From Streptacidiphilus albus JL83 (lineage in GTDB: Bacteria; Actinomycetota; Actinomycetes; Streptomycetales; Streptomycetaceae), in assembly GCF_000744705.1 (NCBI RefSeq), contig NZ_JQML01000001.1, positions 5,652,017-5,716,016 of the forward strand: a stretch of 64,000 nt of DNA, read 5' to 3'. Below are positions 1 through 64,000 of this stretch, one piece after another. The translations under genes and the position numbers were made by a program. The notes below the pieces were generated by a model. It did not search any database. It was not told the DNA's origin and was given only the letters and a program-made list of their open reading frames with translations. Position 1 is the first letter of the stretch; each line of letters starts with the position of its first letter.

Positions 1-1
1 C

Positions 2-124
2 GACGTGCTCGTCTCCGACGATGTGGTCTTCACCCAGGCCGCCTTCGAGCGCTTCGTGAGCGGCCCTGCCGCGTCCGCGAAGGCCGTTGCCTCCTCGAGC
101 GAGCTCGAAGGGAGCGACGCCTGA
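2..124 (+). CDS. rplD: 50S ribosomal protein L4, C-terminal end (partial)
   Basis: The window opens inside this gene. The frame from base 2 reads [19 protein letters not shown] and stops at TGA 122-124, which matches the C-terminus of actinobacterial L4. L4 is a primary 23S rRNA-binding protein of the large subunit and its loop lines the exit tunnel; that part is outside the window. The stop overlaps the rplW start (ATGA), implying coupled translation. The position directly before rplW fits the S10 operon order, so rpsJ and rplC are expected upstream. Confidence 0.9.
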
Positions 125-453
125 TGAGCGACGCAACGATCACCAGCAAGACGTTCACGGACCCCCGTGACGTCCTGGTCAAGCCGGTCATCTCGGAGAA
201 GAGCTACGCGCTCCTCGACGAGGGCAAGTACACGTTCATCGTGGCGCCGGGCTCCAACAAGACCCAGATCAAGCAGGCCGTCGAGGCGGTCTTCGCGGTC
301 AAGGTTGCCAACGTCAACACGATCAACCGTCAGGGCAAGCGCAAGCGCTCCAAGACCGGTTTCGGCAAGCGCAAGGACACCAAGCGCGCCATCGTGACGC
401 TGGCAGAGGGCAGCAAGCCCATCGACATCTTCGGGGCTCCGACCTCCGCCTGA
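124..453 (+). CDS. rplW: 50S ribosomal protein L23
   Basis: A 109-residue protein of normal L23 length for this group. The core reads [13 protein letters not shown] near residue 15 and ends with a basic stretch ([18 protein letters not shown]), typical of L23. L23 binds domain III of 23S rRNA at the tunnel exit and docks trigger factor and SRP. The ATG overlaps the rplD stop, and rplB follows after 42 bases, so it belongs to the S10 operon. The short acidic N-terminal extension before residue 15 is common in actinobacteria. Confidence 0.97.
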
Positions 454-495
454 CGGCGAGTCGGATAACCGAAACGGACGAGGACAGAAGAAGCC

Positions 496-1332
<837 letters not shown>

Positions 1333-1343
1333 GAGCAGTCTCG

Positions 1344-1625
1344 ATGCCGCGCAGCCTCAAGAAGGGGCCCTTCGTCGACGACCACCTCATGAAGAAGGTG
1401 GACGTTCAGAACGAAGCTGGTACCCAGAACGTCATCAAGACCTGGTCCCGGCGCTCGATGATCGTGCCGGCGATGCTGGGCCACACCCTCGCGGTGCACG
1501 ACGGTCGCAAGCACGTCCCGGTGTTCGTCACCGAGTCGATGGTCGGCCACAAGCTCGGCGAGTTCGCGCCGACCCGCACCTTCCGCGGCCACGAGAAGGA
1601 CGACCGCAAGTCGCGTCGTCGCTAA
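1344..1625 (+). CDS. rpsS: 30S ribosomal protein S19
   Basis: A 93-residue protein starting [18 protein letters not shown], the signature start of S19. The frame is open further upstream, but the family start and an AGGAGC ribosome site 7 bases before 1344 fix this ATG. The motif [20 protein letters not shown] is intact. S19 binds with S13 in the 30S head near the A site. It lies in the S10 operon between rplB and rplV. Confidence 0.97.
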
Positions 1626-1683
1626 TCGGCGGAATTGCGAATGACCGATGGTCGCTCTCCGCTCAAGCGGAGGTGAACCGACC

Positions 1684-2058
1684 ATGACAGACACCAACAA
1701 GGGGACAACCATGGAAGCCAGGGCAGCGGCACGGTACATCCGTGTAACGCCCATGAAGGCCCGCCGCGTGGTGGACCTCATCCGTGGCATGAACGCCACG
1801 GAGGCCCAGGCGGTCCTGCGTTTCGCTCCGCAGGCCGCCAGCGTGCCGGTCGGCAAGGTGCTCGACAGCGCCATTGCCAACGCCGTGCACAACTACAACC
1901 ACAACAACGTGGAGTCGCTGTACGTCGCTGAGGCGTTCGTCGACGAGGGCCCGACCCTGAAGCGTTTCCGTCCGCGGGCCCAGGGCCGCGCGTACCGGAT
2001 CCGCAAGCGGACGAGCCACATCACCGTGGTTCTCGCGTCGAAGGAAGGGACCCGGTAA
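1684..2058 (+). CDS. rplV: 50S ribosomal protein L22
   Basis: L22 folds around the exit tunnel with L4. The conserved body starts at [19 protein letters not shown] and includes [16 protein letters not shown] and [15 protein letters not shown]. Two starts are possible. ATG 1684 has an ideal GGAGGTGA at 1669-1676 with a 7-base spacer and adds [12 protein letters not shown] 1711 gives the common 115-residue streptomycete form but has only a weak GGGG upstream. I chose 1684 on the ribosome site; the product would be 124 residues. The stop TAA shares one base with the rpsC start. Confidence 0.9.
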
Positions 2059-2897
2059 TGGGCCAGAAGGTAAACCCGCACGGGTTCCGCCTCGGCATCA
2101 CCACGGACTTCAAGTCCCGCTGGTACGCCGACAAGCTGTACAAGGACTACGTCAAGGAAGACGTCGCCATCCGTCGGATGATGACGTCCGGCATGGAGCG
2201 CGCCGGCATCTCGAAGGTTGAGATCGAGCGCACCCGTGACCGTGTGCGGGTGGACATCCACACCGCGCGTCCCGGCATCGTCATCGGCCGTCGCGGCACC
2301 GAGGCCGACCGCATCCGCGGCGACCTCGAGAAGCTGACCGGCAAGCAGGTCCAGCTGAACATCCTTGAGGTCAAGAACCCCGAGCTGGACGCCCAGCTCG
2401 TGGCTCAGGGCGTCGCGGAGCAGCTGTCCTCCCGCGTCTCCTTCCGTCGCGCCATGCGTAAGAGCATGCAGGGCACGATGAAGTCCGGCGCCAAGGGCAT
2501 CAAGATCCAGTGCTCCGGTCGTCTCGGCGGCGCCGAGATGTCCCGCTCTGAGTTCTACCGCGAGGGCCGCGTGCCCCTGCACACCCTGCGTGCCAACGTG
2601 GACTACGGCTTCTTCGAGGCCAAGACCACCTTCGGCCGCATCGGCGTGAAGGTCTGGATCTACAAGGGCGACGTCAAGAACATCGCCGAGGTCCGCGCCG
2701 ACAACGCCGCCGCCAAGGCCGGCAACCGCCCGCCCCGCGCGGGTGGCCCGGCCGAGCGTCCCCGTCGTGGGGACCGCCCCGCCGGCGGCGAGCGCGGCGG
2801 CCGTGGTCGTCGTCCCGGCACCGAGGCCCCGGCCGCGGTGACCGAGGCTCCGGCCGAGGCCGTTTCCTCGAACAGCGATTCTGGAACGGAGGCCTGA
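2058..2897 (+). CDS. rpsC: 30S ribosomal protein S3
   Basis: A 279-residue protein starting [23 protein letters not shown] domain with the [11 protein letters not shown] loop lies near residue 75, and the S3 C-terminal domain ([21 protein letters not shown]) near 160. S3 binds the 3' domain of 16S rRNA at the mRNA entry channel. The last 55 residues are a low-complexity Pro/Arg/Gly/Ala tail, an extension usual in actinobacterial S3. It overlaps rplV by one base and precedes rplP by four bases. Confidence 0.98.
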
Positions 2898-2901
2898 CCC
2901 C

Positions 2902-3321
2902 ATGCTGATCCCTCGCAGGGTCAAGCACCGCAAGCAGCACCACCCCAAGCGGCGTGGCATGGCTAAGGGCGGTACCGAGCTGGCGTTCGGTGAGTACGGC
3001 CTCCAGGCCGTCTCCCCGGCGTACGTGACGAACCGGCAGATCGAGTCCGCTCGTATCTCCATCACTCGTCACATCAAGCGTGGCGGCAAGGTCTGGATCA
3101 ACATCTACCCGGACCGTCCCCTCACCAAGAAGCCTGCCGAGACCCGCATGGGTTCCGGTAAGGGTTCGCCGGAGTGGTGGATTGCCAACGTGCACCCCGG
3201 ACGCGTGATGTTCGAGTTGTCGTACCCGAACGAGAAGATTGCTCGCGAGGCGCTCACCCGCGCCGCGCACAAGCTTCCGATGAAGTGCCGGATTGTCCGG
3301 CGCGAGGCAGGTGAGAGCTGA
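2902..3321 (+). CDS. rplP: 50S ribosomal protein L16
   Basis: A 139-residue protein beginning [19 protein letters not shown], with the conserved [19 protein letters not shown] and [15 protein letters not shown] motifs. L16 sits near the A-site tRNA and 5S rRNA and organises the peptidyl-transferase region. It follows rpsC after a 4-base gap and overlaps the rpmC start, giving the standard order rpsC-rplP-rpmC. Length is normal and nothing is unusual. Confidence 0.98.
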
Positions 3322-3545
3322 TGTCGGCCACCACCAAGGCTGCAGAGCTTCGCGAGTTCGACGACGAGGCTCTCGTCGCGAAGCTCCGTGAGGCCAAGGA
3401 GGAGCTGTTCAACCTCCGCTTCCAGGCGGCGACCGGGCAGCTCGACAACCACGGACGGCTTCCGCTCGTGAAGAAGCAGATCGCGCGGATCTACACCCTG
3501 ATGCGCGAGCGCGAGCTGGGCATCGAGACGGTGGAGAACGCCTGA
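3321..3545 (+). CDS. rpmC: 50S ribosomal protein L29
   Basis: A 74-residue protein of two predicted helices, with [20 protein letters not shown] and [16 protein letters not shown] as L29 hallmarks. L29 lies near the tunnel exit next to L23. Its ATG overlaps the rplP stop and its TGA overlaps the rpsQ ATG, so the three genes are translationally linked. Confidence 0.97.
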
Positions 3546-3820
3546 TGACTGAGAACACCAACGAAGAAGCACGCGGCTTCCGCAAGACCCGTGAGGGTCT
3601 GGTCGTCAGCGACAAGATGGACAAGACCGTCGTCGTCGCCGTCGAGGACCGCGTCAAGCACGCGCTGTACGGCAAGGTCATCCGCCGTACGAACAAGCTG
3701 AAGGCGCACGACGAGGCCAATGCCGCGGGCATCGGCGACCGTGTCCTCCTCATGGAGACCCGGCCGCTGTCCGCGACGAAGCGCTGGCGCGTCGTCGAGA
3801 TCCTCGAGAAGGCCAAGTAG
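3545..3820 (+). CDS. rpsQ: 30S ribosomal protein S17
   Basis: A 91-residue protein with the S17 signature [21 protein letters not shown] near residue 13 and the basic [11 protein letters not shown] loop. S17 is a primary binder of 16S rRNA 5' domain helices. It is the last gene before the 106-base gap that separates the S10 part of the cluster from the spc part starting at rplN. Confidence 0.97.
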
Positions 3821-3840
3821 TAACGAACGCGATTGGGCGC

Positions 3841-3920
3841 GGCCGTATGTGTCCAGGGTTCCTCCGGGAACGCCTGGGTGAGCAGCGGCCGGCCCGGTCC
3901 CGATCGTTGACGATCAGGAG
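3841..3920 (+). promoter_or_regulatory. Structured leader between rpsQ and rplN
   Basis: This is the only sizeable gap between the S10 and spc gene sets. Arms 3853-3862 (CCAGGGTTCC) and 3867-3877 form a 10-bp stem with one bulged G and a tccg loop. GGCCG at 3841-3845 can pair with CGGCC at 3886-3890 around it. A second hairpin, GATCGT-tg-ACGATC (3902-3915), abuts the AGGAG ribosome site of rplN. This could be a processing, attenuation or autoregulatory element; no clear promoter hexamers were found. Confidence 0.45.
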
Positions 3921-3926
3921 AAAGCT

Positions 3927-4298
3927 GTGATCCAGCAGGAGTCGCGACTGCGAGTCGCCGACAACACTGGTGCGAAGGAGATCCTTTGCATCCGTGTTCT
4001 CGGTGGCTCCGGCCGACGCTACGCGGGTATCGGTGACGTCATCGTCGCCACCGTCAAGGACGCGATCCCCGGTGGCAACGTGAAGAAGGGCGATGTGGTC
4101 AAGGCCGTCATCGTCCGCACCGTGAAGGAGCGCCGTCGTCCGGACGGTTCCTACATCCGTTTCGACGAGAACGCCGCCGTCATCCTCAAGAACGCTGATG
4201 GTGACCCCCGCGGCACGCGCATCTTCGGCCCGGTGGGCCGTGAGCTGCGTGACAAGAAGTTCATGAAGATCATCTCGCTTGCGCCGGAGGTGCTCTAG
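3927..4298 (+). CDS. rplN: 50S ribosomal protein L14
   Basis: A 123-residue protein that starts with GTG and reads [19 protein letters not shown], the universal L14 start. The family motif [20 protein letters not shown] is intact. L14 forms part of intersubunit bridges with helix 44 of 16S rRNA. AGGAG lies 6 bases before the GTG, at the foot of a small hairpin. It is the first gene of the spc portion. Confidence 0.97.
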
Positions 4299-4300
4299 CC

Positions 4301-4663
4301 ATGACGAATCGCGCTGCGAAGTACACCACGAAGAACGCGATGAAGATCAAGAAGGGTGACCTGGTCCAGGTCATCACCGGCAAGGACAAGGGCAAGCAGG
4401 GCAAGGTCATCCAGGCCATCCCTACTGAGGACCGCGTCCTGGTCGAGGGTGTCAACCGGGTCAAGAAGCACACCAAGGTCGGCCAGACCGCCCGTGGTGC
4501 CCAGACCGGCGGCATCGTGACCACTGAGGCCCCGATCCACGTGAGCAACGTTCAGCTCGTCGTGGAGAAGGACGGCAAGAAGGTCGTCACCCGAGTCGGT
4601 TACCGCTTCGATGACGAGGGCAACAAGATCCGCGTTGCCAAGCGAACCGGTGAGGACATCTGA
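4301..4663 (+). CDS. rplX: 50S ribosomal protein L24
   Basis: L24 initiates 50S assembly on 23S rRNA domain I. The KOW motif follows [19 protein letters not shown]. Streptomycete L24 is usually about 107 residues, starting at the ATG at 4340. Here ATG 4301 is in frame and has GGAGGTG within the end of rplN at a good distance, while 4340 has no clear ribosome site. I therefore chose 4301 (120 residues), which adds [13 protein letters not shown]. The TGA overlaps the rplE ATG. Confidence 0.93.
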
Positions 4664-5232
4664 TGACCGACACCTCTGTTGAGAAGGTGACCCCCCGTCT
4701 CAAGGAGCGCTACCGCTCCGAGATCAAGGGTCAGCTGCAGGAGCAGTTCTCCTACGAGAACGTCATGCTGATCCCCGGCCTGGTCAAGGTCGTGGTCAAC
4801 ATGGGTGTGGGCGACGCCGCCCGCGACTCCAAGCTGATCGACGGTGCGGTCCGCGACCTCACCGCGATCACCGGTCAGAAGCCGACCGTGACCAAGGCTC
4901 GCAAGTCCATCGCGCAGTTCAAGCTGCGTGAGGGTCAGCCCATCGGTACCCACGTCACGCTTCGCGGCGACCGCATGTGGGAGTTCCTGGACCGTCTGGT
5001 GTCGCTCGCGCTCCCGCGCATCCGCGACTTCCGCGGTCTGTCGCCGAAGCAGTTCGACGGCAAGGGCAACTACACCTTCGGTCTGACCGAGCAGGTCATG
5101 TTCCACGAGATCGACCAGGACAAGGTCGACCGCCAGCGCGGCATGGACATCACCGTGGTCACCACTGCCCAGACCGACGACGAGGGCCGGGCGCTGCTGC
5201 GTGCCCTTGGCTTCCCGTTCAAGGAGAACTGA
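4663..5232 (+). CDS. rplE: 50S ribosomal protein L5
   Basis: A 189-residue protein with the L5 motifs [18 protein letters not shown] near residue 37, [20 protein letters not shown] and [18 protein letters not shown]5 binds 5S rRNA and contacts the P-site tRNA and S13. In E. coli the S8 repressor binds spc mRNA near the L5 start; no equivalent hairpin was evident at this start. It overlaps rplX and is followed by rpsN after 4 bases. Confidence 0.97.
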
Positions 5233-5236
5233 GCAC

Positions 5237-5422
5237 ATGGCTAAGAAGTCCCTCATCGCCAAGGCGGAGCGCAAGCCGAAGTTCGGCGTCCGGGGTTACA
5301 CCCGGTGCCAGCGCTGCGGCCGTCCGCACTCCGTGTACCGCAAGTTCGGCCTGTGCCGCGTGTGCCTTCGTGAGATGGCCCACCGCGGCGAGCTGCCGGG
5401 CGTCACCAAGAGCTCCTGGTAG
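5237..5422 (+). CDS. rpsN: 30S ribosomal protein S14, zinc-binding (type Z) form
   Basis: A 61-residue protein beginning [20 protein letters not shown] and CRVC pairs give the four-cysteine zinc ribbon of type Z S14, distinct from the ~100-residue zinc-free form that many actinobacteria keep elsewhere under zinc control. S14 helps build the 30S head. Start ATG 5237 is 4 bases after rplE, with GGAG inside the end of rplE. A 212-base gap with strong RNA structure follows. Confidence 0.97.
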
Positions 5423-5450
5423 TCAGGTAGTTCAGGTAGACATCGAGGTT

Positions 5451-5527
5451 CGCAGGGCCGCCGGCCGAACCACCGTTTTGGGAACTCCTGGGGGAGTCCC
5501 GTAAGGTGGTGAGGTCGGGGCCCTGCG
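5451..5527 (+). promoter_or_regulatory. Nested RNA hairpin between rpsN and rpsH
   Basis: Three concentric pairings are visible: CGCAGGGCC (5451-5459) with GGCCCTGCG (5519-5527); ACCACC (5469-5474) with GGTGGT (5505-5510); and an inner stem 5480-5488 with 5493-5500 (one bulged A, loop 5489-5492). No T-run follows. The same region holds promoter-like hexamers TTGGGA (5478-5483) and TAAGGT (5502-5507) with an 18-base spacer, so it may instead or also start an rpsH transcript. Upstream is a short duplication of TCAGGTAG at about 5423-5439. Confidence 0.5.
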
Positions 5528-5634
5528 CCCCTGATTCGTCTTACTACGCCACAGGTCCCCGCGCCGCGCCCGCTCTGGATAAACCCCGGGCTGCGCGCTT
5601 CGGGAAACCGTGGCGAGAGAGGCCACAGGCCATC

Positions 5635-6042
5635 ATGACCATGACCGACCCGATCGCAGACATGCTGACGCGTCTGCGAAACGCGAACTCGGCCTACCAC
5701 GACACTGTCGTGATGCCCCACAGCAAGATCAAGACTCACATCGCCGAGATCCTCCAGCAGGAGGGCTACATCACGGGTTGGAAGGTCGAGGAGCCGAAGG
5801 AGGGCGAGGTCGGCAAGAAGCTGACCGTCGACCTCAAGTTCGGCCCGAACCGTGAGCGCTCGATCGCGGGCATCAAGCGGATCTCCAAGCCGGGTCTGCG
5901 GGTCTACACCAAGTCCACCGCAATGCCGAAGGTGCTCGGCGGCCTGGGCGTGGCGATCATCTCCACGTCCGCAGGTCTGCTCACCGGACAGCAGGCAGCC
6001 AAGAAGGGCGTGGGTGGGGAAGTCCTCGCCTACGTCTGGTAA
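5635..6042 (+). CDS. rpsH: 30S ribosomal protein S8
   Basis: A 135-residue protein reading [20 protein letters not shown] with C-terminal [20 protein letters not shown], both S8 hallmarks. S8 binds the central domain of 16S rRNA and is the spc-operon translational repressor in E. coli. The frame is open back to 5506, but family alignment places the start at 5635 or at ATG 5641 two codons on. It is preceded by a 212-base structured gap, unusual inside an spc cluster. Confidence 0.96.
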
Positions 6043-6065
6043 CTAAGGGAAACGGAGGTACAGCA

Positions 6066-6605
6066 ATGTCTCGCATTGGACGGCTGCCCATCCCGGTTCC
6101 CGCCGGCGTGGACGTCACCATCGATGGCCGCACGGTCTCGGTCAAGGGCCCCAAGGGGACCCTGAGCCACACCGTTGCCGCGCCGATCGACATCGCCAAG
6201 GGTGAGGACGGCACTCTGCTCGTCACCCGCCCCAACGACGAGCGTATGTCTAAGGCCCTCCACGGCCTGACCCGCACGCTGGTGGCGAACATGATCACCG
6301 GCGTGACCGCGGGATACCGCAAGTCGCTCGAGATCAGCGGCGTCGGCTACCGAGTCGCAGCGAAGGGCTCCTCGATGGAGTTCGCGCTCGGCTACAGCCA
6401 CCCGATCCTGATCGAGGCCCCCGAAGGCATCGCCTTCGTGGTCGAGTCGCCCACCAAGTTCCACGTGGACGGCATCGACAAGCAGCAGGTTGGCGAGGTG
6501 GCTGCGAAGATCCGCAAGCTGCGCAAGCCCGACCCGTACAAGGCCAAGGGTGTCAAGTACGCCGGCGAGGTCATCCGCCGCAAGGTCGGAAAGAGTGGTA
6601 AGTAA
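6066..6605 (+). CDS. rplF: 50S ribosomal protein L6
   Basis: A 179-residue protein beginning [17 protein letters not shown] and ending with the L6 signature [20 protein letters not shown]. Its two duplicated domains are seen around residues 1-80 and 85-175. L6 supports the sarcin-ricin loop region used by elongation factors. ACGGAGG at 6052-6058 precedes the ATG. rplR starts 3 bases after the stop. Confidence 0.97.
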
Positions 6606-6608
6606 CTC

Positions 6609-6992
6609 ATGAGCCTCAGTGTGAAGATCGGCAAGGGCAACGGTTACAAGGCCGCCGCCCGCAAGCGCCGCGCCATCCGCGTCCGCAAGCGCGTCTCCGG
6701 TACGCCGGTGCGTCCGCGCCTGGTCGTGTCTCGCTCCAACCGCCACATCGTGGCGCAGGTGATCGACGACCTCGCGGGCCACACCCTGGCTTCGGCGTCC
6801 ACCCTCGACGTGTCCATCAAGGGCGTCGACGGTGACAAGACCGAGCTGGCAAAGAAGGTCGGAGCCCTGGTCGCCGAGCGCGCCAAGGCCGCCGGCGTCG
6901 AGTCGGTCGTTTTCGACCGCGCGGGCAACCAGTACGCCGGGCGCATCGCCGCCCTGGCGGACGCCGCCCGTGAAGCCGGGCTCGACTTCTGA
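6609..6992 (+). CDS. rplR: 50S ribosomal protein L18
   Basis: A 127-residue protein with an Arg/Lys-rich N-terminus ([20 protein letters not shown]) and a C-terminal [23 protein letters not shown], standard for L18. It binds 5S rRNA with L5. The start lies 3 bases after rplF, inside the spc order rplF-rplR-rpsE. Confidence 0.97.
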
Positions 6993-7037
6993 CCCGCTCG
7001 CCCAAGCTGGCGGACGTAAACGAGAGAGGTAAATCCA

Positions 7038-7664
7038 ATGGCTGGACCCCAGCGCCGCGGTAGCGGCGCCGGCGGCGGCACCGGCGGTGGCGAGCGGCGT
7101 GACCGTAAGCGGGATGGTCGTGACGGCGCTCCCGTCGTCGAGAAGACCGCGTACGTCGAGCGTGTTGTCGCGATCAACCGTGTCGCCAAGGTTGTCAAGG
7201 GTGGTCGTCGCTTCAGCTTCACCGCCCTGGTCGTGGTCGGAGACGGCGACGGCACTGTAGGTGTCGGTTACGGCAAGGCCAAGGAAGTTCCCGCGGCCAT
7301 CGCCAAGGGTGTCGAGGAAGCGAAGAAGAACTTCTTCAAGGTTCCCCGCATCCAGGGCACCATCCCCCACCCGATCCAGGGTGAGAAGGCCGCGGGCGTC
7401 GTCCTGCTCAAGCCGGCTTCGCCGGGTACCGGTGTTATCGCCGGTGGTCCCGTGCGCGCCGTGCTCGAGTGCGCCGGTGTCCACGACATCCTGTCGAAGT
7501 CCCTGGGCTCCGACAACGCGATCAACATCGTGCACGCCACGGTCGCCGCGCTGAAGGGCCTCTCGCGCCCCGAGGAGATCGCCGCGCGTCGTGGTCTGCC
7601 GCTCGAGGACGTCGCTCCCGCAGCTCTGCTGCGTGCGCGTGCGGCTGGGCAGGGGGCTGCGTAA
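7038..7664 (+). CDS. rpsE: 30S ribosomal protein S5
   Basis: A 208-residue protein. A Gly/Arg-rich actinobacterial N-terminal extension precedes the S5 double-stranded-RNA fold ([20 protein letters not shown]) near residue 41, and the C-terminal domain contains [19 protein letters not shown]5 shapes the mRNA entry channel and decoding fidelity. GAGAGG lies just before the ATG. Its TAA overlaps the rpmD ATG. Confidence 0.97.
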
Positions 7665-7846
7665 TGGCTCGCCTGAAGATCACCCAGACCAAGTCCTACA
7701 TCGGCAGCAAGCAGAACCACCGTGACACCCTGCGTTCGCTTGGTCTCAAGCGGATGCACGACGTGGTCGTGAAGGAGGACCGTCCCGAGATCCGCGGGAT
7801 GGCCCAGACCGTCCGCCACCTCGTCACGGTCGAGGAGGTGGACTGA
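7664..7846 (+). CDS. rpmD: 50S ribosomal protein L30
   Basis: A 60-residue protein starting [20 protein letters not shown], with [13 protein letters not shown], diagnostic of L30. The frame runs back into rpsE, but the family length and the TAATG overlap with rpsE fix the start. L30 lies on the back of the large subunit. rplO follows after one base. Confidence 0.96.
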
Positions 7847-7847
7847 A

Positions 7848-8303
7848 ATGGCGGAGCAGAACCCGCTGAAGATCCACAACCTGCGGCCCGCCCCGGGTGC
7901 CAAGACCGCCAAGACCCGTGTCGGTCGTGGTGAGGCATCCAAGGGTAAGACCGCCGGTCGTGGTACCAAGGGCACCAAGGCGCGGTACCAGGTTCCGGCG
8001 CGTTTCGAGGGTGGCCAGATGCCCCTTCACATGCGCCTGCCGAAGCTCAAGGGCTTCAAGAACCCGTTCCGCGTCGAGTTCCAGGTCGTGAACCTGGACA
8101 AGCTCGGTGTGCTCTACCCCGAGGGTGGCGAGGTCACCGTCGAGGACCTGGTCGCCAAGGGCGCGGTTCGCAAGAACTCGCTCGTCAAGGTGCTGGGCAC
8201 CGGTGAGCTGACCGTGGCGCTCCAGGTTTCGGTTGACGCCGTCTCCGGTTCCGCCGCCGAGAAGATCACCGCCGCCGGCGGCACGGTCACCGAGCTCATC
8301 TGA
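7848..8303 (+). CDS. rplO: 50S ribosomal protein L15
   Basis: A 151-residue protein with the basic glycine-rich N-terminal arm ([20 protein letters not shown]) near residue 27 and [16 protein letters not shown], typical of L15. It is a late-assembly protein binding 23S rRNA domain II. It ends this transcription block: a perfect terminator hairpin follows 27 bases downstream, before secY. Confidence 0.97.
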
Positions 8304-8330
8304 GCTCAGGCCTTCGCCTGACGGTAGTTC

Positions 8331-8374
8331 AAAGGCCGGATCCGTCACTCCTCGGAGTGACGGATCCGGCCTTT
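8331..8374. terminator. Perfect 20-bp hairpin after rplO
   Basis: AAAGGCCGGATCCGTCACTC (8331-8350) is followed by a CTCG loop and its exact reverse complement (8355-8374). The arm begins with AAA and ends with TTT, so it could act in either direction. It separates rplO from secY, implying that secY-adk has its own promoter. Confidence 0.85.
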
Positions 8375-8509
8375 GTCGTTCCCCGAACCGTCGAACCCCT
8401 GTGCAAATCCGACGGGGCGGAAGCGTGAATCCGGGCGCACCGAAATCACCTCAAAGTCTGCCTCTCGTACAACTCGCAGCGCGACCGCCGAACCCGTAGG
8501 GCTGCGAGC

Positions 8510-8547
8510 TTCAATTGTGGCTCCACGGACTGTTAGAGTCCGTGGAG
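8510..8547 (+). promoter_or_regulatory. Candidate secY promoter within an inverted repeat
   Basis: The 389-base rplO-secY gap holds the terminator above and then this site. TTCAAT (8510-8515) and TAGAGT (8534-8539), 18 bases apart, resemble vegetative hexamers. The -10 is embedded in a perfect 11-bp inverted repeat: CTCCACGGACT (8521-8531), loop GTTAG, AGTCCGTGGAG (8537-8547). This looks like an operator or a 5' hairpin. Nothing else recognisable lies between 8375 and 8509 or between 8548 and 8680. Confidence 0.4.
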
Positions 8548-8692
8548 TCCACTTGTAGCTTGGCTGCTTCTCTGTCCGCGGAGTCGCTGTCACGCGGGTG
8601 GTTGAGTCCACTGTCCGGCCCCGCTCCGATCCGTGATGGGCCCAGATCCACCGTCCCTCCCGCCGCCTCGGCAGGGAGCTGCAGGAGGCACC

Positions 8693-10002
<1,310 letters not shown>

Positions 10003-10003
<1 letters not shown>

Positions 10004-10674
10004 TGCGAATCGTCCTCGTCGGACCGCCCGGGGCCGGGAAGGGTACTCAGGCCACACTGCTGGCCAAGACCCTGTCCATCCCGCACGTGTCCACCGGTGA
10101 CCTGTTCCGCGCCAACATCAGTCAGGGCACCGAGCTGGGCCTTGCCGCGAAGAGCATCATGGACTCCGGCAAGCTCGTACCGGACGAGGTCACCATCGCC
10201 ATGGCGAAGGACCGGCTGACCCAGCCGGACGCCGCCGGCGGGTTCCTGCTGGACGGCTTCCCGCGGAACGTGGCCCAGGCTCTCGCGCTGGACGGGATCC
10301 TCACCGAGTGGGACATCGCGCTGGACGGCGTGCTGGACCTGGAGGTCCCCGAGGACGAGGTGGTCCGCCGCATCGCGGGCCGCCGGGTGTGCCGCAACGA
10401 CGGCGCGCACATCTTCCACGTGGAGTACAACACCCCCGCCGTGCCGGGCGTCTGCGACGTCTGCGGCGGCGAGCTCTACCAGCGTGGGGACGACAGCGAG
10501 GAGAGCGTCCGCGTTCGCCTTGAGGTCTACCACACGCAGACCGAGCCGATCATCGATTACTACCGGAAGCAGGGACTCGTGACCACGATCCCGGCTCTGG
10601 GCAAGGTGGACGAGGTCACCGAGCGCGCCATCGCGGCGCTCCGGGCGAACAAGGACACCGTCGACTCCGTGTGA
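10003..10674 (+). CDS. adk: Adenylate kinase
   Basis: Catalyses ATP + AMP = 2 ADP in the cytosol. The 223-residue protein has the P-loop GPPGAGKGTQ at residues 7-16, an AMP-binding GFPRN near 87, and a long LID domain with VCRNDGAHIFH and CDVCGGELY, giving zinc-binding Cys/His residues as in Gram-positive Adk. It overlaps secY by ATGA. A strong hairpin terminator follows before map. Confidence 0.97.
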
Positions 10675-10707
10675 GTCGCAGCGCCGACACCCGGCGCACC
10701 GCGCGAA

Positions 10708-10742
10708 CCGGCCGTGACGCCCGCCGAGGGCGTCACGGCCGG
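10708..10742. terminator. Hairpin between adk and map
   Basis: CCGGCCGTGACGCCC (10708-10722), loop GCCGA, and the exact complement (10728-10742) give a 15-bp stem without a T-run, the common actinobacterial form. It suggests partial termination or an attenuator before map. Confidence 0.7.
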
Positions 10743-10859
10743 AGCGCGTTCGGGTGGGCGGTCGTACCGTGGAAGCGGTGCCCGCGGCAGGGACGAGGCA
10801 GCACGTGTGGCAGGCAGGCCGAGTGGCAGGCCGGAGTGGCAGTGGGAAGGCGAGCGAGC

Positions 10860-11693
10860 ATGGTTGAGATCAAGACCCCCGAGCAGATCGCGAAGATGCG
10901 GGAGGCGGGCCTGATCGTCGCCGAGGCGCTCGCGGCCTGCCGCGAGGCGGTGGCGCCGGGGGTGACCACCCGTGAACTGGACGCGATCGCGGCCAAGGTG
11001 ATCAGCGACCGCGGGGCGAAGTCCAACTTCCTGGGCTATCACGGCTTCCCCGGTGTGATCTGCGCCTCGGTCAACGACGAGGTCGTCCACGGCATCCCCG
11101 GCGACCGCCGGCTGGAGAACGGCGACATGATCTCCATCGACTGCGGCGCCATCGTCGACGGCTGGCACGGCGACTCGGCGATCACCGTCCTGGTCGGCGA
11201 GGGCCACCCGGAGGAGCTGGTCGCACTCAGCCGGGTCACCGAGGAGTCGATGTGGGCCGGCATCGCCCAGGTGAAGAAGAACAACCGGCTCTCCGACCTG
11301 AGCCGGGCGATCGAGTCCTACATCCGCCGCCAGCCGCTGCCGCCCAAGGGCAAGTACGGCATCATCGAGGACTTCGGCGGCCACGGCATCGGCTCCGAGA
11401 TGCACATGGACCCGCACCTGCTGAACTACGTGGACCGGCGGCGCGGGCGCGGCCCGAAGCTGGTCCCCGGTTTCTGCATCGCGATCGAGCCGATGGTGAG
11501 CCTGGGCACGCCCCGGACCCACACCCTCGAGGACGAGTGGACGGTCAAGACCAACGACGGAACCTGGGCCTCGCACTGGGAGCACTCGATCGCCGTGACC
11601 GAGGAGGGGCCGCTGGTGCTGACCGCCTTCGACGGCGGCCGGGCGAAGCTGGCCGAGCTCGGGATCACCGCCGCTCCGGACCCGCTGGCCTGA
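10860..11693 (+). CDS. map: Methionine aminopeptidase, type I
   Basis: Removes the N-terminal methionine from nascent proteins. The 277-residue protein starts MVEIKTPEQIAKMREAG. Metal ligands are seen in ISIDCGAIVDGWHGDSA (two Asp), the His of GGHGIGSEMH, the Glu of IEPMV, and HWEHSIAVTEEG. The frame is open to 10671, but the family start and the purine-rich GGGAAGG upstream support ATG 10860. The residues between EPMV and TWAS include RTHTLEDEWTV, typical of the family. Confidence 0.95.
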   Translation: MVEIKTPEQIAKMREAGLIVAEALAACREAVAPGVTTRELDAIAAKVISDRGAKSNFLGYHGFPGVICASVNDEVVHGIPGDRRLENGDMISIDCGAIVDGWHGDSAITVLVGEGHPEELVALSRVTEESMWAGIAQVKKNNRLSDLSRAIESYIRRQPLPPKGKYGIIEDFGGHGIGSEMHMDPHLLNYVDRRRGRGPKLVPGFCIAIEPMVSLGTPRTHTLEDEWTVKTNDGTWASHWEHSIAVTEEGPLVLTAFDGGRAKLAELGITAAPDPLA

Positions 11694-11698
11694 ACGAT

Positions 11699-11728
11699 TT
11701 CGTTATAGCTTGCCCGGTGTCGTAGACT
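11699..11728 (+). promoter_or_regulatory. Candidate promoter before infA
   Basis: A good -10 hexamer, TAGACT (11723-11728), lies in the 260-base map-infA gap; the -35 (TTCGTT, 11699-11704, 18-base spacer) is weak. If real, the infA transcript has a leader of about 220 bases. Apart from this I see no other element in the gap. Confidence 0.3.
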
Positions 11729-11953
11729 GCTGTGTCGGCTCACCCGTAGCCTGCTCCCGTATGTCCGCGCCCGTTGTGGCGAGGGATGCGGTGGCTGCCT
11801 ACGTACGCGCTGACCGTGGTACGGCCGCTGGGCAGGCGGTTGCAGGACGTGGAGCCCTAGCCGCCTGGCAGGCCGTGAAGCGTCAACCGCCCCGACTGCC
11901 GGTCGGAAGTGGATGTCAAGGTAGTCGAATCCGGAAGGCGATACCCGCAGGAC

Positions 11954-12175
11954 ATGGCTAAAAAGCAAGGCGCCATCGAGATCGAGGGCACCGTCATCGA
12001 GTCTCTGCCGAACGCCATGTTCAAGGTAGAGCTTCAAAACGGACACAAGGTGCTCGCCCATATCAGCGGCAAGATGCGTATGCACTACATCCGCATCCTT
12101 CCGGACGACCGGGTCGTCGTCGAGCTCAGCCCGTACGACCTGACCCGTGGACGTATCGTCTACCGGTACAAGTAA
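11954..12175 (+). CDS. infA: Translation initiation factor IF-1
   Basis: A 73-residue OB-fold protein starting [20 protein letters not shown] and containing [17 protein letters not shown]-like sequence (here ILPDDRV). IF-1 occupies the 30S A site during initiation. The frame extends upstream, but family length and CAGGACATG fix ATG 11954. It begins the infA-rpmJ-rpsM-rpsK set before rpoA. Confidence 0.97.
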
Positions 12176-12234
12176 GCAGCAGATCTCGCGTCCCGTTGAT
12201 TCGGGGCGCGCTCGACCCGGAGAACCTGAATCCC

Positions 12235-12348
12235 ATGAAGGTCAAGCCGAGCGTCAAGAAGATCTGCGACAAGTGCAAGGTGATCCGCCGTCACGGGCGT
12301 GTCATGGTGATCTGCGAGAACCTGCGCCACAAGCAGCGCCAGGGCTGA
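12235..12348 (+). CDS. rpmJ: 50S ribosomal protein L36, zinc-binding form
   Basis: A 37-residue protein read directly from the sequence: it starts [20 protein letters not shown] and ends [12 protein letters not shown], a later Cys (VICEN) and the His of LRHK form the zinc knuckle of L36. It sits in its usual place between infA and rpsM. CGGAGAACC before the ATG serves as ribosome site. It is too short for most automatic ORF cut-offs. Confidence 0.96.
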
Positions 12349-12539
12349 TCACTTCCCTGCACGGGTCGTAATTCTTCGCACGACGCGAAAAACAACATGA
12401 AGCGGGATGCCCGATCCGTGCGACGCCCCATGGGGCGCGTGCGGACTGCCACCCTCGGTCCGGAGGCCGGGGCTCGATCGACGTGAGTCGAACGGGAGGC
12501 ATCGCGTCAGACCTCCGAAGGAACACAGGAGCCACATTC

Positions 12540-12920
12540 ATGGCACGCCTCGCCGGCGTTGATCTCCCCCGCGAAAAGCGGATCGAGATCGCCCTCACCT
12601 ACGTGTACGGCATCGGCCGTACCCGCTCGCAGCAGGCTCTGGCCGAGACCGGTGTGAACCCGAACATCCGTGTTCGCGACATCACCGAGGACGACCTGAT
12701 CAAGCTGCGTGAGTACATCGACGCGCACTTCAAGGTCGAGGGTGACCTTCGCCGTGAGGTCGCCGCCGACATCCGCCGCAAGGTCGAGATCGGCTGCTAC
12801 CAGGGTCTGCGTCACCGTCGCGGCCTGCCGGTCCACGGTCAGCGCACCCACACCAACGCCCGCACCCGCAAGGGCCCGCGTCGCGCGATCGCCGGCAAGA
12901 AGAAGCCCGGCAAGAAGTAG
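12540..12920 (+). CDS. rpsM: 30S ribosomal protein S13
   Basis: A 126-residue protein starting [20 protein letters not shown], with the HhH motif [12 protein letters not shown] and the basic tail [20 protein letters not shown]13 contacts the P-site tRNA and L5. CAGGAG lies 9 bases before ATG 12540. The 191-base gap before it contains a CGCCCC/GGGGCG hairpin near 12425 but no clear promoter. Confidence 0.97.
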
Positions 12921-12995
12921 TCCGCCCCACAAACCGGACTTGAATCCGGCCCGCTGGGCTAGCGGACCGACCACCTCAGTAGGAGAAACAGACTT

Positions 12996-13403
12996 ATGCC
13001 CCCCAAGGGTCGTCAGGCTGCAGGCGCGAAGAAGATCCGCCGCAAGGAAAAGAAGAACGTCGCTCACGGCCACGCGCACATCAAGAGCACGTTCAACAAC
13101 ACCATCGTCTCGATCACGGACCCCTCGGGCAACGTGATCGCGTGGGCGTCCTCGGGCCACGTCGGCTTCAAGGGCTCCCGCAAGTCGACTCCGTTCGCCG
13201 CGCAGATGGCCGCCGAGGCCGCCGCGCGTCGCGCCCAGGAGCACGGCATGCGCAAGGTCGACGTCTTCGTGAAGGGTCCGGGCTCCGGCCGCGAGACCGC
13301 GATCCGCTCCATCCAGGCCACCGGCCTGGAGGTCGGCTCGATCCAGGACGTCACCCCCACCCCGCACAACGGCTGCCGCCCGCCGAAGCGTCGTCGCGTC
13401 TGA
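12996..13403 (+). CDS. rpsK: 30S ribosomal protein S11
   Basis: A 135-residue protein with [19 protein letters not shown] near residue 27 and a C-terminal [18 protein letters not shown], the S11 signature. It forms part of the mRNA exit platform. AGTAGGAGAAAC precedes the ATG. In many bacteria rpsD lies between rpsK and rpoA; it is absent here, as is usual in streptomycetes. Confidence 0.97.
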
Positions 13404-13443
13404 CGCACGGCCCTGCTGCCCCGGCAGCCGGTACGTAGCCACG

Positions 13444-13478
13444 GGATACGGCCCTCGCACTGCGCGGGGGCCGTATCC
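13444..13478. terminator. Hairpin between rpsK and rpoA
   Basis: GGATACGGCCC (13444-13454) pairs with GGGCCGTATCC (13468-13478), with a small inner CGC/GCG pairing, and is followed by TTGCTTTGT. It suggests that rpoA has an additional promoter. A further 6-bp inverted repeat, TCGGCA/TGCCGA (13487-13510), lies in the rpoA leader. Confidence 0.65.
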
Positions 13479-13534
13479 TTGCTTTGTCGGCATCAAATAG
13501 TGGGTGCCGAAGATTCTCACTGGAGGACAACAGC

Positions 13535-14554
13535 ATGCTGATCGCTCAGCGTCCGTCGCTGACCGAAGAGGTCGTCGACGAATTCCGCTCCCGGTTCGTG
13601 ATCGAGCCGCTGGAGCCGGGCTTCGGCTACACCCTCGGCAACTCGCTCCGCCGCACGCTCCTCTCCTCGATCCCGGGCGCCGCTGTCACCAGCATCCGGA
13701 TCGACGGGGTCCTGCACGAGTTCACCACCGTGCCGGGCGTCAAGGAGGACGTCACCGACCTCATCCTGAACATCAAGCAGCTGGTCGTCTCCTCGGAGCA
13801 CGACGAGCCGGTCGTGATGTACCTGCGCAAGCAGGGCCCGGGTCTGGTCACCGCCGCCGACATCGCGCCCCCGGCCGGTGTCGAGGTGCACAACCCCGAG
13901 CTGATCCTCGCCACGCTCAACGGCAAGGGCAAGCTGGAGATGGAGCTGACCGTCGAGCGCGGTCGCGGCTACGTCTCCGCCGTCCAGAACAAGCAGTCGG
14001 GCCAGGAGATCGGCCGGATCCCGGTCGACTCCATCTACAGCCCGGTGCTCAAGGTCACCTACAAGGTCGAGGCGACCCGAGTCGAGCAGCGTACCGACTT
14101 CGACAAGCTCATCGTCGACGTCGAGACCAAGCCCGCCATGCGTCCCCGCGACGCCATGGCCTCGGCCGGCAAGACCCTGGTGGAGCTGTTCGGTCTCGCC
14201 CGCGAGCTGAACATCGACGCCGAGGGCATCGACATGGGCCCGTCCCCGACGGACGCCGCCCTGGCCGCCGATCTCGCCCTGCCGATCGAGGAGCTGGAGC
14301 TCACCGTTCGGTCGTACAACTGCCTCAAGCGCGAGGGCATCCACTCCGTGGGTGAGCTCGTCGCCCGCTCCGAGGCCGACCTGCTCGACATCCGCAACTT
14401 CGGTGCGAAGTCGATCGACGAGGTCAAGGCGAAGCTGGCCGGCATGGGCCTGGCCCTCAAGGACAGCCCGCCCGGATTCGACCCGACCGCCGCCGCCGAC
14501 GCCTTCGGCGCCGACGACGACGACCCGGGCTTCGCGGAGACCGAGCAGTACTGA
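13535..14554 (+). CDS. rpoA: DNA-directed RNA polymerase alpha subunit
   Basis: A 339-residue subunit that nucleates polymerase assembly. The N-terminal domain has [20 protein letters not shown] near residue 20 and [14 protein letters not shown]; after an acidic linker, the C-terminal domain (from about residue 245) has [20 protein letters not shown], used by activators and UP elements. Start ATG 13535 follows GGAGG with a 7-base spacer. The acidic C-terminal tail is typical of actinobacteria. Confidence 0.98.
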
Positions 14555-14565
14555 GAAACACCTGG

Positions 14566-14593
14566 GTACGGGACCGCCTCGGCGGTCCCGTAC
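14566..14593. terminator. Hairpin between rpoA and rplQ
   Basis: GTACGGGACCGCC (14566-14578) pairs exactly with 14581-14593 around a 2-base turn (effective 4-base loop) and is followed by TCTTG. It probably attenuates readthrough from rpoA into rplQ. Confidence 0.6.
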
Positions 14594-14690
14594 TCTTGAA
14601 GGCTGTGCAACCAAGTCGTAGCGGCAACAGTGCTGCTGCGCCCGCCCCGGTACCTGGTACGGCCGGGGGTCGGAGATCCAAGGAGACACC

Positions 14691-15182
14691 ATGCCCCGCC
14701 CCGCGAAGGGTGCCCGCCTCGGCGGCGGCCCTGCCCACGAGCGTCTGCTGCTCGCCGGTCTGGCCCGTGAGCTGTTCCAGTACGGCCGCATCACCACCAC
14801 CGAGGCCAAGGCTCGCCGCCTGCGCCCGGTGGCGGAGAAGCTGATCACCAAGGCCAAGAAGGGTGACATCCACAACCGCCGTGAGGTCCGCAAGACCATC
14901 ACCGACGTGGCTGTGCTGCACACCCTCTTCACCGAGATCGGTCCTCGCTACGAGAACCGCCCCGGTGGCTACACCCGCATCACCAAGATCGGCCCCCGTC
15001 GTGGCGACAACGCCCCGATGGCCGTCATCGAGCTGGTCGAGGCCCTGACCGTGGCCCAGACCGCCGTCGGTGAGGCCGAGGCCGCGACCAAGCGCTCCGT
15101 CAAGGAGACCGCGGCTGCCGCCCCGGTCGTCGAGGACGCCGCTCCGGTCGAGGCTGCTGCCGAGGAGTCGACGGAGGCCTGA
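14691..15182 (+). CDS. rplQ: 50S ribosomal protein L17
   Basis: A 163-residue protein starting [20 protein letters not shown], with [20 protein letters not shown] and [21 protein letters not shown]17 lies near the tunnel exit. The last 35 residues form an Ala/Glu-rich acidic extension (ending EESTEA) seen in actinobacterial L17. AAGGAGACACC precedes the ATG. A strong terminator follows directly. Confidence 0.97.
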
Positions 15183-15198
15183 CCGCCTCCGCCCACCG

Positions 15199-15234
15199 AC
15201 GGGCCCGTCCTCCCTCAGGGGAGGGCGGGCCCGT
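15199..15234. terminator. Terminator after rplQ
   Basis: ACGGGCCCG (15199-15207) pairs with CGGGCCCGT (15226-15234) and CCTCCC with GGGAGG inside it, joined by one U-G pair, leaving a TCAG loop; TTCTC follows. It marks the end of the ribosomal cluster just before the truA repeat array. Confidence 0.8.
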
Positions 15235-15238
15235 TCTC

Positions 15239-15327
15239 ATGTCCGGAGTACTGAGATGTCCGCGAGTACTGAGATGCCGGGAGTGCTGAGATGCCGGGAG
15301 TGCAGAGATGCCGGGAGTGCTGAGATG
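15239..15327 (+). repeat. Tandem 17-bp ribosome-site/start-codon cassettes before truA
   Basis: Five head-to-tail units (starting 15239, 15256, 15274, 15291, 15308; the second is 18 bp) have consensus ATGYCSGGAGTRCTGAG and end at the truA ATG 15325. Each unit carries an ATG and a GGAG spaced about 7 bases before the next ATG. ATGs at 15239, 15291 and 15308 open frames of 16, 10 and 6 codons; the last ends in a TGA overlapping the truA ATG. ATGs 15256 and 15274 are in frame with truA. Confidence 0.85.
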
Positions 15328-16233
15328 ACTGACTGCGTGGAGCAGACGACGCCGGTGCGGCGGGAGGGGCCGGCCGAGGGCTTCGTCCGGGTCCGGCTCG
15401 ACCTCTCGTACGAGGGCACGGACTTCTCCGGCTGGGCCAAGCAGAAGGGCGGCCAGCGGACCGTCCAGGGCGAGCTGGAGGACGCGGTCCGGGTGGTGCT
15501 GCGGCAGCCCGAGGTCTTCCCGCTGACGGTGGCCGGGCGCACCGACGCCGGGGTGCACGCGCGCGGGCAGGTGGCGCATCTGGACCTGCCGGCGGAGATC
15601 TGGGCGGCCGAGGGCGACAAGCTGCGGCGCCGGCTGGCCGGGCGGCTGCCCGGCGACGTCCGGGTGTGGCGGGTGGCCGAGGCGCCGGCCGGGTTCGACG
15701 CCCGGTTCTCGGCGATCTGGCGCCGCTACGCCTACCGGGTCTGCGACGACCCGGCCGGGGTGGACCCGCTGCGGCGCGGCCATGTGCTCCGGCACGACCG
15801 GGCACTGGACGTCGGGCTGATGAACGAGGCGGCGGAACTGCTGGTCGGCGAGCACGACTTCGCCGCCTACTGCAAGAAGCGCGAGGGCGCGACCACCATT
15901 CGCGAGCTGCTGGACTTCCGCTGGGAGCGGCTGCCCGGCGACGCGCTGCTGGGCCCGGTGCTGCCGGGCCTGGTGGTCGGCACGGTCCGGGCGGACGCCT
16001 TCTGCCACAACATGGTGCGGGCCCTGGTCGGTTCGATGCTGCTGGTCGGCGACGGGCAGCGGCCGGTCTCCTTCCCCGGCGAGGTGCTCGCCGGGGGGGT
16101 CCGGAACTCGGCGGTGAGCGTGGTCCGCCCGCACGGGCTGACCCTGGAGGAGGTCGGCTACCCGGCGGACGACGAGCTCGCGGCCCGCAACCGGGCCGCC
16201 CGCAACCTGCGGGTGCTGAGCCCGCGCCCGTGA
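15325..16233 (+). CDS. truA: tRNA pseudouridine(38-40) synthase TruA
   Basis: Converts uridines 38-40 of the anticodon stem-loop to pseudouridine. The 302-residue protein has [18 protein letters not shown] near residue 22, the catalytic Asp in [20 protein letters not shown], and [17 protein letters not shown] near the end. I chose ATG 15325, with GGGAG 7 bases upstream; in-frame ATGs at 15274 and 15256 inside the repeat array would add 17 or 23 residues. Location after rplQ is conserved in actinobacteria. Confidence 0.93.
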
Positions 16234-16318
16234 GCGCTGCTCCCGGTCCCGCCGGACCTGGTTGCGGAGGACGAGCGGGCGCCGCCCGCCGGTGACGATC
16301 TCCTGCGGGGTCGGCCGC

Positions 16319-17485
16319 TCAGCCGTCGGCAGCGGTGGGGCGGGCGGCCTCGGCCCGGGCCCGCGCCTGCAGGGACTGGATCACCAGCCGCTCCATGTCG
16401 GCGCCGGCCGTCAGCGCCTGGGTGTCGGCGGCCGGCACCGGCTTGCCGTCGGTGTACCCGGCGACGGTGAAGTAGGCGTACCTGCCCACCGAGTTGACGG
16501 AGAGTCGGCAGACCACGCCGCGGCAGAAGGGGTGCAGCGGGCCGCCGGCCAGCGACTCGACATTGCCGGTCGCCCCGCTCTTCACCGCGGCGGCCGGACC
16601 GGCGCCGGCGAAGACGGCGATGCCGACGGTCACGGCGGTGCCGCCGCTGGTGTAGCTGGCGCGGAACAGCTGCTCGCAGCCGTTCCTGGCGAGGACGGCG
16701 GCCAGCGGCGGGGTGACGGCCGGGGCGCAGCCCGAGGCGGCGGTCGCCACCAGGCCGTAGACCTGCCCGCCGGGGCCGGTGGCGCGGGCCGGGAAGAGCC
16801 CGGCGGCGGTCAGCGGGGCGCTGTCGCTGCTCGCCGCCGAGAGCACGGCCAGCAGCGAGGCCGGAGCGCTCGCGGCCGGGGCCGAGGGTGCGGCGCTGGT
16901 CGGGACCGGCGTCGGTGTCGTCGGTGCGGCAGCGGTGGTCGGTGCGGTGGGCCGGTTCCCCGCCGCCGCGGAGTGCGGCCGCGCGGCCGAGCCGGTGGCG
17001 AGCAGGGTGCCGCCGACGGCGGCGAGCCCGCCGATCACCACCAGCGCGGTGGCCAGCCGCAGCCGCCGTTTGCGGCGGCGGGCCGACTCGCCGCGCTCGG
17101 CCATGGCGACGAAGTCCGCGTGGGTGGCCGAGGCGGTGGCGGCCTGCCCGGGGGCGCCGGGCGGGTTGTCCCCGGGGGCACCGGGGCGGACGGCGAAGAC
17201 GCCGGCGGTCTCGCCCTCGGCCGGCCTCCGCTCCGGCTGCCGCGCGGAGGGGGCGGACGGTGCGGCGGGTTGCTGCGGCCGGGGCTCGGGGCGGTCGGGC
17301 GCACCCGGGGTTATCCGGAAGCCGGGCTGCTGCTCCGGCTGCTCCTCCGGCTGCTTCCGGATCGGGTTCCCCGGCCCGTACTGGGTGGGGATCCGCCCGG
17401 TGGGGGCGCCGCCTCCGCCGCGCCGGGGGAGGGGCTCCGCAGGTTCGGATACTGGTGCCTGGTCGGACGCTGGCCCGTTGCTCAT
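16319..17485 (-). CDS. Membrane-anchored four-cysteine protein, function unknown
   Basis: A 388-residue protein starting MSNGPASDQAPVSEPAEPLP. About 165 Pro/Gly/Gln-rich residues, probably cytoplasmic, precede a basic patch (RRRKRRLRL) and one membrane helix (ATALVVIGGLAAVGGTLLA). An Ala/Thr/Pro linker then leads to an external domain. The domain has four cysteines (SGCAP, NGCEQ, PFCRG, VVCRL) and motifs AVTVGIAVF and GRYAYFTVAGYTDG. A clear paralogue lies at 59742-60878. I do not recognise a named family. It is divergent from the ABC-F gene, 74 bases away. Confidence 0.8.
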   Translation of the reverse strand: MSNGPASDQAPVSEPAEPLPRRGGGGAPTGRIPTQYGPGNPIRKQPEEQPEQQPGFRITPGAPDRPEPRPQQPAAPSAPSARQPERRPAEGETAGVFAVRPGAPGDNPPGAPGQAATASATHADFVAMAERGESARRRKRRLRLATALVVIGGLAAVGGTLLATGSAARPHSAAAGNRPTAPTTAAAPTTPTPVPTSAAPSAPAASAPASLLAVLSAASSDSAPLTAAGLFPARATGPGGQVYGLVATAASGCAPAVTPPLAAVLARNGCEQLFRASYTSGGTAVTVGIAVFAGAGPAAAVKSGATGNVESLAGGPLHPFCRGVVCRLSVNSVGRYAYFTVAGYTDGKPVPAADTQALTAGADMERLVIQSLQARARAEAARPTAADG

Positions 17486-17559
17486 GGGCCGCGAGCTTAG
17501 CGGTTCGTCCGGCAAAACCCGTTTGGGCGAGGGCGGCGGGCAGCGGACAATTGCTGACC

Positions 17560-19233
17560 ATGGGACACGTCGAGATTTCACACCTGGAGTACTACCTGCC
17601 CGACGGACGGGTGCTGTTCGATGACGCGTCCTTCCGGGTCGGCGAGGGCGCCTCGGTGGCGCTGGTGGGCGCCAACGGCGCCGGGAAGACCACCCTGCTG
17701 CGGATGGTCGCGGGCGATCTGCAGCCGCACGGCGGCACGGTCACCGTCAGCGGCGGGCTGGGCGTCATGCGGCAGTTCGTCGGCACCACCGGCCGCGGCG
17801 CGGGCGCCGCCGGCCAGGAGGGCGAGGAGGACTCGCACGCGCTGGCGCACGACGCCTCCGTCCGCGACCTGCTGGTGTCGGTCGCGCCGGAGCGGATCAG
17901 GACCGGCGCCCGCGCGGTGGACGCCGCCGAGCTGGCGATGCTGGCGCAGGACGACGAGAAGACCCAACTCGCCTACGCCCAGGCGCTGTCCGACTGGGCC
18001 GACGTCGGCGGCTACGACTACGAGACCACCTGGGACGTCTGCACCACGGCGGCGCTGGGCATGCCCTACGACCGGGCGCAGTGGCGCGGCCTGAACACCC
18101 TCTCCGGCGGCGAGCAGAAGCGGCTGGTGCTGGAGGCCCTGCTGCGCGGCCCGGACGAGGTGCTGCTGCTGGACGAGCCGGACAACTACCTGGACGTCCC
18201 CGGCAAGCGCTGGCTGGAGGAGCAGATCCGGAGCACCGGCAAGACCGTGCTCTTCATCTCGCACGACCGCGAGCTGCTGGCCAACAGCGCCGAGAAGATC
18301 GTCAGCGTGGAGCCCGGCGCGGTCGGCAGCGACGTCTGGGTGCACGGCGCCGGCTTCGACACCTTCCACGCGGCCCGCGAGGAGCGCTTCGCCCGCTACG
18401 ACGAGCTGCGCCGGCGCTGGGACGAGAAGCACGCCCAGCTGAAGCGGCTGGTGCTGGACATGCGCGACTACGCCGCCCGCAGCCACGAGATGTCCTCGCG
18501 CTACGCCGCCGCGGTCACCCGGCTGCGGAAGTTCGAGGAGGCGGGCCCGCCGCCGGAGCCGCCGCGCAAGCAGAGCATCACCATGCGGCTCAGGGGCGGG
18601 CGCACCGGCGTCCGGGCGCTGACCTGCGAGCAGTTGGAGCTCAGCGGGCTGATGAAGCCGTTCGACCTGGAGGTCTACTACGGCGAGCGGGTGGCCGTGC
18701 TGGGCTCCAACGGCTCCGGCAAGTCGCACTTCCTGCGGCTGCTGGCGGGCGAGGAGGTCGCCCACAACGGCTCGTTCCGGCTGGGCGCGCGGGTGGTGCC
18801 CGGGCACTTCGCCCAGACCCACGCGCATCCGGAGCTGTTCGGCCGGACCACCCGGGAGATCCTGGAGACCGAGCACGCGGTGGACCGCAAGGCCGCGATG
18901 AGCGTGCTGCGCCGCTATGAGCTGCATCACCAGGAGGAGCGTCGGTTCCAGGACCTCTCCGGCGGCCAGCAGGCCCGGTTGATGATCCTCCGGCTGGAAC
19001 TCTCCGGCGCCACCGCGCTGCTGCTCGACGAGCCGACGGACAACCTGGACCTGGAGAGCGCGGAGGCCCTGCAGGAGGGGCTGGAGAGCTTCGAGGGAAC
19101 GGTTCTGTCGGTCACTCACGACCGCTGGTTCGCCCGCACCTTCGACCGCTTCGTGGTCTTCGGCTCGGACGGCCGGGTGTACGAGGCGCCGGAGCCGGTC
19201 TGGGACGAGACCCGCGTGGTCCGCGACCGGTAG
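17560..19233 (+). CDS. ABC-F family ATPase
   Basis: A 557-residue protein with two ABC ATPase domains and no membrane segment. Domain 1 has Walker A GANGAGKTT near residue 38, LSGGEQKRL and VLLLDEPDNYLD; domain 2 has GSNGSGKSH near 385, LSGGQQARL and ALLLDEPTDNLD. A charged linker (KKHAQLKRLVLD-like region, about residues 285-345) lies between them. ABC-F proteins act on ribosomes in translation control or antibiotic protection; the sequence does not tell which. ATG 17560 is the first good start; the adjacent rplM-rpsI operon suits a ribosomal role. Confidence 0.88.
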   Translation: MGHVEISHLEYYLPDGRVLFDDASFRVGEGASVALVGANGAGKTTLLRMVAGDLQPHGGTVTVSGGLGVMRQFVGTTGRGAGAAGQEGEEDSHALAHDASVRDLLVSVAPERIRTGARAVDAAELAMLAQDDEKTQLAYAQALSDWADVGGYDYETTWDVCTTAALGMPYDRAQWRGLNTLSGGEQKRLVLEALLRGPDEVLLLDEPDNYLDVPGKRWLEEQIRSTGKTVLFISHDRELLANSAEKIVSVEPGAVGSDVWVHGAGFDTFHAAREERFARYDELRRRWDEKHAQLKRLVLDMRDYAARSHEMSSRYAAAVTRLRKFEEAGPPPEPPRKQSITMRLRGGRTGVRALTCEQLELSGLMKPFDLEVYYGERVAVLGSNGSGKSHFLRLLAGEEVAHNGSFRLGARVVPGHFAQTHAHPELFGRTTREILETEHAVDRKAAMSVLRRYELHHQEERRFQDLSGGQQARLMILRLELSGATALLLDEPTDNLDLESAEALQEGLESFEGTVLSVTHDRWFARTFDRFVVFGSDGRVYEAPEPVWDETRVVRDR

Positions 19234-19252
19234 CGGTCGGGCGGCGTCGGCG

Positions 19253-19289
19253 CCCCGTCGGCAGGGGCGCAGGGGGCCTGCCGACGGGG
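19253..19289. terminator. Hairpin after the ABC-F gene
   Basis: CCCCGTCGGCAGG (19253-19265) pairs with CCTGCCGACGGGG (19277-19289) around an 11-base loop. It separates the ABC-F gene from the rplM promoter. Confidence 0.6.
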
Positions 19290-19340
19290 GCGTAGTATGG
19301 GGCAGGACATGGCAGGGTGCCGCGGTTCCGAACGGGCGTT

Positions 19341-19370
19341 TTGACCCGTACGGCTCCGTCCCGGTATCCT
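19341..19370 (+). promoter_or_regulatory. Vegetative promoter of rplM-rpsI
   Basis: TTGACC (19341-19346) and TATCCT (19365-19370) with an 18-base spacer match the HrdB consensus well. Start would be near 19377, leaving a leader of about 175 bases. Confidence 0.6.
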
Positions 19371-19376
19371 GCTAGT

Positions 19377-19551
19377 TCGTTGTGCGTATTGGCTCGCTCC
19401 ATCTCACGTGAGAGGTCGGTACGCCGGTCCACCGGGCCGATAAGCAGCGACGCGCCCATCCGATTGCGTCCGGGGAAGCGCGTCCTGGCTGCTTCCGATC
19501 GTCCGGGTGGTCCTGTCAGGACACACTCACTGAAAAGCGAAGGCTACGACC
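19377..19551 (+). promoter_or_regulatory. Long structured 5' leader of rplM
   Basis: The 318-base gap before rplM has no gene. Downstream of the predicted start are a perfect palindrome TCTCACGTGAGA (19402-19413), a GC-rich middle region and a small GTCCT/AGGAC repeat near 19510. The ribosome site (AAGCGAAGG) lies just before GTG 19552. Leaders of L13 operons are autoregulatory in some bacteria; whether this one is cannot be told from sequence. Confidence 0.35.
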
Positions 19552-19995
19552 GTGCGTACGTACAGCCCCAAGCCCGGCGACGTCCAGCGTCAGTGGCTCA
19601 TCATCGACGCCGAAGACGTCGTGCTCGGCCGTCTGGCCTCTCAGGCTGCGAACCTCCTCCGGGGTAAGCACAAGCCGGTGTACGCGCCGCATCTTGACAT
19701 GGGTGACTTCGTCATCATCATCAACGCGGACAAGGTGCACCTCTCCGGGAACAAGAAGACCCAGAAGCTGGCCTACCGCCACTCCGGTTACCCGGGTGGC
19801 CTGCGCTCCGTGCGCTACGACGACCTCCTGGACAAGAACCCGGAGAAGGCCGTCGAGAAGGCCATCAAGGGCATGATCCCCAAGAACTCCCTGGGCCGTC
19901 AGATGCTCTCCAAGCTGAAGGTCTACTCGGGCGACCAGCACCCGCACGCTGCCCAGCGTCCGGTGCCGTTCGAGATCACCCAGGTCGCGCAGTAG
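19552..19995 (+). CDS. rplM: 50S ribosomal protein L13
   Basis: A 147-residue protein from GTG 19552, reading [20 protein letters not shown], with [19 protein letters not shown] and a C-terminal [18 protein letters not shown]13 is an early-assembly 50S protein. rpsI follows after 44 bases, the conserved L13-S9 operon. Confidence 0.97.
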
Positions 19996-20039
19996 TTCCG
20001 GCCACCCCCGAATACAGAAGAACGTAGCTGAGGAGAACC

Positions 20040-20540
20040 GTGGCCGAGACCACTGCCGAGACCGCGCTCGAGGTCGACGAGACCTTCGAGATCGAGGCCG
20101 AGGAGCCCACCGAGTACACCACCGAGTCGCTTGTCGGCCGTTTCGCCGAGGCCGTTCCGGCCGCCGGCCTCGGTCGTCGCAAGGAGGCGATCGCCCGCGT
20201 GCGCATCGTCCCCGGCACCGGTGTCTGGAAGATCAACGGTCGCACCCTGGAGGAGTACCTCCCCAACAAGGTGCACCAGCAGATCGTCAACGAGCCCTTC
20301 AAGCTCCTGGAGCTTGACGGCCGCTACGACGTCATCGCCCGTATCAACGGCGGCGGCATCTCCGGCCAGGCCTACGCGCTGCGCCTGGGCGTCGCCCGTG
20401 CGCTGAACGAGGTCGACGTCGACGCGAACCGCCCGGCGCTGAAGAAGGCCGGCTTCCTGACCCGTGACCCGCGCGCCGTCGAGCGCAAGAAGGCCGGTCT
20501 GAAGAAGGCCCGCAAGGCGCCGCAGTACAGCAAGCGCTAA
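20040..20540 (+). CDS. rpsI: 30S ribosomal protein S9
   Basis: A 166-residue protein from GTG 20040. An acidic actinobacterial N-terminal extension of about 40 residues precedes the S9 fold ([17 protein letters not shown]). The C-terminus ends [12 protein letters not shown], whose last arginine touches the P-site anticodon loop. GAGGAGAACC precedes the start. It is the second gene of the rplM-rpsI operon; a terminator follows. Confidence 0.97.
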
Positions 20541-20579
20541 GCCTCCCTGCCTCGGTTTTCGGGCCGAGGCCGGACTTCA

Positions 20580-20610
20580 CACGCCCCGGGAGCACCGCTC
20601 CCGGGGCGTG
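20580..20610. terminator. Terminator after rpsI
   Basis: CACGCCCCGGGAGC (20580-20593), loop ACC, and the exact complement (20597-20610) form a 14-bp stem. It closes the rplM-rpsI unit before glmM. Confidence 0.75.
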
Positions 20611-20703
20611 CTGTATGTCTGAGCGCTGTGCGTTTGACGGACCCACGGGGAGAGGCGGGTGCACGGGCACCGCCTTCGACGACGAGCCGCGGAGGATTGA
20701 GCA

Positions 20704-22062
20704 GTGGGACGACTCTTTGGCACGGACGGTGTACGCGGCCTCGCGAACGCCGACCTCACCGCCGAGCTGGCGCTCGGGCTGGCGGAGGCCGCGGCGCATG
20801 TGCTGGGCGACCTGGGCGCCTTCGAGGGGCACCGCCCGGTCGCGGTGGTCGGCCGCGACCCACGCGCCTCGGGGGAGTTCCTGGAGGCCGCGATCATCGC
20901 CGGCCTGGCCGGCTCCGGTGTCGACGTGCTGCGGGTCGGCGTCCTGCCGACGCCGGCGGTGGCCTATCTGACCGGGCTGCTGGGCGCGGACTTCGGCGTG
21001 ATGCTCTCCGCCAGCCACAATCCGATGCCCGACAACGGCATCAAGTTCCTCGCCCGGGGCGGGGTGAAGCTCGACGACGAGATCGAGGACGCCATCGAGG
21101 AGCGCTACCGGCACCTCGACGAGGAGGACTGGCAGCGCCCCACCGGCGAGGCCGTGGGCCGGGTCCGCGACCACGCGGAGGGCTTCGAGCAGTACCTCGC
21201 CCACCTGCTGTCGGTGCTGCCGAACCGGCTGGACGGACTCAGGGTCGTGATCGACGGCGCCCACGGCGCGGCCTCGTTGGTCTCGCCGGAGGTCTTCCGC
21301 CGGGCCGGGGCCGAGGTCGTCCACACCATCGGGGACGCGCCCGACGGGCTGAACATCAACGACGGCATCGGCTCGACCCACCTCGGCCCGCTGATGGCCG
21401 CCGTGGTCGAGCACCGCGCCGACCTGGGCATCGCCCACGACGGCGACGCCGACCGCTGCCTGGCGGTCGACGCCGCGGGCAACGAGATCGACGGCGACCA
21501 GATCCTGGCGGTGCTGGCGCTCGCCATGCGCGAGTCCGGCACGCTGAGCCGGAACACCGTCGTCGGCACGGTGATGTCCAACCTCGGCTTCAAGCTGGCC
21601 ATGGAGCGCGAGGGCATCGAACTGGTGCAGACGGCGGTCGGCGACCGCTATGTGCTGGAGTCGATGAAGGAGCACGGCTACAACCTGGGCGGCGAGCAGT
21701 CCGGCCACGTGATCTTCCTGGACCACGCGACCACCGGCGACGGCACCCTGACCGGGCTGATGCTGGCCGCGCGGCTCGCGGCGACCAAGCAGTCGGCCAC
21801 CGAGCTCTGCTCGGTGATGACCCGGCTGCCGCAGGTGCTGGTCAACGTCAAGGGCGTGGACAAGGCCCGGGCCGGGACCGACGCCGAGCTGCTGGCCGCC
21901 GTCGCCGCGGCCGAGCTGGAGCTGGGCACGACCGGGCGGGTGCTGCTGCGCCCCTCCGGCACCGAGCCGCTGGTCCGGGTCATGGTCGAGGCGGCCGACC
22001 TGGTGCAGGTGCACGCGGTCGCCGAGCGGCTGGCCGAGGTGGTCCGGGTCCGACTGGGCTGA
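20704..22062 (+). CDS. glmM: Phosphoglucosamine mutase
   Basis: Interconverts glucosamine-6-phosphate and glucosamine-1-phosphate for UDP-GlcNAc and peptidoglycan. The 452-residue protein from GTG 20704 starts [15 protein letters not shown]. The phosphoserine loop is [16 protein letters not shown] (Ser near 103), the metal loop [13 protein letters not shown] near 243, the sugar loop [10 protein letters not shown] near 330, and the phosphate loop [14 protein letters not shown] near 420. It follows rpsI, a common actinobacterial order. Confidence 0.97.
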
Positions 22063-22080
22063 GCGGCGCCGTTCGACCGC

Positions 22081-22119
22081 CGGCGGGGCCGGTCCGTGCA
22101 CCACGGACCGGCCCCGCCG
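22081..22119. terminator. Bidirectional terminator between glmM and coaA
   Basis: An 18-bp perfect stem (22081-22098 with 22102-22119) with a CAC loop lies between the convergent ends of glmM and coaA and is followed by TTT on the plus strand. It can serve both genes. Confidence 0.8.
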
Positions 22120-22135
22120 TTTCCGCGCCTGCGGA

Positions 22136-23116
22136 CTAGAGCTTGCGCAGCCGGACCCGCTGGACCTTGTGGTCGCTGCCCTTGCGCAGGATCAGGCTGG
22201 CCCGGCCCCGGGTCGGGGCGACGTTCTCCACCAGGTTGGGCCGGTTGATGGTGCGCCAGACCTGGCGGCCGTAGTCCAGCGCCTCCTCCTCCGGCACCTC
22301 GGTGAAGCGGCGGAAGTAGGAGGAGGGGTCCTGGAACGCGGTCTCCCGCAGCTTGCGGAAGCGTTCCAGGTACCAGCGCTCGATGTCGTCCGCGCGGGCG
22401 TCCACGTAGATCGAGAAGTCGAAGAAGTCGGCGACCGCGACCCGGGTCCGGCCGTCGAGGCCCGGCAGCGCCGGCTGCAGCACGTTCAGGCCCTCGACGA
22501 TCAGGATGTCCGGGCGGCGCACCACCAGCCGCTCGTCCTCGACGATGTCGTAGACCAGGTGGGAGTAGACCGGGGCGGTGACCTCGTCCCTGCCCGACTT
22601 CACGTCGGCGACGAACCGGGTCAGCGCCCGGCGGTCGTAGGACTCCGGGAAGCCCTTGCGGGACATCAGGCCCCGGCGGCGCAGCTCGGCGTTGGGCAGC
22701 AGGAAGCCGTCGGTGGTGACCAGCTCCACCCGGGGGTGCTCGGGCCAGCGGGCCAGCATCGCCTGGAGGACGCGCGCGGTGGTGGACTTGCCCACCGCGA
22801 CGCTGCCCGCGACGCCGATCACGAACGGCGTTCCGGCCTGGGTGTGGGTGTGCTCGTTGTCGTCGAGGAAGTCGTTGAGGGTGCCGCGCAGCCGGGTCGT
22901 CGCGGTGACGTAGAGGTTGAGCAGCCGGGAGAGCGGCAGGTAGACGTCCTGGACCTCCTGGAGGTCGATGACGTCCCCGAGCCCGCGCAGGCCCTCGACC
23001 TCATCGGCCGAGAGCGGGAGCGGCGTGCGGTCGTGCAGCGCGCTCCAGTCCGCTCGGTCGAGGTCGACGAAAGGGGACGCGTCAGCGCGGCGTTGGGCTT
23101 CGAGCGTGATCGGCAC
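22136..23116 (-). CDS. coaA: Pantothenate kinase, type I
   Basis: Phosphorylates pantothenate in the first step of CoA synthesis. The 326-residue protein has the P-loop [17 protein letters not shown] near residue 102, [13 protein letters not shown] near 132, and [17 protein letters not shown], all typical of type I (bacterial CoaA) kinases inhibited by CoA. The C-terminus ends [16 protein letters not shown]. It is convergent with glmM; the next gene upstream is the large regulator on the same strand, 136 bases away. Confidence 0.95.
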
Positions 23117-23252
23117 CTGCCCATTCTCCGCATCCCGGGCCCGGAGTGGCGTGTCGGCGGCGGGTCAGTGGAGAGAGATTCGTCTCAGCCGGGCCCCGGC
23201 GCCCCGGTGAACAGTGGCGGACGAACCGGGGGCGCCGACGGCTGACGGCGGT

Positions 23253-26200
23253 TCAGGAGGGGTACATCGGCGAGGTGTCCGCGGTCACGCCGAGCGAGGC
23301 GAGGGTCACCTCGCGCGGGGTGGACCGGCCGCGCTCGTAGGCCTCGGCGAAGGCCGCCGGACCCAGCGCCGCCTCGGCCCCGGCGGCGGTCCGGTCCACA
23401 TCGGGCGAGGACCGGTCCCGCATCCCGCGCTGGAGGTGCGCGGCGCCCAGCAGTTCGGCCGCGCGCAGCGGCTCGCCCCGGCGGAGCAGCAGGTCGGCCC
23501 AGCCCTGGAGGCAGTCGGCGATGATCGGTCCGTCGTGGACCTCGGTGGCCGCCCGCAGCGCCGCCTGGTGGTGCTCGGTGGCGGCCGCGAGGTTCCCGGC
23601 GGCGGCCTCCAGATAGCCGCTGGTGCCGGCGAACAGGGCTTTGATCTGCGGGGCGCCCCCGGCCGTGGGCAGGGCGCGGCGGACCGCCGTGCCCAGCAGC
23701 GGGCGTCCCAGCTCCGGGGTGCCGAGGTGGCGGTAGGCGTTGGCGAGGGCGGTGTGGGTGGCGATCACCATCACCCAGGAGTCCTCCCGCAGGGCGTCGT
23801 CGGCGGCCTGGCGCAGGGCCTGGGCGGTGAACGGGGTGTAGCCCTGGCGCAGGCCCACGGTGTGGATCATGCGAGCCCGGTAGTCGCCGCTCTCGCGGCT
23901 CAGCCCGAGCTGCTGCTCCAGCGAGATGGCCTGTTCCCAGAGGGCGACGGCCTGGTCGATCTCGCCGCGCCACTGCGCGTAGTCGGCCAGCCCGGCCGAG
24001 CAGAAGGCCTGCCCCCACAGGTCGCCGATCTCCCGGAACCGGTCGAGCGCGTCGTGGAGGTGGCCCTCGGCGACGTCGGCCACCCCGCGGTTCTGCAGGG
24101 CGAAGCCCATGAACAGCCGGGCGGCGGCGCGGACGAAGGGGTCGGGGGCGTCGAAGAGGCGCAGTGCCTGGTCCTCGACGGTCTGCCCCCACGGATGGAA
24201 CATCGACTCCATGATGTCCAGCATCGGCAGGACCGGGTGGGCGAACGGGTCGTCCAGCCGGTCCCGGTGGGCGATGCCGGCCCGGAGCAGGGTCAGCGCG
24301 CCCGGCACGTCCCAGGTGGTGTCCAGGGTGTAGAGGGCGGTGATCCCGTGGGCGACCGCGCGGGCGACCTCCGGGACGTCCTCGCCGGGCAGTGCCAGCG
24401 CCCGGTTGACCACCTCCAGGTGCTCGCCCTGCCCGCCGCGCCGCCACAGGTACCAGCCCAGGGCCGCCACCATCCGCAGCGCGGTGGCGGCCGCGCCGGA
24501 GTCGACGGCGTGACGCAGCGCCGCGAGGAGGTTGTCGTGCTCGGCCAGGAAGCGGGCGAACCAGACCGTCTGCGCGCCGGTGTAGAGGTTCGGCTCGCCC
24601 TCCTCGGCGAGGGCGAGGAAGTACCCGGCGTGGGCGTCCCTGGCCGCCGCCGTCGCTCCGGCCGCCTCCAGCCGCTCGGCCGCGTACACCCGGATGGTCT
24701 CCAGCAGCCGGTAGCGGCCGCCCGGGGTCCGGACCACCAGCGACTTGTCGACCAGCGAGGAGAGCACGTCCAGGACGTCGTCGGTGGGCAGCTCCGGGGT
24801 CGCGCAGACCTGCTCGACGCCCTCCAGCGCGGCCCCGCCGGCGAACACCGACATGCCGGCCAGCAGCGTCCGCTCCGGCTTCTCCAGCAGCTCCCAGCTC
24901 CAGTCGACCACCGCGCGCAGGGTCCGGTGCCGGGGCAGCGCGGTCCGGCTGCCGCCGGTGAGCAGCTGGAACCGGCGGCTCAGCCTTCGGTCGATCTGCT
25001 CGGCGGACAGCGTCCGCAGCCGGGCGGCGGCCAGCTCGATGGCCAGCGGCTGGCCGTCCAGGGTCCGGCAGATCCGGAGCACGGCCGGCAGCTCCGGTCC
25101 GTCCGGCCGGTAGCCGGGACGCACGGCGGCGCCCCGGACGGCGAACAGCCGGACGGCGGGGAACTCCAGCGCCCGGTCGAGCGTGAGCGAGGCGTCGTGC
25201 TGGGGGTCGGGCGGCAGCCCGAGCGGGGGCACCGGATGCAGCTGCTCGCCGGTGATGCCGAGCGGCTCGCGGCTGGTGGCCAGGATCCGCAGCCCCGGGC
25301 AGCCGGCCAGCAGCCGGGCGGCCAGCGTCGCCGCCGCCTGGACCAGGTGCTCGCAGTTGTCCAGGACCAGTAGCAGCGGGCGGTTGCCGAGCGCGGTGAC
25401 GATCCGTTCGGTGGCCTCGGCGGCCGGGTGCGGCAGCGCCGTCGGCCGCTGGGAGGCGGCGGGCTCGCGCAGCTTGAGGGCGGTCAGCACGGCTGTCGGC
25501 ACGTCGGCCGGACTGGTCACCGAGGCCAGTTCGACCAGGCTGACCTGCACCGACTCGCTGCGGGCGGCGCTCTCCAGAGCGAGCGTGGTCTTTCCGGCGC
25601 CGCCGGGTCCGGTCAGCGTGACCAGCCGCGAGTCCGCCAGCGCGGTGCGGACGGCGGCGAGGTCCGCCTCGCGGCCGAGGAAGCTGGTGAGCTGGGCCGG
25701 CAGCCCGTCCCGCACCGGGCGCGCGGCCCGGTCGGCGGCTCCGGGCACCGGATGCCGCTCCGGCCCGTGCGGCGGCCCGGTCAGCACGGCCAGATGGGCC
25801 TGCCGCAGCAGCGGCGAGGGGTCGGCGCCCAGGGCCTCGGCCAGCAGCGTGCGGCCCTCCTCGTACACGGCGAGGGCCTCGGCGTCGCGCCCGCTCCGGT
25901 GCAGGGCCTGCATCAGCAGGGCCCGGGGCCGGTCCCGCAGCGGCGATCCGGCGCTGAGCGCCTGCAGCTCCGGCAGCACGGCGGCGGCCTCGCCGCGTGC
26001 CAGGCGGAGCTCCAGCAGCTCCTCACGGGCGTGCTCGCGCAGTGCCTCCAGCCGGGCGGCGGCCTCGGTGAAGCCGGGGTCGGGGACGTCCGCGAAGGCG
26101 GGGCCGCGCCACAGCGCCAACGCGGCGGCCAACCGCTCGGCCGCCGGTCCGGCCTCCGGGTCGGCCTTCGGCCCGCTCTCGGAGAGCAGCTGCTCGAAGC

Positions 26201-26504
26201 GGTGCAGGTCGACCTCGGCCGGGTCCAGCGCCAGCCGGTAGCCGCCCGCGGACGCGGCCACCAGCTCCCGGCCGAGGGCGGCGCGGAGCCGGGAGACCAG
26301 GGCCTGGAGGGCGTTGACCGGGTTGGCCGGCTGTTCCTCGGGCCAGAGCAGCCCGGTCAGCCGGGCGGCGGAGACGGGACGTCCGGCCTCCAGCGCGAGG
26401 GCGGCCAGCAGTACGCGCAGCCGGGTGCCGGCGAGGTCGACGGCCCTGCCGTCGGCGTCGTCGGCGGCCAGTGGGCCCAGCAGTCGTATGCGCACACGGA
26501 CCAT
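23253..26504 (-). CDS. AfsR/SARP-type transcriptional regulator with NB-ARC and TPR-like regions
   Basis: A 1083-residue regulator. Residues 1-100 form an OmpR-type winged helix (start MVRVRIRLLGPLAADDADG); 100-250 match the bacterial activation (BTAD) domain; about 280-600 is an NB-ARC-like ATPase with GPGGAGKTT near 298 and LLVLDNCEHL near 378; the rest is Ala/Leu-rich helical repeats. AfsR-like proteins activate secondary metabolism or development by binding direct repeats. The start is ATG 26504; the frame is open further but lacks the family start. It is divergent from acpS (96-base gap) and lies among housekeeping genes, with no biosynthetic cluster in view. Confidence 0.88.
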   Translation of the reverse strand: MVRVRIRLLGPLAADDADGRAVDLAGTRLRVLLAALALEAGRPVSAARLTGLLWPEEQPANPVNALQALVSRLRAALGRELVAASAGGYRLALDPAEVDLHRFEQLLSESGPKADPEAGPAAERLAAALALWRGPAFADVPDPGFTEAAARLEALREHAREELLELRLARGEAAAVLPELQALSAGSPLRDRPRALLMQALHRSGRDAEALAVYEEGRTLLAEALGADPSPLLRQAHLAVLTGPPHGPERHPVPGAADRAARPVRDGLPAQLTSFLGREADLAAVRTALADSRLVTLTGPGGAGKTTLALESAARSESVQVSLVELASVTSPADVPTAVLTALKLREPAASQRPTALPHPAAEATERIVTALGNRPLLLVLDNCEHLVQAAATLAARLLAGCPGLRILATSREPLGITGEQLHPVPPLGLPPDPQHDASLTLDRALEFPAVRLFAVRGAAVRPGYRPDGPELPAVLRICRTLDGQPLAIELAAARLRTLSAEQIDRRLSRRFQLLTGGSRTALPRHRTLRAVVDWSWELLEKPERTLLAGMSVFAGGAALEGVEQVCATPELPTDDVLDVLSSLVDKSLVVRTPGGRYRLLETIRVYAAERLEAAGATAAARDAHAGYFLALAEEGEPNLYTGAQTVWFARFLAEHDNLLAALRHAVDSGAAATALRMVAALGWYLWRRGGQGEHLEVVNRALALPGEDVPEVARAVAHGITALYTLDTTWDVPGALTLLRAGIAHRDRLDDPFAHPVLPMLDIMESMFHPWGQTVEDQALRLFDAPDPFVRAAARLFMGFALQNRGVADVAEGHLHDALDRFREIGDLWGQAFCSAGLADYAQWRGEIDQAVALWEQAISLEQQLGLSRESGDYRARMIHTVGLRQGYTPFTAQALRQAADDALREDSWVMVIATHTALANAYRHLGTPELGRPLLGTAVRRALPTAGGAPQIKALFAGTSGYLEAAAGNLAAATEHHQAALRAATEVHDGPIIADCLQGWADLLLRRGEPLRAAELLGAAHLQRGMRDRSSPDVDRTAAGAEAALGPAAFAEAYERGRSTPREVTLASLGVTADTSPMYPS

Positions 26505-26600
26505 TCTCCAGGGTCCGGCCCCGGTCGGGGCCGGCGTTTCACCGGCGGTCCGCCCGGTGCGGCACGATGAGGTCGGACACCAGCGTCGAGGGAGGGTCAG

Positions 26601-26969
26601 ATGATCATCGGGGTCGGCATCGACGTGGCGGCGATCGACCGGTTCGAGGCCTCGCTGCTGCGCACCCCCAGCCTGGCGCAGCGGCTGTTCACCGAGCGCG
26701 AGCTGCTGCTGCCCGGCGGGGAGCGGCGCGGCCCGGCCTCGCTGGCCGCCCGGTTCGCGGCCAAGGAGGCACTGGCCAAGGCGCTGGGCGCACCGGGCGG
26801 CCTGTCCTGGACGGACGCCGAGGTGTGCACCGAGGCCTCGGGCCGGCCGGTGCTGGAGGTGCGCGGCACGGTCGCGGCGCGGGCGGCGGCGCTGGGCGTC
26901 CGCTCGTGGCACCTCTCGCTCAGCCACGACGCGGGCGTAGCGTCGGCGGTGGTGATCGCCGAGGGGTGA
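26601..26969 (+). CDS. acpS: Holo-[acyl-carrier-protein] synthase
   Basis: Transfers 4'-phosphopantetheine from CoA to the serine of acyl carrier proteins. The 122-residue protein starts [19 protein letters not shown], with the metal-binding Asp at residue 8 and Glu in [14 protein letters not shown] near 58, and ends in [26 protein letters not shown] precedes the ATG. The downstream hydrate-repair gene after 48 bases is the usual actinobacterial partner. Confidence 0.95.
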
Positions 26970-27017
26970 TCCCGCAGGGCCGGCGGGAATCGTGCAGCGG
27001 GAAGGGGCTGGTCACGG

Positions 27018-28550
27018 ATGCGGTACGCGCACACGGTGGAGCAGGTACGGGCGGCGGAGGGCGCGCTGCTGGCGCGGCTGCCCGAGGGGACGCTGATGCA
27101 GCGGGCGGCCGCCGGACTGGCCGCGACCTGCGCCGAACTGCTGGCCGACGGTGTTCCCCCGGGGCGCCGGACCGGTCGCCGCGGCGGGGTGTACGGCAGC
27201 CGGGTGGCGGTGCTGGCCGGCAGCGGCGACAACGGCGGCGACGCGCTGTTCGCCGGGGCGCGGCTGGCGGCGCGCGGCGCCCGGGTGCGCGCCGTGCTGC
27301 TCGCACCGGAGCGGGCGCACCGCGCCGGGCTGCGGGCGCTGCTGGACGCCGGCGGCCTGGTGACCGACGGCCAACAGCAGGGGGAGCGCGCGGTCGCCGA
27401 GGCCGACCTGGTCCTCGACGGGATCGTCGGCATCGGCGGGCGCGGCGGGCTGCGCCCCGAGGCGCTGCCCTACGTCCGGGCGGCGCGCCGGGCGGGGGCA
27501 CGGGTGGTCGCGGTGGACCTGCCCAGCGGCGTGGACGCGGACACCGGCGAGGTGGTCGGCGAGGTGCTGCCGGCCACGGTCACCGTCACCTTCGGCACCC
27601 ACAAGCCGGGCCTGCTGGTCGACCCGGGTGCCCAGTACGCGGGTGTGGTCCGGCTGGTCGGGATCGGCATCGACCCGCCCGCCCCGGCGGTCGAGGCGCT
27701 GCAGCACGCCGAGGTCGCCGCGCTGCTGCCGCGCCCCTCGGCCGAGAGCGACAAGTACCGGCGCGGCGTCGTCGGCATCGCCGCCGGGTCGGAGCGCTAC
27801 CCGGGCGCGGCGGTGCTCGCCGTCGGCTCCGCGCTGCACGGCGGCGCGGGCGCGGTGCGCTACACCGGCACCGCCGCCCGCGAGGTGGTCCGGGCCCATC
27901 CGGAGGCGCTGGTGGGCACCGGGGGACCGAAGCAGGCGGGCCGGGTCCAGTCCTGGGTGGTCGGCCCGGGGCTGGCCGACGGCGAGCAGGCCGAGCGCAC
28001 CCTGGCCGAGGCGCTGGCGGCGGGCGTACCGGCGCTGGTGGACGCCGACGGGCTGCGGCTGCTGGCCCGGCTGCACGGCAGCCCGGCGCTGCGCGGGGTC
28101 GACCTGCTGCTCACCCCGCACGCCGGGGAGGCGGTGGCCCTGCTCGCCGGGGCCGGGGTGACCGCGACCCGGGAGCAGGTGGAGGCGGCCCGGCTGGAGC
28201 ACGCCCGGCGGATCGCCGCGCTCTACGGCTGCACGGTGCTGCTCAAGGGCTCCACCACGGTGGTCGCCGGCCCCGACCCGGCCGCCCCGGTCCGGGTCAA
28301 CCCCACCGGCACGCCGTGGCTGGCGACCGCGGGCTCCGGCGACGTCCTCTCCGGGTTGGCCGGCGCGCTGCTGGCGAGCGGGCTGTCGCCGCTGGACGCC
28401 GGCAGCGTCGCGGCGTATCTGCACGGCCTGGCGGGAAGGATCGCCTCGGCGGGGGAGCGGTCACCGGTCACCGCCACCGAAGTGGCCGCCGCGCTGCCGG
28501 CGGCCTGGCGCGGGGTCGCCGAGCAGGGCCCTGCGCGCGCCGCGACCTGA
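27018..28550 (+). CDS. nnr: Bifunctional NAD(P)H-hydrate epimerase / ADP-dependent dehydratase
   Basis: Repairs hydrated NAD(P)H. The 510-residue protein is a fusion. The N-terminal epimerase domain (1-215) has GSGDNGGDALFAGARLA near 70 and DLPSGVDADTGEV near 172. The C-terminal dehydratase domain has GPGLADGEQAE, DADGLRLLARLHGS, LTPHAGEAVALL, LLKGSTTVVAGPD and ATAGSGDVLSGLAGALLASG, all conserved. It lies between acpS and the L,D-transpeptidase gene; alr often lies close by in this group, as it does here. Confidence 0.93.
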   Translation: MRYAHTVEQVRAAEGALLARLPEGTLMQRAAAGLAATCAELLADGVPPGRRTGRRGGVYGSRVAVLAGSGDNGGDALFAGARLAARGARVRAVLLAPERAHRAGLRALLDAGGLVTDGQQQGERAVAEADLVLDGIVGIGGRGGLRPEALPYVRAARRAGARVVAVDLPSGVDADTGEVVGEVLPATVTVTFGTHKPGLLVDPGAQYAGVVRLVGIGIDPPAPAVEALQHAEVAALLPRPSAESDKYRRGVVGIAAGSERYPGAAVLAVGSALHGGAGAVRYTGTAAREVVRAHPEALVGTGGPKQAGRVQSWVVGPGLADGEQAERTLAEALAAGVPALVDADGLRLLARLHGSPALRGVDLLLTPHAGEAVALLAGAGVTATREQVEAARLEHARRIAALYGCTVLLKGSTTVVAGPDPAAPVRVNPTGTPWLATAGSGDVLSGLAGALLASGLSPLDAGSVAAYLHGLAGRIASAGERSPVTATEVAAALPAAWRGVAEQGPARAAT

Positions 28551-28577
28551 TGGACCCTCAGGCAGGTCAGTATCCAA

Positions 28578-28593
28578 TGTGAGGCTGCTCACA
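28578..28593. promoter_or_regulatory. CRP-like palindrome
   Basis: TGTGA-GGCTGC-TCACA (28578-28593) is an exact match to the TGTGA-N6-TCACA consensus of CRP/FNR-family regulators. It lies 28 bases before the GTG of the L,D-transpeptidase gene. TATCCA at 28571-28576 may be a -10 hexamer, in which case a bound protein would cover the transcription start. Confidence 0.45.
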
Positions 28594-28620
28594 GATTCCG
28601 TTGGAGAAGGAGAGGGTGAC

Positions 28621-29391
28621 GTGACGTTGAACGGACTGCCGTCGGGGGCGGCCGGTCGGTGCGCGGTCGGTGCGCGGAGGGTGGCGGCGTTGGCCGCCGC
28701 CGTAGTGCTGCTCGGCACCGGCTGCGCCGAGGCCTCGGCGCACTCGGGCACCGGAGCCCGGGCCGCGGCGCGCACCCGGTCGAACGACGGCGCCGCCGTC
28801 ACGGCCGGTTCCGGCACCGGGGCGGCCACCGCCCTCGCCGGTGCCTCCGCCGCCGCCGGGGTGGAGCCCTCGGTGACCGCCGGGGCCTCGGTCGGCGCGG
28901 CAGCCAGGGCCCCGGCCGGCGCCTCCACCGCCGCCGCCTCCGCCGCCCCGACCGCCGTCGCCGTCCAGCACGCGGCTCAACTCGCCACCGCCAAGGGCCC
29001 CGACGCGGCCGGGAAGTGCCCCACCACCATGGGCAGGATCGCCTGCGTGGACCTCACCCGGCAGCTGATGTGGGTCCAGGTCGGCAGCCGGGTGATCTTC
29101 GGCCCGGTGCACGTCCGCACCGGCCGGGCCGGGTACGTCACCCGGGACGGCCTGTGGCACGTCTACCTCCGGAACGCGGACCAGTGGTCCTCGCTCTACG
29201 ACGTGGCCATGCCCTACAGCCAGTTCTTCTCCGGCGGCGAGGCCTTCCACGGCCTGAACGGCGAGTCCATGTCGGCCCCGCCCGGCTCCCACGGCTGCGT
29301 CAACATGAACACCTGGGACGCCCGCACCCTCTGGGGAATCCTCAGGACGGGCGACCCGGTCGAGATCTTCGGGCGCAAGCCCGGCACCTGA
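28621..29391 (+). CDS. L,D-transpeptidase lipoprotein (YkuD family)
   Basis: Forms 3-3 cross-links in peptidoglycan or attaches wall components. From GTG 28621 the 256-residue product has a basic N-terminus, a hydrophobic helix and a lipobox (LLGTGC), then about 90 Ala/Ser/Gly-rich linker residues. The catalytic domain ends in FHGLNGESMSAPPGSHGCVN, with the His and SHGC cysteine intact. GGAGAGGG lies 4 bases before the GTG; the frame could also start at 28579. A terminator follows. Confidence 0.88.
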   Translation: MTLNGLPSGAAGRCAVGARRVAALAAAVVLLGTGCAEASAHSGTGARAAARTRSNDGAAVTAGSGTGAATALAGASAAAGVEPSVTAGASVGAAARAPAGASTAAASAAPTAVAVQHAAQLATAKGPDAAGKCPTTMGRIACVDLTRQLMWVQVGSRVIFGPVHVRTGRAGYVTRDGLWHVYLRNADQWSSLYDVAMPYSQFFSGGEAFHGLNGESMSAPPGSHGCVNMNTWDARTLWGILRTGDPVEIFGRKPGT

Positions 29392-29421
29392 CCGGATCGG
29401 CCTCCGGCACCCCGTCCCGCT

Positions 29422-29458
29422 CCACGCCGACCGGGAGGTTGTCCTCCCGGCGGCGTGG
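29422..29458. terminator. Terminator between the L,D-transpeptidase gene and alr
   Basis: CCACGCCG (29422-29429) pairs with 29451-29458 and CCGGGAGG (29431-29438) with 29443-29450, separated by one bulged A, with loop TTGT. It ends only 19 bases before the alr ATG. Confidence 0.75.
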
Positions 29459-29477
29459 TCTGGGACACTGATCGGCA

Positions 29478-30656
29478 ATGGAATCTGCGATGCGTGCCGA
29501 AGCTGTGGTCGACCTGGCGGCGCTGCGGGGGAACATCCGTGCTCTCCGTGCCCGTACCGGACCGGCCGACGTCATGTCCGTGGTCAAGGCCGACGCCTAT
29601 GGCCACGGCATGGTCCCGTGTGCCCGCGCGGCCCTGGAGGCAGGCGCGACCTGGCTCGGCACCGCGACCCCGGACGAGGCGCTGGCCCTGCGCGCCGCCG
29701 GGATCACCGCCGAACAGGCCCGGGTGCTGTGCTGGCTGTGGACCCCGGACGCGCCCTGGGAACGGACCGTCGAGGCCGGGATCGACATCTCGGTCAGCGG
29801 CGGCTGGGCACTCGACCGGGTGCTGGCGGCGGTCCGGGCCACCGGCCGCTCGGCCAGGATCCACCTCAAGGCCGACACCGGCCTGGGCCGCAACGGCGCC
29901 CAGCCGCACGACTGGCCCGAGCTGGTGGCGGCGGCCCGCGCCGCCGAGGCCGAGGGCCTGGTCGCGGTCACCGGCCTGTGGTCCCACTTCGCCTGCGCCG
30001 ACGAGCCCGGCCACCCCTCCGTCCCGGCCCAGCTGACCCGCTTCCGCGAGGCCCTGGCCGTGGCCGAGGCCGCCGGGCTGCGGCCCGAGGTCCGGCACCT
30101 CGCCAACTCCCCGGCCACCCTGCTGCTGCCGGAGTCCCACTTCGACCTGGTCCGGACCGGCCTCGCCCAGTACGGCCTGTCCCCGGTCCCCGAGGTCGGC
30201 GGACCGGACGACTACGGGCTGCGCCCGGTGATGACCCTCCAGGCGCAGCTCGCCAGTGTGAAGCAGGTCCCGGCCGGACACGGCGTCAGCTACGGTCACA
30301 GCTACACCACCCCGACCGACACCACGCTCGCGCTGGTCCCGCTCGGCTACGCCGACGGCGTCCCCCGGCACGCCAGCTCCACCGGACCGGTCCTGATCGG
30401 CGGCAAGTGGCGGACCGTCGCCGGGCGGGTGGCGATGGACCAGTTCGTGGTCGACCTGGGCGGCGACCGGGCCGAGGTCGGCGACACCGTCGTCCTCTTC
30501 GGCCCCGGCGACCGGGGCGAGCCCACGGCCGAGGACTGGGCCCGCGCCTGCGGCACCATCTCCTACGAGATCATCACCAGGATCGGCGCCCGGGTGCCCC
30601 GGCGGTACGTCGGCGGCAGCGCCGCCGACCCGGTCGAGGGGGGTGGCGACGGATGA
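29478..30656 (+). CDS. alr: Alanine racemase
   Basis: PLP enzyme making D-alanine for peptidoglycan. The 392-residue protein has the PLP lysine in VVKADAYGHG near residue 37, LKADTGLGRNG near 133, the second catalytic Tyr in GVSYGHSYTTP near 271, and GRVAMDQFVVDLG. ATG 29478 is the first start; ATG 29490 (MRAEAVVDLAALRGNIRAL) has GGAA at a fair distance and may be used instead. Its stop overlaps the next ATG (ATGA), so it is cotranscribed with the hydrolase and tsaE. Confidence 0.95.
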   Translation: MESAMRAEAVVDLAALRGNIRALRARTGPADVMSVVKADAYGHGMVPCARAALEAGATWLGTATPDEALALRAAGITAEQARVLCWLWTPDAPWERTVEAGIDISVSGGWALDRVLAAVRATGRSARIHLKADTGLGRNGAQPHDWPELVAAARAAEAEGLVAVTGLWSHFACADEPGHPSVPAQLTRFREALAVAEAAGLRPEVRHLANSPATLLLPESHFDLVRTGLAQYGLSPVPEVGGPDDYGLRPVMTLQAQLASVKQVPAGHGVSYGHSYTTPTDTTLALVPLGYADGVPRHASSTGPVLIGGKWRTVAGRVAMDQFVVDLGGDRAEVGDTVVLFGPGDRGEPTAEDWARACGTISYEIITRIGARVPRRYVGGSAADPVEGGGDG

Positions 30657-32185
30657 GCGCGGACGAGGGCCGGTCGGTCGCCGCCGAGGCGGTGCAGCAG
30701 GTCAGGGCGGTCACCGCGGCGGCCGGCGAGGTCGTCAGCGACATGGCCGAGGGCCGCTGGCGCCGGGCCGGGCTGGTCGGGCTCTCGCTGGGCGTGGTCG
30801 CGGCCGGTGCGGCGGCGGGCGTCGCGGTGGAGCGGCTGACCGTCGGCCGGGACATGCGCCGCCGGGCCCGGGCCGAGATCGACGCCGCCGCGCCCTTCGG
30901 CTCGCTGCGCGGCCGTCCGCTGACGGTGGCCGCGCCCGACGGCACCGAGCTCTACCTGGAACTGGACGGCACCGGCTGGGCCGGGACCCCGTTCTTCGAC
31001 CGTCCCGCCCCGGCCGCCGCGCCGGACGCACCGCTCGCCGGCCCGGCGGTCGCCGGGTCGGCGACACCCGCCGCCGCGGCCGCCGCGGCCGAGCCGCGCA
31101 GGGGCTGGCTGGGCCGGCTCCGCGCCGCCGCCCCGGTCGATCCGGTCGAACTGCCCGCCCGGATCGAGGCCGCGGGCGGCCTCTCCAACGCCCTGGGGAT
31201 GTCCGGCGCCCTGGGCAGCCTGCTCGGCCGCACCGCCACCCCGCCGCTGACGGTGGTCTTCTGCCACGGCTACTGCCTCAACCAGGACAGCTGGCACTTC
31301 CAGCGGGCCGCCTTCCAGGACGGCCTGCGGCTGGTCTTCTGGGACCAGCGCAGCCACGGCCGCTCCGAGCGCAGCCGCAGCTACCTGGCCGGGGAACCGG
31401 CCGGCATCGACGAGCTGGGCGGCGACCTCAAGGCCGTCATCGACGCGGTCGCGCCGGTCGGCCCGCTGGTGCTGGTCGGCCACTCGATGGGCGGGATGAC
31501 CGTGATGGCCCTCGCCGACCAGTACCCCGAGCTGTTCCGGGAACGGGTCGCGGCGGTCGCGCTGATCGGCACCACGGCCGGGAACTGGAGCGGCAACAGC
31601 CTCGGCCTGCCCTCCTACGGCGCGAAGATGCTGCACCGGGTCGCCCCGGGCGTGCTCAAGGCCCTCGGCCGCCAGGCGGACCTGGTCGAGTTCACCCGGC
31701 GGATGGGCAGCGAGCTGACCTCCGCGCTCTACCGGAAGTACTCCTTCGGCGCGGCCGACGTCGACCCGGCCGTCGAGCGCTTCGCCCAGCGGATGCTGGA
31801 GGCCACCCCGATCGACGTGGTCGCCGAGTTCTTCCCGGCCTTCGACCGGCACGAGAAGACCGCCGCGCTGGCCGTCCTCCGGGACCTCCCGGTGCTGGTC
31901 CTGGTCGGCACCAGGGACCTGCTCACGCCGCCCGAGCACAGCGAGGCCATCGCCGCCGAGCTGCCGGACGCCGAGCTGCTGATCGTCCGCGGCGCCGGGC
32001 ACCTGGTCATGCTGGAGTGCCCGGAGCTGGTCGACCACGAGCTGGCGCTGCTGCTGGAGCGCGCCGCGCAGCGCTCCGGCGCGCCGCTGCCGCAGTCGGT
32101 CAGGGAACTGGCCGAGCGGACCGCCGCCCCCGGCGCTTCGGACGGAAGCCCGGACGGCGGCCCGGACGACGAGGCGCAGCCGTGA
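30653..32185 (+). CDS. Membrane-anchored alpha/beta hydrolase
   Basis: A 510-residue protein with an N-terminal membrane helix (GLVGLSLGVVAAGAAAGVAV, about residues 42-61) and an alpha/beta-hydrolase fold from about 190. Visible are the oxyanion region FCHGYCLNQD, nucleophile GHSMGG near 283, an Asp in VGTRDLLTPPEH, and the His of GAGHLVMLE. The substrate is unknown. Between the helix and the fold lies an Ala/Pro-rich insert. The 4-base overlap with alr and the following tsaE gene indicate an operon; this order is common in streptomycetes. Confidence 0.87.
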   Translation: MSADEGRSVAAEAVQQVRAVTAAAGEVVSDMAEGRWRRAGLVGLSLGVVAAGAAAGVAVERLTVGRDMRRRARAEIDAAAPFGSLRGRPLTVAAPDGTELYLELDGTGWAGTPFFDRPAPAAAPDAPLAGPAVAGSATPAAAAAAAEPRRGWLGRLRAAAPVDPVELPARIEAAGGLSNALGMSGALGSLLGRTATPPLTVVFCHGYCLNQDSWHFQRAAFQDGLRLVFWDQRSHGRSERSRSYLAGEPAGIDELGGDLKAVIDAVAPVGPLVLVGHSMGGMTVMALADQYPELFRERVAAVALIGTTAGNWSGNSLGLPSYGAKMLHRVAPGVLKALGRQADLVEFTRRMGSELTSALYRKYSFGAADVDPAVERFAQRMLEATPIDVVAEFFPAFDRHEKTAALAVLRDLPVLVLVGTRDLLTPPEHSEAIAAELPDAELLIVRGAGHLVMLECPELVDHELALLLERAAQRSGAPLPQSVRELAERTAAPGASDGSPDGGPDDEAQP

Positions 32186-32223
32186 CTCCCGCCCGCCCGA
32201 CCCCCGCCTCCGAGAGGACCCCC

Positions 32224-32760
32224 ATGCGGATCACCGTTCCCGACCCCGCCGCCATGCAGCAGCTCGGCCGCACCCTGGCGACCCTGCTGCGCCCCGGCGA
32301 CCTGGTGCTGCTCTCCGGCGAGCTGGGCGCGGGCAAGACCACCCTCACCCGGGGCCTGGGCGAGGGCCTGGGCGTGCGCGGCGCGGTCACCTCGCCCACC
32401 TTCGTCATCGCCCGGGTCCACCCCTCGCTGGTCGGCGGCCCGGCCCTGGTCCACGTCGACGCCTACCGCCTCGGCGGCGGCCTGGACCAGATGGAGGACC
32501 TGGACCTGGACGTGTCGCTGCCGGAGTCGGTGGTGGTCGTGGAATGGGGCGAGGGCAAGGTCGAGGAGCTGTCCGACTCCCGGCTGGAGGTCCGGATCGA
32601 GCGCGCCCTGGGCGGCGAACCGGCCGCCGCCGCCGCCGACCCCGGCGAGGACGAGGAGGACCCACGCACGGTCGTGCTGACCGGTCTGGGCGCGCGCTGG
32701 GCGGGCGTGGACCTGGCCGCCGAGGCCGACTGGGGCGTGCCGCGCGGCGCGGCGGTCTGA
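32224..32760 (+). CDS. tsaE: tRNA t6A-modification ATPase TsaE
   Basis: ATPase partner of TsaB/TsaD in making N6-threonylcarbamoyladenosine at tRNA position 37. The 178-residue protein has Walker A SGELGAGKTTLTRGL near residue 37, SPTFVIARVH, HVDAYRL and VVVVEWGEG. ATG 32224 has GAGAGGA 6 bases upstream; GTG 32182, overlapping the upstream stop (GTGA), would add 14 residues. An acidic insert near residue 145 and a long C-terminal tail are actinobacterial traits. tsaB and tsaD lie about 1 and 2.2 kb downstream. Confidence 0.92.
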   Translation: MRITVPDPAAMQQLGRTLATLLRPGDLVLLSGELGAGKTTLTRGLGEGLGVRGAVTSPTFVIARVHPSLVGGPALVHVDAYRLGGGLDQMEDLDLDVSLPESVVVVEWGEGKVEELSDSRLEVRIERALGGEPAAAAADPGEDEEDPRTVVLTGLGARWAGVDLAAEADWGVPRGAAV

Positions 32761-32839
32761 TCCGTAGTTGTTATTCCGACGCAGTGTCGGGAAGATGGGG
32801 GCGTAGGTAAGACGTCGGCATGACACTCCGGGAGGCGAC

Positions 32840-33055
32840 ATGTCCGGCACGACCCCCCGCCGCGCGCACGCCGGCACCGCCGTCGGTCTGGGCGCACTGC
32901 TGGCCGCCTCGCCCGCTGCCAGGGCCGTGGGCACGCCCCCGCCCCCGCCGGCCGAGGCGCTGCCGGTCCGGTCGGCCGCGGAGCAGGCCCCGGCCCAGCT
33001 GCCGGTGCAGCCCGAGGAGGACCCGCTCCCGCTGCGCCCCCCGGCCGCCGCGTAG
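32840..33055 (+). CDS. Small putative secreted Pro/Ala-rich protein
   Basis: A 71-residue frame with a strong ribosome site (GGGAGG, 5 bases before the ATG). It begins MSGTTPRRAHAGTAVGLGAL, followed by a short hydrophobic run and an Ala-x-Ala-type end, so it could be a secretion signal, then Pro/Glu-rich sequence. No family is recognised and composition alone could mimic this. It is convergent with the transpeptidase-like gene, ending 7 bases from it. Confidence 0.45.
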   Translation: MSGTTPRRAHAGTAVGLGALLAASPAARAVGTPPPPPAEALPVRSAAEQAPAQLPVQPEEDPLPLRPPAAA

Positions 33056-33062
33056 CCGCGGG

Positions 33063-33644
33063 TCAGCCGACCACGACCACCTTGGTCTTCTCGGGGGCGA
33101 AGGCGAAGACGGCCTTGCTGTCCGCGACCGACTCGCGGATGCCGCCGGTGTGCTTGTCCGGCGGCGGCGAGGCCATGCTGCCGTCCACCGCCGCGCTGAA
33201 GCCGATGACCACGGGATGGCCGGTGAACAGCACGATGTTCTCGATCTGGGTCCCGTCCGAGCCGGTGATCGGACCAGCGATGGTGCTGTACACGGTGTAG
33301 GCGCCCGGGCTGGGGCTGACCGCGCTCGGCTGCACCGGGAAGCTCGTCTGCACCTTGCCGGAGCCGTCCACCAGCCAGACCCGCCGCTCGCCCAGCGAGT
33401 ACACCACCCGCTTGCCCGAGCCCGAGTCGGCCGGGACCGGGTCCGCCTTGGCCGTGCCGCCGCCGTCGCCCTTGCCGGGCGTGGACGGCGCGGTGGAGCC
33501 CGGCTTCGTCCCGGTCTTCCCGCCGTCCGCCGCCGTGGTCGTGGTGGCGGAACTCCGCGCCTGCAGCGCCAGCAGCGTGACGACGGCGAGAGCCGCGGCC
33601 GTCAGGCCGGTGACGACGGTGCTGCTGGAGCCGATCTTCGGCAC
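33063..33644 (-). CDS. L,D-transpeptidase-like protein lacking the catalytic cysteine
   Basis: A 193-residue protein with an N-terminal membrane anchor (TVVTGLTAAALAVVTLLAL), a Thr/Gly/Lys-rich linker and a C-terminal domain. That domain resembles YkuD: RVVYSLGERRVWLVDGSGKV at its start and KHTGGIRESVADSKAVFAF where active enzymes have S-H-G-C-[IV]-R. The cysteine position is glycine, so a transpeptidase reaction is unlikely; wall binding or regulation is possible. The fold assignment is inference from this pattern. It is divergent from tsaB. Confidence 0.75.
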   Translation of the reverse strand: MPKIGSSSTVVTGLTAAALAVVTLLALQARSSATTTTAADGGKTGTKPGSTAPSTPGKGDGGGTAKADPVPADSGSGKRVVYSLGERRVWLVDGSGKVQTSFPVQPSAVSPSPGAYTVYSTIAGPITGSDGTQIENIVLFTGHPVVIGFSAAVDGSMASPPPDKHTGGIRESVADSKAVFAFAPEKTKVVVVG

Positions 33645-33773
33645 AAGTCCTCCTGGGCCTGGCGAACACTCGAACGCATGGACCCCTCAAAGCAGGGCCT
33701 CCCCATCCTGCCAGGTTCGCTGCGGCGCTCGGATGCGGGCCGCACGGTCTCCGGGACGCTCTAACCTGATTGG

Positions 33774-34448
33774 GTGCTGCTCCTCGCGTTCGACACCGCC
33801 ACCCCCGCCGTCACCGCCGCCGTCCACGACACGGAGCGGCGGCTCACCCTCGCCCAGCGTGACCGGACCGACGCCCGGCGCCACGGCGAACTGCTGCTGC
33901 CGGCCATCGACGAGGTGCTGCGCGCCGCCGACGTGCCCAAGGAGCAGCTGGGCGCGATCGTCGTCGGCACCGGACCGGGCCCGTACACCGGGCTGCGGGT
34001 CGGCCTGGCCACCGCCGCCGCGCTCGGCCACGCCCTCGGCATTCCGGTGTACGGGGTGTGCACCCTCGACGGCCTCGCCCGTGCCGCCCGGGAGGCGGGT
34101 CAGGCCGGCCCGTTCGTGGCGGCGACCGACGCCCGCCGCAAGGAGGTCTACTGGGCCGCCTACGACGCCGAGGGACGCCGCACCGGCGGTCCCGACGTCG
34201 ACCGCCCGGCCGAGATCGCCGAGCGGGTCGCCGGACTGCCTGCGGTGGGCGCGGGCGCGCTGCTGTACCCCGAGGTCTTCGCCGCCCCGGCGGAGGGCAT
34301 GCCGGAGCACCAGTCGGCCGGCGCCCTGGCCGTCTTCGCCGCCGAGGAGCTGGCGGCCGGCCGCGAGCTGTTGGCGCCGGTCCCGCTCTACCTGCGCCGA
34401 CCGGACGCCGAGGTGCCGAAGAACTACAAGACGGTGCTGCCCGCATGA
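33774..34448 (+). CDS. tsaB: tRNA t6A-modification protein TsaB
   Basis: Inactive ASKHA-fold partner of TsaD. The 224-residue protein from GTG 33774 starts MLLLAFDTATPAVTAAVHD, with VVGTGPGPYTGLRVGLATA near 62 and VYGVCTLDGLA. No Shine-Dalgarno sequence precedes the GTG, but TAACCT 7-12 bases upstream may be a -10 hexamer, so the mRNA may be leaderless. Its TGA overlaps the rimI ATG. Confidence 0.92.
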   Translation: MLLLAFDTATPAVTAAVHDTERRLTLAQRDRTDARRHGELLLPAIDEVLRAADVPKEQLGAIVVGTGPGPYTGLRVGLATAAALGHALGIPVYGVCTLDGLARAAREAGQAGPFVAATDARRKEVYWAAYDAEGRRTGGPDVDRPAEIAERVAGLPAVGAGALLYPEVFAAPAEGMPEHQSAGALAVFAAEELAAGRELLAPVPLYLRRPDAEVPKNYKTVLPA

Positions 34449-34978
34449 TCGTGCTGCGGGAGATGCGCTGGTGGGACATCGAACCGGTGCTCGCGCTGGA
34501 GAACGAGCTGTTCCCCGAGGACGCCTGGTCGGCCGGGATGTTCTGGTCCGAACTGGCCGACGCCCGGCACCCCGGGGCCACCCGCTGGTACACCGTCGCC
34601 GAGGCCGGGGACGGCCGGATCGTCGGCTACGCCGGGCTGATGGCCATCGCCGGCGAGGGCGACGTGCAGACCATCGCCGTGGCCGAGGAGCACTGGGGCG
34701 ACGGCCTGGGCACCCGGCTGCTCACCGGGCTGGTGCGGCAGTCCGCCGCGGCCGGCTGCGAGTCCCTGCTGCTGGAGGTCCGGGTCGACAACGCCCGCGC
34801 CCAGCGGCTCTACGAGCGCTTCGGCTTCGAGCCGATCGGCATCCGCCGGCACTACTACCAGCCCTCCGGGGTCGACGCCCTGGTGATGCGGCTGGAGCGG
34901 CCCGCCGACGCCCTGTCCCGGCTGCCCGACCCGCCCCACCACACAGACGAACGTAGGAGCATGACCCGCCATGGCTGA
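34445..34978 (+). CDS. rimI: Ribosomal protein S18 alanine N-acetyltransferase RimI
   Basis: A 177-residue GNAT acetyltransferase. The start reads [20 protein letters not shown]; the CoA-binding motif is [19 protein letters not shown] near 78, followed by [20 protein letters not shown], close to the RimI signature. It lies between tsaB and tsaD as in many bacteria, overlapping tsaB by 4 bases and tsaD by 8. The annotation rests on motif and context; other protein N-acetyl targets are possible. Confidence 0.9.
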
Positions 34979-36059
34979 CGAACCGCTGGTCCTCGGCATC
35001 GAGACCTCCTGCGACGAGACCGGCGTCGGTATCGTCCGGGGCACCACCCTGCTCGCCGACGCCGTCGCCACCAGCGTCGAGGAGCACGGGCGCTTCGGCG
35101 GCGTCGTCCCGGAGATCGCCAGCCGGGCGCACCTGGAGTCGATGGTGCCCACCGTCCAGCGGGCGCTGGACGAGGCGGGGATCAAGGCGAGCGACCTCGA
35201 CGGGATCGCGGTGACGGCCGGACCGGGCCTCGCGGGCGCGCTGCTGGTCGGCGTCTCCGCCGCCAAGGCCTACGCCTACGCGCTGGACAAACCGCTGTAC
35301 GGGGTGAACCACCTGGCCTCGCACATCTGCGTGGACCAGCTGGAGCACGGTCGGCTGCCCGAGCCGACGATGGCGCTGCTGGTCTCCGGCGGGCACTCCT
35401 CGCTGCTGCTGACCACCGACATCACCAGCGACGTCCGCTCGCTGGGCGCGACCATCGACGACGCGGCGGGGGAGGCCTTCGACAAGGTGGCCCGGGTGCT
35501 CGGTCTCGGCTTCCCCGGCGGTCCGGTGATCGACCGCTACGCCGCCGAGGGCGACCCGAAGGCGATCGCCTTCCCGCGCGGGCTCAGCGGGCCGCGCGAC
35601 GCTGCCTACGACTTCTCCTTCTCCGGGCTGAAGACCGCCGTCGCCCGCTGGGTCGAGGCCAAGCGCCGGGCGGGCGAGGAGGTCCCGGTGCGGGACGTCT
35701 CGGCGTCCTTCCAGGAGGCGGTCACCGATGTGCTGACCCGCAAGGCGGTCCGGGCCTGCCAGGACCAGGGCGTCGACCATCTGATGATCGGCGGCGGGGT
35801 CGCCGCCAACTCCCGGCTGCGGGCCATGGCGCAGGAGCGCTGCGACCGGGCCGGGATCGTGCTGCGGGTCCCCCGGATGAAGCTCTGCACCGACAACGGC
35901 GCGATGGTGGCCGCGCTGGGCGCGGAGATGGTCCGGCGCAACCGGACGCCCTCCTCCTTCGACCTGTCGGCGGACTCCTCGCTGCCGGTCACCGAGACCC
36001 ACGTCCCTGGCCGCGCCACGCCGGCGTCGCACGACGAACTGCACCGACTGTCCGAGTAA
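34971..36059 (+). CDS. tsaD: tRNA N6-adenosine threonylcarbamoyltransferase TsaD
   Basis: Transfers the threonylcarbamoyl group to A37 of ANN-decoding tRNAs. The 362-residue protein starts [20 protein letters not shown], with the metal-binding HLASH near residue 113, [29 protein letters not shown], and [12 protein letters not shown] near 265. Its ATG lies inside the end of rimI. With TsaB and TsaE encoded close by, most of the t6A system is here; TsaC is not. Confidence 0.96.
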
Positions 36060-36104
36060 CTCGGATGCTGGGAACGCCAGTTCGATACGGCTGGGCGTTT
36101 TCTG

Positions 36105-36132
36105 GGAACCGGCTGGGAGTCGGTAGCGTCTT
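36105..36132 (+). promoter_or_regulatory. Sigma-E-like promoter before the deacetylase gene
   Basis: GGAACC (36105-36110), 16-base spacer, CGTCTT (36127-36132) resembles the GGAAC ... CGTC promoters of streptomycete sigma-E, the envelope-stress sigma factor. The overlapping TTCTGG/TAGCGT pair (36100-36105, 36124-36129) could be a vegetative alternative. Confidence 0.4.
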
Positions 36133-36166
36133 TTCCGACACCACCGGACGTCGGGAGCACAGGGCA

Positions 36167-37048
36167 GTGAAGCGGTACAGCAGGACCCTCGTAACGACGG
36201 CGGGGGCGCTTGCCCTCACGGCCCTGGCCGCCGCCTGCAGCAGCGCCGCGCCGCCGGTGCCGCTCCCGTCCCCGGCGGCGCCGGGCGACGCGGCCACGGC
36301 GAGCTCCGGGGCCACCACCGGCTCGGACTCGCAGGACTCGGTGGCGGCGAACACCGCGCTCTGGGCGAAGTGGGGCCTCAAGCCGCTCGTCCCCGCCCCG
36401 GCGCCCCCGGTCGACCGTCCGATCAAGCTGACCCGGACCGGCAAGGTCCCGGTGATCAAGCAGGTCCCGACCGACCAGAAGGTCGTCTTCATCACCGTGG
36501 ACGACGGTGCGGAGAAGGACCCGAAGTTCATCCAGATGATGCAGGACCTGAAGATCCCGATCACGATGTTCCTGATGAACGACACGATCAAGGACGACTA
36601 CGGGTACTTCAAGCCACTGCAGGCGCTGGGCAACAGCATCCAGAACCACACCCTGCACCACCCGGCGATGAACACCATCTCCGAGGCGCAGCAGCAGAAC
36701 GAGGTCTGCGGCGACCAGAAGATCCTGACCACCCAGTACGGCACCGCCCCGTTCCTGTTCCGCCCCCCGTACGGCGCGGGCGCGTACTCGTCCAGCCTCA
36801 ACGAGGCGGTCCAGGCCTGCGGTCCGCGCGCCATCGTCTACTGGACCGAGACCATGGAGATCACCGGCCTGGAGTACCAGACCGCGGACCGCAAGCTCCA
36901 GGACGGCGACATCATCCTGGCCCACTTCCGGGGCCCGTCCGAGCTCAAGGGCGAGTCGATGACCAAGATGTTCGCCAACATGGTCAAGCGGATCGAGGAG
37001 CAGGGCTTCAGCGTGGCCCGCCTGGACGACTACATCCAGCAGCCGTAG
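36167..37048 (+). CDS. Polysaccharide deacetylase lipoprotein (NodB domain)
   Basis: A 293-residue exported protein from GTG 36167: basic start (MKRYSRTLV), hydrophobic helix and lipobox LAAAC, then a Ser/Ala/Pro linker. The NodB domain has FITVDDGAEKD near 110 (TFDDG-type metal Asp pair), HTLHHP near 160 (two metal His), RPPYGAG near 199 and DGDIILAHF. Such enzymes deacetylate cell-wall GlcNAc or other glycans. The next gene is convergent, 30 bases away. Confidence 0.9.
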   Translation: MKRYSRTLVTTAGALALTALAAACSSAAPPVPLPSPAAPGDAATASSGATTGSDSQDSVAANTALWAKWGLKPLVPAPAPPVDRPIKLTRTGKVPVIKQVPTDQKVVFITVDDGAEKDPKFIQMMQDLKIPITMFLMNDTIKDDYGYFKPLQALGNSIQNHTLHHPAMNTISEAQQQNEVCGDQKILTTQYGTAPFLFRPPYGAGAYSSSLNEAVQACGPRAIVYWTETMEITGLEYQTADRKLQDGDIILAHFRGPSELKGESMTKMFANMVKRIEEQGFSVARLDDYIQQP

Positions 37049-37078
37049 CCCGCGACCGGGCTCAACCGCCGACCGGGC

Positions 37079-37561
37079 TCAACCGCCGGTCGCGGTCAGC
37101 CAGTCGCGGATGCCGTTCATCACCCGGGGCCCGTGGTCGGCGCCGACCTGCCGGGTCAGGTCGGCGATGGTGACCGCGGCGAGGACCTGCCGCCGGGCGT
37201 CCTCGGCGGCGGCCATCGCCCGGGCGATGGCGCAGGGTGTGGCGCAGACCGAGGGGGGCGCGGCCAGCGGGCCGCGCTGCCGGATCTCGGTGCAGCTGAA
37301 CGCGGGACCGGGGCCGTCGACGGCCTCGACGACGTCGAGCATGCTGACCGCCCCGGGGTCGCGGGTCAGCGTGTAGCCGCCGGACTTCCCCTGGGTCGAG
37401 TGGATCAGACCGGCTCGGGACAGGGCCTGGAGCTGCTTGGCGAGATAGCTGGCGGAGACGTCGTGCAGTTCGGCCAGCCGGGCCGCCGGCACCGGTGTGC
37501 TGCTGGTGGTGAGCACGACGCAGCAGTGCAGCGCCCACTCCACCCCGCCCGACATCTTCAC
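37079..37561 (-). CDS. Rrf2-family transcriptional regulator
   Basis: A 160-residue winged-helix regulator (MKMSGGVEWALHCCVVLTTS; helix-turn-helix SASYLAKQLQALSRAGLI; wing GKSGGYTLTRDP). Three cysteines (FSCTEI, SVCATPC) sit where Rrf2 proteins such as NsrR or RsrR bind an iron-sulfur cluster, so redox or NO sensing is plausible. Start may be GTG 37561 or ATG 37555. It is divergent from an NAD(P)-binding gene across a 107-base gap holding a palindrome. RsrR-like Rrf2 regulators are also found divergent from NmrA-like genes. Confidence 0.88.
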   Translation of the reverse strand: MKMSGGVEWALHCCVVLTTSSTPVPAARLAELHDVSASYLAKQLQALSRAGLIHSTQGKSGGYTLTRDPGAVSMLDVVEAVDGPGPAFSCTEIRQRGPLAAPPSVCATPCAIARAMAAAEDARRQVLAAVTIADLTRQVGADHGPRVMNGIRDWLTATGG

Positions 37562-37613
37562 CGCGCCAGCCTATCCCGCACCCCGGGCGACATCCCGGTA
37601 TCGCGGGCAAAGG

Positions 37614-37649
37614 TTGTCCGGGTATTGTCTCGGACATAAGTTGTCCGAG
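37614..37649 (+). promoter_or_regulatory. Promoter overlapped by a probable Rrf2 operator
   Basis: TTGTCC (37614-37619) and TAAGTT (37637-37642) with a 17-base spacer form a promoter for the downstream reductase gene. CTCGGACA-TAAGT-TGTCCGAG (37629-37649) is a perfect 8-bp inverted repeat over the -10, and the -35 TTGTCCG repeats its half-site. This is a typical place for autoregulated repression. Confidence 0.6.
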
Positions 37650-37668
37650 TTTTCGGGAGGGGTCTGTC

Positions 37669-38403
37669 ATGAAGTTCTCGGTGATCGGTGGGACCGGGCG
37701 GATCGGGGCGCGGGTGGTGGAGCACCTGCGTGCGGCCGGGCACGAGGCCCTGCCGCACGCCAGGTCCACCGGCGTGGACCTGCTCACCGGCGCGGGACTG
37801 GCCGAAGCGGTGGCCGGGGCCGACGCCGTCATCGACGTCAGCCAGTCGCCCACCAGCGACGACAGCTCCGCCGCCTTCTTCTCGACCGCGACCGGCAACC
37901 TCCTCGCCGCCGCCGGGCGGGGCGGTGTCGGCCAGGTCGTGCTGCTGTCCATCGTCGGCGTGGACCTGGTCCCCGACCTCGGCTACTACCGGGCCAAGGT
38001 GCTCCAGGAGGGCCTGGTCAAGGCCGGTCCGGTCGGGTACTCCATCGTCCGCGCGACCCAGTTCTTCGAGTTCGTCGAGGAGATCATGAGCTGGACCGCC
38101 GACGCGGACACCGTCCGGCTGCCGGCCACCCCGATCCAGCCGGTCGCCGCCGCCGACGTCGCCCGGGCGCTGGCGGAGGTCGCCCTCGGCGCCCCGCTGG
38201 GCGGGATCCTGGACGTCGCCGGGCCCGAGGTCTTCCCGCTGGACGAGCTCGGCCGGATCACCCTCGCCGCCTGCGGGGACCGGCGCACGGTGGTCACCGA
38301 CCCCACGGCCGGCCCCTTCGCGCACGTCCCCGGCGCCGCGATCACCGCCCGCCCCGGCACCCCGCTGGCCACCACCGACTACCGCGCCTGGCTGGCCGGC
38401 TGA
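37669..38403 (+). CDS. NAD(P)-binding NmrA-like reductase/sensor
   Basis: A 244-residue Rossmann-fold protein starting MKFSVIGGTGRIGARVVEHL (GxxGxxG dinucleotide motif), with DAVIDVSQSP near 56 and Tyr/Lys in YYRAKVLQEGLVKAGP, as in atypical short-chain dehydrogenases of the NmrA/HSCARG type. It may be a reductase or a redox sensor. GGGAGGGG precedes the ATG. Its promoter carries the putative operator of the divergent Rrf2 gene, so the two are probably one regulatory unit. Confidence 0.85.
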   Translation: MKFSVIGGTGRIGARVVEHLRAAGHEALPHARSTGVDLLTGAGLAEAVAGADAVIDVSQSPTSDDSSAAFFSTATGNLLAAAGRGGVGQVVLLSIVGVDLVPDLGYYRAKVLQEGLVKAGPVGYSIVRATQFFEFVEEIMSWTADADTVRLPATPIQPVAAADVARALAEVALGAPLGGILDVAGPEVFPLDELGRITLAACGDRRTVVTDPTAGPFAHVPGAAITARPGTPLATTDYRAWLAG

Positions 38404-38442
38404 CCCACCGCCGGGGATCGGGGCCGCCCGCGAGCGAGCGGT

Positions 38443-39048
38443 CTAGCCTCCCGCCCGGACCAGCGGCGCGGTGTCGAGGACCGGGTACGGGGCGGGCAGC
38501 GGCAGCTTGCCGCCCAACGGGGCGCTGCTGTGAATGCGGTAGCGCCTCGTGTCCGGATCGGGTTCGCTGTGCACGTGGACCATGCCGTCCCGTCGGTCGA
38601 CGATGACGTATACGGGCACCGCCGCAGTGGCGTACGTGCGGTACTTGGGCTCGATGTCGGTCTCTCGATTGCTGGAGGTGATCTCACCCACCAGGGCCAG
38701 CAGATTGATGGGGTACCAGCCCTTGTGAGTCTTGCGGAACGCCTCGTCCAAGTCGGTCGGTTCGCGGTGCTGGACATAGAAATCCGGGATCACCAGCGCC
38801 TGGCCATGAGGCAGCTCGGACTGGGTGGTGTAGCCGTTGCCCATCCCAGCGAGTGTCCACCCCGCCATGTGCAGCTGGACGACCAGCTTGACTGCCCCGG
38901 AGTTGTGGTTGTCGTCAGGCTGCGGAGGAATGATGACCGTCCCCTCGATGTACTCGGGCCGGATCGGATAGCCGGCGGCTTCCTCCAGCGCGATCAGCAG
39001 ATCGATGGGGTCACGAGGCATGGGCTCGGTCACGGGGTCGGCGGTCAT
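38443..39048 (-). CDS. Uma2-family protein (DUF820, PD-(D/E)XK-like)
   Basis: A 201-residue protein. Features of the Uma2 nuclease-like fold are an early Glu (RPEYIEGTVIIPP), VIPDFYVQH, LLALVGEITSSN, and KYRTYATAAVPVYVIVD. Such genes are multicopy in streptomycetes and their role is unknown; DNA cleavage has not been shown for most. GGAGGA precedes the ATG. The lower GC of this gene compared with its neighbours is slight but visible. Confidence 0.85.
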   Translation of the reverse strand: MTADPVTEPMPRDPIDLLIALEEAAGYPIRPEYIEGTVIIPPQPDDNHNSGAVKLVVQLHMAGWTLAGMGNGYTTQSELPHGQALVIPDFYVQHREPTDLDEAFRKTHKGWYPINLLALVGEITSSNRETDIEPKYRTYATAAVPVYVIVDRRDGMVHVHSEPDPDTRRYRIHSSAPLGGKLPLPAPYPVLDTAPLVRAGG

Positions 39049-39080
39049 TTCGCTGTCCTCCCTGGGATGCTCCTGCCAGG

Positions 39081-40268
39081 CTACGCCCGGGCGGGCTGCC
39101 CCAGCAGCATCATCGGGGCGCCCGCCACCCGGGTGAGGATCACCGTGCAGGAGTTCACTCCTTCGGGTTTGAGTTTGCGGCGGAGCTCCTCGGGTTCGAT
39201 CGCCGAGCCGCGCTTCTTGATCACGACGGTGCCCACGCCGCGCTCGCGGAGCAGGGCCTTGAGCTTCTTCAGGCCGAAGGGGAGGGTGTCGGTGATCTCG
39301 TACGCCGTGGCGTACGCGCTGGGGCGCAGGGTGTCGGTGGTGAGGTAGGCGATGCTGGGGTCGATCAGCGTGGCGTCGAGCTGTTCGGCGACCTCGGCGA
39401 CCAGGTGGGCGCGGATCACCGCGCCGTCCGGTTCGTAGAGGTAGCGGCGGACCGGTCCCGGCTCGGGGTCGGGGAGCCGGCCGCCGGTGAGGCTGTCACC
39501 GCCGGGCAGCAGGGTCGCTCGATGGGGTTGTTCTGCCCCGGTGCCGAACCAGAGCACGGCCTCCTTGACGTCGCCGCCGTCGGAGACCCACTCGGCCTCC
39601 GCGCCCTCCGGCACGGCCTCGTGCGGAATCCCGGGCGCCACCTTCAACGCCGCGTACGCGCTCTGCCGGGCCGCGCCGACGGCCCAGCTGAGCGGCGGCG
39701 AGTAGGCCTCGGGGTCGAAGATCCGGCCCCGGCCGCCCCGCCGGGCCGGGTCCACGAAGACCGCGTCGAAGCCGGCCGGGTCGATCTCGGCGACGTCCGC
39801 GCAGCGCTGCTCGATCAGCCCGTCCAGGCCCAGTGCCGCGGCGTTGGCCTCGGCGACGGCGCAGGTCAGCGGGGAGCGGTCGACAGCGAGGACCGAGATC
39901 CCGGCCCTGGCCAGGGCGATGGCGTCGCCGCCGACGCCGGAGCAGAGGTCCGCCAGCCGCCGCACGCCGAGCGCGGCGAAGCGCCGTGCCCGCCACTCGG
40001 CGACGCTGGTGCGGGTCGCCTGCTCGACCCCGTCTGGGGTGAAGTACATCCGCGCCGCGTCGGCCGCGCCGAACTTGGCCACCGCCCGCTGCCGCAGCCG
40101 CGCCTGCGCGATCGCGGCGGACACCAGCTCGGCCGGGTGGTCGCGGCGCAGCCTGGTCGCCACCGCCAGCTCCTCCCCGGGCGCATGGTCGCGCAGCTCG
40201 GCCAGCAGCGCCTGGCCCTCGTCGGTCAGCAGGGCCCGGAACGATTCGATCTCCACACCGTTCATCAT
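39081..40268 (-). CDS. Class I SAM-dependent methyltransferase with THUMP-like C-terminal domain
   Basis: A 395-residue protein. SAM-binding motifs are LADLCSGVGGDAIALARAG near residue 100 and an acidic post-motif (VLAVDRSPLTCAVAEANA); FDAVFVDPARRGGRGR contains the DPA/R element of N- or C5-type RNA/DNA methyltransferases. The C-terminal part (FGLKKLKALLRERGVGTVVI) matches the THUMP-like domain family. Substrate unknown, probably RNA. Starts at ATG 40268 or 40265; the frame is open into the CIRCE region. It is divergent from groES and only 15 bases from CIRCE 1. Confidence 0.85.
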   Translation of the reverse strand: MMNGVEIESFRALLTDEGQALLAELRDHAPGEELAVATRLRRDHPAELVSAAIAQARLRQRAVAKFGAADAARMYFTPDGVEQATRTSVAEWRARRFAALGVRRLADLCSGVGGDAIALARAGISVLAVDRSPLTCAVAEANAAALGLDGLIEQRCADVAEIDPAGFDAVFVDPARRGGRGRIFDPEAYSPPLSWAVGAARQSAYAALKVAPGIPHEAVPEGAEAEWVSDGGDVKEAVLWFGTGAEQPHRATLLPGGDSLTGGRLPDPEPGPVRRYLYEPDGAVIRAHLVAEVAEQLDATLIDPSIAYLTTDTLRPSAYATAYEITDTLPFGLKKLKALLRERGVGTVVIKKRGSAIEPEELRRKLKPEGVNSCTVILTRVAGAPMMLLGQPARA

Positions 40269-40283
40269 CGCGTAAGCGACTCG

Positions 40284-40310
40284 TTGGCACTCTGGTTGAC
40301 TGAGTGCTAA
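40284..40310. promoter_or_regulatory. CIRCE element 1 (HrcA operator)
   Basis: TTGGCACTC-N9-GAGTGCTAA differs from the CIRCE consensus TTAGCACTC-N9-GAGTGCTAA by one base. It overlaps the -35 of the groES promoter. Confidence 0.92.
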
Positions 40311-40324
40311 GCGCGGCCTAGTGT
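40296..40324 (+). promoter_or_regulatory. groES-groEL1 promoter
   Basis: TTGACT (40296-40301) and TAGTGT (40319-40324) with a 17-base spacer form a strong vegetative promoter bracketed by two CIRCE sites, consistent with HrcA repression and heat induction. Confidence 0.75.
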
Positions 40325-40329
40325 CGTCG

Positions 40330-40356
40330 TTGGCACTCTCCACTGGAGAGCGCTAA
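40330..40356. promoter_or_regulatory. CIRCE element 2 (HrcA operator)
   Basis: TTGGCACTC-N9-GAGCGCTAA, two mismatches from consensus, begins at about the transcription start, so it would also form the 5' end of the mRNA as a hairpin. Confidence 0.88.
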
Positions 40357-40461
40357 CCCGCGAAGAGGCGTTTCCGGCACCGCGACGACGGCTGCGCCAT
40401 ACCAATCTTCGCGACCCAAGACATGAATCACCCCGTGATCTCCGAAGGGGGAGGTCGGAAC

Positions 40462-40770
40462 GTGACGACCACCAGCTCCAAGGTTGCCATCAAGCCGCTC
40501 GAGGACCGCATTGTGGTCCAGCCGCTCGAAGCCGAGAAGACCACGGCCTCTGGCCTGGTCATTCCGGACACCGCCAAGGAGAAGCCCCAGGAGGGCGTTG
40601 TCCTGGCCGTGGGCCCGGGTCGCTTCGAGGACGGCCAGCGCCTGCCGCTCGACGTCGCCGTCGGCGACATCGTGCTCTACAGCAAGTACGGCGGCACCGA
40701 GGTCAAGTACAACGGCGAGGAGTACCTCGTCCTCTCGGCTCGCGACGTCCTCGCGATCGTCGAGAAGTAG
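40462..40770 (+). CDS. groES: Co-chaperonin GroES
   Basis: A 102-residue 10-kDa chaperonin starting at GTG 40462 ([20 protein letters not shown]). The mobile loop is [20 protein letters not shown], and the dome loop [19 protein letters not shown] is intact. GGGGGAGG lies 7 bases before the GTG, supporting this start over the in-frame ATG at 40423. It forms an operon with groEL1 under the double CIRCE promoter. Confidence 0.97.
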
Positions 40771-40816
40771 GACCCAGCTGTCTGCAGCTGCGACGCTGAC
40801 CGCAGAGTCGTGACCC

Positions 40817-42519
<1,703 letters not shown>

Positions 42520-42539
42520 CGCACCGTACGGTCAGTAGT

Positions 42540-42587
42540 CCGGAGGCCCGGTCCCGCCAGCGTCACGCTGCGGGGCCGGGCCTCCGG
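42540..42587. terminator. Terminator after groEL1
   Basis: CCGGAGGCCCGG (42540-42551) pairs with 42576-42587; the stem continues through a U-G pair and an inner CAGCG-TCA-CGCTG hairpin. It ends the groES-groEL1 unit and faces the convergent MOSC gene. Confidence 0.8.
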
Positions 42588-42632
42588 CGTGCCGCGGGTC
42601 CGGACGCCGCCGGCGCGGGGCGGCCCGGCCGG

Positions 42633-43292
42633 TCAGCGCACCCGGCGCTCCGCGTGCTTCCGCTGGTGCGGGCCGAGCGCCTCGACGTCCAGCAGCAGCG
42701 GCAGCAGGTCGGGCTCCAGCGTCAGCGCCCGGAAGACCACGCCGCTGGTCACCGCGTGCGCGGGGCGCGACAGCACGGTCAGCTCGTCGCCGGCCCGGAT
42801 CTCGCCGGGAGTGATCACCCGTAGGTAGGCGCCGGGGAGCGCCCGCTGGGTGAACCGCTTCATCCAGCCCTGCTCCTCCAGCCAGCCGGCGAAGGTCCGG
42901 CAGGGGATCCGGGTGGCGCAGACCTCCAGCACCACCTCCGGGCCGATCAGCCAGCGCTCGCCGATCAGCGCGTCGGTGGTCGGCAGCCCCAGCGTGGTCA
43001 GGTTCTCGCCGAAGACGCCGTTGGGCAGCTCCCGGCCGAGCTCCCGCTCCCAGAGGTCCAGCTCCTCGCGGCTGTAGGCGTAGACCGCCTGGTCGTCCCC
43101 GCCGTGGTGGCGGTGGTCGCAGACCCGGTCGCCGACGATGCCGCTGCCGCTGCTGCCCTCGGTGCCGCGCGGGCCCGGGGCGGCGACCGTCACCCGGTGC
43201 TCGACCGAACGCTTGTCGATCGCGGTCGCGCCGATGTCGCTGTGCTCGGTCGGGCGGGCGCGGCCGACGTTCACTGACAGTAGCTTCCCCAT
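42633..43292 (-). CDS. MOSC-domain protein (YiiM-like)
   Basis: A 219-residue protein starting MGKLLSVNVGRARPTEHSDI. It has GIVGDRVCDHRHHGGDDQAV near 52, NGVFGENLTTLGL near 90, and the MOSC cysteine in ATRIPCRTFAGWLEEQG near 134. MOSC proteins handle sulfur or the molybdenum cofactor; YiiM-type members reduce N-hydroxylated compounds with Moco. Start ATG 43292. It is divergent from the LysR gene across 93 bases. Confidence 0.88.
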   Translation of the reverse strand: MGKLLSVNVGRARPTEHSDIGATAIDKRSVEHRVTVAAPGPRGTEGSSGSGIVGDRVCDHRHHGGDDQAVYAYSREELDLWERELGRELPNGVFGENLTTLGLPTTDALIGERWLIGPEVVLEVCATRIPCRTFAGWLEEQGWMKRFTQRALPGAYLRVITPGEIRAGDELTVLSRPAHAVTSGVVFRALTLEPDLLPLLLDVEALGPHQRKHAERRVR

Positions 43293-43333
43293 GGGACGAG
43301 GGTAGAGCGCCGGCGCCGACCCCCGCAGGTATA

Positions 43334-43379
43334 AATCCTTCGGCGGATTATCCTTCGATGTCAAAGTCTCACTTATGCT
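43334..43379 (+). promoter_or_regulatory. LysR-gene control region
   Basis: ATCCTTCG occurs twice (43335-43342 and 43350-43357), and AATCC-N6-GGATT (43334-43349) is an inverted repeat within the LysR/MOSC divergent gap. TATGCT (43374-43379) is a -10-like hexamer only 6 bases before the LysR ATG, implying a leaderless mRNA. Confidence 0.35.
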
Positions 43380-43385
43380 GCCGGG

Positions 43386-44405
43386 ATGATCGAGGCCCGC
43401 CATCTCCGAGTGCTCCGCGCCGTCGCCCGCACCGGTTCCTTCTCCGGCGCCGCGCGCGAACTGGGCTACACCCAGCCCGCGGTGAGCCAGCAGATGAAGG
43501 CGCTGGAGAAGTCGGTGGGGACCAGGCTGGTGGCCCGGGTCGGCCGGGGCGTGCAGCTCAGCGAGGCCGGCCAGGCGCTGGTGCGGCACGCGGCCGGGAT
43601 CCTGGCCGGGCTGGCCGCGGCCGAGGAGGAGGTCGCCGCCATCGCCGGGCTGCACGCCGGACGGGTGCGGCTGGTGTCCTTCCCGACGGCCAGCTCGACC
43701 CTGGTCCCGTCGGCGGTGGCGCGGCTGCGGGCGGACCGGCCGGGGGTGCGGGTCTCGCTGTCCGAGGCGGAGCCGCCGGAGTCGCTGGCGCTGCTGCGCG
43801 GCGGCGACTGCGAGATCGCGCTGGCGTTCCGCTATCCGGGGCGGCCGACCGGGGTGCAGCTCCCGGCGGAGGTCCCCGGCTCGCGCCGGCAGGCCCGCGC
43901 GGAGGCGACGGTGCAGGCCGCCGCCTCCGCCGCGGCCGCGGACTGGTCCGACCTGGCGGTCCGGCGGCTGCTCGACGACCGGCTGGTCGCGGTGGTGCCG
44001 ACCGCCCACCCGCTGGCCGCCCGCCCGTCGACCGCGGCCGGCCCGCGGAGCCCGGTCGACCTGGCCGAACTGGCGGAGGAGCAGTGGATCGCCGGCTGCC
44101 CGCAGTGCCGGGGCCATCTGGTCGAACTGTGCGAGGAGGCCGGCTTCACCCCGGGCATCGACTTCGCCACGGACGACTGTCCGGCGGTGTTCGGGCTGGT
44201 GGCGGCGGGGCTGGGGGTGGCGGTGCTGCCGGAGCTCGCGCTCCGGGCGGTGCGGCCGAACGGGGTGGCGGTGCTCCCGCTGGCCTCCGGGGTCTACCGC
44301 GAGGTGGTCGCGCTCACCGTGCCCGACCTGGCGGCGGTTCCGGCGGTGGCGCTGATGCTGGACCAATTGGCCCTGGTGTCCGCCCCCGGCGCGGGTCCGG
44401 CCTGA
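43386..44405 (+). CDS. LysR-family transcriptional regulator
   Basis: A 339-residue regulator. The N-terminal winged helix is MIEARHLRVLRAVARTGSFS with recognition region ELGYTQPAVSQQMKALEKSV; the effector-binding domain begins near residue 90 (GRVRLVSFPTASSTLVPSAV). An Ala/Arg-rich insert lies near residues 155-185. The ligand is unknown. It is divergent from the MOSC gene, which it may control, and convergent with whiD. Confidence 0.9.
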   Translation: MIEARHLRVLRAVARTGSFSGAARELGYTQPAVSQQMKALEKSVGTRLVARVGRGVQLSEAGQALVRHAAGILAGLAAAEEEVAAIAGLHAGRVRLVSFPTASSTLVPSAVARLRADRPGVRVSLSEAEPPESLALLRGGDCEIALAFRYPGRPTGVQLPAEVPGSRRQARAEATVQAAASAAAADWSDLAVRRLLDDRLVAVVPTAHPLAARPSTAAGPRSPVDLAELAEEQWIAGCPQCRGHLVELCEEAGFTPGIDFATDDCPAVFGLVAAGLGVAVLPELALRAVRPNGVAVLPLASGVYREVVALTVPDLAAVPAVALMLDQLALVSAPGAGPA

Positions 44406-44438
44406 GGCCGGACGCGGACGGGGGCGGCCCCGACACGC

Positions 44439-44495
44439 CCGGGCGCGCGGAGCCGTTCCCCCGGGATCCCGGGGGAAGCGGCGCCGCGCGCCCGG
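44439..44495. terminator. Convergent terminator between the LysR gene and whiD
   Basis: CCGGGCGCGCGG (44439-44450) pairs with 44484-44495, GCCG with CGGC, and inside lies a perfect 22-bp palindrome (44456-44477) centred on GGATCC. The whole forms one very stable hairpin usable from both sides. Confidence 0.8.
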
Positions 44496-44501
44496 TGCGG
44501 G

Positions 44502-44816
44502 TCAGCTGTTGATCAGGGTGGACGGGTCGAGCGGGCGTTGCCGGGAGCGGCCGAGGAGCTCCTCGCGCTCGTCCTCGGTCAGACCGCCCCAGACGCCGTA
44601 CGGCTCGCGGACGGCCAGGGCGTGGGCGGCGCATTCGGCGCGGACGGGGCAGCGGGTGCACACCTCTTTGGCGGACTGCTCCCGGGAGCTGCGCGCCGCG
44701 CCGCGCTCGCCCTCGGGGTGGAAGAAGAGGGAGCTGTCCACGCCGCGGCAGGCGGCGGAGAGTTGCCAGTCCCAGAGATCCGCGTTGGGGCCGGGGAGGC
44801 GGGAGAAGTCTGCCAT
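44502..44816 (-). CDS. whiD: WhiB-like iron-sulfur regulator WhiD
   Basis: A 104-residue Wbl protein starting MADFSRLPGPNADLWDWQLS, as in streptomycete WhiD, needed for spore maturation. Cluster-ligand cysteines are Cys23 (AACRG) and CTRCPVRAEC near 53-62; the turn EPYGVWGGLTEDER is the sigma-binding signature of the family. The C-terminus (STLINS) is shorter than the typical 112-residue WhiD. It is divergent from bldM across 407 bases. AATGAGCC and a GAGGGA ribosome site precede the ATG. Confidence 0.92.
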   Translation of the reverse strand: MADFSRLPGPNADLWDWQLSAACRGVDSSLFFHPEGERGAARSSREQSAKEVCTRCPVRAECAAHALAVREPYGVWGGLTEDEREELLGRSRQRPLDPSTLINS

Positions 44817-45223
44817 GGCTCATTCCCTCGGGGGTTCAGGTGCGACGGTCAGCGGTGGATACAAGTCATATAACCTCAAAAAGCAGGGAAATGGGACAAA
44901 GGGCGCGTAAGAGCCCCCGGTTGGGGGGGAACGCCCGCCGGGCGGCCGGAGCGATGGGGCGTGCGGGCGCCGTCCGGGCGCTGCGGGGGCGCTCCGCGTA
45001 CCACCGAGTGCCCGACGTGGTTGATGATCTGTAGCGACCTGACCACGTAGAGTGCTGATGGCTGCTGCCGACCCGTAACTCATTCGAGTGACGGTCGTTG
45101 GGAGTGCTGAGGCGGTCAGAAAGGCTGGCGTCGGGGAAGACTCCAGCCGTCGAGGTCGCATCGGTGACGATTCGTACCAGCCAGGAGGCTCAACGTGACG
45201 CGGATCAGCTGCGGAGGACGACC
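44817..45223. promoter_or_regulatory. whiD-bldM divergent control region
   Basis: A 407-base gap without genes. An AT-rich patch (about 44860-44895), rare in this DNA, lies upstream of whiD and probably holds its promoter. CGTGGT (45016-45021) and ACCACG (45042-45047) are inverted arms just before TAGAGT (45048-45053), a possible bldM promoter with no good -35. A sigma-BldN-like site follows at 45074. Confidence 0.5.
45074..45101 (+). promoter_or_regulatory. Sigma-BldN-like promoter of bldM
   Basis: CGTAAC (45074-45079), 16-base spacer, CGTTGG (45096-45101) closely matches the reported sigma-BldN promoter form (CGTAAC-N16-CGTTGA). bldM is an established sigma-BldN target. The spacer contains TCATTCGAGTGA, a palindrome with one mismatch. 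Confidence 0.7.
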
Positions 45224-45835
45224 ATGACATCCGTTCTCGTCTGTGATGATTCACCGCTTGCCCGTGAGGCGCTGCGCCGCGCGGTGGCGACCGTGCCCGG
45301 CGTGGACCGGGTGACCACGGCGACCAACGGCGAGGAGGTGCTCCGCCGGTGGGTGGCCGACCGCTCCGACCTGGTCCTGATGGACGTGCGGATGCCCGGC
45401 CTCGGCGGGGTCGAGACCGTGCGGCGACTGCTGTCCGCCGACCCGGGCGCCCGCATCATCATGCTCACCGTCGCGGAGGACCTCGACGGGGTGGCGCTGG
45501 CGGTGGCCGCGGGCGCACGGGGCTACCTCCACAAGGACGCCTCCCGGGCGGAGCTGCGCGCCACGGTCACCCAGGCCCTGGCCGACCCGACCTGGCGGCT
45601 CGCCCCGCGCCGGCTCCGCTGCGCCGAGATGGGCGCCGCGCCCACGCTGACGGCCCGTGAGATCCAGGTGCTGGAGGGAATGAGCCACGGCCGCAGCAAC
45701 GCCGAGATCGGCCGCGAGCTGTTCCTCTCCGAGGACACCGTGAAGACCCACGCCCGACGGCTCTTCAAGAAGCTCGGGGCCTCCGACCGCGCGCATGCCG
45801 TCGCCCTCGGTTTCCGCTGGGGCCTCGTCCGCTGA
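45224..45835 (+). CDS. bldM: Developmental response regulator BldM
   Basis: A 203-residue regulator needed for aerial hyphae and sporulation. It starts [20 protein letters not shown]; the receiver domain keeps Asp pairs and [11 protein letters not shown] near 54, LTVAED and GYLHKDAS. The LuxR-type helix-turn-helix is [20 protein letters not shown] and [18 protein letters not shown] near 145-180. BldM acts as homodimer or with WhiI. Start ATG 45224 follows GGAGG with a 6-base spacer; upstream in-frame starts lack a ribosome site. Confidence 0.96.
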
Positions 45836-46059
45836 TTTCCCGAGGAGGACGACCTGTCCGCCCGGCCGAGTCGCTTCGTCGCCCGACGATCTCGCGCTCG
45901 CCGGGATACCGGGGGTCGCTCCCGGGGACGATGGAGTATGGGGCATGGGGTCTCTCCGGGAGTGGCTGGCGGGGGTGGGCGGCGGTGGCGCATAACGTTC
46001 CGATGCACAAGTCGGGGTGCGGTGCCACGTTTCCCGATGTGACCAGGCACCATGGAGCA

Positions 46060-46698
46060 GTGCGCGACGACGATGTGACCGCCGCCCCCGGCGGTGGACA
46101 GCCCTCGGGTGGGTCTTCGGTGCCCATCGGGGCGCTGGTGGTCCGCGCTGTCGGCGGTGACGCCGGGGCGACCGACGCACTGCTGGCCCAGGTCCATCCG
46201 CTGGTGCTGCGCTACTGCCGGACCCGGCTGGTCCGGCTCCCTGGCGGGGCCAGGCACCATGTCGACGACGTCGCCCAGGAGGTCTGCCTGGCGGTGCTCT
46301 GCGCGCTGCCGCGCTACCGCGACGAGGGCCGTCCGTTCGAGGCGTTCGTCTACGGCATCGCCGCCCACAAGATCGCCGACCTCCAGCGGGCCGCGATGCG
46401 CGGACCCGGCCAGCCGCTCTCGCTCGCCGAGGAGCTGCCGGAGAAGCCGGACGAGGCGCTCGGCCCGGAGGAGCGCGCGCTGCTCAGCAGCGACGCCGCC
46501 TGGGCCCGCGAACTCCTCGCCTGCCTGCCCGCCCGCCAGCGCGAGCTGGTGCTGCTGCGGATCGCCGCCGGGCTGACCGCCGAGGAGACCGGCGAGGTGC
46601 TCGGGATGTCGGCCGGCGCGGTCCGGGTGGCCCAGCACCGCGCGCTCAGCCGACTGCGGGCGCTGGCCGGGGACAACCACGAGGGCCTCTCCGCCTGA
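46060..46698 (+). CDS. shbA: ECF-type RNA polymerase sigma factor ShbA
   Basis: A 212-residue sigma factor. Region 2 covers [20 protein letters not shown] to [20 protein letters not shown], region 4 covers [20 protein letters not shown] and [19 protein letters not shown]. In Streptomyces the sigma gene between bldM and guaB is shbA, whose product drives transcription of hrdB, the principal sigma gene; assignment is by position and similarity from memory. Start is uncertain: GTG 46060 (MRDDDVT) by homology, with GGAG too close; ATG 46003 is an alternative. Confidence 0.82.
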
Positions 46699-46763
46699 GC
46701 GCGGTCCGCCCGACCGCAGTCCGCCCGGGCACAGCCGGCCCAAGCACAGTCGCCCTCGGTCCG

Positions 46764-46793
46764 GCAAGGGGAACCTTGCTCAACCGGTAGACT
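46764..46793 (+). promoter_or_regulatory. guaB promoter region with inverted repeat
   Basis: TAGACT (46788-46793) is a strong -10 without a matching -35. GCAAGG-GGAA-CCTTGC (46764-46779) is a perfect 6-bp inverted repeat in the -35 area, a possible operator. The leader to guaB is about 120 bases. Confidence 0.4.
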
Positions 46794-46795
46794 GA

Positions 46796-48421
<1,626 letters not shown>

Positions 48422-48438
48422 CGGCCCAGCGGCAGTAC

Positions 48439-48477
48439 CGGCAGGGAGGGTCCGTTTTCGGCGGACCCTCCCTGCCG
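48439..48477. terminator. Terminator after guaB
   Basis: CGGCAGGGAGGGTCCG (48439-48454), loop TTTTCGG, exact complement (48462-48477): a 16-bp stem separating guaB from guaB3. Confidence 0.8.
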
Positions 48478-48593
48478 CGTGTCCGCCACCAGCCGGTCGT
48501 ACGGGATACTGGTGGACGGCAGGACCCGGCTCCGCCGGGATCCGGGGGTCGCCCCCCGGGAGATACAACGCAGGTCGAGCGAAGGGCTGGGAC

Positions 48594-49709
48594 GTGACCG
48601 AGATCGAGATCGGGCGGGGCAAGCGGGGCCGACGGGCATACGCCTTCGACGACATCGCCGTCGTACCGAGCCGCCGGACCCGGGACCCGAAGGAGGTCTC
48701 GATCGCCTGGCAGATCGACGCCTACCGGTTCGAGCTCCCCTTCCTGGCCGCGCCGATGGACAGCGTGGTGTCGCCCGAACAGGCCATCGCCTTCGGCCGG
48801 ATGGGCGGCCTGGGCGTGCTCAACCTCGAGGGCCTGTGGACCCGCTACGAGGACCCGCTGCCGCTGCTGCAGGAGATCACCGAGGTCAAGGACGAGGCGC
48901 TGGCCACCCGCCGGCTCCAGGAGATCTACCGGGAGCCGATCAAGGCCGAGCTGATCGGCCGTCGGCTCAAGGAGATCCGCGACTCCGGCGTGGTCACCGC
49001 CGCCGCGCTCTCGCCGCAGCGCACCGCCGAGTTCTCCAAGGTCGTGGTCGACGCCGGCGTCGACATCTTCGTCATCCGGGGCACCACGGTCTCCGCCGAG
49101 CACGTCTCCGGCGCGGCCGAGCCGCTCAACCTCAAGCAGTTCATCTACGAGCTCGACGTCCCGGTGATCGTCGGCGGCTGCGCCACCTACACGGCGGCGC
49201 TGCACCTGATGCGCACCGGCGCGGCCGGCGTGCTGGTCGGCTTCGGCGGCGGCGCGGCGCACACCACCCGCACCGTGCTCGGCATCCAGGTGCCGATGGC
49301 GACGGCCGTGGCGGACGTCGCGGCGGCCCGCCGCGACTACATGGACGAGTCCGGCGGCCGGTACGTCCACGTCATCGCGGACGGCGGCGTCGGCTACAGC
49401 GGGGACCTGGCCAAGGCCGTCGCCTGCGGCGCGGACGCGGTCATGATCGGCGCGGCGCTGGCCCGCGCCAACGACGCCCCCGGCCGGGGCTTCCACTGGG
49501 GCATGGAGGCCGTCCACGAGGAGCTGCCGCGCGGCAAGCGGGTGGACCTGGGCACGGTCGGCACCACCGAGGAGATCCTGCTCGGCCCGTCCCACACGCC
49601 CGACGGCACCATGAACCTCTTCGGCGCGCTGCGCCGGGCGATGGCCACCACCGGCTACTCGGAGCTCAAGGAGTTCCAGCGGGTCGAGGTCACGGTCGCG
49701 CACAAGTAG
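48594..49709 (+). CDS. guaB3: GuaB3-family IMP dehydrogenase-related protein
   Basis: A 371-residue TIM-barrel protein from GTG 48594, reading MTEIEIGRGKRGRRAYAFDD. It has no CBS domains. MDSVVSPEQAIAFGRMGGLG and VIADGGVGYSGDLAKAVACG match the IMPDH/GMPR superfamily. Where IMP dehydrogenase has S-I-C-T-T-R, this protein has GGGAAHTTRTVLG, so the catalytic cysteine is replaced by histidine; classical IMPDH activity is therefore doubtful. Actinobacteria usually carry guaB3 next to guaB, and its role is unsettled. Confidence 0.92.
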   Translation: MTEIEIGRGKRGRRAYAFDDIAVVPSRRTRDPKEVSIAWQIDAYRFELPFLAAPMDSVVSPEQAIAFGRMGGLGVLNLEGLWTRYEDPLPLLQEITEVKDEALATRRLQEIYREPIKAELIGRRLKEIRDSGVVTAAALSPQRTAEFSKVVVDAGVDIFVIRGTTVSAEHVSGAAEPLNLKQFIYELDVPVIVGGCATYTAALHLMRTGAAGVLVGFGGGAAHTTRTVLGIQVPMATAVADVAAARRDYMDESGGRYVHVIADGGVGYSGDLAKAVACGADAVMIGAALARANDAPGRGFHWGMEAVHEELPRGKRVDLGTVGTTEEILLGPSHTPDGTMNLFGALRRAMATTGYSELKEFQRVEVTVAHK

Positions 49710-49728
49710 CCGAGCGAACGGCAGCGGA

Positions 49729-49763
49729 AAGGTCCCCGGCGCGGGTTGCGCGCCGGGGACCTT
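49729..49763. terminator. Terminator after guaB3
   Basis: AAGGTCCCCGGCGCG (49729-49743), loop GGTTG, exact complement ending CCTT (49749-49763). It ends the guaB-guaB3 region before glpD. Confidence 0.8.
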
Positions 49764-49945
49764 CGTCGTGACCGGACGCCGTTCGGCGGCGACGGCAGGC
49801 CGGCACTCGCCCCCTCGGGTCTTGATCCCGCCCACCGGAACGGCCCGACTACCGGCAGACTGGGGGCAGTGTCCAGCGGATCCGGCGGCGGGCGCACCGG
49901 GGGTGCGTCTGCGGGGGGCCGGACCAGCACAGTGCGGAGGCAGCC

Positions 49946-51655
49946 ATGCGGAGCGCGAAACTGGGACCGGTCGAGCGGGCGGAGTCGCTCGCCCGGATGG
50001 CCGAACGCGAGCTCGACATCCTCGTCGTCGGCGGCGGGGTGGTCGGGGCGGGGACCGCCCTGGACGCGGTGACCCGCGGGCTGGCGACCGGGATCGTGGA
50101 GGCCAGGGACTGGGCCTCGGGAACGTCCAGCCGGTCCAGCAAGCTGATCCACGGCGGGCTGCGCTATCTGGAGATGCTGGACTTCGCGCTGGTCCAGGAG
50201 GCGCTGAAGGAGCGCGGCCTGCTGCTGCAGACCCTCGCCCCGCACCTGGTGAAGCCGGTGCCCTTCCTCTACCCGCTGCAGCACCGGGGCTGGGAACGGC
50301 CCTATGTGGGATCCGGTATCGCGATGTACGACGCCATGTCGCTGGCCGGCGGCCACGGCCGGGGGCTGCCGGTGCACCGGCACCTGAGCCGCCGTCAGGC
50401 CCTGCGGCAGGCGCCCTGCCTGCGCAAGGACGCGCTGGTCGGCGCGGTGCAGTACTACGACGCGCAGATGGACGACGCCCGGTTCGTGGCCACCCTGGTC
50501 CGCACCGCCGCCGGCTACGGCGCCGCCGCCGCCAACCGGGCCCGGGTGGTGGGCTTCCTCCGCGAGGGCGAGCGGGTGGTCGGCGCCCGGGTCCACGACC
50601 TGGAGCAGGGCGGCGAGTTCGAGGTGCGGGCCCGGCAGGTGGTGAACGCCACCGGGGTGTGGACCGACGAGACCCAGGCGCTGGTCGGCCACCGCGGCCA
50701 GTTCCACGTCCGGGCCTCGAAGGGCATCCACCTGGTGGTGCCGCGCGACCGGATCCACTCCTCGACCGGGCTGATCCTGCGCACCGAGAAGAGCGTCCTC
50801 TTCGTCATCCCCTGGGGCCGGCACTGGATCGTGGGCACCACGGACACCGAGTGGACGCTCGGCAAGGACCACCCGGCCGCCAGCAGCGCCGACATCGAGT
50901 ACCTGCTCGACCATGTGAACGCGGTCCTGGCCACCCCGCTGACCAGGGAGGACGTCGAGGGCGTCTATGCGGGTCTGCGTCCGCTGCTGGCGGGTGAGTC
51001 GGACGCCACCTCCCAGCTGAGCCGTGAGCACGTGGTCCAGCACGCGGTGCCCGGGCTGGTGGTGGTGGCCGGCGGCAAGTACACCACCTACCGGGTGATG
51101 GCCAAGGACGCCGTCGACGAGGCGGTGCACGGACTGGACCAGAGAGTTCCGCCGAGCTGCACCGAGCAGGTGCCGCTGGCCGGGGCCGAGGGCTACCGGG
51201 CACTGTGGAACGGCCGCGCCGAACTGGCCCGGACCAGCGGGCTCCATGTCGCCCGGATCGAGCACCTGCTGAACCGCTACGGCTCGCTGGCCAGTGAGGT
51301 GCTGGCGCTGATCGCCGCCGAACCGGGGCTGGCCGAGCCGCTCGGCGGCGCGGACGACTACCTCCGTGCGGAGGTGGTCCACGCGGCCCGCAGCGAGGGC
51401 GCCCGGCATCTGGACGACGTGCTGGCGCGGCGGACCCGGATCTCGATCGAGACCTTCGACCGGGGCACCGCCTCCATGGTGGAGGTGGCCGAGCTGATGG
51501 CCCGTGAGCTGTCCTGGGACAAGGGGCAGGTGGACCGGGAGGTCGAGCACTACCGGATGCGGGTCGAGGCCGAGCGCGAGTCCCAGCAGCAGCCCGACGA
51601 CCTGACGGCGGACGCCGCCAGACTGGGGGCGGAGGACATCGTCCCGCTCGGATAG
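49946..51655 (+). CDS. glpD: Aerobic glycerol-3-phosphate dehydrogenase
   Basis: FAD enzyme oxidising glycerol-3-phosphate to dihydroxyacetone phosphate at the membrane. The 569-residue protein has the FAD motif ILVVGGGVVGAGTALDAV near residue 27, SSRSSKLIHGGLRYLE near 65, GIHLVVPRDR, VLFVIPWGRHWIVGTTDTEW near 290, and GLRPLLAGE; a C-terminal domain ends at about 520. Neighbours do not include glpF or glpK. GGAGGCAGCC precedes the ATG. Confidence 0.95.
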   Translation: MRSAKLGPVERAESLARMAERELDILVVGGGVVGAGTALDAVTRGLATGIVEARDWASGTSSRSSKLIHGGLRYLEMLDFALVQEALKERGLLLQTLAPHLVKPVPFLYPLQHRGWERPYVGSGIAMYDAMSLAGGHGRGLPVHRHLSRRQALRQAPCLRKDALVGAVQYYDAQMDDARFVATLVRTAAGYGAAAANRARVVGFLREGERVVGARVHDLEQGGEFEVRARQVVNATGVWTDETQALVGHRGQFHVRASKGIHLVVPRDRIHSSTGLILRTEKSVLFVIPWGRHWIVGTTDTEWTLGKDHPAASSADIEYLLDHVNAVLATPLTREDVEGVYAGLRPLLAGESDATSQLSREHVVQHAVPGLVVVAGGKYTTYRVMAKDAVDEAVHGLDQRVPPSCTEQVPLAGAEGYRALWNGRAELARTSGLHVARIEHLLNRYGSLASEVLALIAAEPGLAEPLGGADDYLRAEVVHAARSEGARHLDDVLARRTRISIETFDRGTASMVEVAELMARELSWDKGQVDREVEHYRMRVEAERESQQQPDDLTADAARLGAEDIVPLG

Positions 51656-51798
51656 GGGACGATGGGCAGGAACATCCGGCGCCCGCCGCTCCCGGCGCCC
51701 GTGCGGAGGGCGTCGCGGGGCCGCGGGTACTGCCGGCACGCCGGGAGGGACTCCCCCCGGCGGACCGGATCGTCATACGCGGAGGGGACCTCATCCAG

Positions 51799-53430
51799 AT
51801 GACCGCTGAACAGGACGCGTCCGGGCGGCTGCTCGCGGGCCGCTACCGGCTGGAGTCCGTCCTGGGCCGGGGCGGTATGGGGACGGTGTGGCGGGCCACC
51901 GACGAGGTGCTCGGCCGGCCGGTCGCGGTGAAGGAACTGCGCTTCGCGGCCGGGGTCGACGAGGACGAGCGGCGCCGGCTGGTGGCCCGCACCCTGACCG
52001 AGGCCAAGGCCATCGCCCGGGTCCGGCACACCGCCGCGGTCACCGTCTACGACGTGGTCGAGGAGGACAACCGGCCGTGGATCGTGATGGAGCTGGTGGA
52101 GTCCCGCTCGCTGAGCGAGGTCATCAACATCGAGGGGGTGCTGCCGCCGAGGCGGGCCGCCGAGATCGGGCTGGAGCTGCTGGCGGTGCTCGGCCAGGCG
52201 CACCGCGCCGGGATCCTGCACCGTGACGTCAAACCGTCCAACATCCTGATCGGCCACGACGGGCGGGTGGTGCTGACCGACTTCGGCATCGCCCGGGTCG
52301 AGGGCGACCCCTCGGTGACCTCGACCGGGATGCTGGTCGGCGCGCCCTCGTACATCTCGCCGGAGCGGGCGCGCGGCCGGATACCGGGCGCACCGGCGGA
52401 CCTGTGGTCGCTCGGGGCGACGCTGTACGCGATGGTCGAGGGGCGGCCGCCGTACGAGAAGGGCTCGGCGCTGTCCACGCTGACGGCGGTGATGACCGAG
52501 GACCTGCTCCCGCCGGTCAACGGCGGCGCGCTGACCCCGGTCATCGCCGGGCTGCTGCGGAAGGACCCGGAGCAGCGCTTCGACGAGGCCATCACCCGCC
52601 GACTGCTGACGCGGGTGGCCTCCGAGGCGGACACCCAGCCCTACGAGCAGTCCTACGAGCAGCCCTACGAGCAGCCCTACGAGCAGCCGTACGCACGCTC
52701 CTACGAGCCCTCGCGGACGCCGACCGCGGTCGGTTCCAGCGGTTCCGACCCGACCCAGGAGGGCACGGCCGCGCTCGCGCTGCCGCCGGAGGAGCGCTTC
52801 GTCGAGCCGCTGCGGCAGCCCGCGCCCGTTCCGGCGCCCGCCCGCCGCTCCAGCCGCCGCCGGCGCTCCGGCAAGCTGCTGATCGGGCTGCTGGTGCTGC
52901 TGCTGGTGGCCGGCGGCGGGGTCTGGGTGGCGCTGGCCCAGGCCCAGCGGCACAACGCCGGGACCGGCTCGGACGGGGCGTCGGCCGCCGCCCCGGCGGG
53001 CTACCAGCGGGTGGACGGTCCGGGCGGCTCGACCGTCGAGATCCCCGTGGGCTGGGTCCGGACCCGGGTCTCGGCCGACCGCTCCAAGTTCCAGGGCCCG
53101 GCCGGGACGCTGATCGTGGACTGGACCGACAACCCCGGGAACAGCGCCCTGACCGGTGTCCGGGCCGAGGCGGCCCGGACCTCCGGCAGCTTCGCCGACT
53201 ACCGGCAGCTGGAGCTGAAGACGGTCGACTACCGCGACGGCTGGGACGCCGCCGACTGGGAGTGGACCTACACCGGCAGCAACGGCACCGCCCTGCGCGC
53301 GACGAGCCGGTACGCCATCACCGACAGCCGCGACGGCTTCTCGCTCTACTGGACCGCATCGGCCGCGACCTGGGACGGGACCCGGAACAAGGAGCTGCTG
53401 CGCACCTTCGAGGACAGCTTCCAGCCCTAA
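51799..53430 (+). CDS. Membrane Ser/Thr protein kinase (first of cluster)
   Basis: A 543-residue Hanks-type kinase. The glycine loop GRGGMGTVW lies near 24, the ATP lysine in VAVKEL near 46, the catalytic loop LHRDVKPSNIL near 143, DFG near 162 and SPERARG near 185. A juxtamembrane Tyr-rich repeat (residues 281-304) and a basic patch precede one membrane helix (LLIGLLVLLLVAGGGVWVAL). The external domain of about 165 residues ends with WEWTYTGSNGTALRA and resembles that of the kinase at 54889. It is followed after 50 bases by a pseudokinase gene. Confidence 0.93.
   Translation: MTAEQDASGRLLAGRYRLESVLGRGGMGTVWRATDEVLGRPVAVKELRFAAGVDEDERRRLVARTLTEAKAIARVRHTAAVTVYDVVEEDNRPWIVMELVESRSLSEVINIEGVLPPRRAAEIGLELLAVLGQAHRAGILHRDVKPSNILIGHDGRVVLTDFGIARVEGDPSVTSTGMLVGAPSYISPERARGRIPGAPADLWSLGATLYAMVEGRPPYEKGSALSTLTAVMTEDLLPPVNGGALTPVIAGLLRKDPEQRFDEAITRRLLTRVASEADTQPYEQSYEQPYEQPYEQPYARSYEPSRTPTAVGSSGSDPTQEGTAALALPPEERFVEPLRQPAPVPAPARRSSRRRRSGKLLIGLLVLLLVAGGGVWVALAQAQRHNAGTGSDGASAAAPAGYQRVDGPGGSTVEIPVGWVRTRVSADRSKFQGPAGTLIVDWTDNPGNSALTGVRAEAARTSGSFADYRQLELKTVDYRDGWDAADWEWTYTGSNGTALRATSRYAITDSRDGFSLYWTASAATWDGTRNKELLRTFEDSFQP
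52639..52710 (+). repeat. 12-bp tandem repeat in the first kinase gene
   Basis: Six 12-base units with consensus CCCTACGAGCAG encode PYEQ-SYEQ-PYEQ-PYEQ-PYAR-SYEP. Being a multiple of three, unit gain or loss would keep frame. It lies in the cytoplasmic linker just before the membrane helix. Confidence 0.9.
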
Positions 53431-53480
53431 GGTTACGAGGGACAGGCACGGATCGGCACGGCGCGAGGCAGGGGGACGGT

Positions 53481-54737
53481 GTGACACGGGCAGCGTCCCC
53501 GGACGAGGGCACGGCCGACGGCCGGCTGCTGGCCGGCCGCTACCGGCTGACCGGCCGGGCGCGCGGGACCGGGGTCGCCGCCGTCGACGTCCGCAGCGGC
53601 GCCGAGGTGCAACTGGACGCCGTCCCGCTGCCGGTGACGGTCACCCCGTTCGACCAGGACCTGCCGGCCGGGAGCGACGAGACGGCGGCCCGCGCGCTCA
53701 CCCAGACCGCCTTCGTCACCCAGGTGGTGCCCGACCATCCGCGGCTCAGCCAGGTCTTCCAGGTGTTCGCCGAGGACGGCTACCTGTGGGTCGCCGGCGA
53801 GGCGGTGCCGGGGGCTCCGCTGGCGGCGCTGCTGGAACGCGGACCGCTCTCCGCCTACCGGGTCGCCGAGCTGGCGCACGACCTGGTCGCGGCGCTGCGG
53901 GCGGTGCACGCGATGGGCCTGGTGCACGGCAATCTGACGGCGGACACGGTCACCGTCTGCGAGGACGGGACGGCGCTGCTCGGCGGGTTGGTGGTCGGCG
54001 CCGCACAGGAGGCGCTGTGCGGTGGTCCCGGCGCCGGGACGCCGGGGGCGGGCGTGCCGGAGTCGCCGTGGAATCCGGCGCGGGTCAGGGCGCGGGACGC
54101 CCGCGCCGTCATCGTCGGTCCGGTGTCCGAGCGTTGGGCGCCGGAACAGGCCGGACCCGGTACCGCGCGGGAGGCGGCGGCGGAGGTCGCGGCCGGGACC
54201 GCCGCCGGTCGGCCGGTCGGACCGGCGGCGGACACCTGGGCGCTGGGCGCGCTGCTCCACCGGGCGCTGACCGGCGGGCCGTTGCTGCCGGAGCAGGACG
54301 CCGCGCACCAGGGCCGGGTGCGCCCCGCCGACCGGCGGACGCTGCCGGGGCCCTCGAAGGCCGGACCGGCGAAGGAGTTGGGCCCGCTCGGCCCGCTGGT
54401 GCTGCGGCTGCTGGCGGTGGACCCGGAGGCGCGTCCGGCCCTCGCCGAGGTGCAGGAGGAACTGCGCAGACTGCTGCTCCGGGCTCCGGAGCCGGTGGAC
54501 CAGGACGCGGTGTCGGCCGTGGCCGAACTGCTGCCGCCGCCCCGCCGGGCGGCCCTCGGCGGTCGCCGCCGGACCGGGGCAGGGCCCGGGGGAGCACTGT
54601 CGGCGGAGCCGTCGGAAACCCGGCACCACCACGCCGCACCGGCACGGCACCCGGCCCGACTGGGCGCGGTACTGGTCGGCGGAATCCTGGTGCTGGTCCT
54701 GTTGCTGCTCGTGGCCGTGGTGCTGGCGGCCGGCTGA
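53481..54737 (+). CDS. Tail-anchored pseudokinase
   Basis: A 418-residue kinase-fold protein from GTG 53481 (MTRAASPDEGTADGRLLAGR). The fold is recognisable (LAGRYRL, LVAALRAVHAMGLVHGNL, ADTWALGALLHRALTGG), but catalytic residues are gone: the glycine loop is GRARGTGVA, the lysine strand reads VQLDAVPLP, HRD is HGN near 147, and DFG is GGL near 167. A Pro/Ala-rich linker leads to one C-terminal membrane helix (LGAVLVGGILVLVLLLLVAV), so it is tail-anchored with no external domain. It lies between two active-looking kinases, suggesting a scaffold or allosteric partner. Confidence 0.85.
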   Translation: MTRAASPDEGTADGRLLAGRYRLTGRARGTGVAAVDVRSGAEVQLDAVPLPVTVTPFDQDLPAGSDETAARALTQTAFVTQVVPDHPRLSQVFQVFAEDGYLWVAGEAVPGAPLAALLERGPLSAYRVAELAHDLVAALRAVHAMGLVHGNLTADTVTVCEDGTALLGGLVVGAAQEALCGGPGAGTPGAGVPESPWNPARVRARDARAVIVGPVSERWAPEQAGPGTAREAAAEVAAGTAAGRPVGPAADTWALGALLHRALTGGPLLPEQDAAHQGRVRPADRRTLPGPSKAGPAKELGPLGPLVLRLLAVDPEARPALAEVQEELRRLLLRAPEPVDQDAVSAVAELLPPPRRAALGGRRRTGAGPGGALSAEPSETRHHHAAPARHPARLGAVLVGGILVLVLLLLVAVVLAAG

Positions 54738-54770
54738 GTACCGATACGGGGTCGATCCCCGGCCCCGCCG

Positions 54771-54799
54771 TTCCGGATCGGCCGCCTGTTCCCTAGTCT
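54771..54799 (+). promoter_or_regulatory. Candidate promoter of the second kinase gene
   Basis: TTCCGG (54771-54776) and TAGTCT (54794-54799) with a 17-base spacer lie in the 151-base gap after the pseudokinase gene. The -10 is good and the -35 weak. Confidence 0.35.
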
Positions 54800-54888
54800 G
54801 TCCATCAGGAGTACGGGAACATGCGCGGCGTCTGAGTCCTGCCGCAGGCCGACCGGCACTGGCGGGGATCGGGCAAGGGGGAGCACGA

Positions 54889-56712
54889 GTGGGCACGGAA
54901 GAAGGTTCCGCCGTGGAGTCGGTCCAGGGCGGCACGCCGCCGACGGGGGCAGTGGTCGGTGCGCCGGACCGGATGCTGGCCGGGCGCTACCGGCTGGGCG
55001 CGCGGCTCGGCCGCGGCGGCATGGGCACGGTCTGGCGGGCCACCGACGAGATGCTCGACCGCGAGGTCGCGGTCAAGGAGCTCTCGGTCGGCCATCTCGC
55101 CGAGGAGGACCTGCAGATCGTCCACTCCCGGATGAAGCAGGAGGCCCGCGCGGCCGCGCGGATCAAGCACCCCGGCGTGATCGTCATCCACGACGTCCTG
55201 CAGCAGGACGGCAAGCCGTGGATCGTGATGGAGCTGATCGACGGCCGCTCGCTGGCCGAACTGGTGGAGCAGGACGGCACGCTGAACCCGCGTGAGGCCG
55301 CCGACATCGGCGCGCAGGTGCTGGCCGCGCTGCACCGGGGCCACCAGGCGGGGGTGATCCACCGCGATGTGAAGCCCGCCAACGTGCTGCTGGAGCACGG
55401 CACCGGACGGGTGGTGCTCACCGACTTCGGCATCGCCACCTACGAGGGCGACTCGGCGCTGACCCGGACCGGCGACCTGGTCGGCTCGCCGGACTACCTC
55501 GCGCCGGAGCGGGTCCACGGTTCGCGTCCCGGACCGGCCTCGGACCTGTGGGCCCTGGGGGCGACGCTGTTCGCGGTGGTCGAGGGCGAGTCGCCGTTCC
55601 GCCGCGACTCGCCGCTGACCACGCTCACCGCCGTGGTCACCGACCCGCTGCCGGAGCCGAGGAACGCCGGGGCGCTGACGCCGGTGCTGCAGGCCATGAT
55701 GGTCAAGGAGCCGAGCGAGCGGCCCGGCGCGCCCGAGGTCATCCGGATGCTGCGCGGCATCGCGGACGGCGACACCGTCAGCATCCAGCAGCGGCCCAAC
55801 CCGCTGCGGAGCCCCACCGCCATGGTGCCGCTGGTGGACCGGCGCGAGCACACGCCGACCCCGCCGATCCAGGTCGAGCCGACCCGGCCCACCCAGCCGA
55901 TGGCGCCGCCGCAGCCGGAGGCCGCCGAGGCGCTGCTCCCCGAGACCGGGCGGCCGACCCCGGCCACAGCTGCCACCACGGTCGGCAAGGCTGCTGCCGA
56001 GGCCGGGCAGTCCCGGGACCGAGACCGGTCCCGGCGCCGCCGTCGGCGGATCTGGCCCTGGCTGGTGCTGGCCGGGCTGCTGGCCGGGCTGGCGGGCGGT
56101 GGCCTGACCTACGACTTCCAGGTGCTGCGGCACCGGAGTTCGGCATCGACTGCGGACCCTGCGGGGACCGGGCAGCCCCGGGTGTCCGCAAAGCCCTCCG
56201 TGTCCGCCTCCGGCGGGACGAGTTCGGCATCACCGGTGCCGGTGGTGCAGCCCGGCTACACCCTGGTCCACGACCCCTACGGCTTCTCGTTCCCGCTGCC
56301 GGTCAGCACGCCGCCGTTCGAGCGCCAGCCGAACACCAGTCCGTTCAAGATCGACTACTTGGCGGACAACGGAACCGAGACGTACCTGATCCGCTTCTCG
56401 GTGATCCAGGGGCAGCCGATGACGCCCATGGAGCACATAGCGGACATGCGCAGCACCAACGCCGACCCCAGCCTCCAGGTGAACCAACAGCCGCAGGCGG
56501 ACGTCTTCGACGGCTACTCCGGCGCGACCTGGGGCTGGACCTACGAGAAGCCCCTCCCCGGCGGAGGCCTCCAGTTGCACCAGGCGAGGGAGCAGCTCTT
56601 CCGCGACAACAAGGGCACCGAGTACGCCATCATGATCGACTACCCGCAGTCGGAATGGAACAACGCCTACACCCGCTACGTGGCCATCCTCAACGGATTC
56701 ACGACCTCCTGA
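54889..56712 (+). CDS. Membrane Ser/Thr protein kinase (second of cluster)
   Basis: A 607-residue Hanks-type kinase from GTG 54889. GRGGMGTVW lies near 39, VAVKEL near 61, HRDVKPANVLL near 157, TDFGIA near 178 and APERVHG near 205. A Pro/Thr-rich linker of about 90 residues precedes a basic stretch and one membrane helix (WPWLVLAGLLAGLAGGGLTY). The external domain (about 190 residues) ends WGWTYEKPLPGGGLQLHQAR and shares the W-x-W-T-Y pattern and layout of the kinase at 51799. Both probably sense the same class of external cue. Confidence 0.93.
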   Translation: MGTEEGSAVESVQGGTPPTGAVVGAPDRMLAGRYRLGARLGRGGMGTVWRATDEMLDREVAVKELSVGHLAEEDLQIVHSRMKQEARAAARIKHPGVIVIHDVLQQDGKPWIVMELIDGRSLAELVEQDGTLNPREAADIGAQVLAALHRGHQAGVIHRDVKPANVLLEHGTGRVVLTDFGIATYEGDSALTRTGDLVGSPDYLAPERVHGSRPGPASDLWALGATLFAVVEGESPFRRDSPLTTLTAVVTDPLPEPRNAGALTPVLQAMMVKEPSERPGAPEVIRMLRGIADGDTVSIQQRPNPLRSPTAMVPLVDRREHTPTPPIQVEPTRPTQPMAPPQPEAAEALLPETGRPTPATAATTVGKAAAEAGQSRDRDRSRRRRRRIWPWLVLAGLLAGLAGGGLTYDFQVLRHRSSASTADPAGTGQPRVSAKPSVSASGGTSSASPVPVVQPGYTLVHDPYGFSFPLPVSTPPFERQPNTSPFKIDYLADNGTETYLIRFSVIQGQPMTPMEHIADMRSTNADPSLQVNQQPQADVFDGYSGATWGWTYEKPLPGGGLQLHQAREQLFRDNKGTEYAIMIDYPQSEWNNAYTRYVAILNGFTTS

Positions 56713-56788
56713 CCGAGCGCAGGACGCCCCGACCGCTGCCGAGTACGGTGGAACAACGCAGGCAAACCCTCTTCCCAGGGAGCCGGTC

Positions 56789-58180
56789 ATGGTCGTTTCC
56801 GCAATTCCCACTCCGGATGTCGTGGTGATCGGGCTGGGGCCGGGCGGCGAAGAGGTTGCCGGACGGCTCGCGGACGCCGGGCTCGACGTGGTCGGCGTCG
56901 ACGACCGGCTGGTCGGCGGCGAGTGCCCGTACTGGGGCTGCATCCCTTCGAAGATCATGGTCAGGGCCGGCGACCTGGTCGCCGAGGCGCACCGGGTGCC
57001 GGGTCGGGCGGGGATCTGCCGGGTGCAGCCCGACTGGCGTCCGGTCGCCCGGACCATCAGGGCCGCCACCGACGACTGGAACGACAAGCTCGCCGTGGAC
57101 CGGCTGACCTCGCGCGGCGGGCGTTTCCTGCGCGGCACCGGACGGTTGACCGGGCCGCGCGAGGTGACCGTGCTGCACCGCGAGGGCGAGACCGAGACCG
57201 AGACGGTGCTGCGCCCGCGCCGGGGCGTGGTGCTGGCGGTGGGCTCCCGGCCGTCCGCGCCGCCCGTTCCCGGCCTGCTGGGGACCCCGTTCTGGACCAA
57301 CCGCGAGCTGGTGGAGGCCGCCGAGCTGCCGGAGTCGCTGCTGGTGCTGGGCGGCGGTGCGATCGGACTGGAACTGGGACAGGCCTGGCAGCGGATGGGC
57401 TGCGCGGTGACCGTGCTGGAGGCGCAGCCGCGGCTGCTGCCGATGGAGGAGCCGGAGACCTCGGAGCTGCTGACGCAGGTGCTCACCACCGAGGGTCTTT
57501 CGATCCACACCGGGGCGGAGGCCGCCTCGGTCACCCACCACGACGGACGGTTCACCGTCACCTGCCGCCGGGGCGAGCGCTTCGCCGCCGAGCGGCTGCT
57601 GGTCGCCACCGGACGCCGGGTCGACCTGGACCGGGTGGGCGCGGGCGTGCTCGGGGTGCCACCGGGGGCCCGCTCGCTGCCGGTGGACGAGCGGATGCGG
57701 GTGCCCGGAGCGCCGGGGGTGTGGGCGGTCGGCGACGCCACCGGCAAGGGCGCGTTCACCCATGTCGCCATGTACCAGGCGGACATCGCGGTGCGGACGG
57801 TCCTCGGGCAGGGCGGTCTGTCGGCCGAGTACCACGCGGTGCCGCGGGTGACCTTCACCGATCCGGAGGTCGGCGCCGTCGGGCTGACCGAGGCGCAGGC
57901 CCGGACCCTGGGGGCGGCGGTCCGGGTCGGTCGGGCCGATCTCGCCGACACCGCCCGGGCCCTGGTCCACGGCCCCGGCAGCGCGGGCTTCGTCAAGCTG
58001 GTCGCGGCCGACGGCGTACTGGTGGGCGCGACCTCGGCGGGCCCGACCGGCGGCGAGGTGCTGGGCCTGCTGACCCTCGCGGTCCGGAGCCGGACGCCGC
58101 TGGCCGAGCTGCGGTCGACGATCTGGGCCTACCCGACCTTCCACCGCGCGGTCGGCGCGGCGCTGGCCTCGCTCGACTGA
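56789..58180 (+). CDS. FAD-dependent pyridine nucleotide-disulfide oxidoreductase
   Basis: A 463-residue flavoprotein. FAD motif VVVIGLGPGGEEVAGRL near 12, redox cysteines CPYWGC near 46, NAD(P) motif LLVLGGGAIGLELGQAW near 188, and GVWAVGDATGKGAF near 309 place it in the lipoamide-dehydrogenase/mercuric-reductase group. The usual C-terminal H-P-T-x-x-E is YPTFHRAV, so the proton-relay His/Glu pair is absent and it is not a standard lipoamide dehydrogenase. Quinone, metal or low-molecular-weight disulfide reduction is possible. GGGAG lies 7 bases before the ATG. Confidence 0.88.
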   Translation: MVVSAIPTPDVVVIGLGPGGEEVAGRLADAGLDVVGVDDRLVGGECPYWGCIPSKIMVRAGDLVAEAHRVPGRAGICRVQPDWRPVARTIRAATDDWNDKLAVDRLTSRGGRFLRGTGRLTGPREVTVLHREGETETETVLRPRRGVVLAVGSRPSAPPVPGLLGTPFWTNRELVEAAELPESLLVLGGGAIGLELGQAWQRMGCAVTVLEAQPRLLPMEEPETSELLTQVLTTEGLSIHTGAEAASVTHHDGRFTVTCRRGERFAAERLLVATGRRVDLDRVGAGVLGVPPGARSLPVDERMRVPGAPGVWAVGDATGKGAFTHVAMYQADIAVRTVLGQGGLSAEYHAVPRVTFTDPEVGAVGLTEAQARTLGAAVRVGRADLADTARALVHGPGSAGFVKLVAADGVLVGATSAGPTGGEVLGLLTLAVRSRTPLAELRSTIWAYPTFHRAVGAALASLD

Positions 58181-58216
58181 CGGCGCCGCCGGTACCGCCT
58201 CCGGACCGCGCGGAGC

Positions 58217-59557
58217 TCAGGGACGGCCGAGGGCGCGGTAGGTCCAGCCGGCCTCCCGCCAGCGCTCGCGGTCCAGGATGTTGCGTCCGTCGATGATCCG
58301 GGGCCGGGCCACGGTCGGCAGCAGGGCGACCGGGTCGATGGCGCGGAACTCCTGCCACTCCGTCAGGTGCAGGATGACGTCGGCCCGGTGCGCCGCCCCG
58401 ACCGGGCTGTCGGCGTAGGCCAGGGTCGGGTACATCTTGCGGGCGTTGTCCATGGCCTTGGGGTCGTAGACGGTCACCTCGGCGCCGAGCAGCTGCAGCC
58501 GGGCGGCGACGTTCAGCGCCGGGGAGTCGCGGATGTCGTCGGAGTCGGGCTTGAAGGCCGCGCCCCAGACCGCGACCCGGCGGCCCAGCAGCGATCCGTC
58601 GCAGTGCTCGCGGGTGAGTTCGACGACCCGGTCGCGGCGGCGCATGTTGATGGAGTCGACCTCCCTGAGGAAGGTCAGCGCCTGGTCCACGCCGAGCTCG
58701 CCGGCCCGGGCCATGAAGGCACGGATGTCCTTGGGCAGGCAGCCGCCGCCGAAACCCAGCCCGGCGTTGAGGAAGCGTCCGCCGATCCGGCTGTCGTAGG
58801 AGAGCGAGGTCGACAGCAGCGAGACGTCGGCCCCGGAGGCCTCGCAGACCTCGGCCATGGCGTTGATGAACGAGATCTTGGTGGCCAGGAAGGCGTTGGC
58901 AGCGGTCTTGACCAGCTCGGCGGTGGGGAAGTCGGTGACCACCAGCGGGACGCCCGCCTCCAGCAGCCGGGCGTAGACCGCGCGCAGCCGCTGCTCCGCC
59001 CCGGGCTCCTGACCGGAGAGGCCGAACACCAGCCGGTCCGGACCGAGGGTGTCCTCGATGGCGAAGCCCTCCCGCAGGAACTCGGGGTTCCAGGCCAGTT
59101 GGGCGTCGGCGCCGACCGGCGCCAGCTCGGCCAGCCGCTCGGCGAGCCGGGCCGCGGTGCCCACCGGGACGGTCGACTTGCCGACGACCAGGGCCGGTCG
59201 GGTGAGGTGCGGCGCCAGCGAGTCGATGACCGCGTCCACATAGCGGAGGTCGGCCCCGGACTCGCCCTTCTTCTGCGGGGTGCCCACGCAGGAGAAGTGG
59301 ATGTCACCGAACTCGGCCGCCTCCTGGTAGGAGGTGGTGAACCGGAGCCGGCCGGTGGCCACGTGCTTCGCCAGCAGCTCCTCCAGGCCGGGCTCGTAGA
59401 ACGGGACCCGGCCGGCCTGGAGTTCGGCGACCTTCTCCGGATCGACGTCGACACCGAGTACCTCGTGGCCGAGCTCTGCCATGCACGCGGCATGGGTGGC
59501 GCCGAGGTAGCCGGTGCCGATCACCGTGATCCGGAGCGGGCGGGACTGAGTAGGCAC
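58217..59557 (-). CDS. UDP-glucose 6-dehydrogenase
   Basis: Oxidises UDP-glucose (or a related UDP/GDP-sugar) to the uronic acid for surface polymers. The 446-residue protein has ITVIGTGYLGATHAACMAEL near residue 10, VGKSTVPVGTA near 125, NPEFLREGFAIED near 157, the catalytic Cys in GFGGGCLPKDIRAFM near 271, and GAAFKPDSDDIRDSPAL near 333. No glycosyltransferase genes lie beside it. It is convergent with the flavin reductase gene. Confidence 0.92.
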   Translation of the reverse strand: MPTQSRPLRITVIGTGYLGATHAACMAELGHEVLGVDVDPEKVAELQAGRVPFYEPGLEELLAKHVATGRLRFTTSYQEAAEFGDIHFSCVGTPQKKGESGADLRYVDAVIDSLAPHLTRPALVVGKSTVPVGTAARLAERLAELAPVGADAQLAWNPEFLREGFAIEDTLGPDRLVFGLSGQEPGAEQRLRAVYARLLEAGVPLVVTDFPTAELVKTAANAFLATKISFINAMAEVCEASGADVSLLSTSLSYDSRIGGRFLNAGLGFGGGCLPKDIRAFMARAGELGVDQALTFLREVDSINMRRRDRVVELTREHCDGSLLGRRVAVWGAAFKPDSDDIRDSPALNVAARLQLLGAEVTVYDPKAMDNARKMYPTLAYADSPVGAAHRADVILHLTEWQEFRAIDPVALLPTVARPRIIDGRNILDRERWREAGWTYRALGRP

Positions 59558-59676
59558 CGGGACGACCCTTTCGTTCGGGCGAACATCGGATGTACAGGGA
59601 GAAGATGTGTTCTGATGGTGAAGATCCTGTGGAATCCGGGCTGCTGAGGGCCCCAGAGGTGGTGATGCTACTGCTT

Positions 59677-59696
59677 CCGTCGGAACGTTCGGACGG
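59677..59696. promoter_or_regulatory. 20-bp near-perfect palindrome upstream of the UDP-glucose dehydrogenase gene
   Basis: CCGTC-GGAACGTTCG-GACGG is palindromic except at one symmetric pair. It lies about 120 bases upstream of the dehydrogenase start and 45 bases after the stop of the next gene on the same strand, so it may be an operator or part of a terminator. A smaller GTTCG-GG-CGAAC repeat lies at 59573-59584. Confidence 0.35.
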
Positions 59697-59741
59697 CGGT
59701 GGCGGGTCTGCGGCCGGCTGCCCGGCGCCGTGGAAATCCGC

Positions 59742-60878
59742 TCAGCCGCGCGCCATCAGCCGGTCGTACGCGTAGGAGGCGAGGGCCTGCCCGCCGTCGA
59801 CGGCCAGGGCGTCGCCGGAAGTGGCGCGGTTGTCGGTGGTGCCGGCCACGGTGAAGTAGTCGTAGCGGCCGACGGTGGCATGGGTGAGCGGGCAGCTCAC
59901 GCCCACGCAGAAGCTCGGGACCGAGCCGCGCACCAGCGACTGGATCTGCCCCTGGTACTGCGGCATGACCGCGGCGGCCTGCTGCGCGGTGTCGAAGACG
60001 GCGATGCCGACGGTCACCGCGTTCCGCCCGGAGACGTAGGTGGCCCGCAGCAGTTCCAGGCAGCCGTGCGGCGCGAGGACGTTGCCCAGGCCGCCGGTTG
60101 TCCCCTTCCAGCACGGGTTGTCGGTGTTGGTGGCGGCGAGGGTGAAGGTCTGCCCGTCCACGTCGAGGTCGGCGGCGGTGTACAGGGTCGTGGTGGAGAG
60201 CGGGGCGGTGTCGGTCCCGACGCTGGAGATCACCTGGAGCGGCGTCAGCGGCGGCGTGGAGGTCGGTGCGGTGCCGCCGGACCGGCTCGCCGGTGCCGAC
60301 GGGCTCCCGGACGGCCGGTCCGAGGCACCGGCCGAGGCGCCGGCGGAGGCATTGGCGGAGGCGCCGGCGGAGCCACTGGCCGAGGCACTGGCGCCGGCGG
60401 AGGCCGAGCCGGTGGCGCCGGTCGGCTGCCCGCCGCCCGGACCCGCGCCGGTCGTGGCCGTCGGCGCCAACCCGTGCAGGCTGCTGCCCCCGCCGTGCTG
60501 TCCGCTCCCGCCACCGGCGAACGCCGCCGCCACGGCGCCGAGGGCGACGACGCCCACCAGTGCCGCGGTCACCCCGCCGACCCGCAGCAGCCGGCCCCGG
60601 CGCCGCGCCCGCTCGTTGCGGTCCGCCAGCGCCTGCCAGTCGGGCACGTCCGAGGACGGCGGCCGGGCGGGCTGCACGTAGGAGGGGAGGCGGAGCGCGG
60701 CCAGATCTTGGGTCGGCGCAGTCTGGGTCGGCGCAGTCTGGCTCGGCGCGGTACGGGGCGGCGCGGCCTGGTCGGGCGGGCCCTGGGGCGGCGCGGTCGG
60801 CCTGCCCACGACCGGGGGGCGTCCGCCCGGCCGGGCCGCTGGGGGAGTGCCGTTCGGTATGCCCGTCCGCTCGTCCAT
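59742..60878 (-). CDS. Membrane-anchored four-cysteine protein, paralogue of the 16319-17485 gene
   Basis: A 378-residue protein starting MDERTGIPNGTPPAARPGGR. About 100 Pro/Gln/Thr-rich residues, with a TAPSQTAPTQ-type repeat, precede a basic stretch and one membrane helix (VGGVTAALVGVVALGAVAAA). A long Ser/Ala/Gly linker leads to the external domain, which has four cysteines (NPCWK, HGCLE, SFCVG, VSCPL) and motifs AVTVGIAVF and GRYDYFTVAGTTD. Both motifs and cysteine spacing match the paralogue. Function unknown; a secreted sensor or wall-associated domain is plausible. Confidence 0.82.
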   Translation of the reverse strand: MDERTGIPNGTPPAARPGGRPPVVGRPTAPPQGPPDQAAPPRTAPSQTAPTQTAPTQDLAALRLPSYVQPARPPSSDVPDWQALADRNERARRRGRLLRVGGVTAALVGVVALGAVAAAFAGGGSGQHGGGSSLHGLAPTATTGAGPGGGQPTGATGSASAGASASASGSAGASANASAGASAGASDRPSGSPSAPASRSGGTAPTSTPPLTPLQVISSVGTDTAPLSTTTLYTAADLDVDGQTFTLAATNTDNPCWKGTTGGLGNVLAPHGCLELLRATYVSGRNAVTVGIAVFDTAQQAAAVMPQYQGQIQSLVRGSVPSFCVGVSCPLTHATVGRYDYFTVAGTTDNRATSGDALAVDGGQALASYAYDRLMARG

Positions 60879-60973
60879 GAGGCGAGAGCATAGTGATGCC
60901 GGTGGTGCCCGGCGGACGCCCGGGGGGCCGGTCCGGCGACCTGGGAATCCCCGCAGCGGCGGCGCTTTCTTGT

Positions 60974-61012
60974 TACCCACGGGTATCCAACCGGCCCGAA
61001 TCCGCTTACGCT
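60974..61012 (+). promoter_or_regulatory. Operator-like repeat and -10 before the aldehyde dehydrogenase gene
   Basis: TACCC-AC-GGGTA (60974-60985) is a perfect 5-bp inverted repeat, and TACGCT (61007-61012) is a -10-like hexamer 7 bases before the ATG, so the transcript may be leaderless. No Shine-Dalgarno sequence is visible. Confidence 0.35.
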
Positions 61013-61019
61013 GCGGGCT

Positions 61020-62648
61020 ATGGCAGACACGCGTACCAGCACCGGCGCCGACACCCGTAATCCCGTCGCGGAGGCAGGCTCCCGCACCGTCGCCGACGTG
61101 GTGACGCCTGCCCTCGTCGCCCGGCTGGCCGCCGGGGTCACCGCGGGCACCACCGGTGCGCCGCCGACCCTGGGCACCAGTCGCAACCCCTTCACCGGCG
61201 AGGTGCTGGCAGAGCTCCCCGAGTCCACCCCCGAGGACGTCGCCGCCGCCTTCGACCGGGCCCGCGCCGCCCAGCGCGGCTGGGCGCAGCGCTCCGTGCG
61301 CGAGCGCGAGGCGGTGCTGCTGCGCTTCCACGACCTGGTCCTGGCCGAACAGGCCGAACTGCTCGACCTGCTCCAGGCGGAGACCGGCAAGGCCCGCGTC
61401 CACGCCTTCGAGGAGGTCAGCGTCGCCGCCGTGGTCTCCCGCCACTACGGGCGCCGCTCGGCCGCCTACCTCAGGCCGCGCCGCCGCAGCGGGGTCTACC
61501 CGGTGCTGACCCAGGTCACCGAGGTGCGCCAGCCGAAGGGCGTGGTCGGCCAGATCACGCCCTGGAACTACCCGTTGGCGCTGCTCGTCGACGACGCCAT
61601 CCCGGCCTTCGCGGCCGGCAACGCGGTCGTCACCAAGCCGGACACGCAGACCGCGCTCGCCCCGCTGCGCGCCCGCGAGCTGATGATCGAGGCCGGACTG
61701 CCCGCCGAGGCCTGGCAGATCGTGATCGGCGACGGTCCGGTGGTCGGCCCCGAGGTGGTCGCCCACGCCGACTACGTCTCGTTCACCGGCTCCACCCGCA
61801 CCGGCCGGGACGTCGCCCAGCGCGCCGCCGCGCGGCTGGTCGCCTCCTCGATGGAGCTCGGCGGCAAGAACGCGATGATCGTGCTGGCCGATGCCGACCT
61901 GGACCGGGCGGCCGAGGGCGCGGTCCGCGCCTGCTTCGCCTCCGCCGGCCAGCTCTGCGTCTCCATCGAGCGGCTGTTCGTCGCCCGCGAGGTCGCCGAC
62001 GCCTTCCTGGAGAAGTTCACCGCCCGGACCCGGGCGCTGCGGCTCGGCAACTCGCTCGGCTGGGGTGCGGACATGGGCTCGCTGGTCTCCGAGCGGCAGT
62101 TGGAGAACGTCGTCCGGCACGTCGACGAGGCGGTGCAGAACGGCGCCCGGGTACTGGCCGGCGGCCGGCCCCGGCCCGACGTCGGCCCGCTGTTCTACGA
62201 GCCGACCGTCCTGGACGGGGTGGACGCCGCCAGCGCGGTCTGCGCCGAGGAGACCTTCGGGCCGGTGGTCTCGGTCTACCGGTTCGACACCGAGGACGAG
62301 GCCGTGGCGCGGGCCAACGACACCCGCTACGGCCTCAACGCCAGTGTCTGGAGCAGCAGTCAGGCGCACGGCCGGCGGATCGCGGCCCGGCTGCAGGCCG
62401 GCACCGTCAACGTCAACGAGGCCTATGCCGCGACCTACGGCAGCGCGGCGGCGCCGATGGGCGGGATGGGCGACTCCGGGGTGGGCCGACGGCACGGCTC
62501 CGAGGGCATCCTCAGGTACACCGAGGTGCAGACGATCGCGGTGCAGCGGCTGGTCCCGGTGGCCCCGGCCTTCGGCCTGGACGACGAGCGCTTCGCCAAA
62601 GTGCTGACCCGCGCCCTGGGCGCGATGAAGGCGCTGCGGCTCCGGTAG
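61020..62648 (+). CDS. gabD2: Succinic semialdehyde dehydrogenase (GabD2-type)
   Basis: NAD(P)-dependent aldehyde dehydrogenase, 542 residues. GQITPWNYPLALLVDDAIPA lies near 179, SFTGSTRTGRDVAQ near 256, the general-base Glu in SMELGGKNAMIV near 280, and the catalytic Cys in SAGQLCVSIERLF near 313. The NYP and long N-terminus fit the actinobacterial succinate-semialdehyde group, which feeds succinate to the TCA cycle; the substrate is inferred. The next gene is a GMC oxidoreductase. Confidence 0.85.
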   Translation: MADTRTSTGADTRNPVAEAGSRTVADVVTPALVARLAAGVTAGTTGAPPTLGTSRNPFTGEVLAELPESTPEDVAAAFDRARAAQRGWAQRSVREREAVLLRFHDLVLAEQAELLDLLQAETGKARVHAFEEVSVAAVVSRHYGRRSAAYLRPRRRSGVYPVLTQVTEVRQPKGVVGQITPWNYPLALLVDDAIPAFAAGNAVVTKPDTQTALAPLRARELMIEAGLPAEAWQIVIGDGPVVGPEVVAHADYVSFTGSTRTGRDVAQRAAARLVASSMELGGKNAMIVLADADLDRAAEGAVRACFASAGQLCVSIERLFVAREVADAFLEKFTARTRALRLGNSLGWGADMGSLVSERQLENVVRHVDEAVQNGARVLAGGRPRPDVGPLFYEPTVLDGVDAASAVCAEETFGPVVSVYRFDTEDEAVARANDTRYGLNASVWSSSQAHGRRIAARLQAGTVNVNEAYAATYGSAAAPMGGMGDSGVGRRHGSEGILRYTEVQTIAVQRLVPVAPAFGLDDERFAKVLTRALGAMKALRLR

Positions 62649-62663
62649 TCCGCGCGCACCACC

Positions 62664-62721
62664 GTTCCAACCGTGGGTTCCACCGAGAGTTCCACCGTCA
62701 GTACGGCGGCGCACGCCGCCG
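62664..62721 (+). other. Short direct repeats and hairpin before the GMC oxidoreductase gene
   Basis: GTTCCA(A)CCG occurs three times at 62664, 62677 and 62689 (12-13 base period). CGGCGGC-GCAC-GCCGCCG (62704-62721... arms 62704-62710 and 62715-62721) is a terminator-like hairpin. The repeats could be a binding site for a regulator of the next gene. Confidence 0.35.
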
Positions 62722-62761
62722 GTCGGGTATGTCGGCACCAGTGAATCGGGGAGCAGCGTCG

Positions 62762-64000
62762 ATGGCGAAGGACAGTCAACCGGTGGACGGCGGATCGGTT
62801 CCGCAGGCCGAGCCGGGCTACGACTACGACGTGGTCGTGGTCGGCTCCGGCTTCGGCGGTTCGGTCGCCGCGCTGCGGCTGACCGAGAAGGGCTACACGG
62901 TCGCGGTGGTGGAGGCCGGCCGCCGGTTCACCCCGGAGAGCCTGCCGAAGAACTCCTGGGACAGCCGCAACTACCTGTGGGCGCCCGCGCTCGGCTGCTA
63001 CGGCATCCAGCGCTTCCACGTGCTGAAGGACGTGATGGTGCTCGGCGGGGCGGGCGTCGGCGGGGGCTCGCTGAACTACGCCAACACCCTCTATGTGCCG
63101 CCGGAGGCGTTCTTCCAGGACCCGCAGTGGAAGTCCATCACCGACTGGGCGGAGGAGCTGGCCCCCTTCTACGACCAGGCCAAGCGGATGCTCGGGGTCC
63201 GCACCAACCCCACGGTCACCCCCTCCGACGTGTACCTCAGGGCGTCCGCCGAGAAGCTGGGCTACGGCGACACCTTCCACCTGGCGCCGGTCGGCGTGTT
63301 CTTCGGCGACGGACAGGACGCCGGCGGCGCGGGCCCGCAGGCCGCCCCCGGCACCGAGGTGGCGGACCCCTACTTCGGCGGGGCCGGCCCGCGCCGCCGG
63401 GCCTGCACCGAGTGCGGGGAGTGCATGACCGGCTGCCGGCACGGCGCCAAGAACACCCTGACCGAGAACTACCTCTACCTCGCCGAGCGGAACGGCGCGC
63501 AGATCCTGCCGATGACCACGGTCACCCGGATCCGCGAGGACGGCGAGGGCTTCGCCGTCGACACCAGGCCCACCGACGCCCGCTCCAAGGCAGCCGCGCG
63601 CCGGAGCTCGCGCACCGTCCGCGCCCGCCGGGTGGTGGTCGCGGCCGGCACCTACGGCACCCAGCGGCTGCTGCACCAGCTGCGCGACGAGGGCCAGCTG
63701 CCGCGGATCTCGGCCCGGCTGGGGGAGCTGACCCGGACCAACTCGGAGGCGCTGGTCGGCTCGATGACCAGCGACCGGCGGCTCGGCGGGCGGGCCGACT
63801 TCACCAAGGGCGTCGCCATCACCTCCTCGGTGCACCCGGACGACAGCACCCACATCGAACCGGTGCGGTACGGCCGGGGCTCCAACGCCATGGGCTGGAT
63901 GTCGATCATGCAGGTGACCGGCGGCGGCCGGACGCCGCCGGTGCTGCGCTTCCTCGGCCTCGCCCTGCGCCGGCCCGACCTGCTGCTCCGCTCGCTGAAC
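62762..64000 (+). CDS. GMC oxidoreductase, cholesterol-oxidase-like (3' end outside window)
   Basis: The frame runs open to the window edge (413 codons seen). It starts MAKDSQPVDGG; the FAD motif VVVVGSGFGGSVAALRLTEK lies near residue 24 and VLGGAGVGGGSLNYANTLYV near 98. A cluster CTECGECMTGCRHGAKN lies near 214-229, with spacing C-x2-C-x2-C-x3-C that could bind a metal or iron-sulfur centre; this is a feature of the ChoD-like branch as I recall it. The substrate is unknown, probably a steroid or other alcohol. ATG 62762 follows GGGGAGCAGC. Confidence 0.87.
   Translation, partial: MAKDSQPVDGGSVPQAEPGYDYDVVVVGSGFGGSVAALRLTEKGYTVAVVEAGRRFTPESLPKNSWDSRNYLWAPALGCYGIQRFHVLKDVMVLGGAGVGGGSLNYANTLYVPPEAFFQDPQWKSITDWAEELAPFYDQAKRMLGVRTNPTVTPSDVYLRASAEKLGYGDTFHLAPVGVFFGDGQDAGGAGPQAAPGTEVADPYFGGAGPRRRACTECGECMTGCRHGAKNTLTENYLYLAERNGAQILPMTTVTRIREDGEGFAVDTRPTDARSKAAARRSSRTVRARRVVVAAGTYGTQRLLHQLRDEGQLPRISARLGELTRTNSEALVGSMTSDRRLGGRADFTKGVAITSSVHPDDSTHIEPVRYGRGSNAMGWMSIMQVTGGGRTPPVLRFLGLALRRPDLLLRSLN

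Follow-up and report, generated by a model that had tools for sequence, protein, structure and literature searches.

Within the window, by which we mean the whole 64,000-nucleotide stretch of Streptacidiphilus albus JL83 DNA that was analysed, a gene for a kinase-like protein (PSK) lies between genes for two kinases, KA and KB (Table 1). Exactly 50 bases separate the end of KA (53430) from the start of PSK, and 151 bases separate the end of PSK from the start of KB. The kinase array is flanked by a glpD-like gene and a dihydrolipoyl-dehydrogenase-like gene (LPD). The genome itself comprises 9.9 Mb in a single contig.

Table 1. Features of the pseudokinase locus (positions in the window)
Feature	Position	Strand	Details or basis
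PSK gene	53481..54737	+	418 aa, GTG start, stop codon ends at 54737
GGGGGA shortly upstream of PSK start codon	53471-53476	+	Sequence
PSK pseudokinase domain, ~residues 14-336	53520..54488	+	Pfam, AlphaFold, structure alignment
PSK D46, β3 Lys position	53616..53618	+	Arg in 74/95 unbroken orthologues
PSK Q94, PknB Asp76 dimer position	53760..53762	+	Asp in 292/294 active-kinase rows (some loci counted twice)
PSK H149-G150-N151, replacing HRD	53925..53933	+	Alignment
PSK C160	53958..53960	+	Cys in 95/95 unbroken orthologues; non-Cys in both neighbouring kinases
PSK G168-G169-L170, replacing DFG	53982..53990	+	Alignment
PSK C180	54018..54020	+	Cys in 92/95 unbroken orthologues
PSK residues 203-222, family-specific and highly conserved: R203, R208, G213, ERWAPE (E217-E222), APE Glu kept	54087..54146	+	
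PSK C-terminal membrane helix, residues 391-417	54651..54731	+	AlphaFold model, hydrophobicity
KA, active kinase	51799..53430	+	543 aa, membrane helix and extracytoplasmic domain
KB, active kinase	54889..56712	+	607 aa
glpD-like gene, before the kinase array	49946..51655	+	Name presumed
Dihydrolipoyl-dehydrogenase-like gene (LPD), after the array	56789..58180	+	Name presumed

A kinase fold without catalytic residues

The Pfam Pkinase profile matches PSK in part, scoring 38.2 bits (cut-off 31.7). An AlphaFold model computed from a 42-sequence alignment (pLDDT 81, pTM 0.77) predicts the two lobes of a kinase, then a linker of low confidence (residues 358–390) and a single helix (residues 391–417). 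Foldseek returned the Staphylococcus aureus kinase Stk1/PknB as the top match of this model (E 9.1e-12). VIA-align superimposed the model on MST3 (Z 24.0) and on PknA from Mycobacterium tuberculosis (Z 23.5, 2.9 Å over 259 residues), and solved kinases align with it from approximately residue 15 to residue 352. The most hydrophobic 19-residue segment of the protein ends 3 residues short of the C-terminus. PknB, StkP and Stk1, which have the fold of PSK and a similar membrane topology, are catalytically complete; PSK is not.

Alignment identifies what is missing. The glycine-loop segment is absent, the β3 lysine is replaced by D46, the aspartates of HRD and DFG by N151 and G168, and the catalytic-loop Lys and Asn by T153 and T156, whereas KA and KB both contain the full motif set. 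None of 95 unbroken orthologues contains the β3 Lys, the HRD Asp, or the catalytic-loop Lys or Asn, and none contains a functional catalytic set. Ninety-four of them have Asn at position 151, and DFG does not occur among the 95 aligned sequences. Six of the 42 rows in alignment A1 do have an Asp at position 168, yet the residue that follows is invariantly Gly and not Phe. The residues that hold the kinase scaffold together are kept: the APE Glu in 93, the αF Asp in all 95, and the C-lobe Arg in 94 of the 95 proteins. With these residues and its two lobes, PSK belongs among Hanks-type folds but not among catalytic Hanks-type Ser/Thr kinases. By sequence PSK is dead, and by prediction it is kinase-folded and membrane-anchored. 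An earlier, sequence-only reading of this DNA had described a readable kinase fold without glycine loop, ATP lysine, HRD (now HGN) and DFG (now GGL), ending in a single membrane helix and encoded 50 bases after an intact kinase gene and before another. All of these points agree with the alignments, the model and the coordinates.

Conservation and distribution

We collected 103 different orthologue sequences. Ninety-five of these are unbroken, three run into contig ends (L042, L047, L099), and five were judged to have broken frames (L059, L069, L081, L101, L125; L059 and L081 from their odd C-terminal parts). The latter eight were dropped from all counts based on 95 rows. At L069, L101 and L125 the adjoining genes are split as well as PSK, which suggests sequence quality as the cause. 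The matches in genomes G006 and G086 contain one TGA each. Across the 42 sequences of A1, with identities to the window's PSK down to 41%, 41 positions are invariant. R203, R208, G213, E217, R218 and W219 are nearly fixed in the family, each being present in 94 of the 95 unbroken proteins. The median dN/dS of PSK in 22 close pairs is 0.23 with a maximum of 0.50. KA and glpD have lower medians, 0.09 over 22 pairs and 0.07 over 21 pairs, respectively. PSK evolves faster than KA by this measure. The median for KB is not usable because the KB pairs with less than 60% identity in this set are paralogue mismatches. Judged from these sequences, PSK is not a pseudogene and is under purifying selection.

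PSK orthologues occur in 53 of the 61 Streptomycetaceae genomes sampled. A query with a single sequence produced one match each in 52 genomes at E 1e-20, and a profile search added one of the nine misses (G088, 879.6 bits). The other eight, which scored no higher than 152 bits, are G033 and all sampled genomes from groups g2 (three) and g4 (four). We rejected a pseudokinase hidden elsewhere in g2 or g4. The three best profile hits there, with approximately 150 bits (G031, G030, G064), are kinases with intact VAVK, HRD, DFG and APE motifs, and the same is true for a 100-bit hit in G014. The arrays of g2 and g4, inspected in two genomes each, consist of glpD followed by four motif-complete kinases and zero pseudokinases. 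G033 has kept KA, with no pseudokinase on its 15.6-kb contig. In four genomes from the same order or class but outside the family (L148–L151, two of which serve as outgroup of the locus tree described below), no kinase is found within approximately 13 kb downstream of glpD. In a tree of kinase domains, all 26 PSK rows fall on one side of a single branch (support 100/100). Since all PSK rows share this branch and no kinase was found after glpD in the four genomes from outside the family, PSK would most simply have arisen once, inside the guaB–glpD kinase array and within the Streptomycetaceae. We also considered descent from the second kinase of the g2 and g4 arrays but did not adopt it; PSK does not cluster with position 2 in the kinase-domain tree or in that of the ectodomains. 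A profile of the PSK ectodomain ranked position 2 best in L141 (46.5 bits versus 21.0 and 16.2 for two other matches) and placed positions 2 and 4 level in L146 (18.8 and 19.3 bits).

Gene neighbourhood

The gene order guaB-glpD-KA-PSK-KB-LPD recurs across the family with variations. Most of the loci inspected have a glpD-like gene at the head of the array; it was not found in L123, L124 and L134. To describe the immediate neighbours, we surveyed the strand of PSK for kinases, glpD, guaB and LPD, and called a kinase KA-type if its best BLAST match was the KA of the window. In all 100 loci with an upstream gene in view, the first recognised gene upstream of PSK is a KA-type kinase; three further loci begin at the locus edge. 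On the downstream side, the 103 loci show a kinase (80), LPD (6), a fragment of the same broken gene (4), or none of these genes in the stretch (13). The position between two kinases, as seen in the window, is therefore not the general arrangement: the upstream kinase is constant, whereas the next recognised gene downstream is a kinase in 80 of 103 loci. The conserved unit is the KA–PSK pair and not a sandwich of PSK between two kinases.

Two forms of the protein

The 95 unbroken orthologues differ in what follows the membrane helix: more than 60 residues in 76 proteins, at most 15 residues in 18, and 45 residues in L132. An ectodomain test was passed by 72 of the 103 sequences. The window's PSK is one of the 18 tail-anchored proteins. 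That it lacks a sensor domain had been recognised from the sequence alone; this observation is correct for the lineage of the window but does not extend to the family, since 76 of 95 orthologues continue for more than 60 residues.

The two forms also differ inside the kinase domain. An Arg at the β3 position occurs in 74 of the 76 ectodomain-bearing proteins and in none of the 18 tail-anchored ones. Both pocket arginines (β3 and HRx) are present in 73 of the 76, and at least one in every one of them; all 18 tail-anchored proteins have neither, with D, E, H or F at β3 and with HGN or HLA in place of HRN. The residue equivalent to PknB Asp76 is Asp in all 77 others, L132 included, versus non-Asp in 17 of the 18 tail-anchored proteins. 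The spacing from β3 to the H(P/A)xL motif has a median of 41 residues in the tail-anchored and 60 residues in the ectodomain-bearing form; relative to KA, where we counted 31 residues by hand, these values correspond to inserts of about 10 and about 29 residues. The median length of the activation loop is 46 residues in the tail-anchored and 295 residues in the ectodomain-bearing proteins (46 to 571), and even the tail-anchored loop is longer than that of KA by a hand count from the DFG position to ERW. Loop length is not strictly coupled to the other losses, because some ectodomain-bearing orthologues also have 46-residue loops.

Residues R10, L33 and D76 of PknB form a back-to-back dimer contact; for L33, structure entry titles and the aligned 3f69 row support this role. 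Every PSK lacks the Leu at the position of Leu33 and 90 of 95 have Ser instead, compared to 263 Leu and 25 Val among 294 rows of active kinases in which some loci are counted twice. The equivalent of Arg10 is kept in 94 of 95 PSK proteins. In MviN, the equivalents of two such dimer residues have been called analogous to those of other bacterial kinases (PMC12599244).

A model of the PSK ectodomain based on 33 sequences (pLDDT 87.6) resembles PsbP (Foldseek E 1.3e-7). Neither the L079 PSK ectodomain nor the tail of the window's KB was matched by Pfam, and the KA tail gave one match below cut-off; an NCBIfam search produced no match over cut-off. In the ectodomain tree, the PSK ectodomains form a group of their own (15 of 15 rows, 100/100). 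A recent transfer from a neighbouring kinase was therefore rejected, as the PSK ectodomain is not nested in those of KA or KB.

How the two forms are related was examined on a locus tree built from guaB, glpD, KA and LPD. This tree supports a clade of ten tail-anchored genomes to which the window belongs (98/97) and an ectodomain-bearing clade (100/99) that includes G033, a genome without PSK. L139, tail-anchored with the same losses and the longest branch of the PSK tree, sits at the base together with L132 in an open fork. L132 is intermediate in more than its 45 residues past the helix: it has kept the HRN Arg and D76 and has Thr at β3. L133 is tail-anchored yet has kept D76. On this topology, a single gain of the ectodomain in the Streptomyces-like clade is at least as parsimonious as two or three losses, and the well-supported branches force one change only. 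Because the active paralogues carry the domain, we nevertheless lean towards a derivation of the tail-anchored form by ectodomain loss. The features were lost together once in the window's clade and perhaps a second time in the L139 lineage. As the losses trace to one clade plus L139, the counts of joint loss across sequences do not represent independent evidence.

Published relatives

The sequence-only reading had regarded this arrangement as a system not yet described. This is not the case: the family has been described in two unconnected places. The first is the SCO4775–4779 cluster of Streptomyces coelicolor, which Ladwig et al. studied genetically in 2015 as five eSTPK genes (PMC4416010). 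In the locus of S. scabiei (L079), with the order glpD-KA-PSK-KB-KB-KB, there are likewise five kinase-fold genes and the dead one is the second. Since the dead kinase comes second in such five-gene Streptomyces loci, SCO4776 is the positional counterpart of PSK, which itself is the second gene of its array, directly follows the first kinase of a guaB–glpD array, and belongs to the one clade. By the same gene order in other Streptomyces, SCO4776 should be devoid of catalytic residues, KA should correspond to PkaH (SCO4775), and KB, by position, should be related to PkaD, PkaI and PkaJ. The two systems differ in that the window's array consists of three genes and its PSK stops at the membrane helix, whereas the majority of its orthologues from Streptomyces exceed it in length and have an ectodomain, a long loop, and both pocket arginines.

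According to the 2015 study, the SCO4776 transcript is constitutive and RT-PCR indicated separate transcription of the five cluster genes (PMC4416010). Deletion of all five genes resulted in defective spores. An extra copy of SCO4776 caused aberrant spores and raised vancomycin sensitivity, as did extra copies of pkaH, pkaD and pkaJ, with pkaI as the exception (PMC4416010). Among the kinases named from a two-hybrid analysis of PkaI are PkaA and PkaD, and SCO4776 is not one of those named (PMC4416010). The authors treated SCO4776 as an eSTPK, and the word pseudokinase is absent from the main text (PMC4416010). The SCO4776 protein has been detected in a proteomics study (PMC9739823).

The second description, by O'Boyle et al. 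in 2025, is that of ActPs2, a named family of actinobacterial pseudokinases with Arg at β3 in almost all members, an HRN motif, a DFG motif lost in most, and a C-terminal membrane region (PMC12599244). About 90% of the members have a 32-residue insert between β3 and αC, and about 90% have a 250-residue extension of the activation loop. An AF3 model with ATP led to the proposal that R42 and R177 contact the nucleotide; the ActPs2 section of this review reports no known function and gives no gene context, and the word Streptomyces is absent from the main text (PMC12599244). As a group, the Streptomyces orthologues of PSK appear to match ActPs2, with β3 Lys replaced by Arg, a β3–αC insert and a long activation loop. 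Sixty-seven orthologues begin with a DDYAGR-like sequence; the β3 Arg is residue 42 in 60 of these if one start residue precedes this core. The HRN Arg is found at positions 146–179 in Streptomyces orthologues. The ActPs2 representative WP_053198479.1 was compared by the residue-42 numbering only. The window's PSK resembles ActPs2 in its actinobacterial origin, the exchange of the HRD Asp for Asn, the loss of DFG, and the membrane helix after the kinase domain. It departs from ActPs2 at both pocket arginines, with Asp at β3 and Gly in the HRN motif, and its counterparts of the 32-residue insert and of the 250-residue loop extension are short. In the open-access literature we found no paper that links ActPs2 with SCO4776 or SCO4775–4779. 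New in the present analysis are this connection, the pairing with KA, the division of the family into two forms, and the recognition that the window contains the stripped form.

Outside these two descriptions, EssB/YukC provides another membrane-anchored dead kinase fold, which serves as an assembly platform (PMC12599244). That protein functions in type VII secretion and has a reduced activation loop (PMC12599244), and it comes from a different locus and lineage than PSK.

Proposed function and alternatives

A role as scaffold or allosteric regulator, as proposed in the sequence-only reading, is the natural interpretation for a dead and membrane-tethered protein that is kept beside active kinases. 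The part of this proposal that does not hold is the symmetry: we rejected a regulator shared equally by both neighbouring kinases because only the upstream KA is an invariant neighbour. We assign a probability of about 0.5 to the interpretation that PSK is a non-catalytic membrane binding partner or adaptor for KA or for the cell-wall substrates of KA. On this interpretation PSK would be the Streptacidiphilus orthologue of SCO4776 and would belong to ActPs2 or to a tail-anchored branch of that family. In this role PSK would work without phosphate transfer while its C-terminal helix holds it at the membrane. The kept C-lobe and the rewired activation segment (R203, R208, G213, ERWAPE) may present a binding face for KA (PkaH type) or for cell-wall substrates, and PSK could thereby set the availability of kinase or substrate at the membrane, conceivably as an adaptor or by titration. 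PSK would have been kept since its origin as a pair with the upstream kinase. Binding is the easiest explanation for a dosage effect from a gene without catalytic residues. Furthermore, the activation segment and the C-lobe are kept in all forms and the pocket is not, so that a function shared by all forms probably does not centre on the pocket. Several observations temper this interpretation. PSK evolves faster than KA, and the kinases named in the PkaI two-hybrid passage do not include SCO4776. The five S. coelicolor genes are transcribed apart, so that their neighbourhood is weaker evidence for partnership than an operon would be. Also, G033 and the g2 and g4 arrays inspected run without a pseudokinase, and PSK is thus dispensable to such arrays.

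Alternatively, PSK could be a ligand-binding pseudokinase, in which the β3 and HRN arginines hold a nucleotide or phosphate ligand in the pocket and thereby switch a surface for a partner. The near-universal retention of these arginines in the ectodomain-bearing form is consistent with this idea, as is the ATP model of ActPs2 with its contact at R42 (PMC12599244), the residue number of the β3 Arg in most of the orthologues with the DDYAGR-like start. On the other hand, neither arginine is present in the window's PSK and the 17 other tail-anchored proteins, and the glycine loop and DFG are gone. Ligand binding could therefore apply at most to the ectodomain-bearing form and not to the window's gene, and for the family we consider it a minor possibility.

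Still less probable is a phospho-scaffold of the MviN type, in which a neighbouring kinase would phosphorylate the juxtamembrane tail of PSK to recruit an FHA-domain protein. A precedent exists in M. tuberculosis, where the phosphorylated tail of MviN (ActPs3) binds FhaA and acts on cell-wall synthesis (PMC12599244), and PSK too is a dead, membrane-bound kinase fold beside kinases in a cell-wall-linked locus. However, the 42 sequences of alignment A1 contain no invariant or near-invariant Ser or Thr at residues 337–392, the tail in question. In addition, the M. tuberculosis domain sits within the MviN protein and is marked by a deletion in the activation loop, whereas PSK is a separate protein with an extended loop.

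A new catalytic activity on the kinase fold, as in SelO and SidJ and possibly involving C160 and C180, would be a surprise. Dead kinases with other chemistry do exist (PMC12599244), both cysteines are conserved as listed in Table 1, and neither KA nor KB of the window has Cys at either column; but SelO and SidJ keep the VAIK Lys and the DxG Asp (PMC12599244), while in PSK this Lys is absent from all 95 orthologues and DFG is lost. That PSK is the decaying remnant of a kinase and no longer has a function, one of the outcomes by which the sequence-only reading would have fallen, can practically be dismissed: its fast evolution relative to its neighbours, the further losses in the tail-anchored branch, the 5 broken frames among 103 and the two TGA-containing matches point in this direction, but 95 of the 103 frames are unbroken, three of the other eight end with their contigs, three of the five broken loci have split neighbours as well, dN/dS does not exceed 0.50 in any of 22 pairs, and 41 positions are invariant in 42 sequences.

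The adaptor interpretation also covers the difference between the two forms. In the Streptomyces form, the PsbP-like ectodomain, both pocket arginines and the dimer pair R10/D76 would add a sensing and dimerising layer to the binding face, whereas the tail-anchored form of the window, devoid of ectodomain, arginines and D76, would be a plain membrane adaptor. We tentatively go further and suggest that the two forms represent two working modes, although we would bet against this extended proposal in its entirety. The outer domain, the arginines and the dimer pair would then form one sensing unit, which the tail-anchored mode would have discarded at least once, and perhaps twice (in the window's clade and in the L139 lineage), while keeping only its activation-segment face beside KA. 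On this view the "overbalancing of phosphorylation" published for an additional SCO4776 copy would be a non-catalytic effect, and the protein would be the first pseudokinase with a role in the building of the Streptomyces spore wall; we know of no earlier one. The tail-anchored branch can be regarded as a natural experiment: it has lost the arginines supposed to hold ATP, together with the outer domain and the Asp of the dimer face, and what it has kept suggests that the activation-segment face is the part that works. If the assignment by gene order holds, one of the five "kinases" whose extra copy disturbs sporulation has no known kinase mechanism by which it could phosphorylate. Connecting ActPs2 with SCO4775–4779 makes an orphan family testable in a laboratory strain.

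Conserved cysteines and variation of the array

Two cysteines of the pseudokinase, which lie close to the former active site along the sequence, are almost invariant among its unbroken orthologues (Table). Alignment with the active kinases encoded upstream (KA) and downstream (KB) in the window revealed no cysteine in either column. The pair may have a redox or metal-related role.

Table. Coordinates of conserved codons and further degenerate or weak kinase matches
Feature	Sequence	Position	Remark
C160 codon	window	53958-53960	Cys in 95/95 orthologues
C180 codon	window	54018-54020	Cys in 92/95 orthologues
Downstream kinase	G027, locus L139	12419-14197	looks degenerate
Weak Pkinase match	host genome, G000:C1	7756728-7757210	under Pfam cut-off
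Weak Pkinase match	host genome, G000:C1	9302074-9302619	under Pfam cut-off
Weak Pkinase match	host genome, G000:C1	4833517-4833771	under Pfam cut-off

In two other genera of the family (loci L141, L142, L146 and L147), the guaB-glpD array, the kinase cluster that follows glpD, lacks a pseudokinase and consists of four kinases, all intact. These arrays provide a handy comparison for the contribution of the pseudokinase. Genome G033 (L145), a near relative of G019, retains glpD and KA on a 15.6-kb contig that contains neither the pseudokinase nor any further kinase; this absence may reflect either natural loss or an assembly gap.

A Pfam search with the outer domains of the KA and KB tails from the window and with the pseudokinase ectodomain from Streptomyces scabiei (L079) returned nothing above cut-off. 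The structure model of the pseudokinase ectodomain resembles PsbP.

Profile alignment of the kinase downstream of the pseudokinase in G027 places Ala at the HRD Asp position and Thr at the catalytic-loop Lys position. This protein is possibly a second pseudokinase. The three weak matches in the host genome could represent other pseudokinases.
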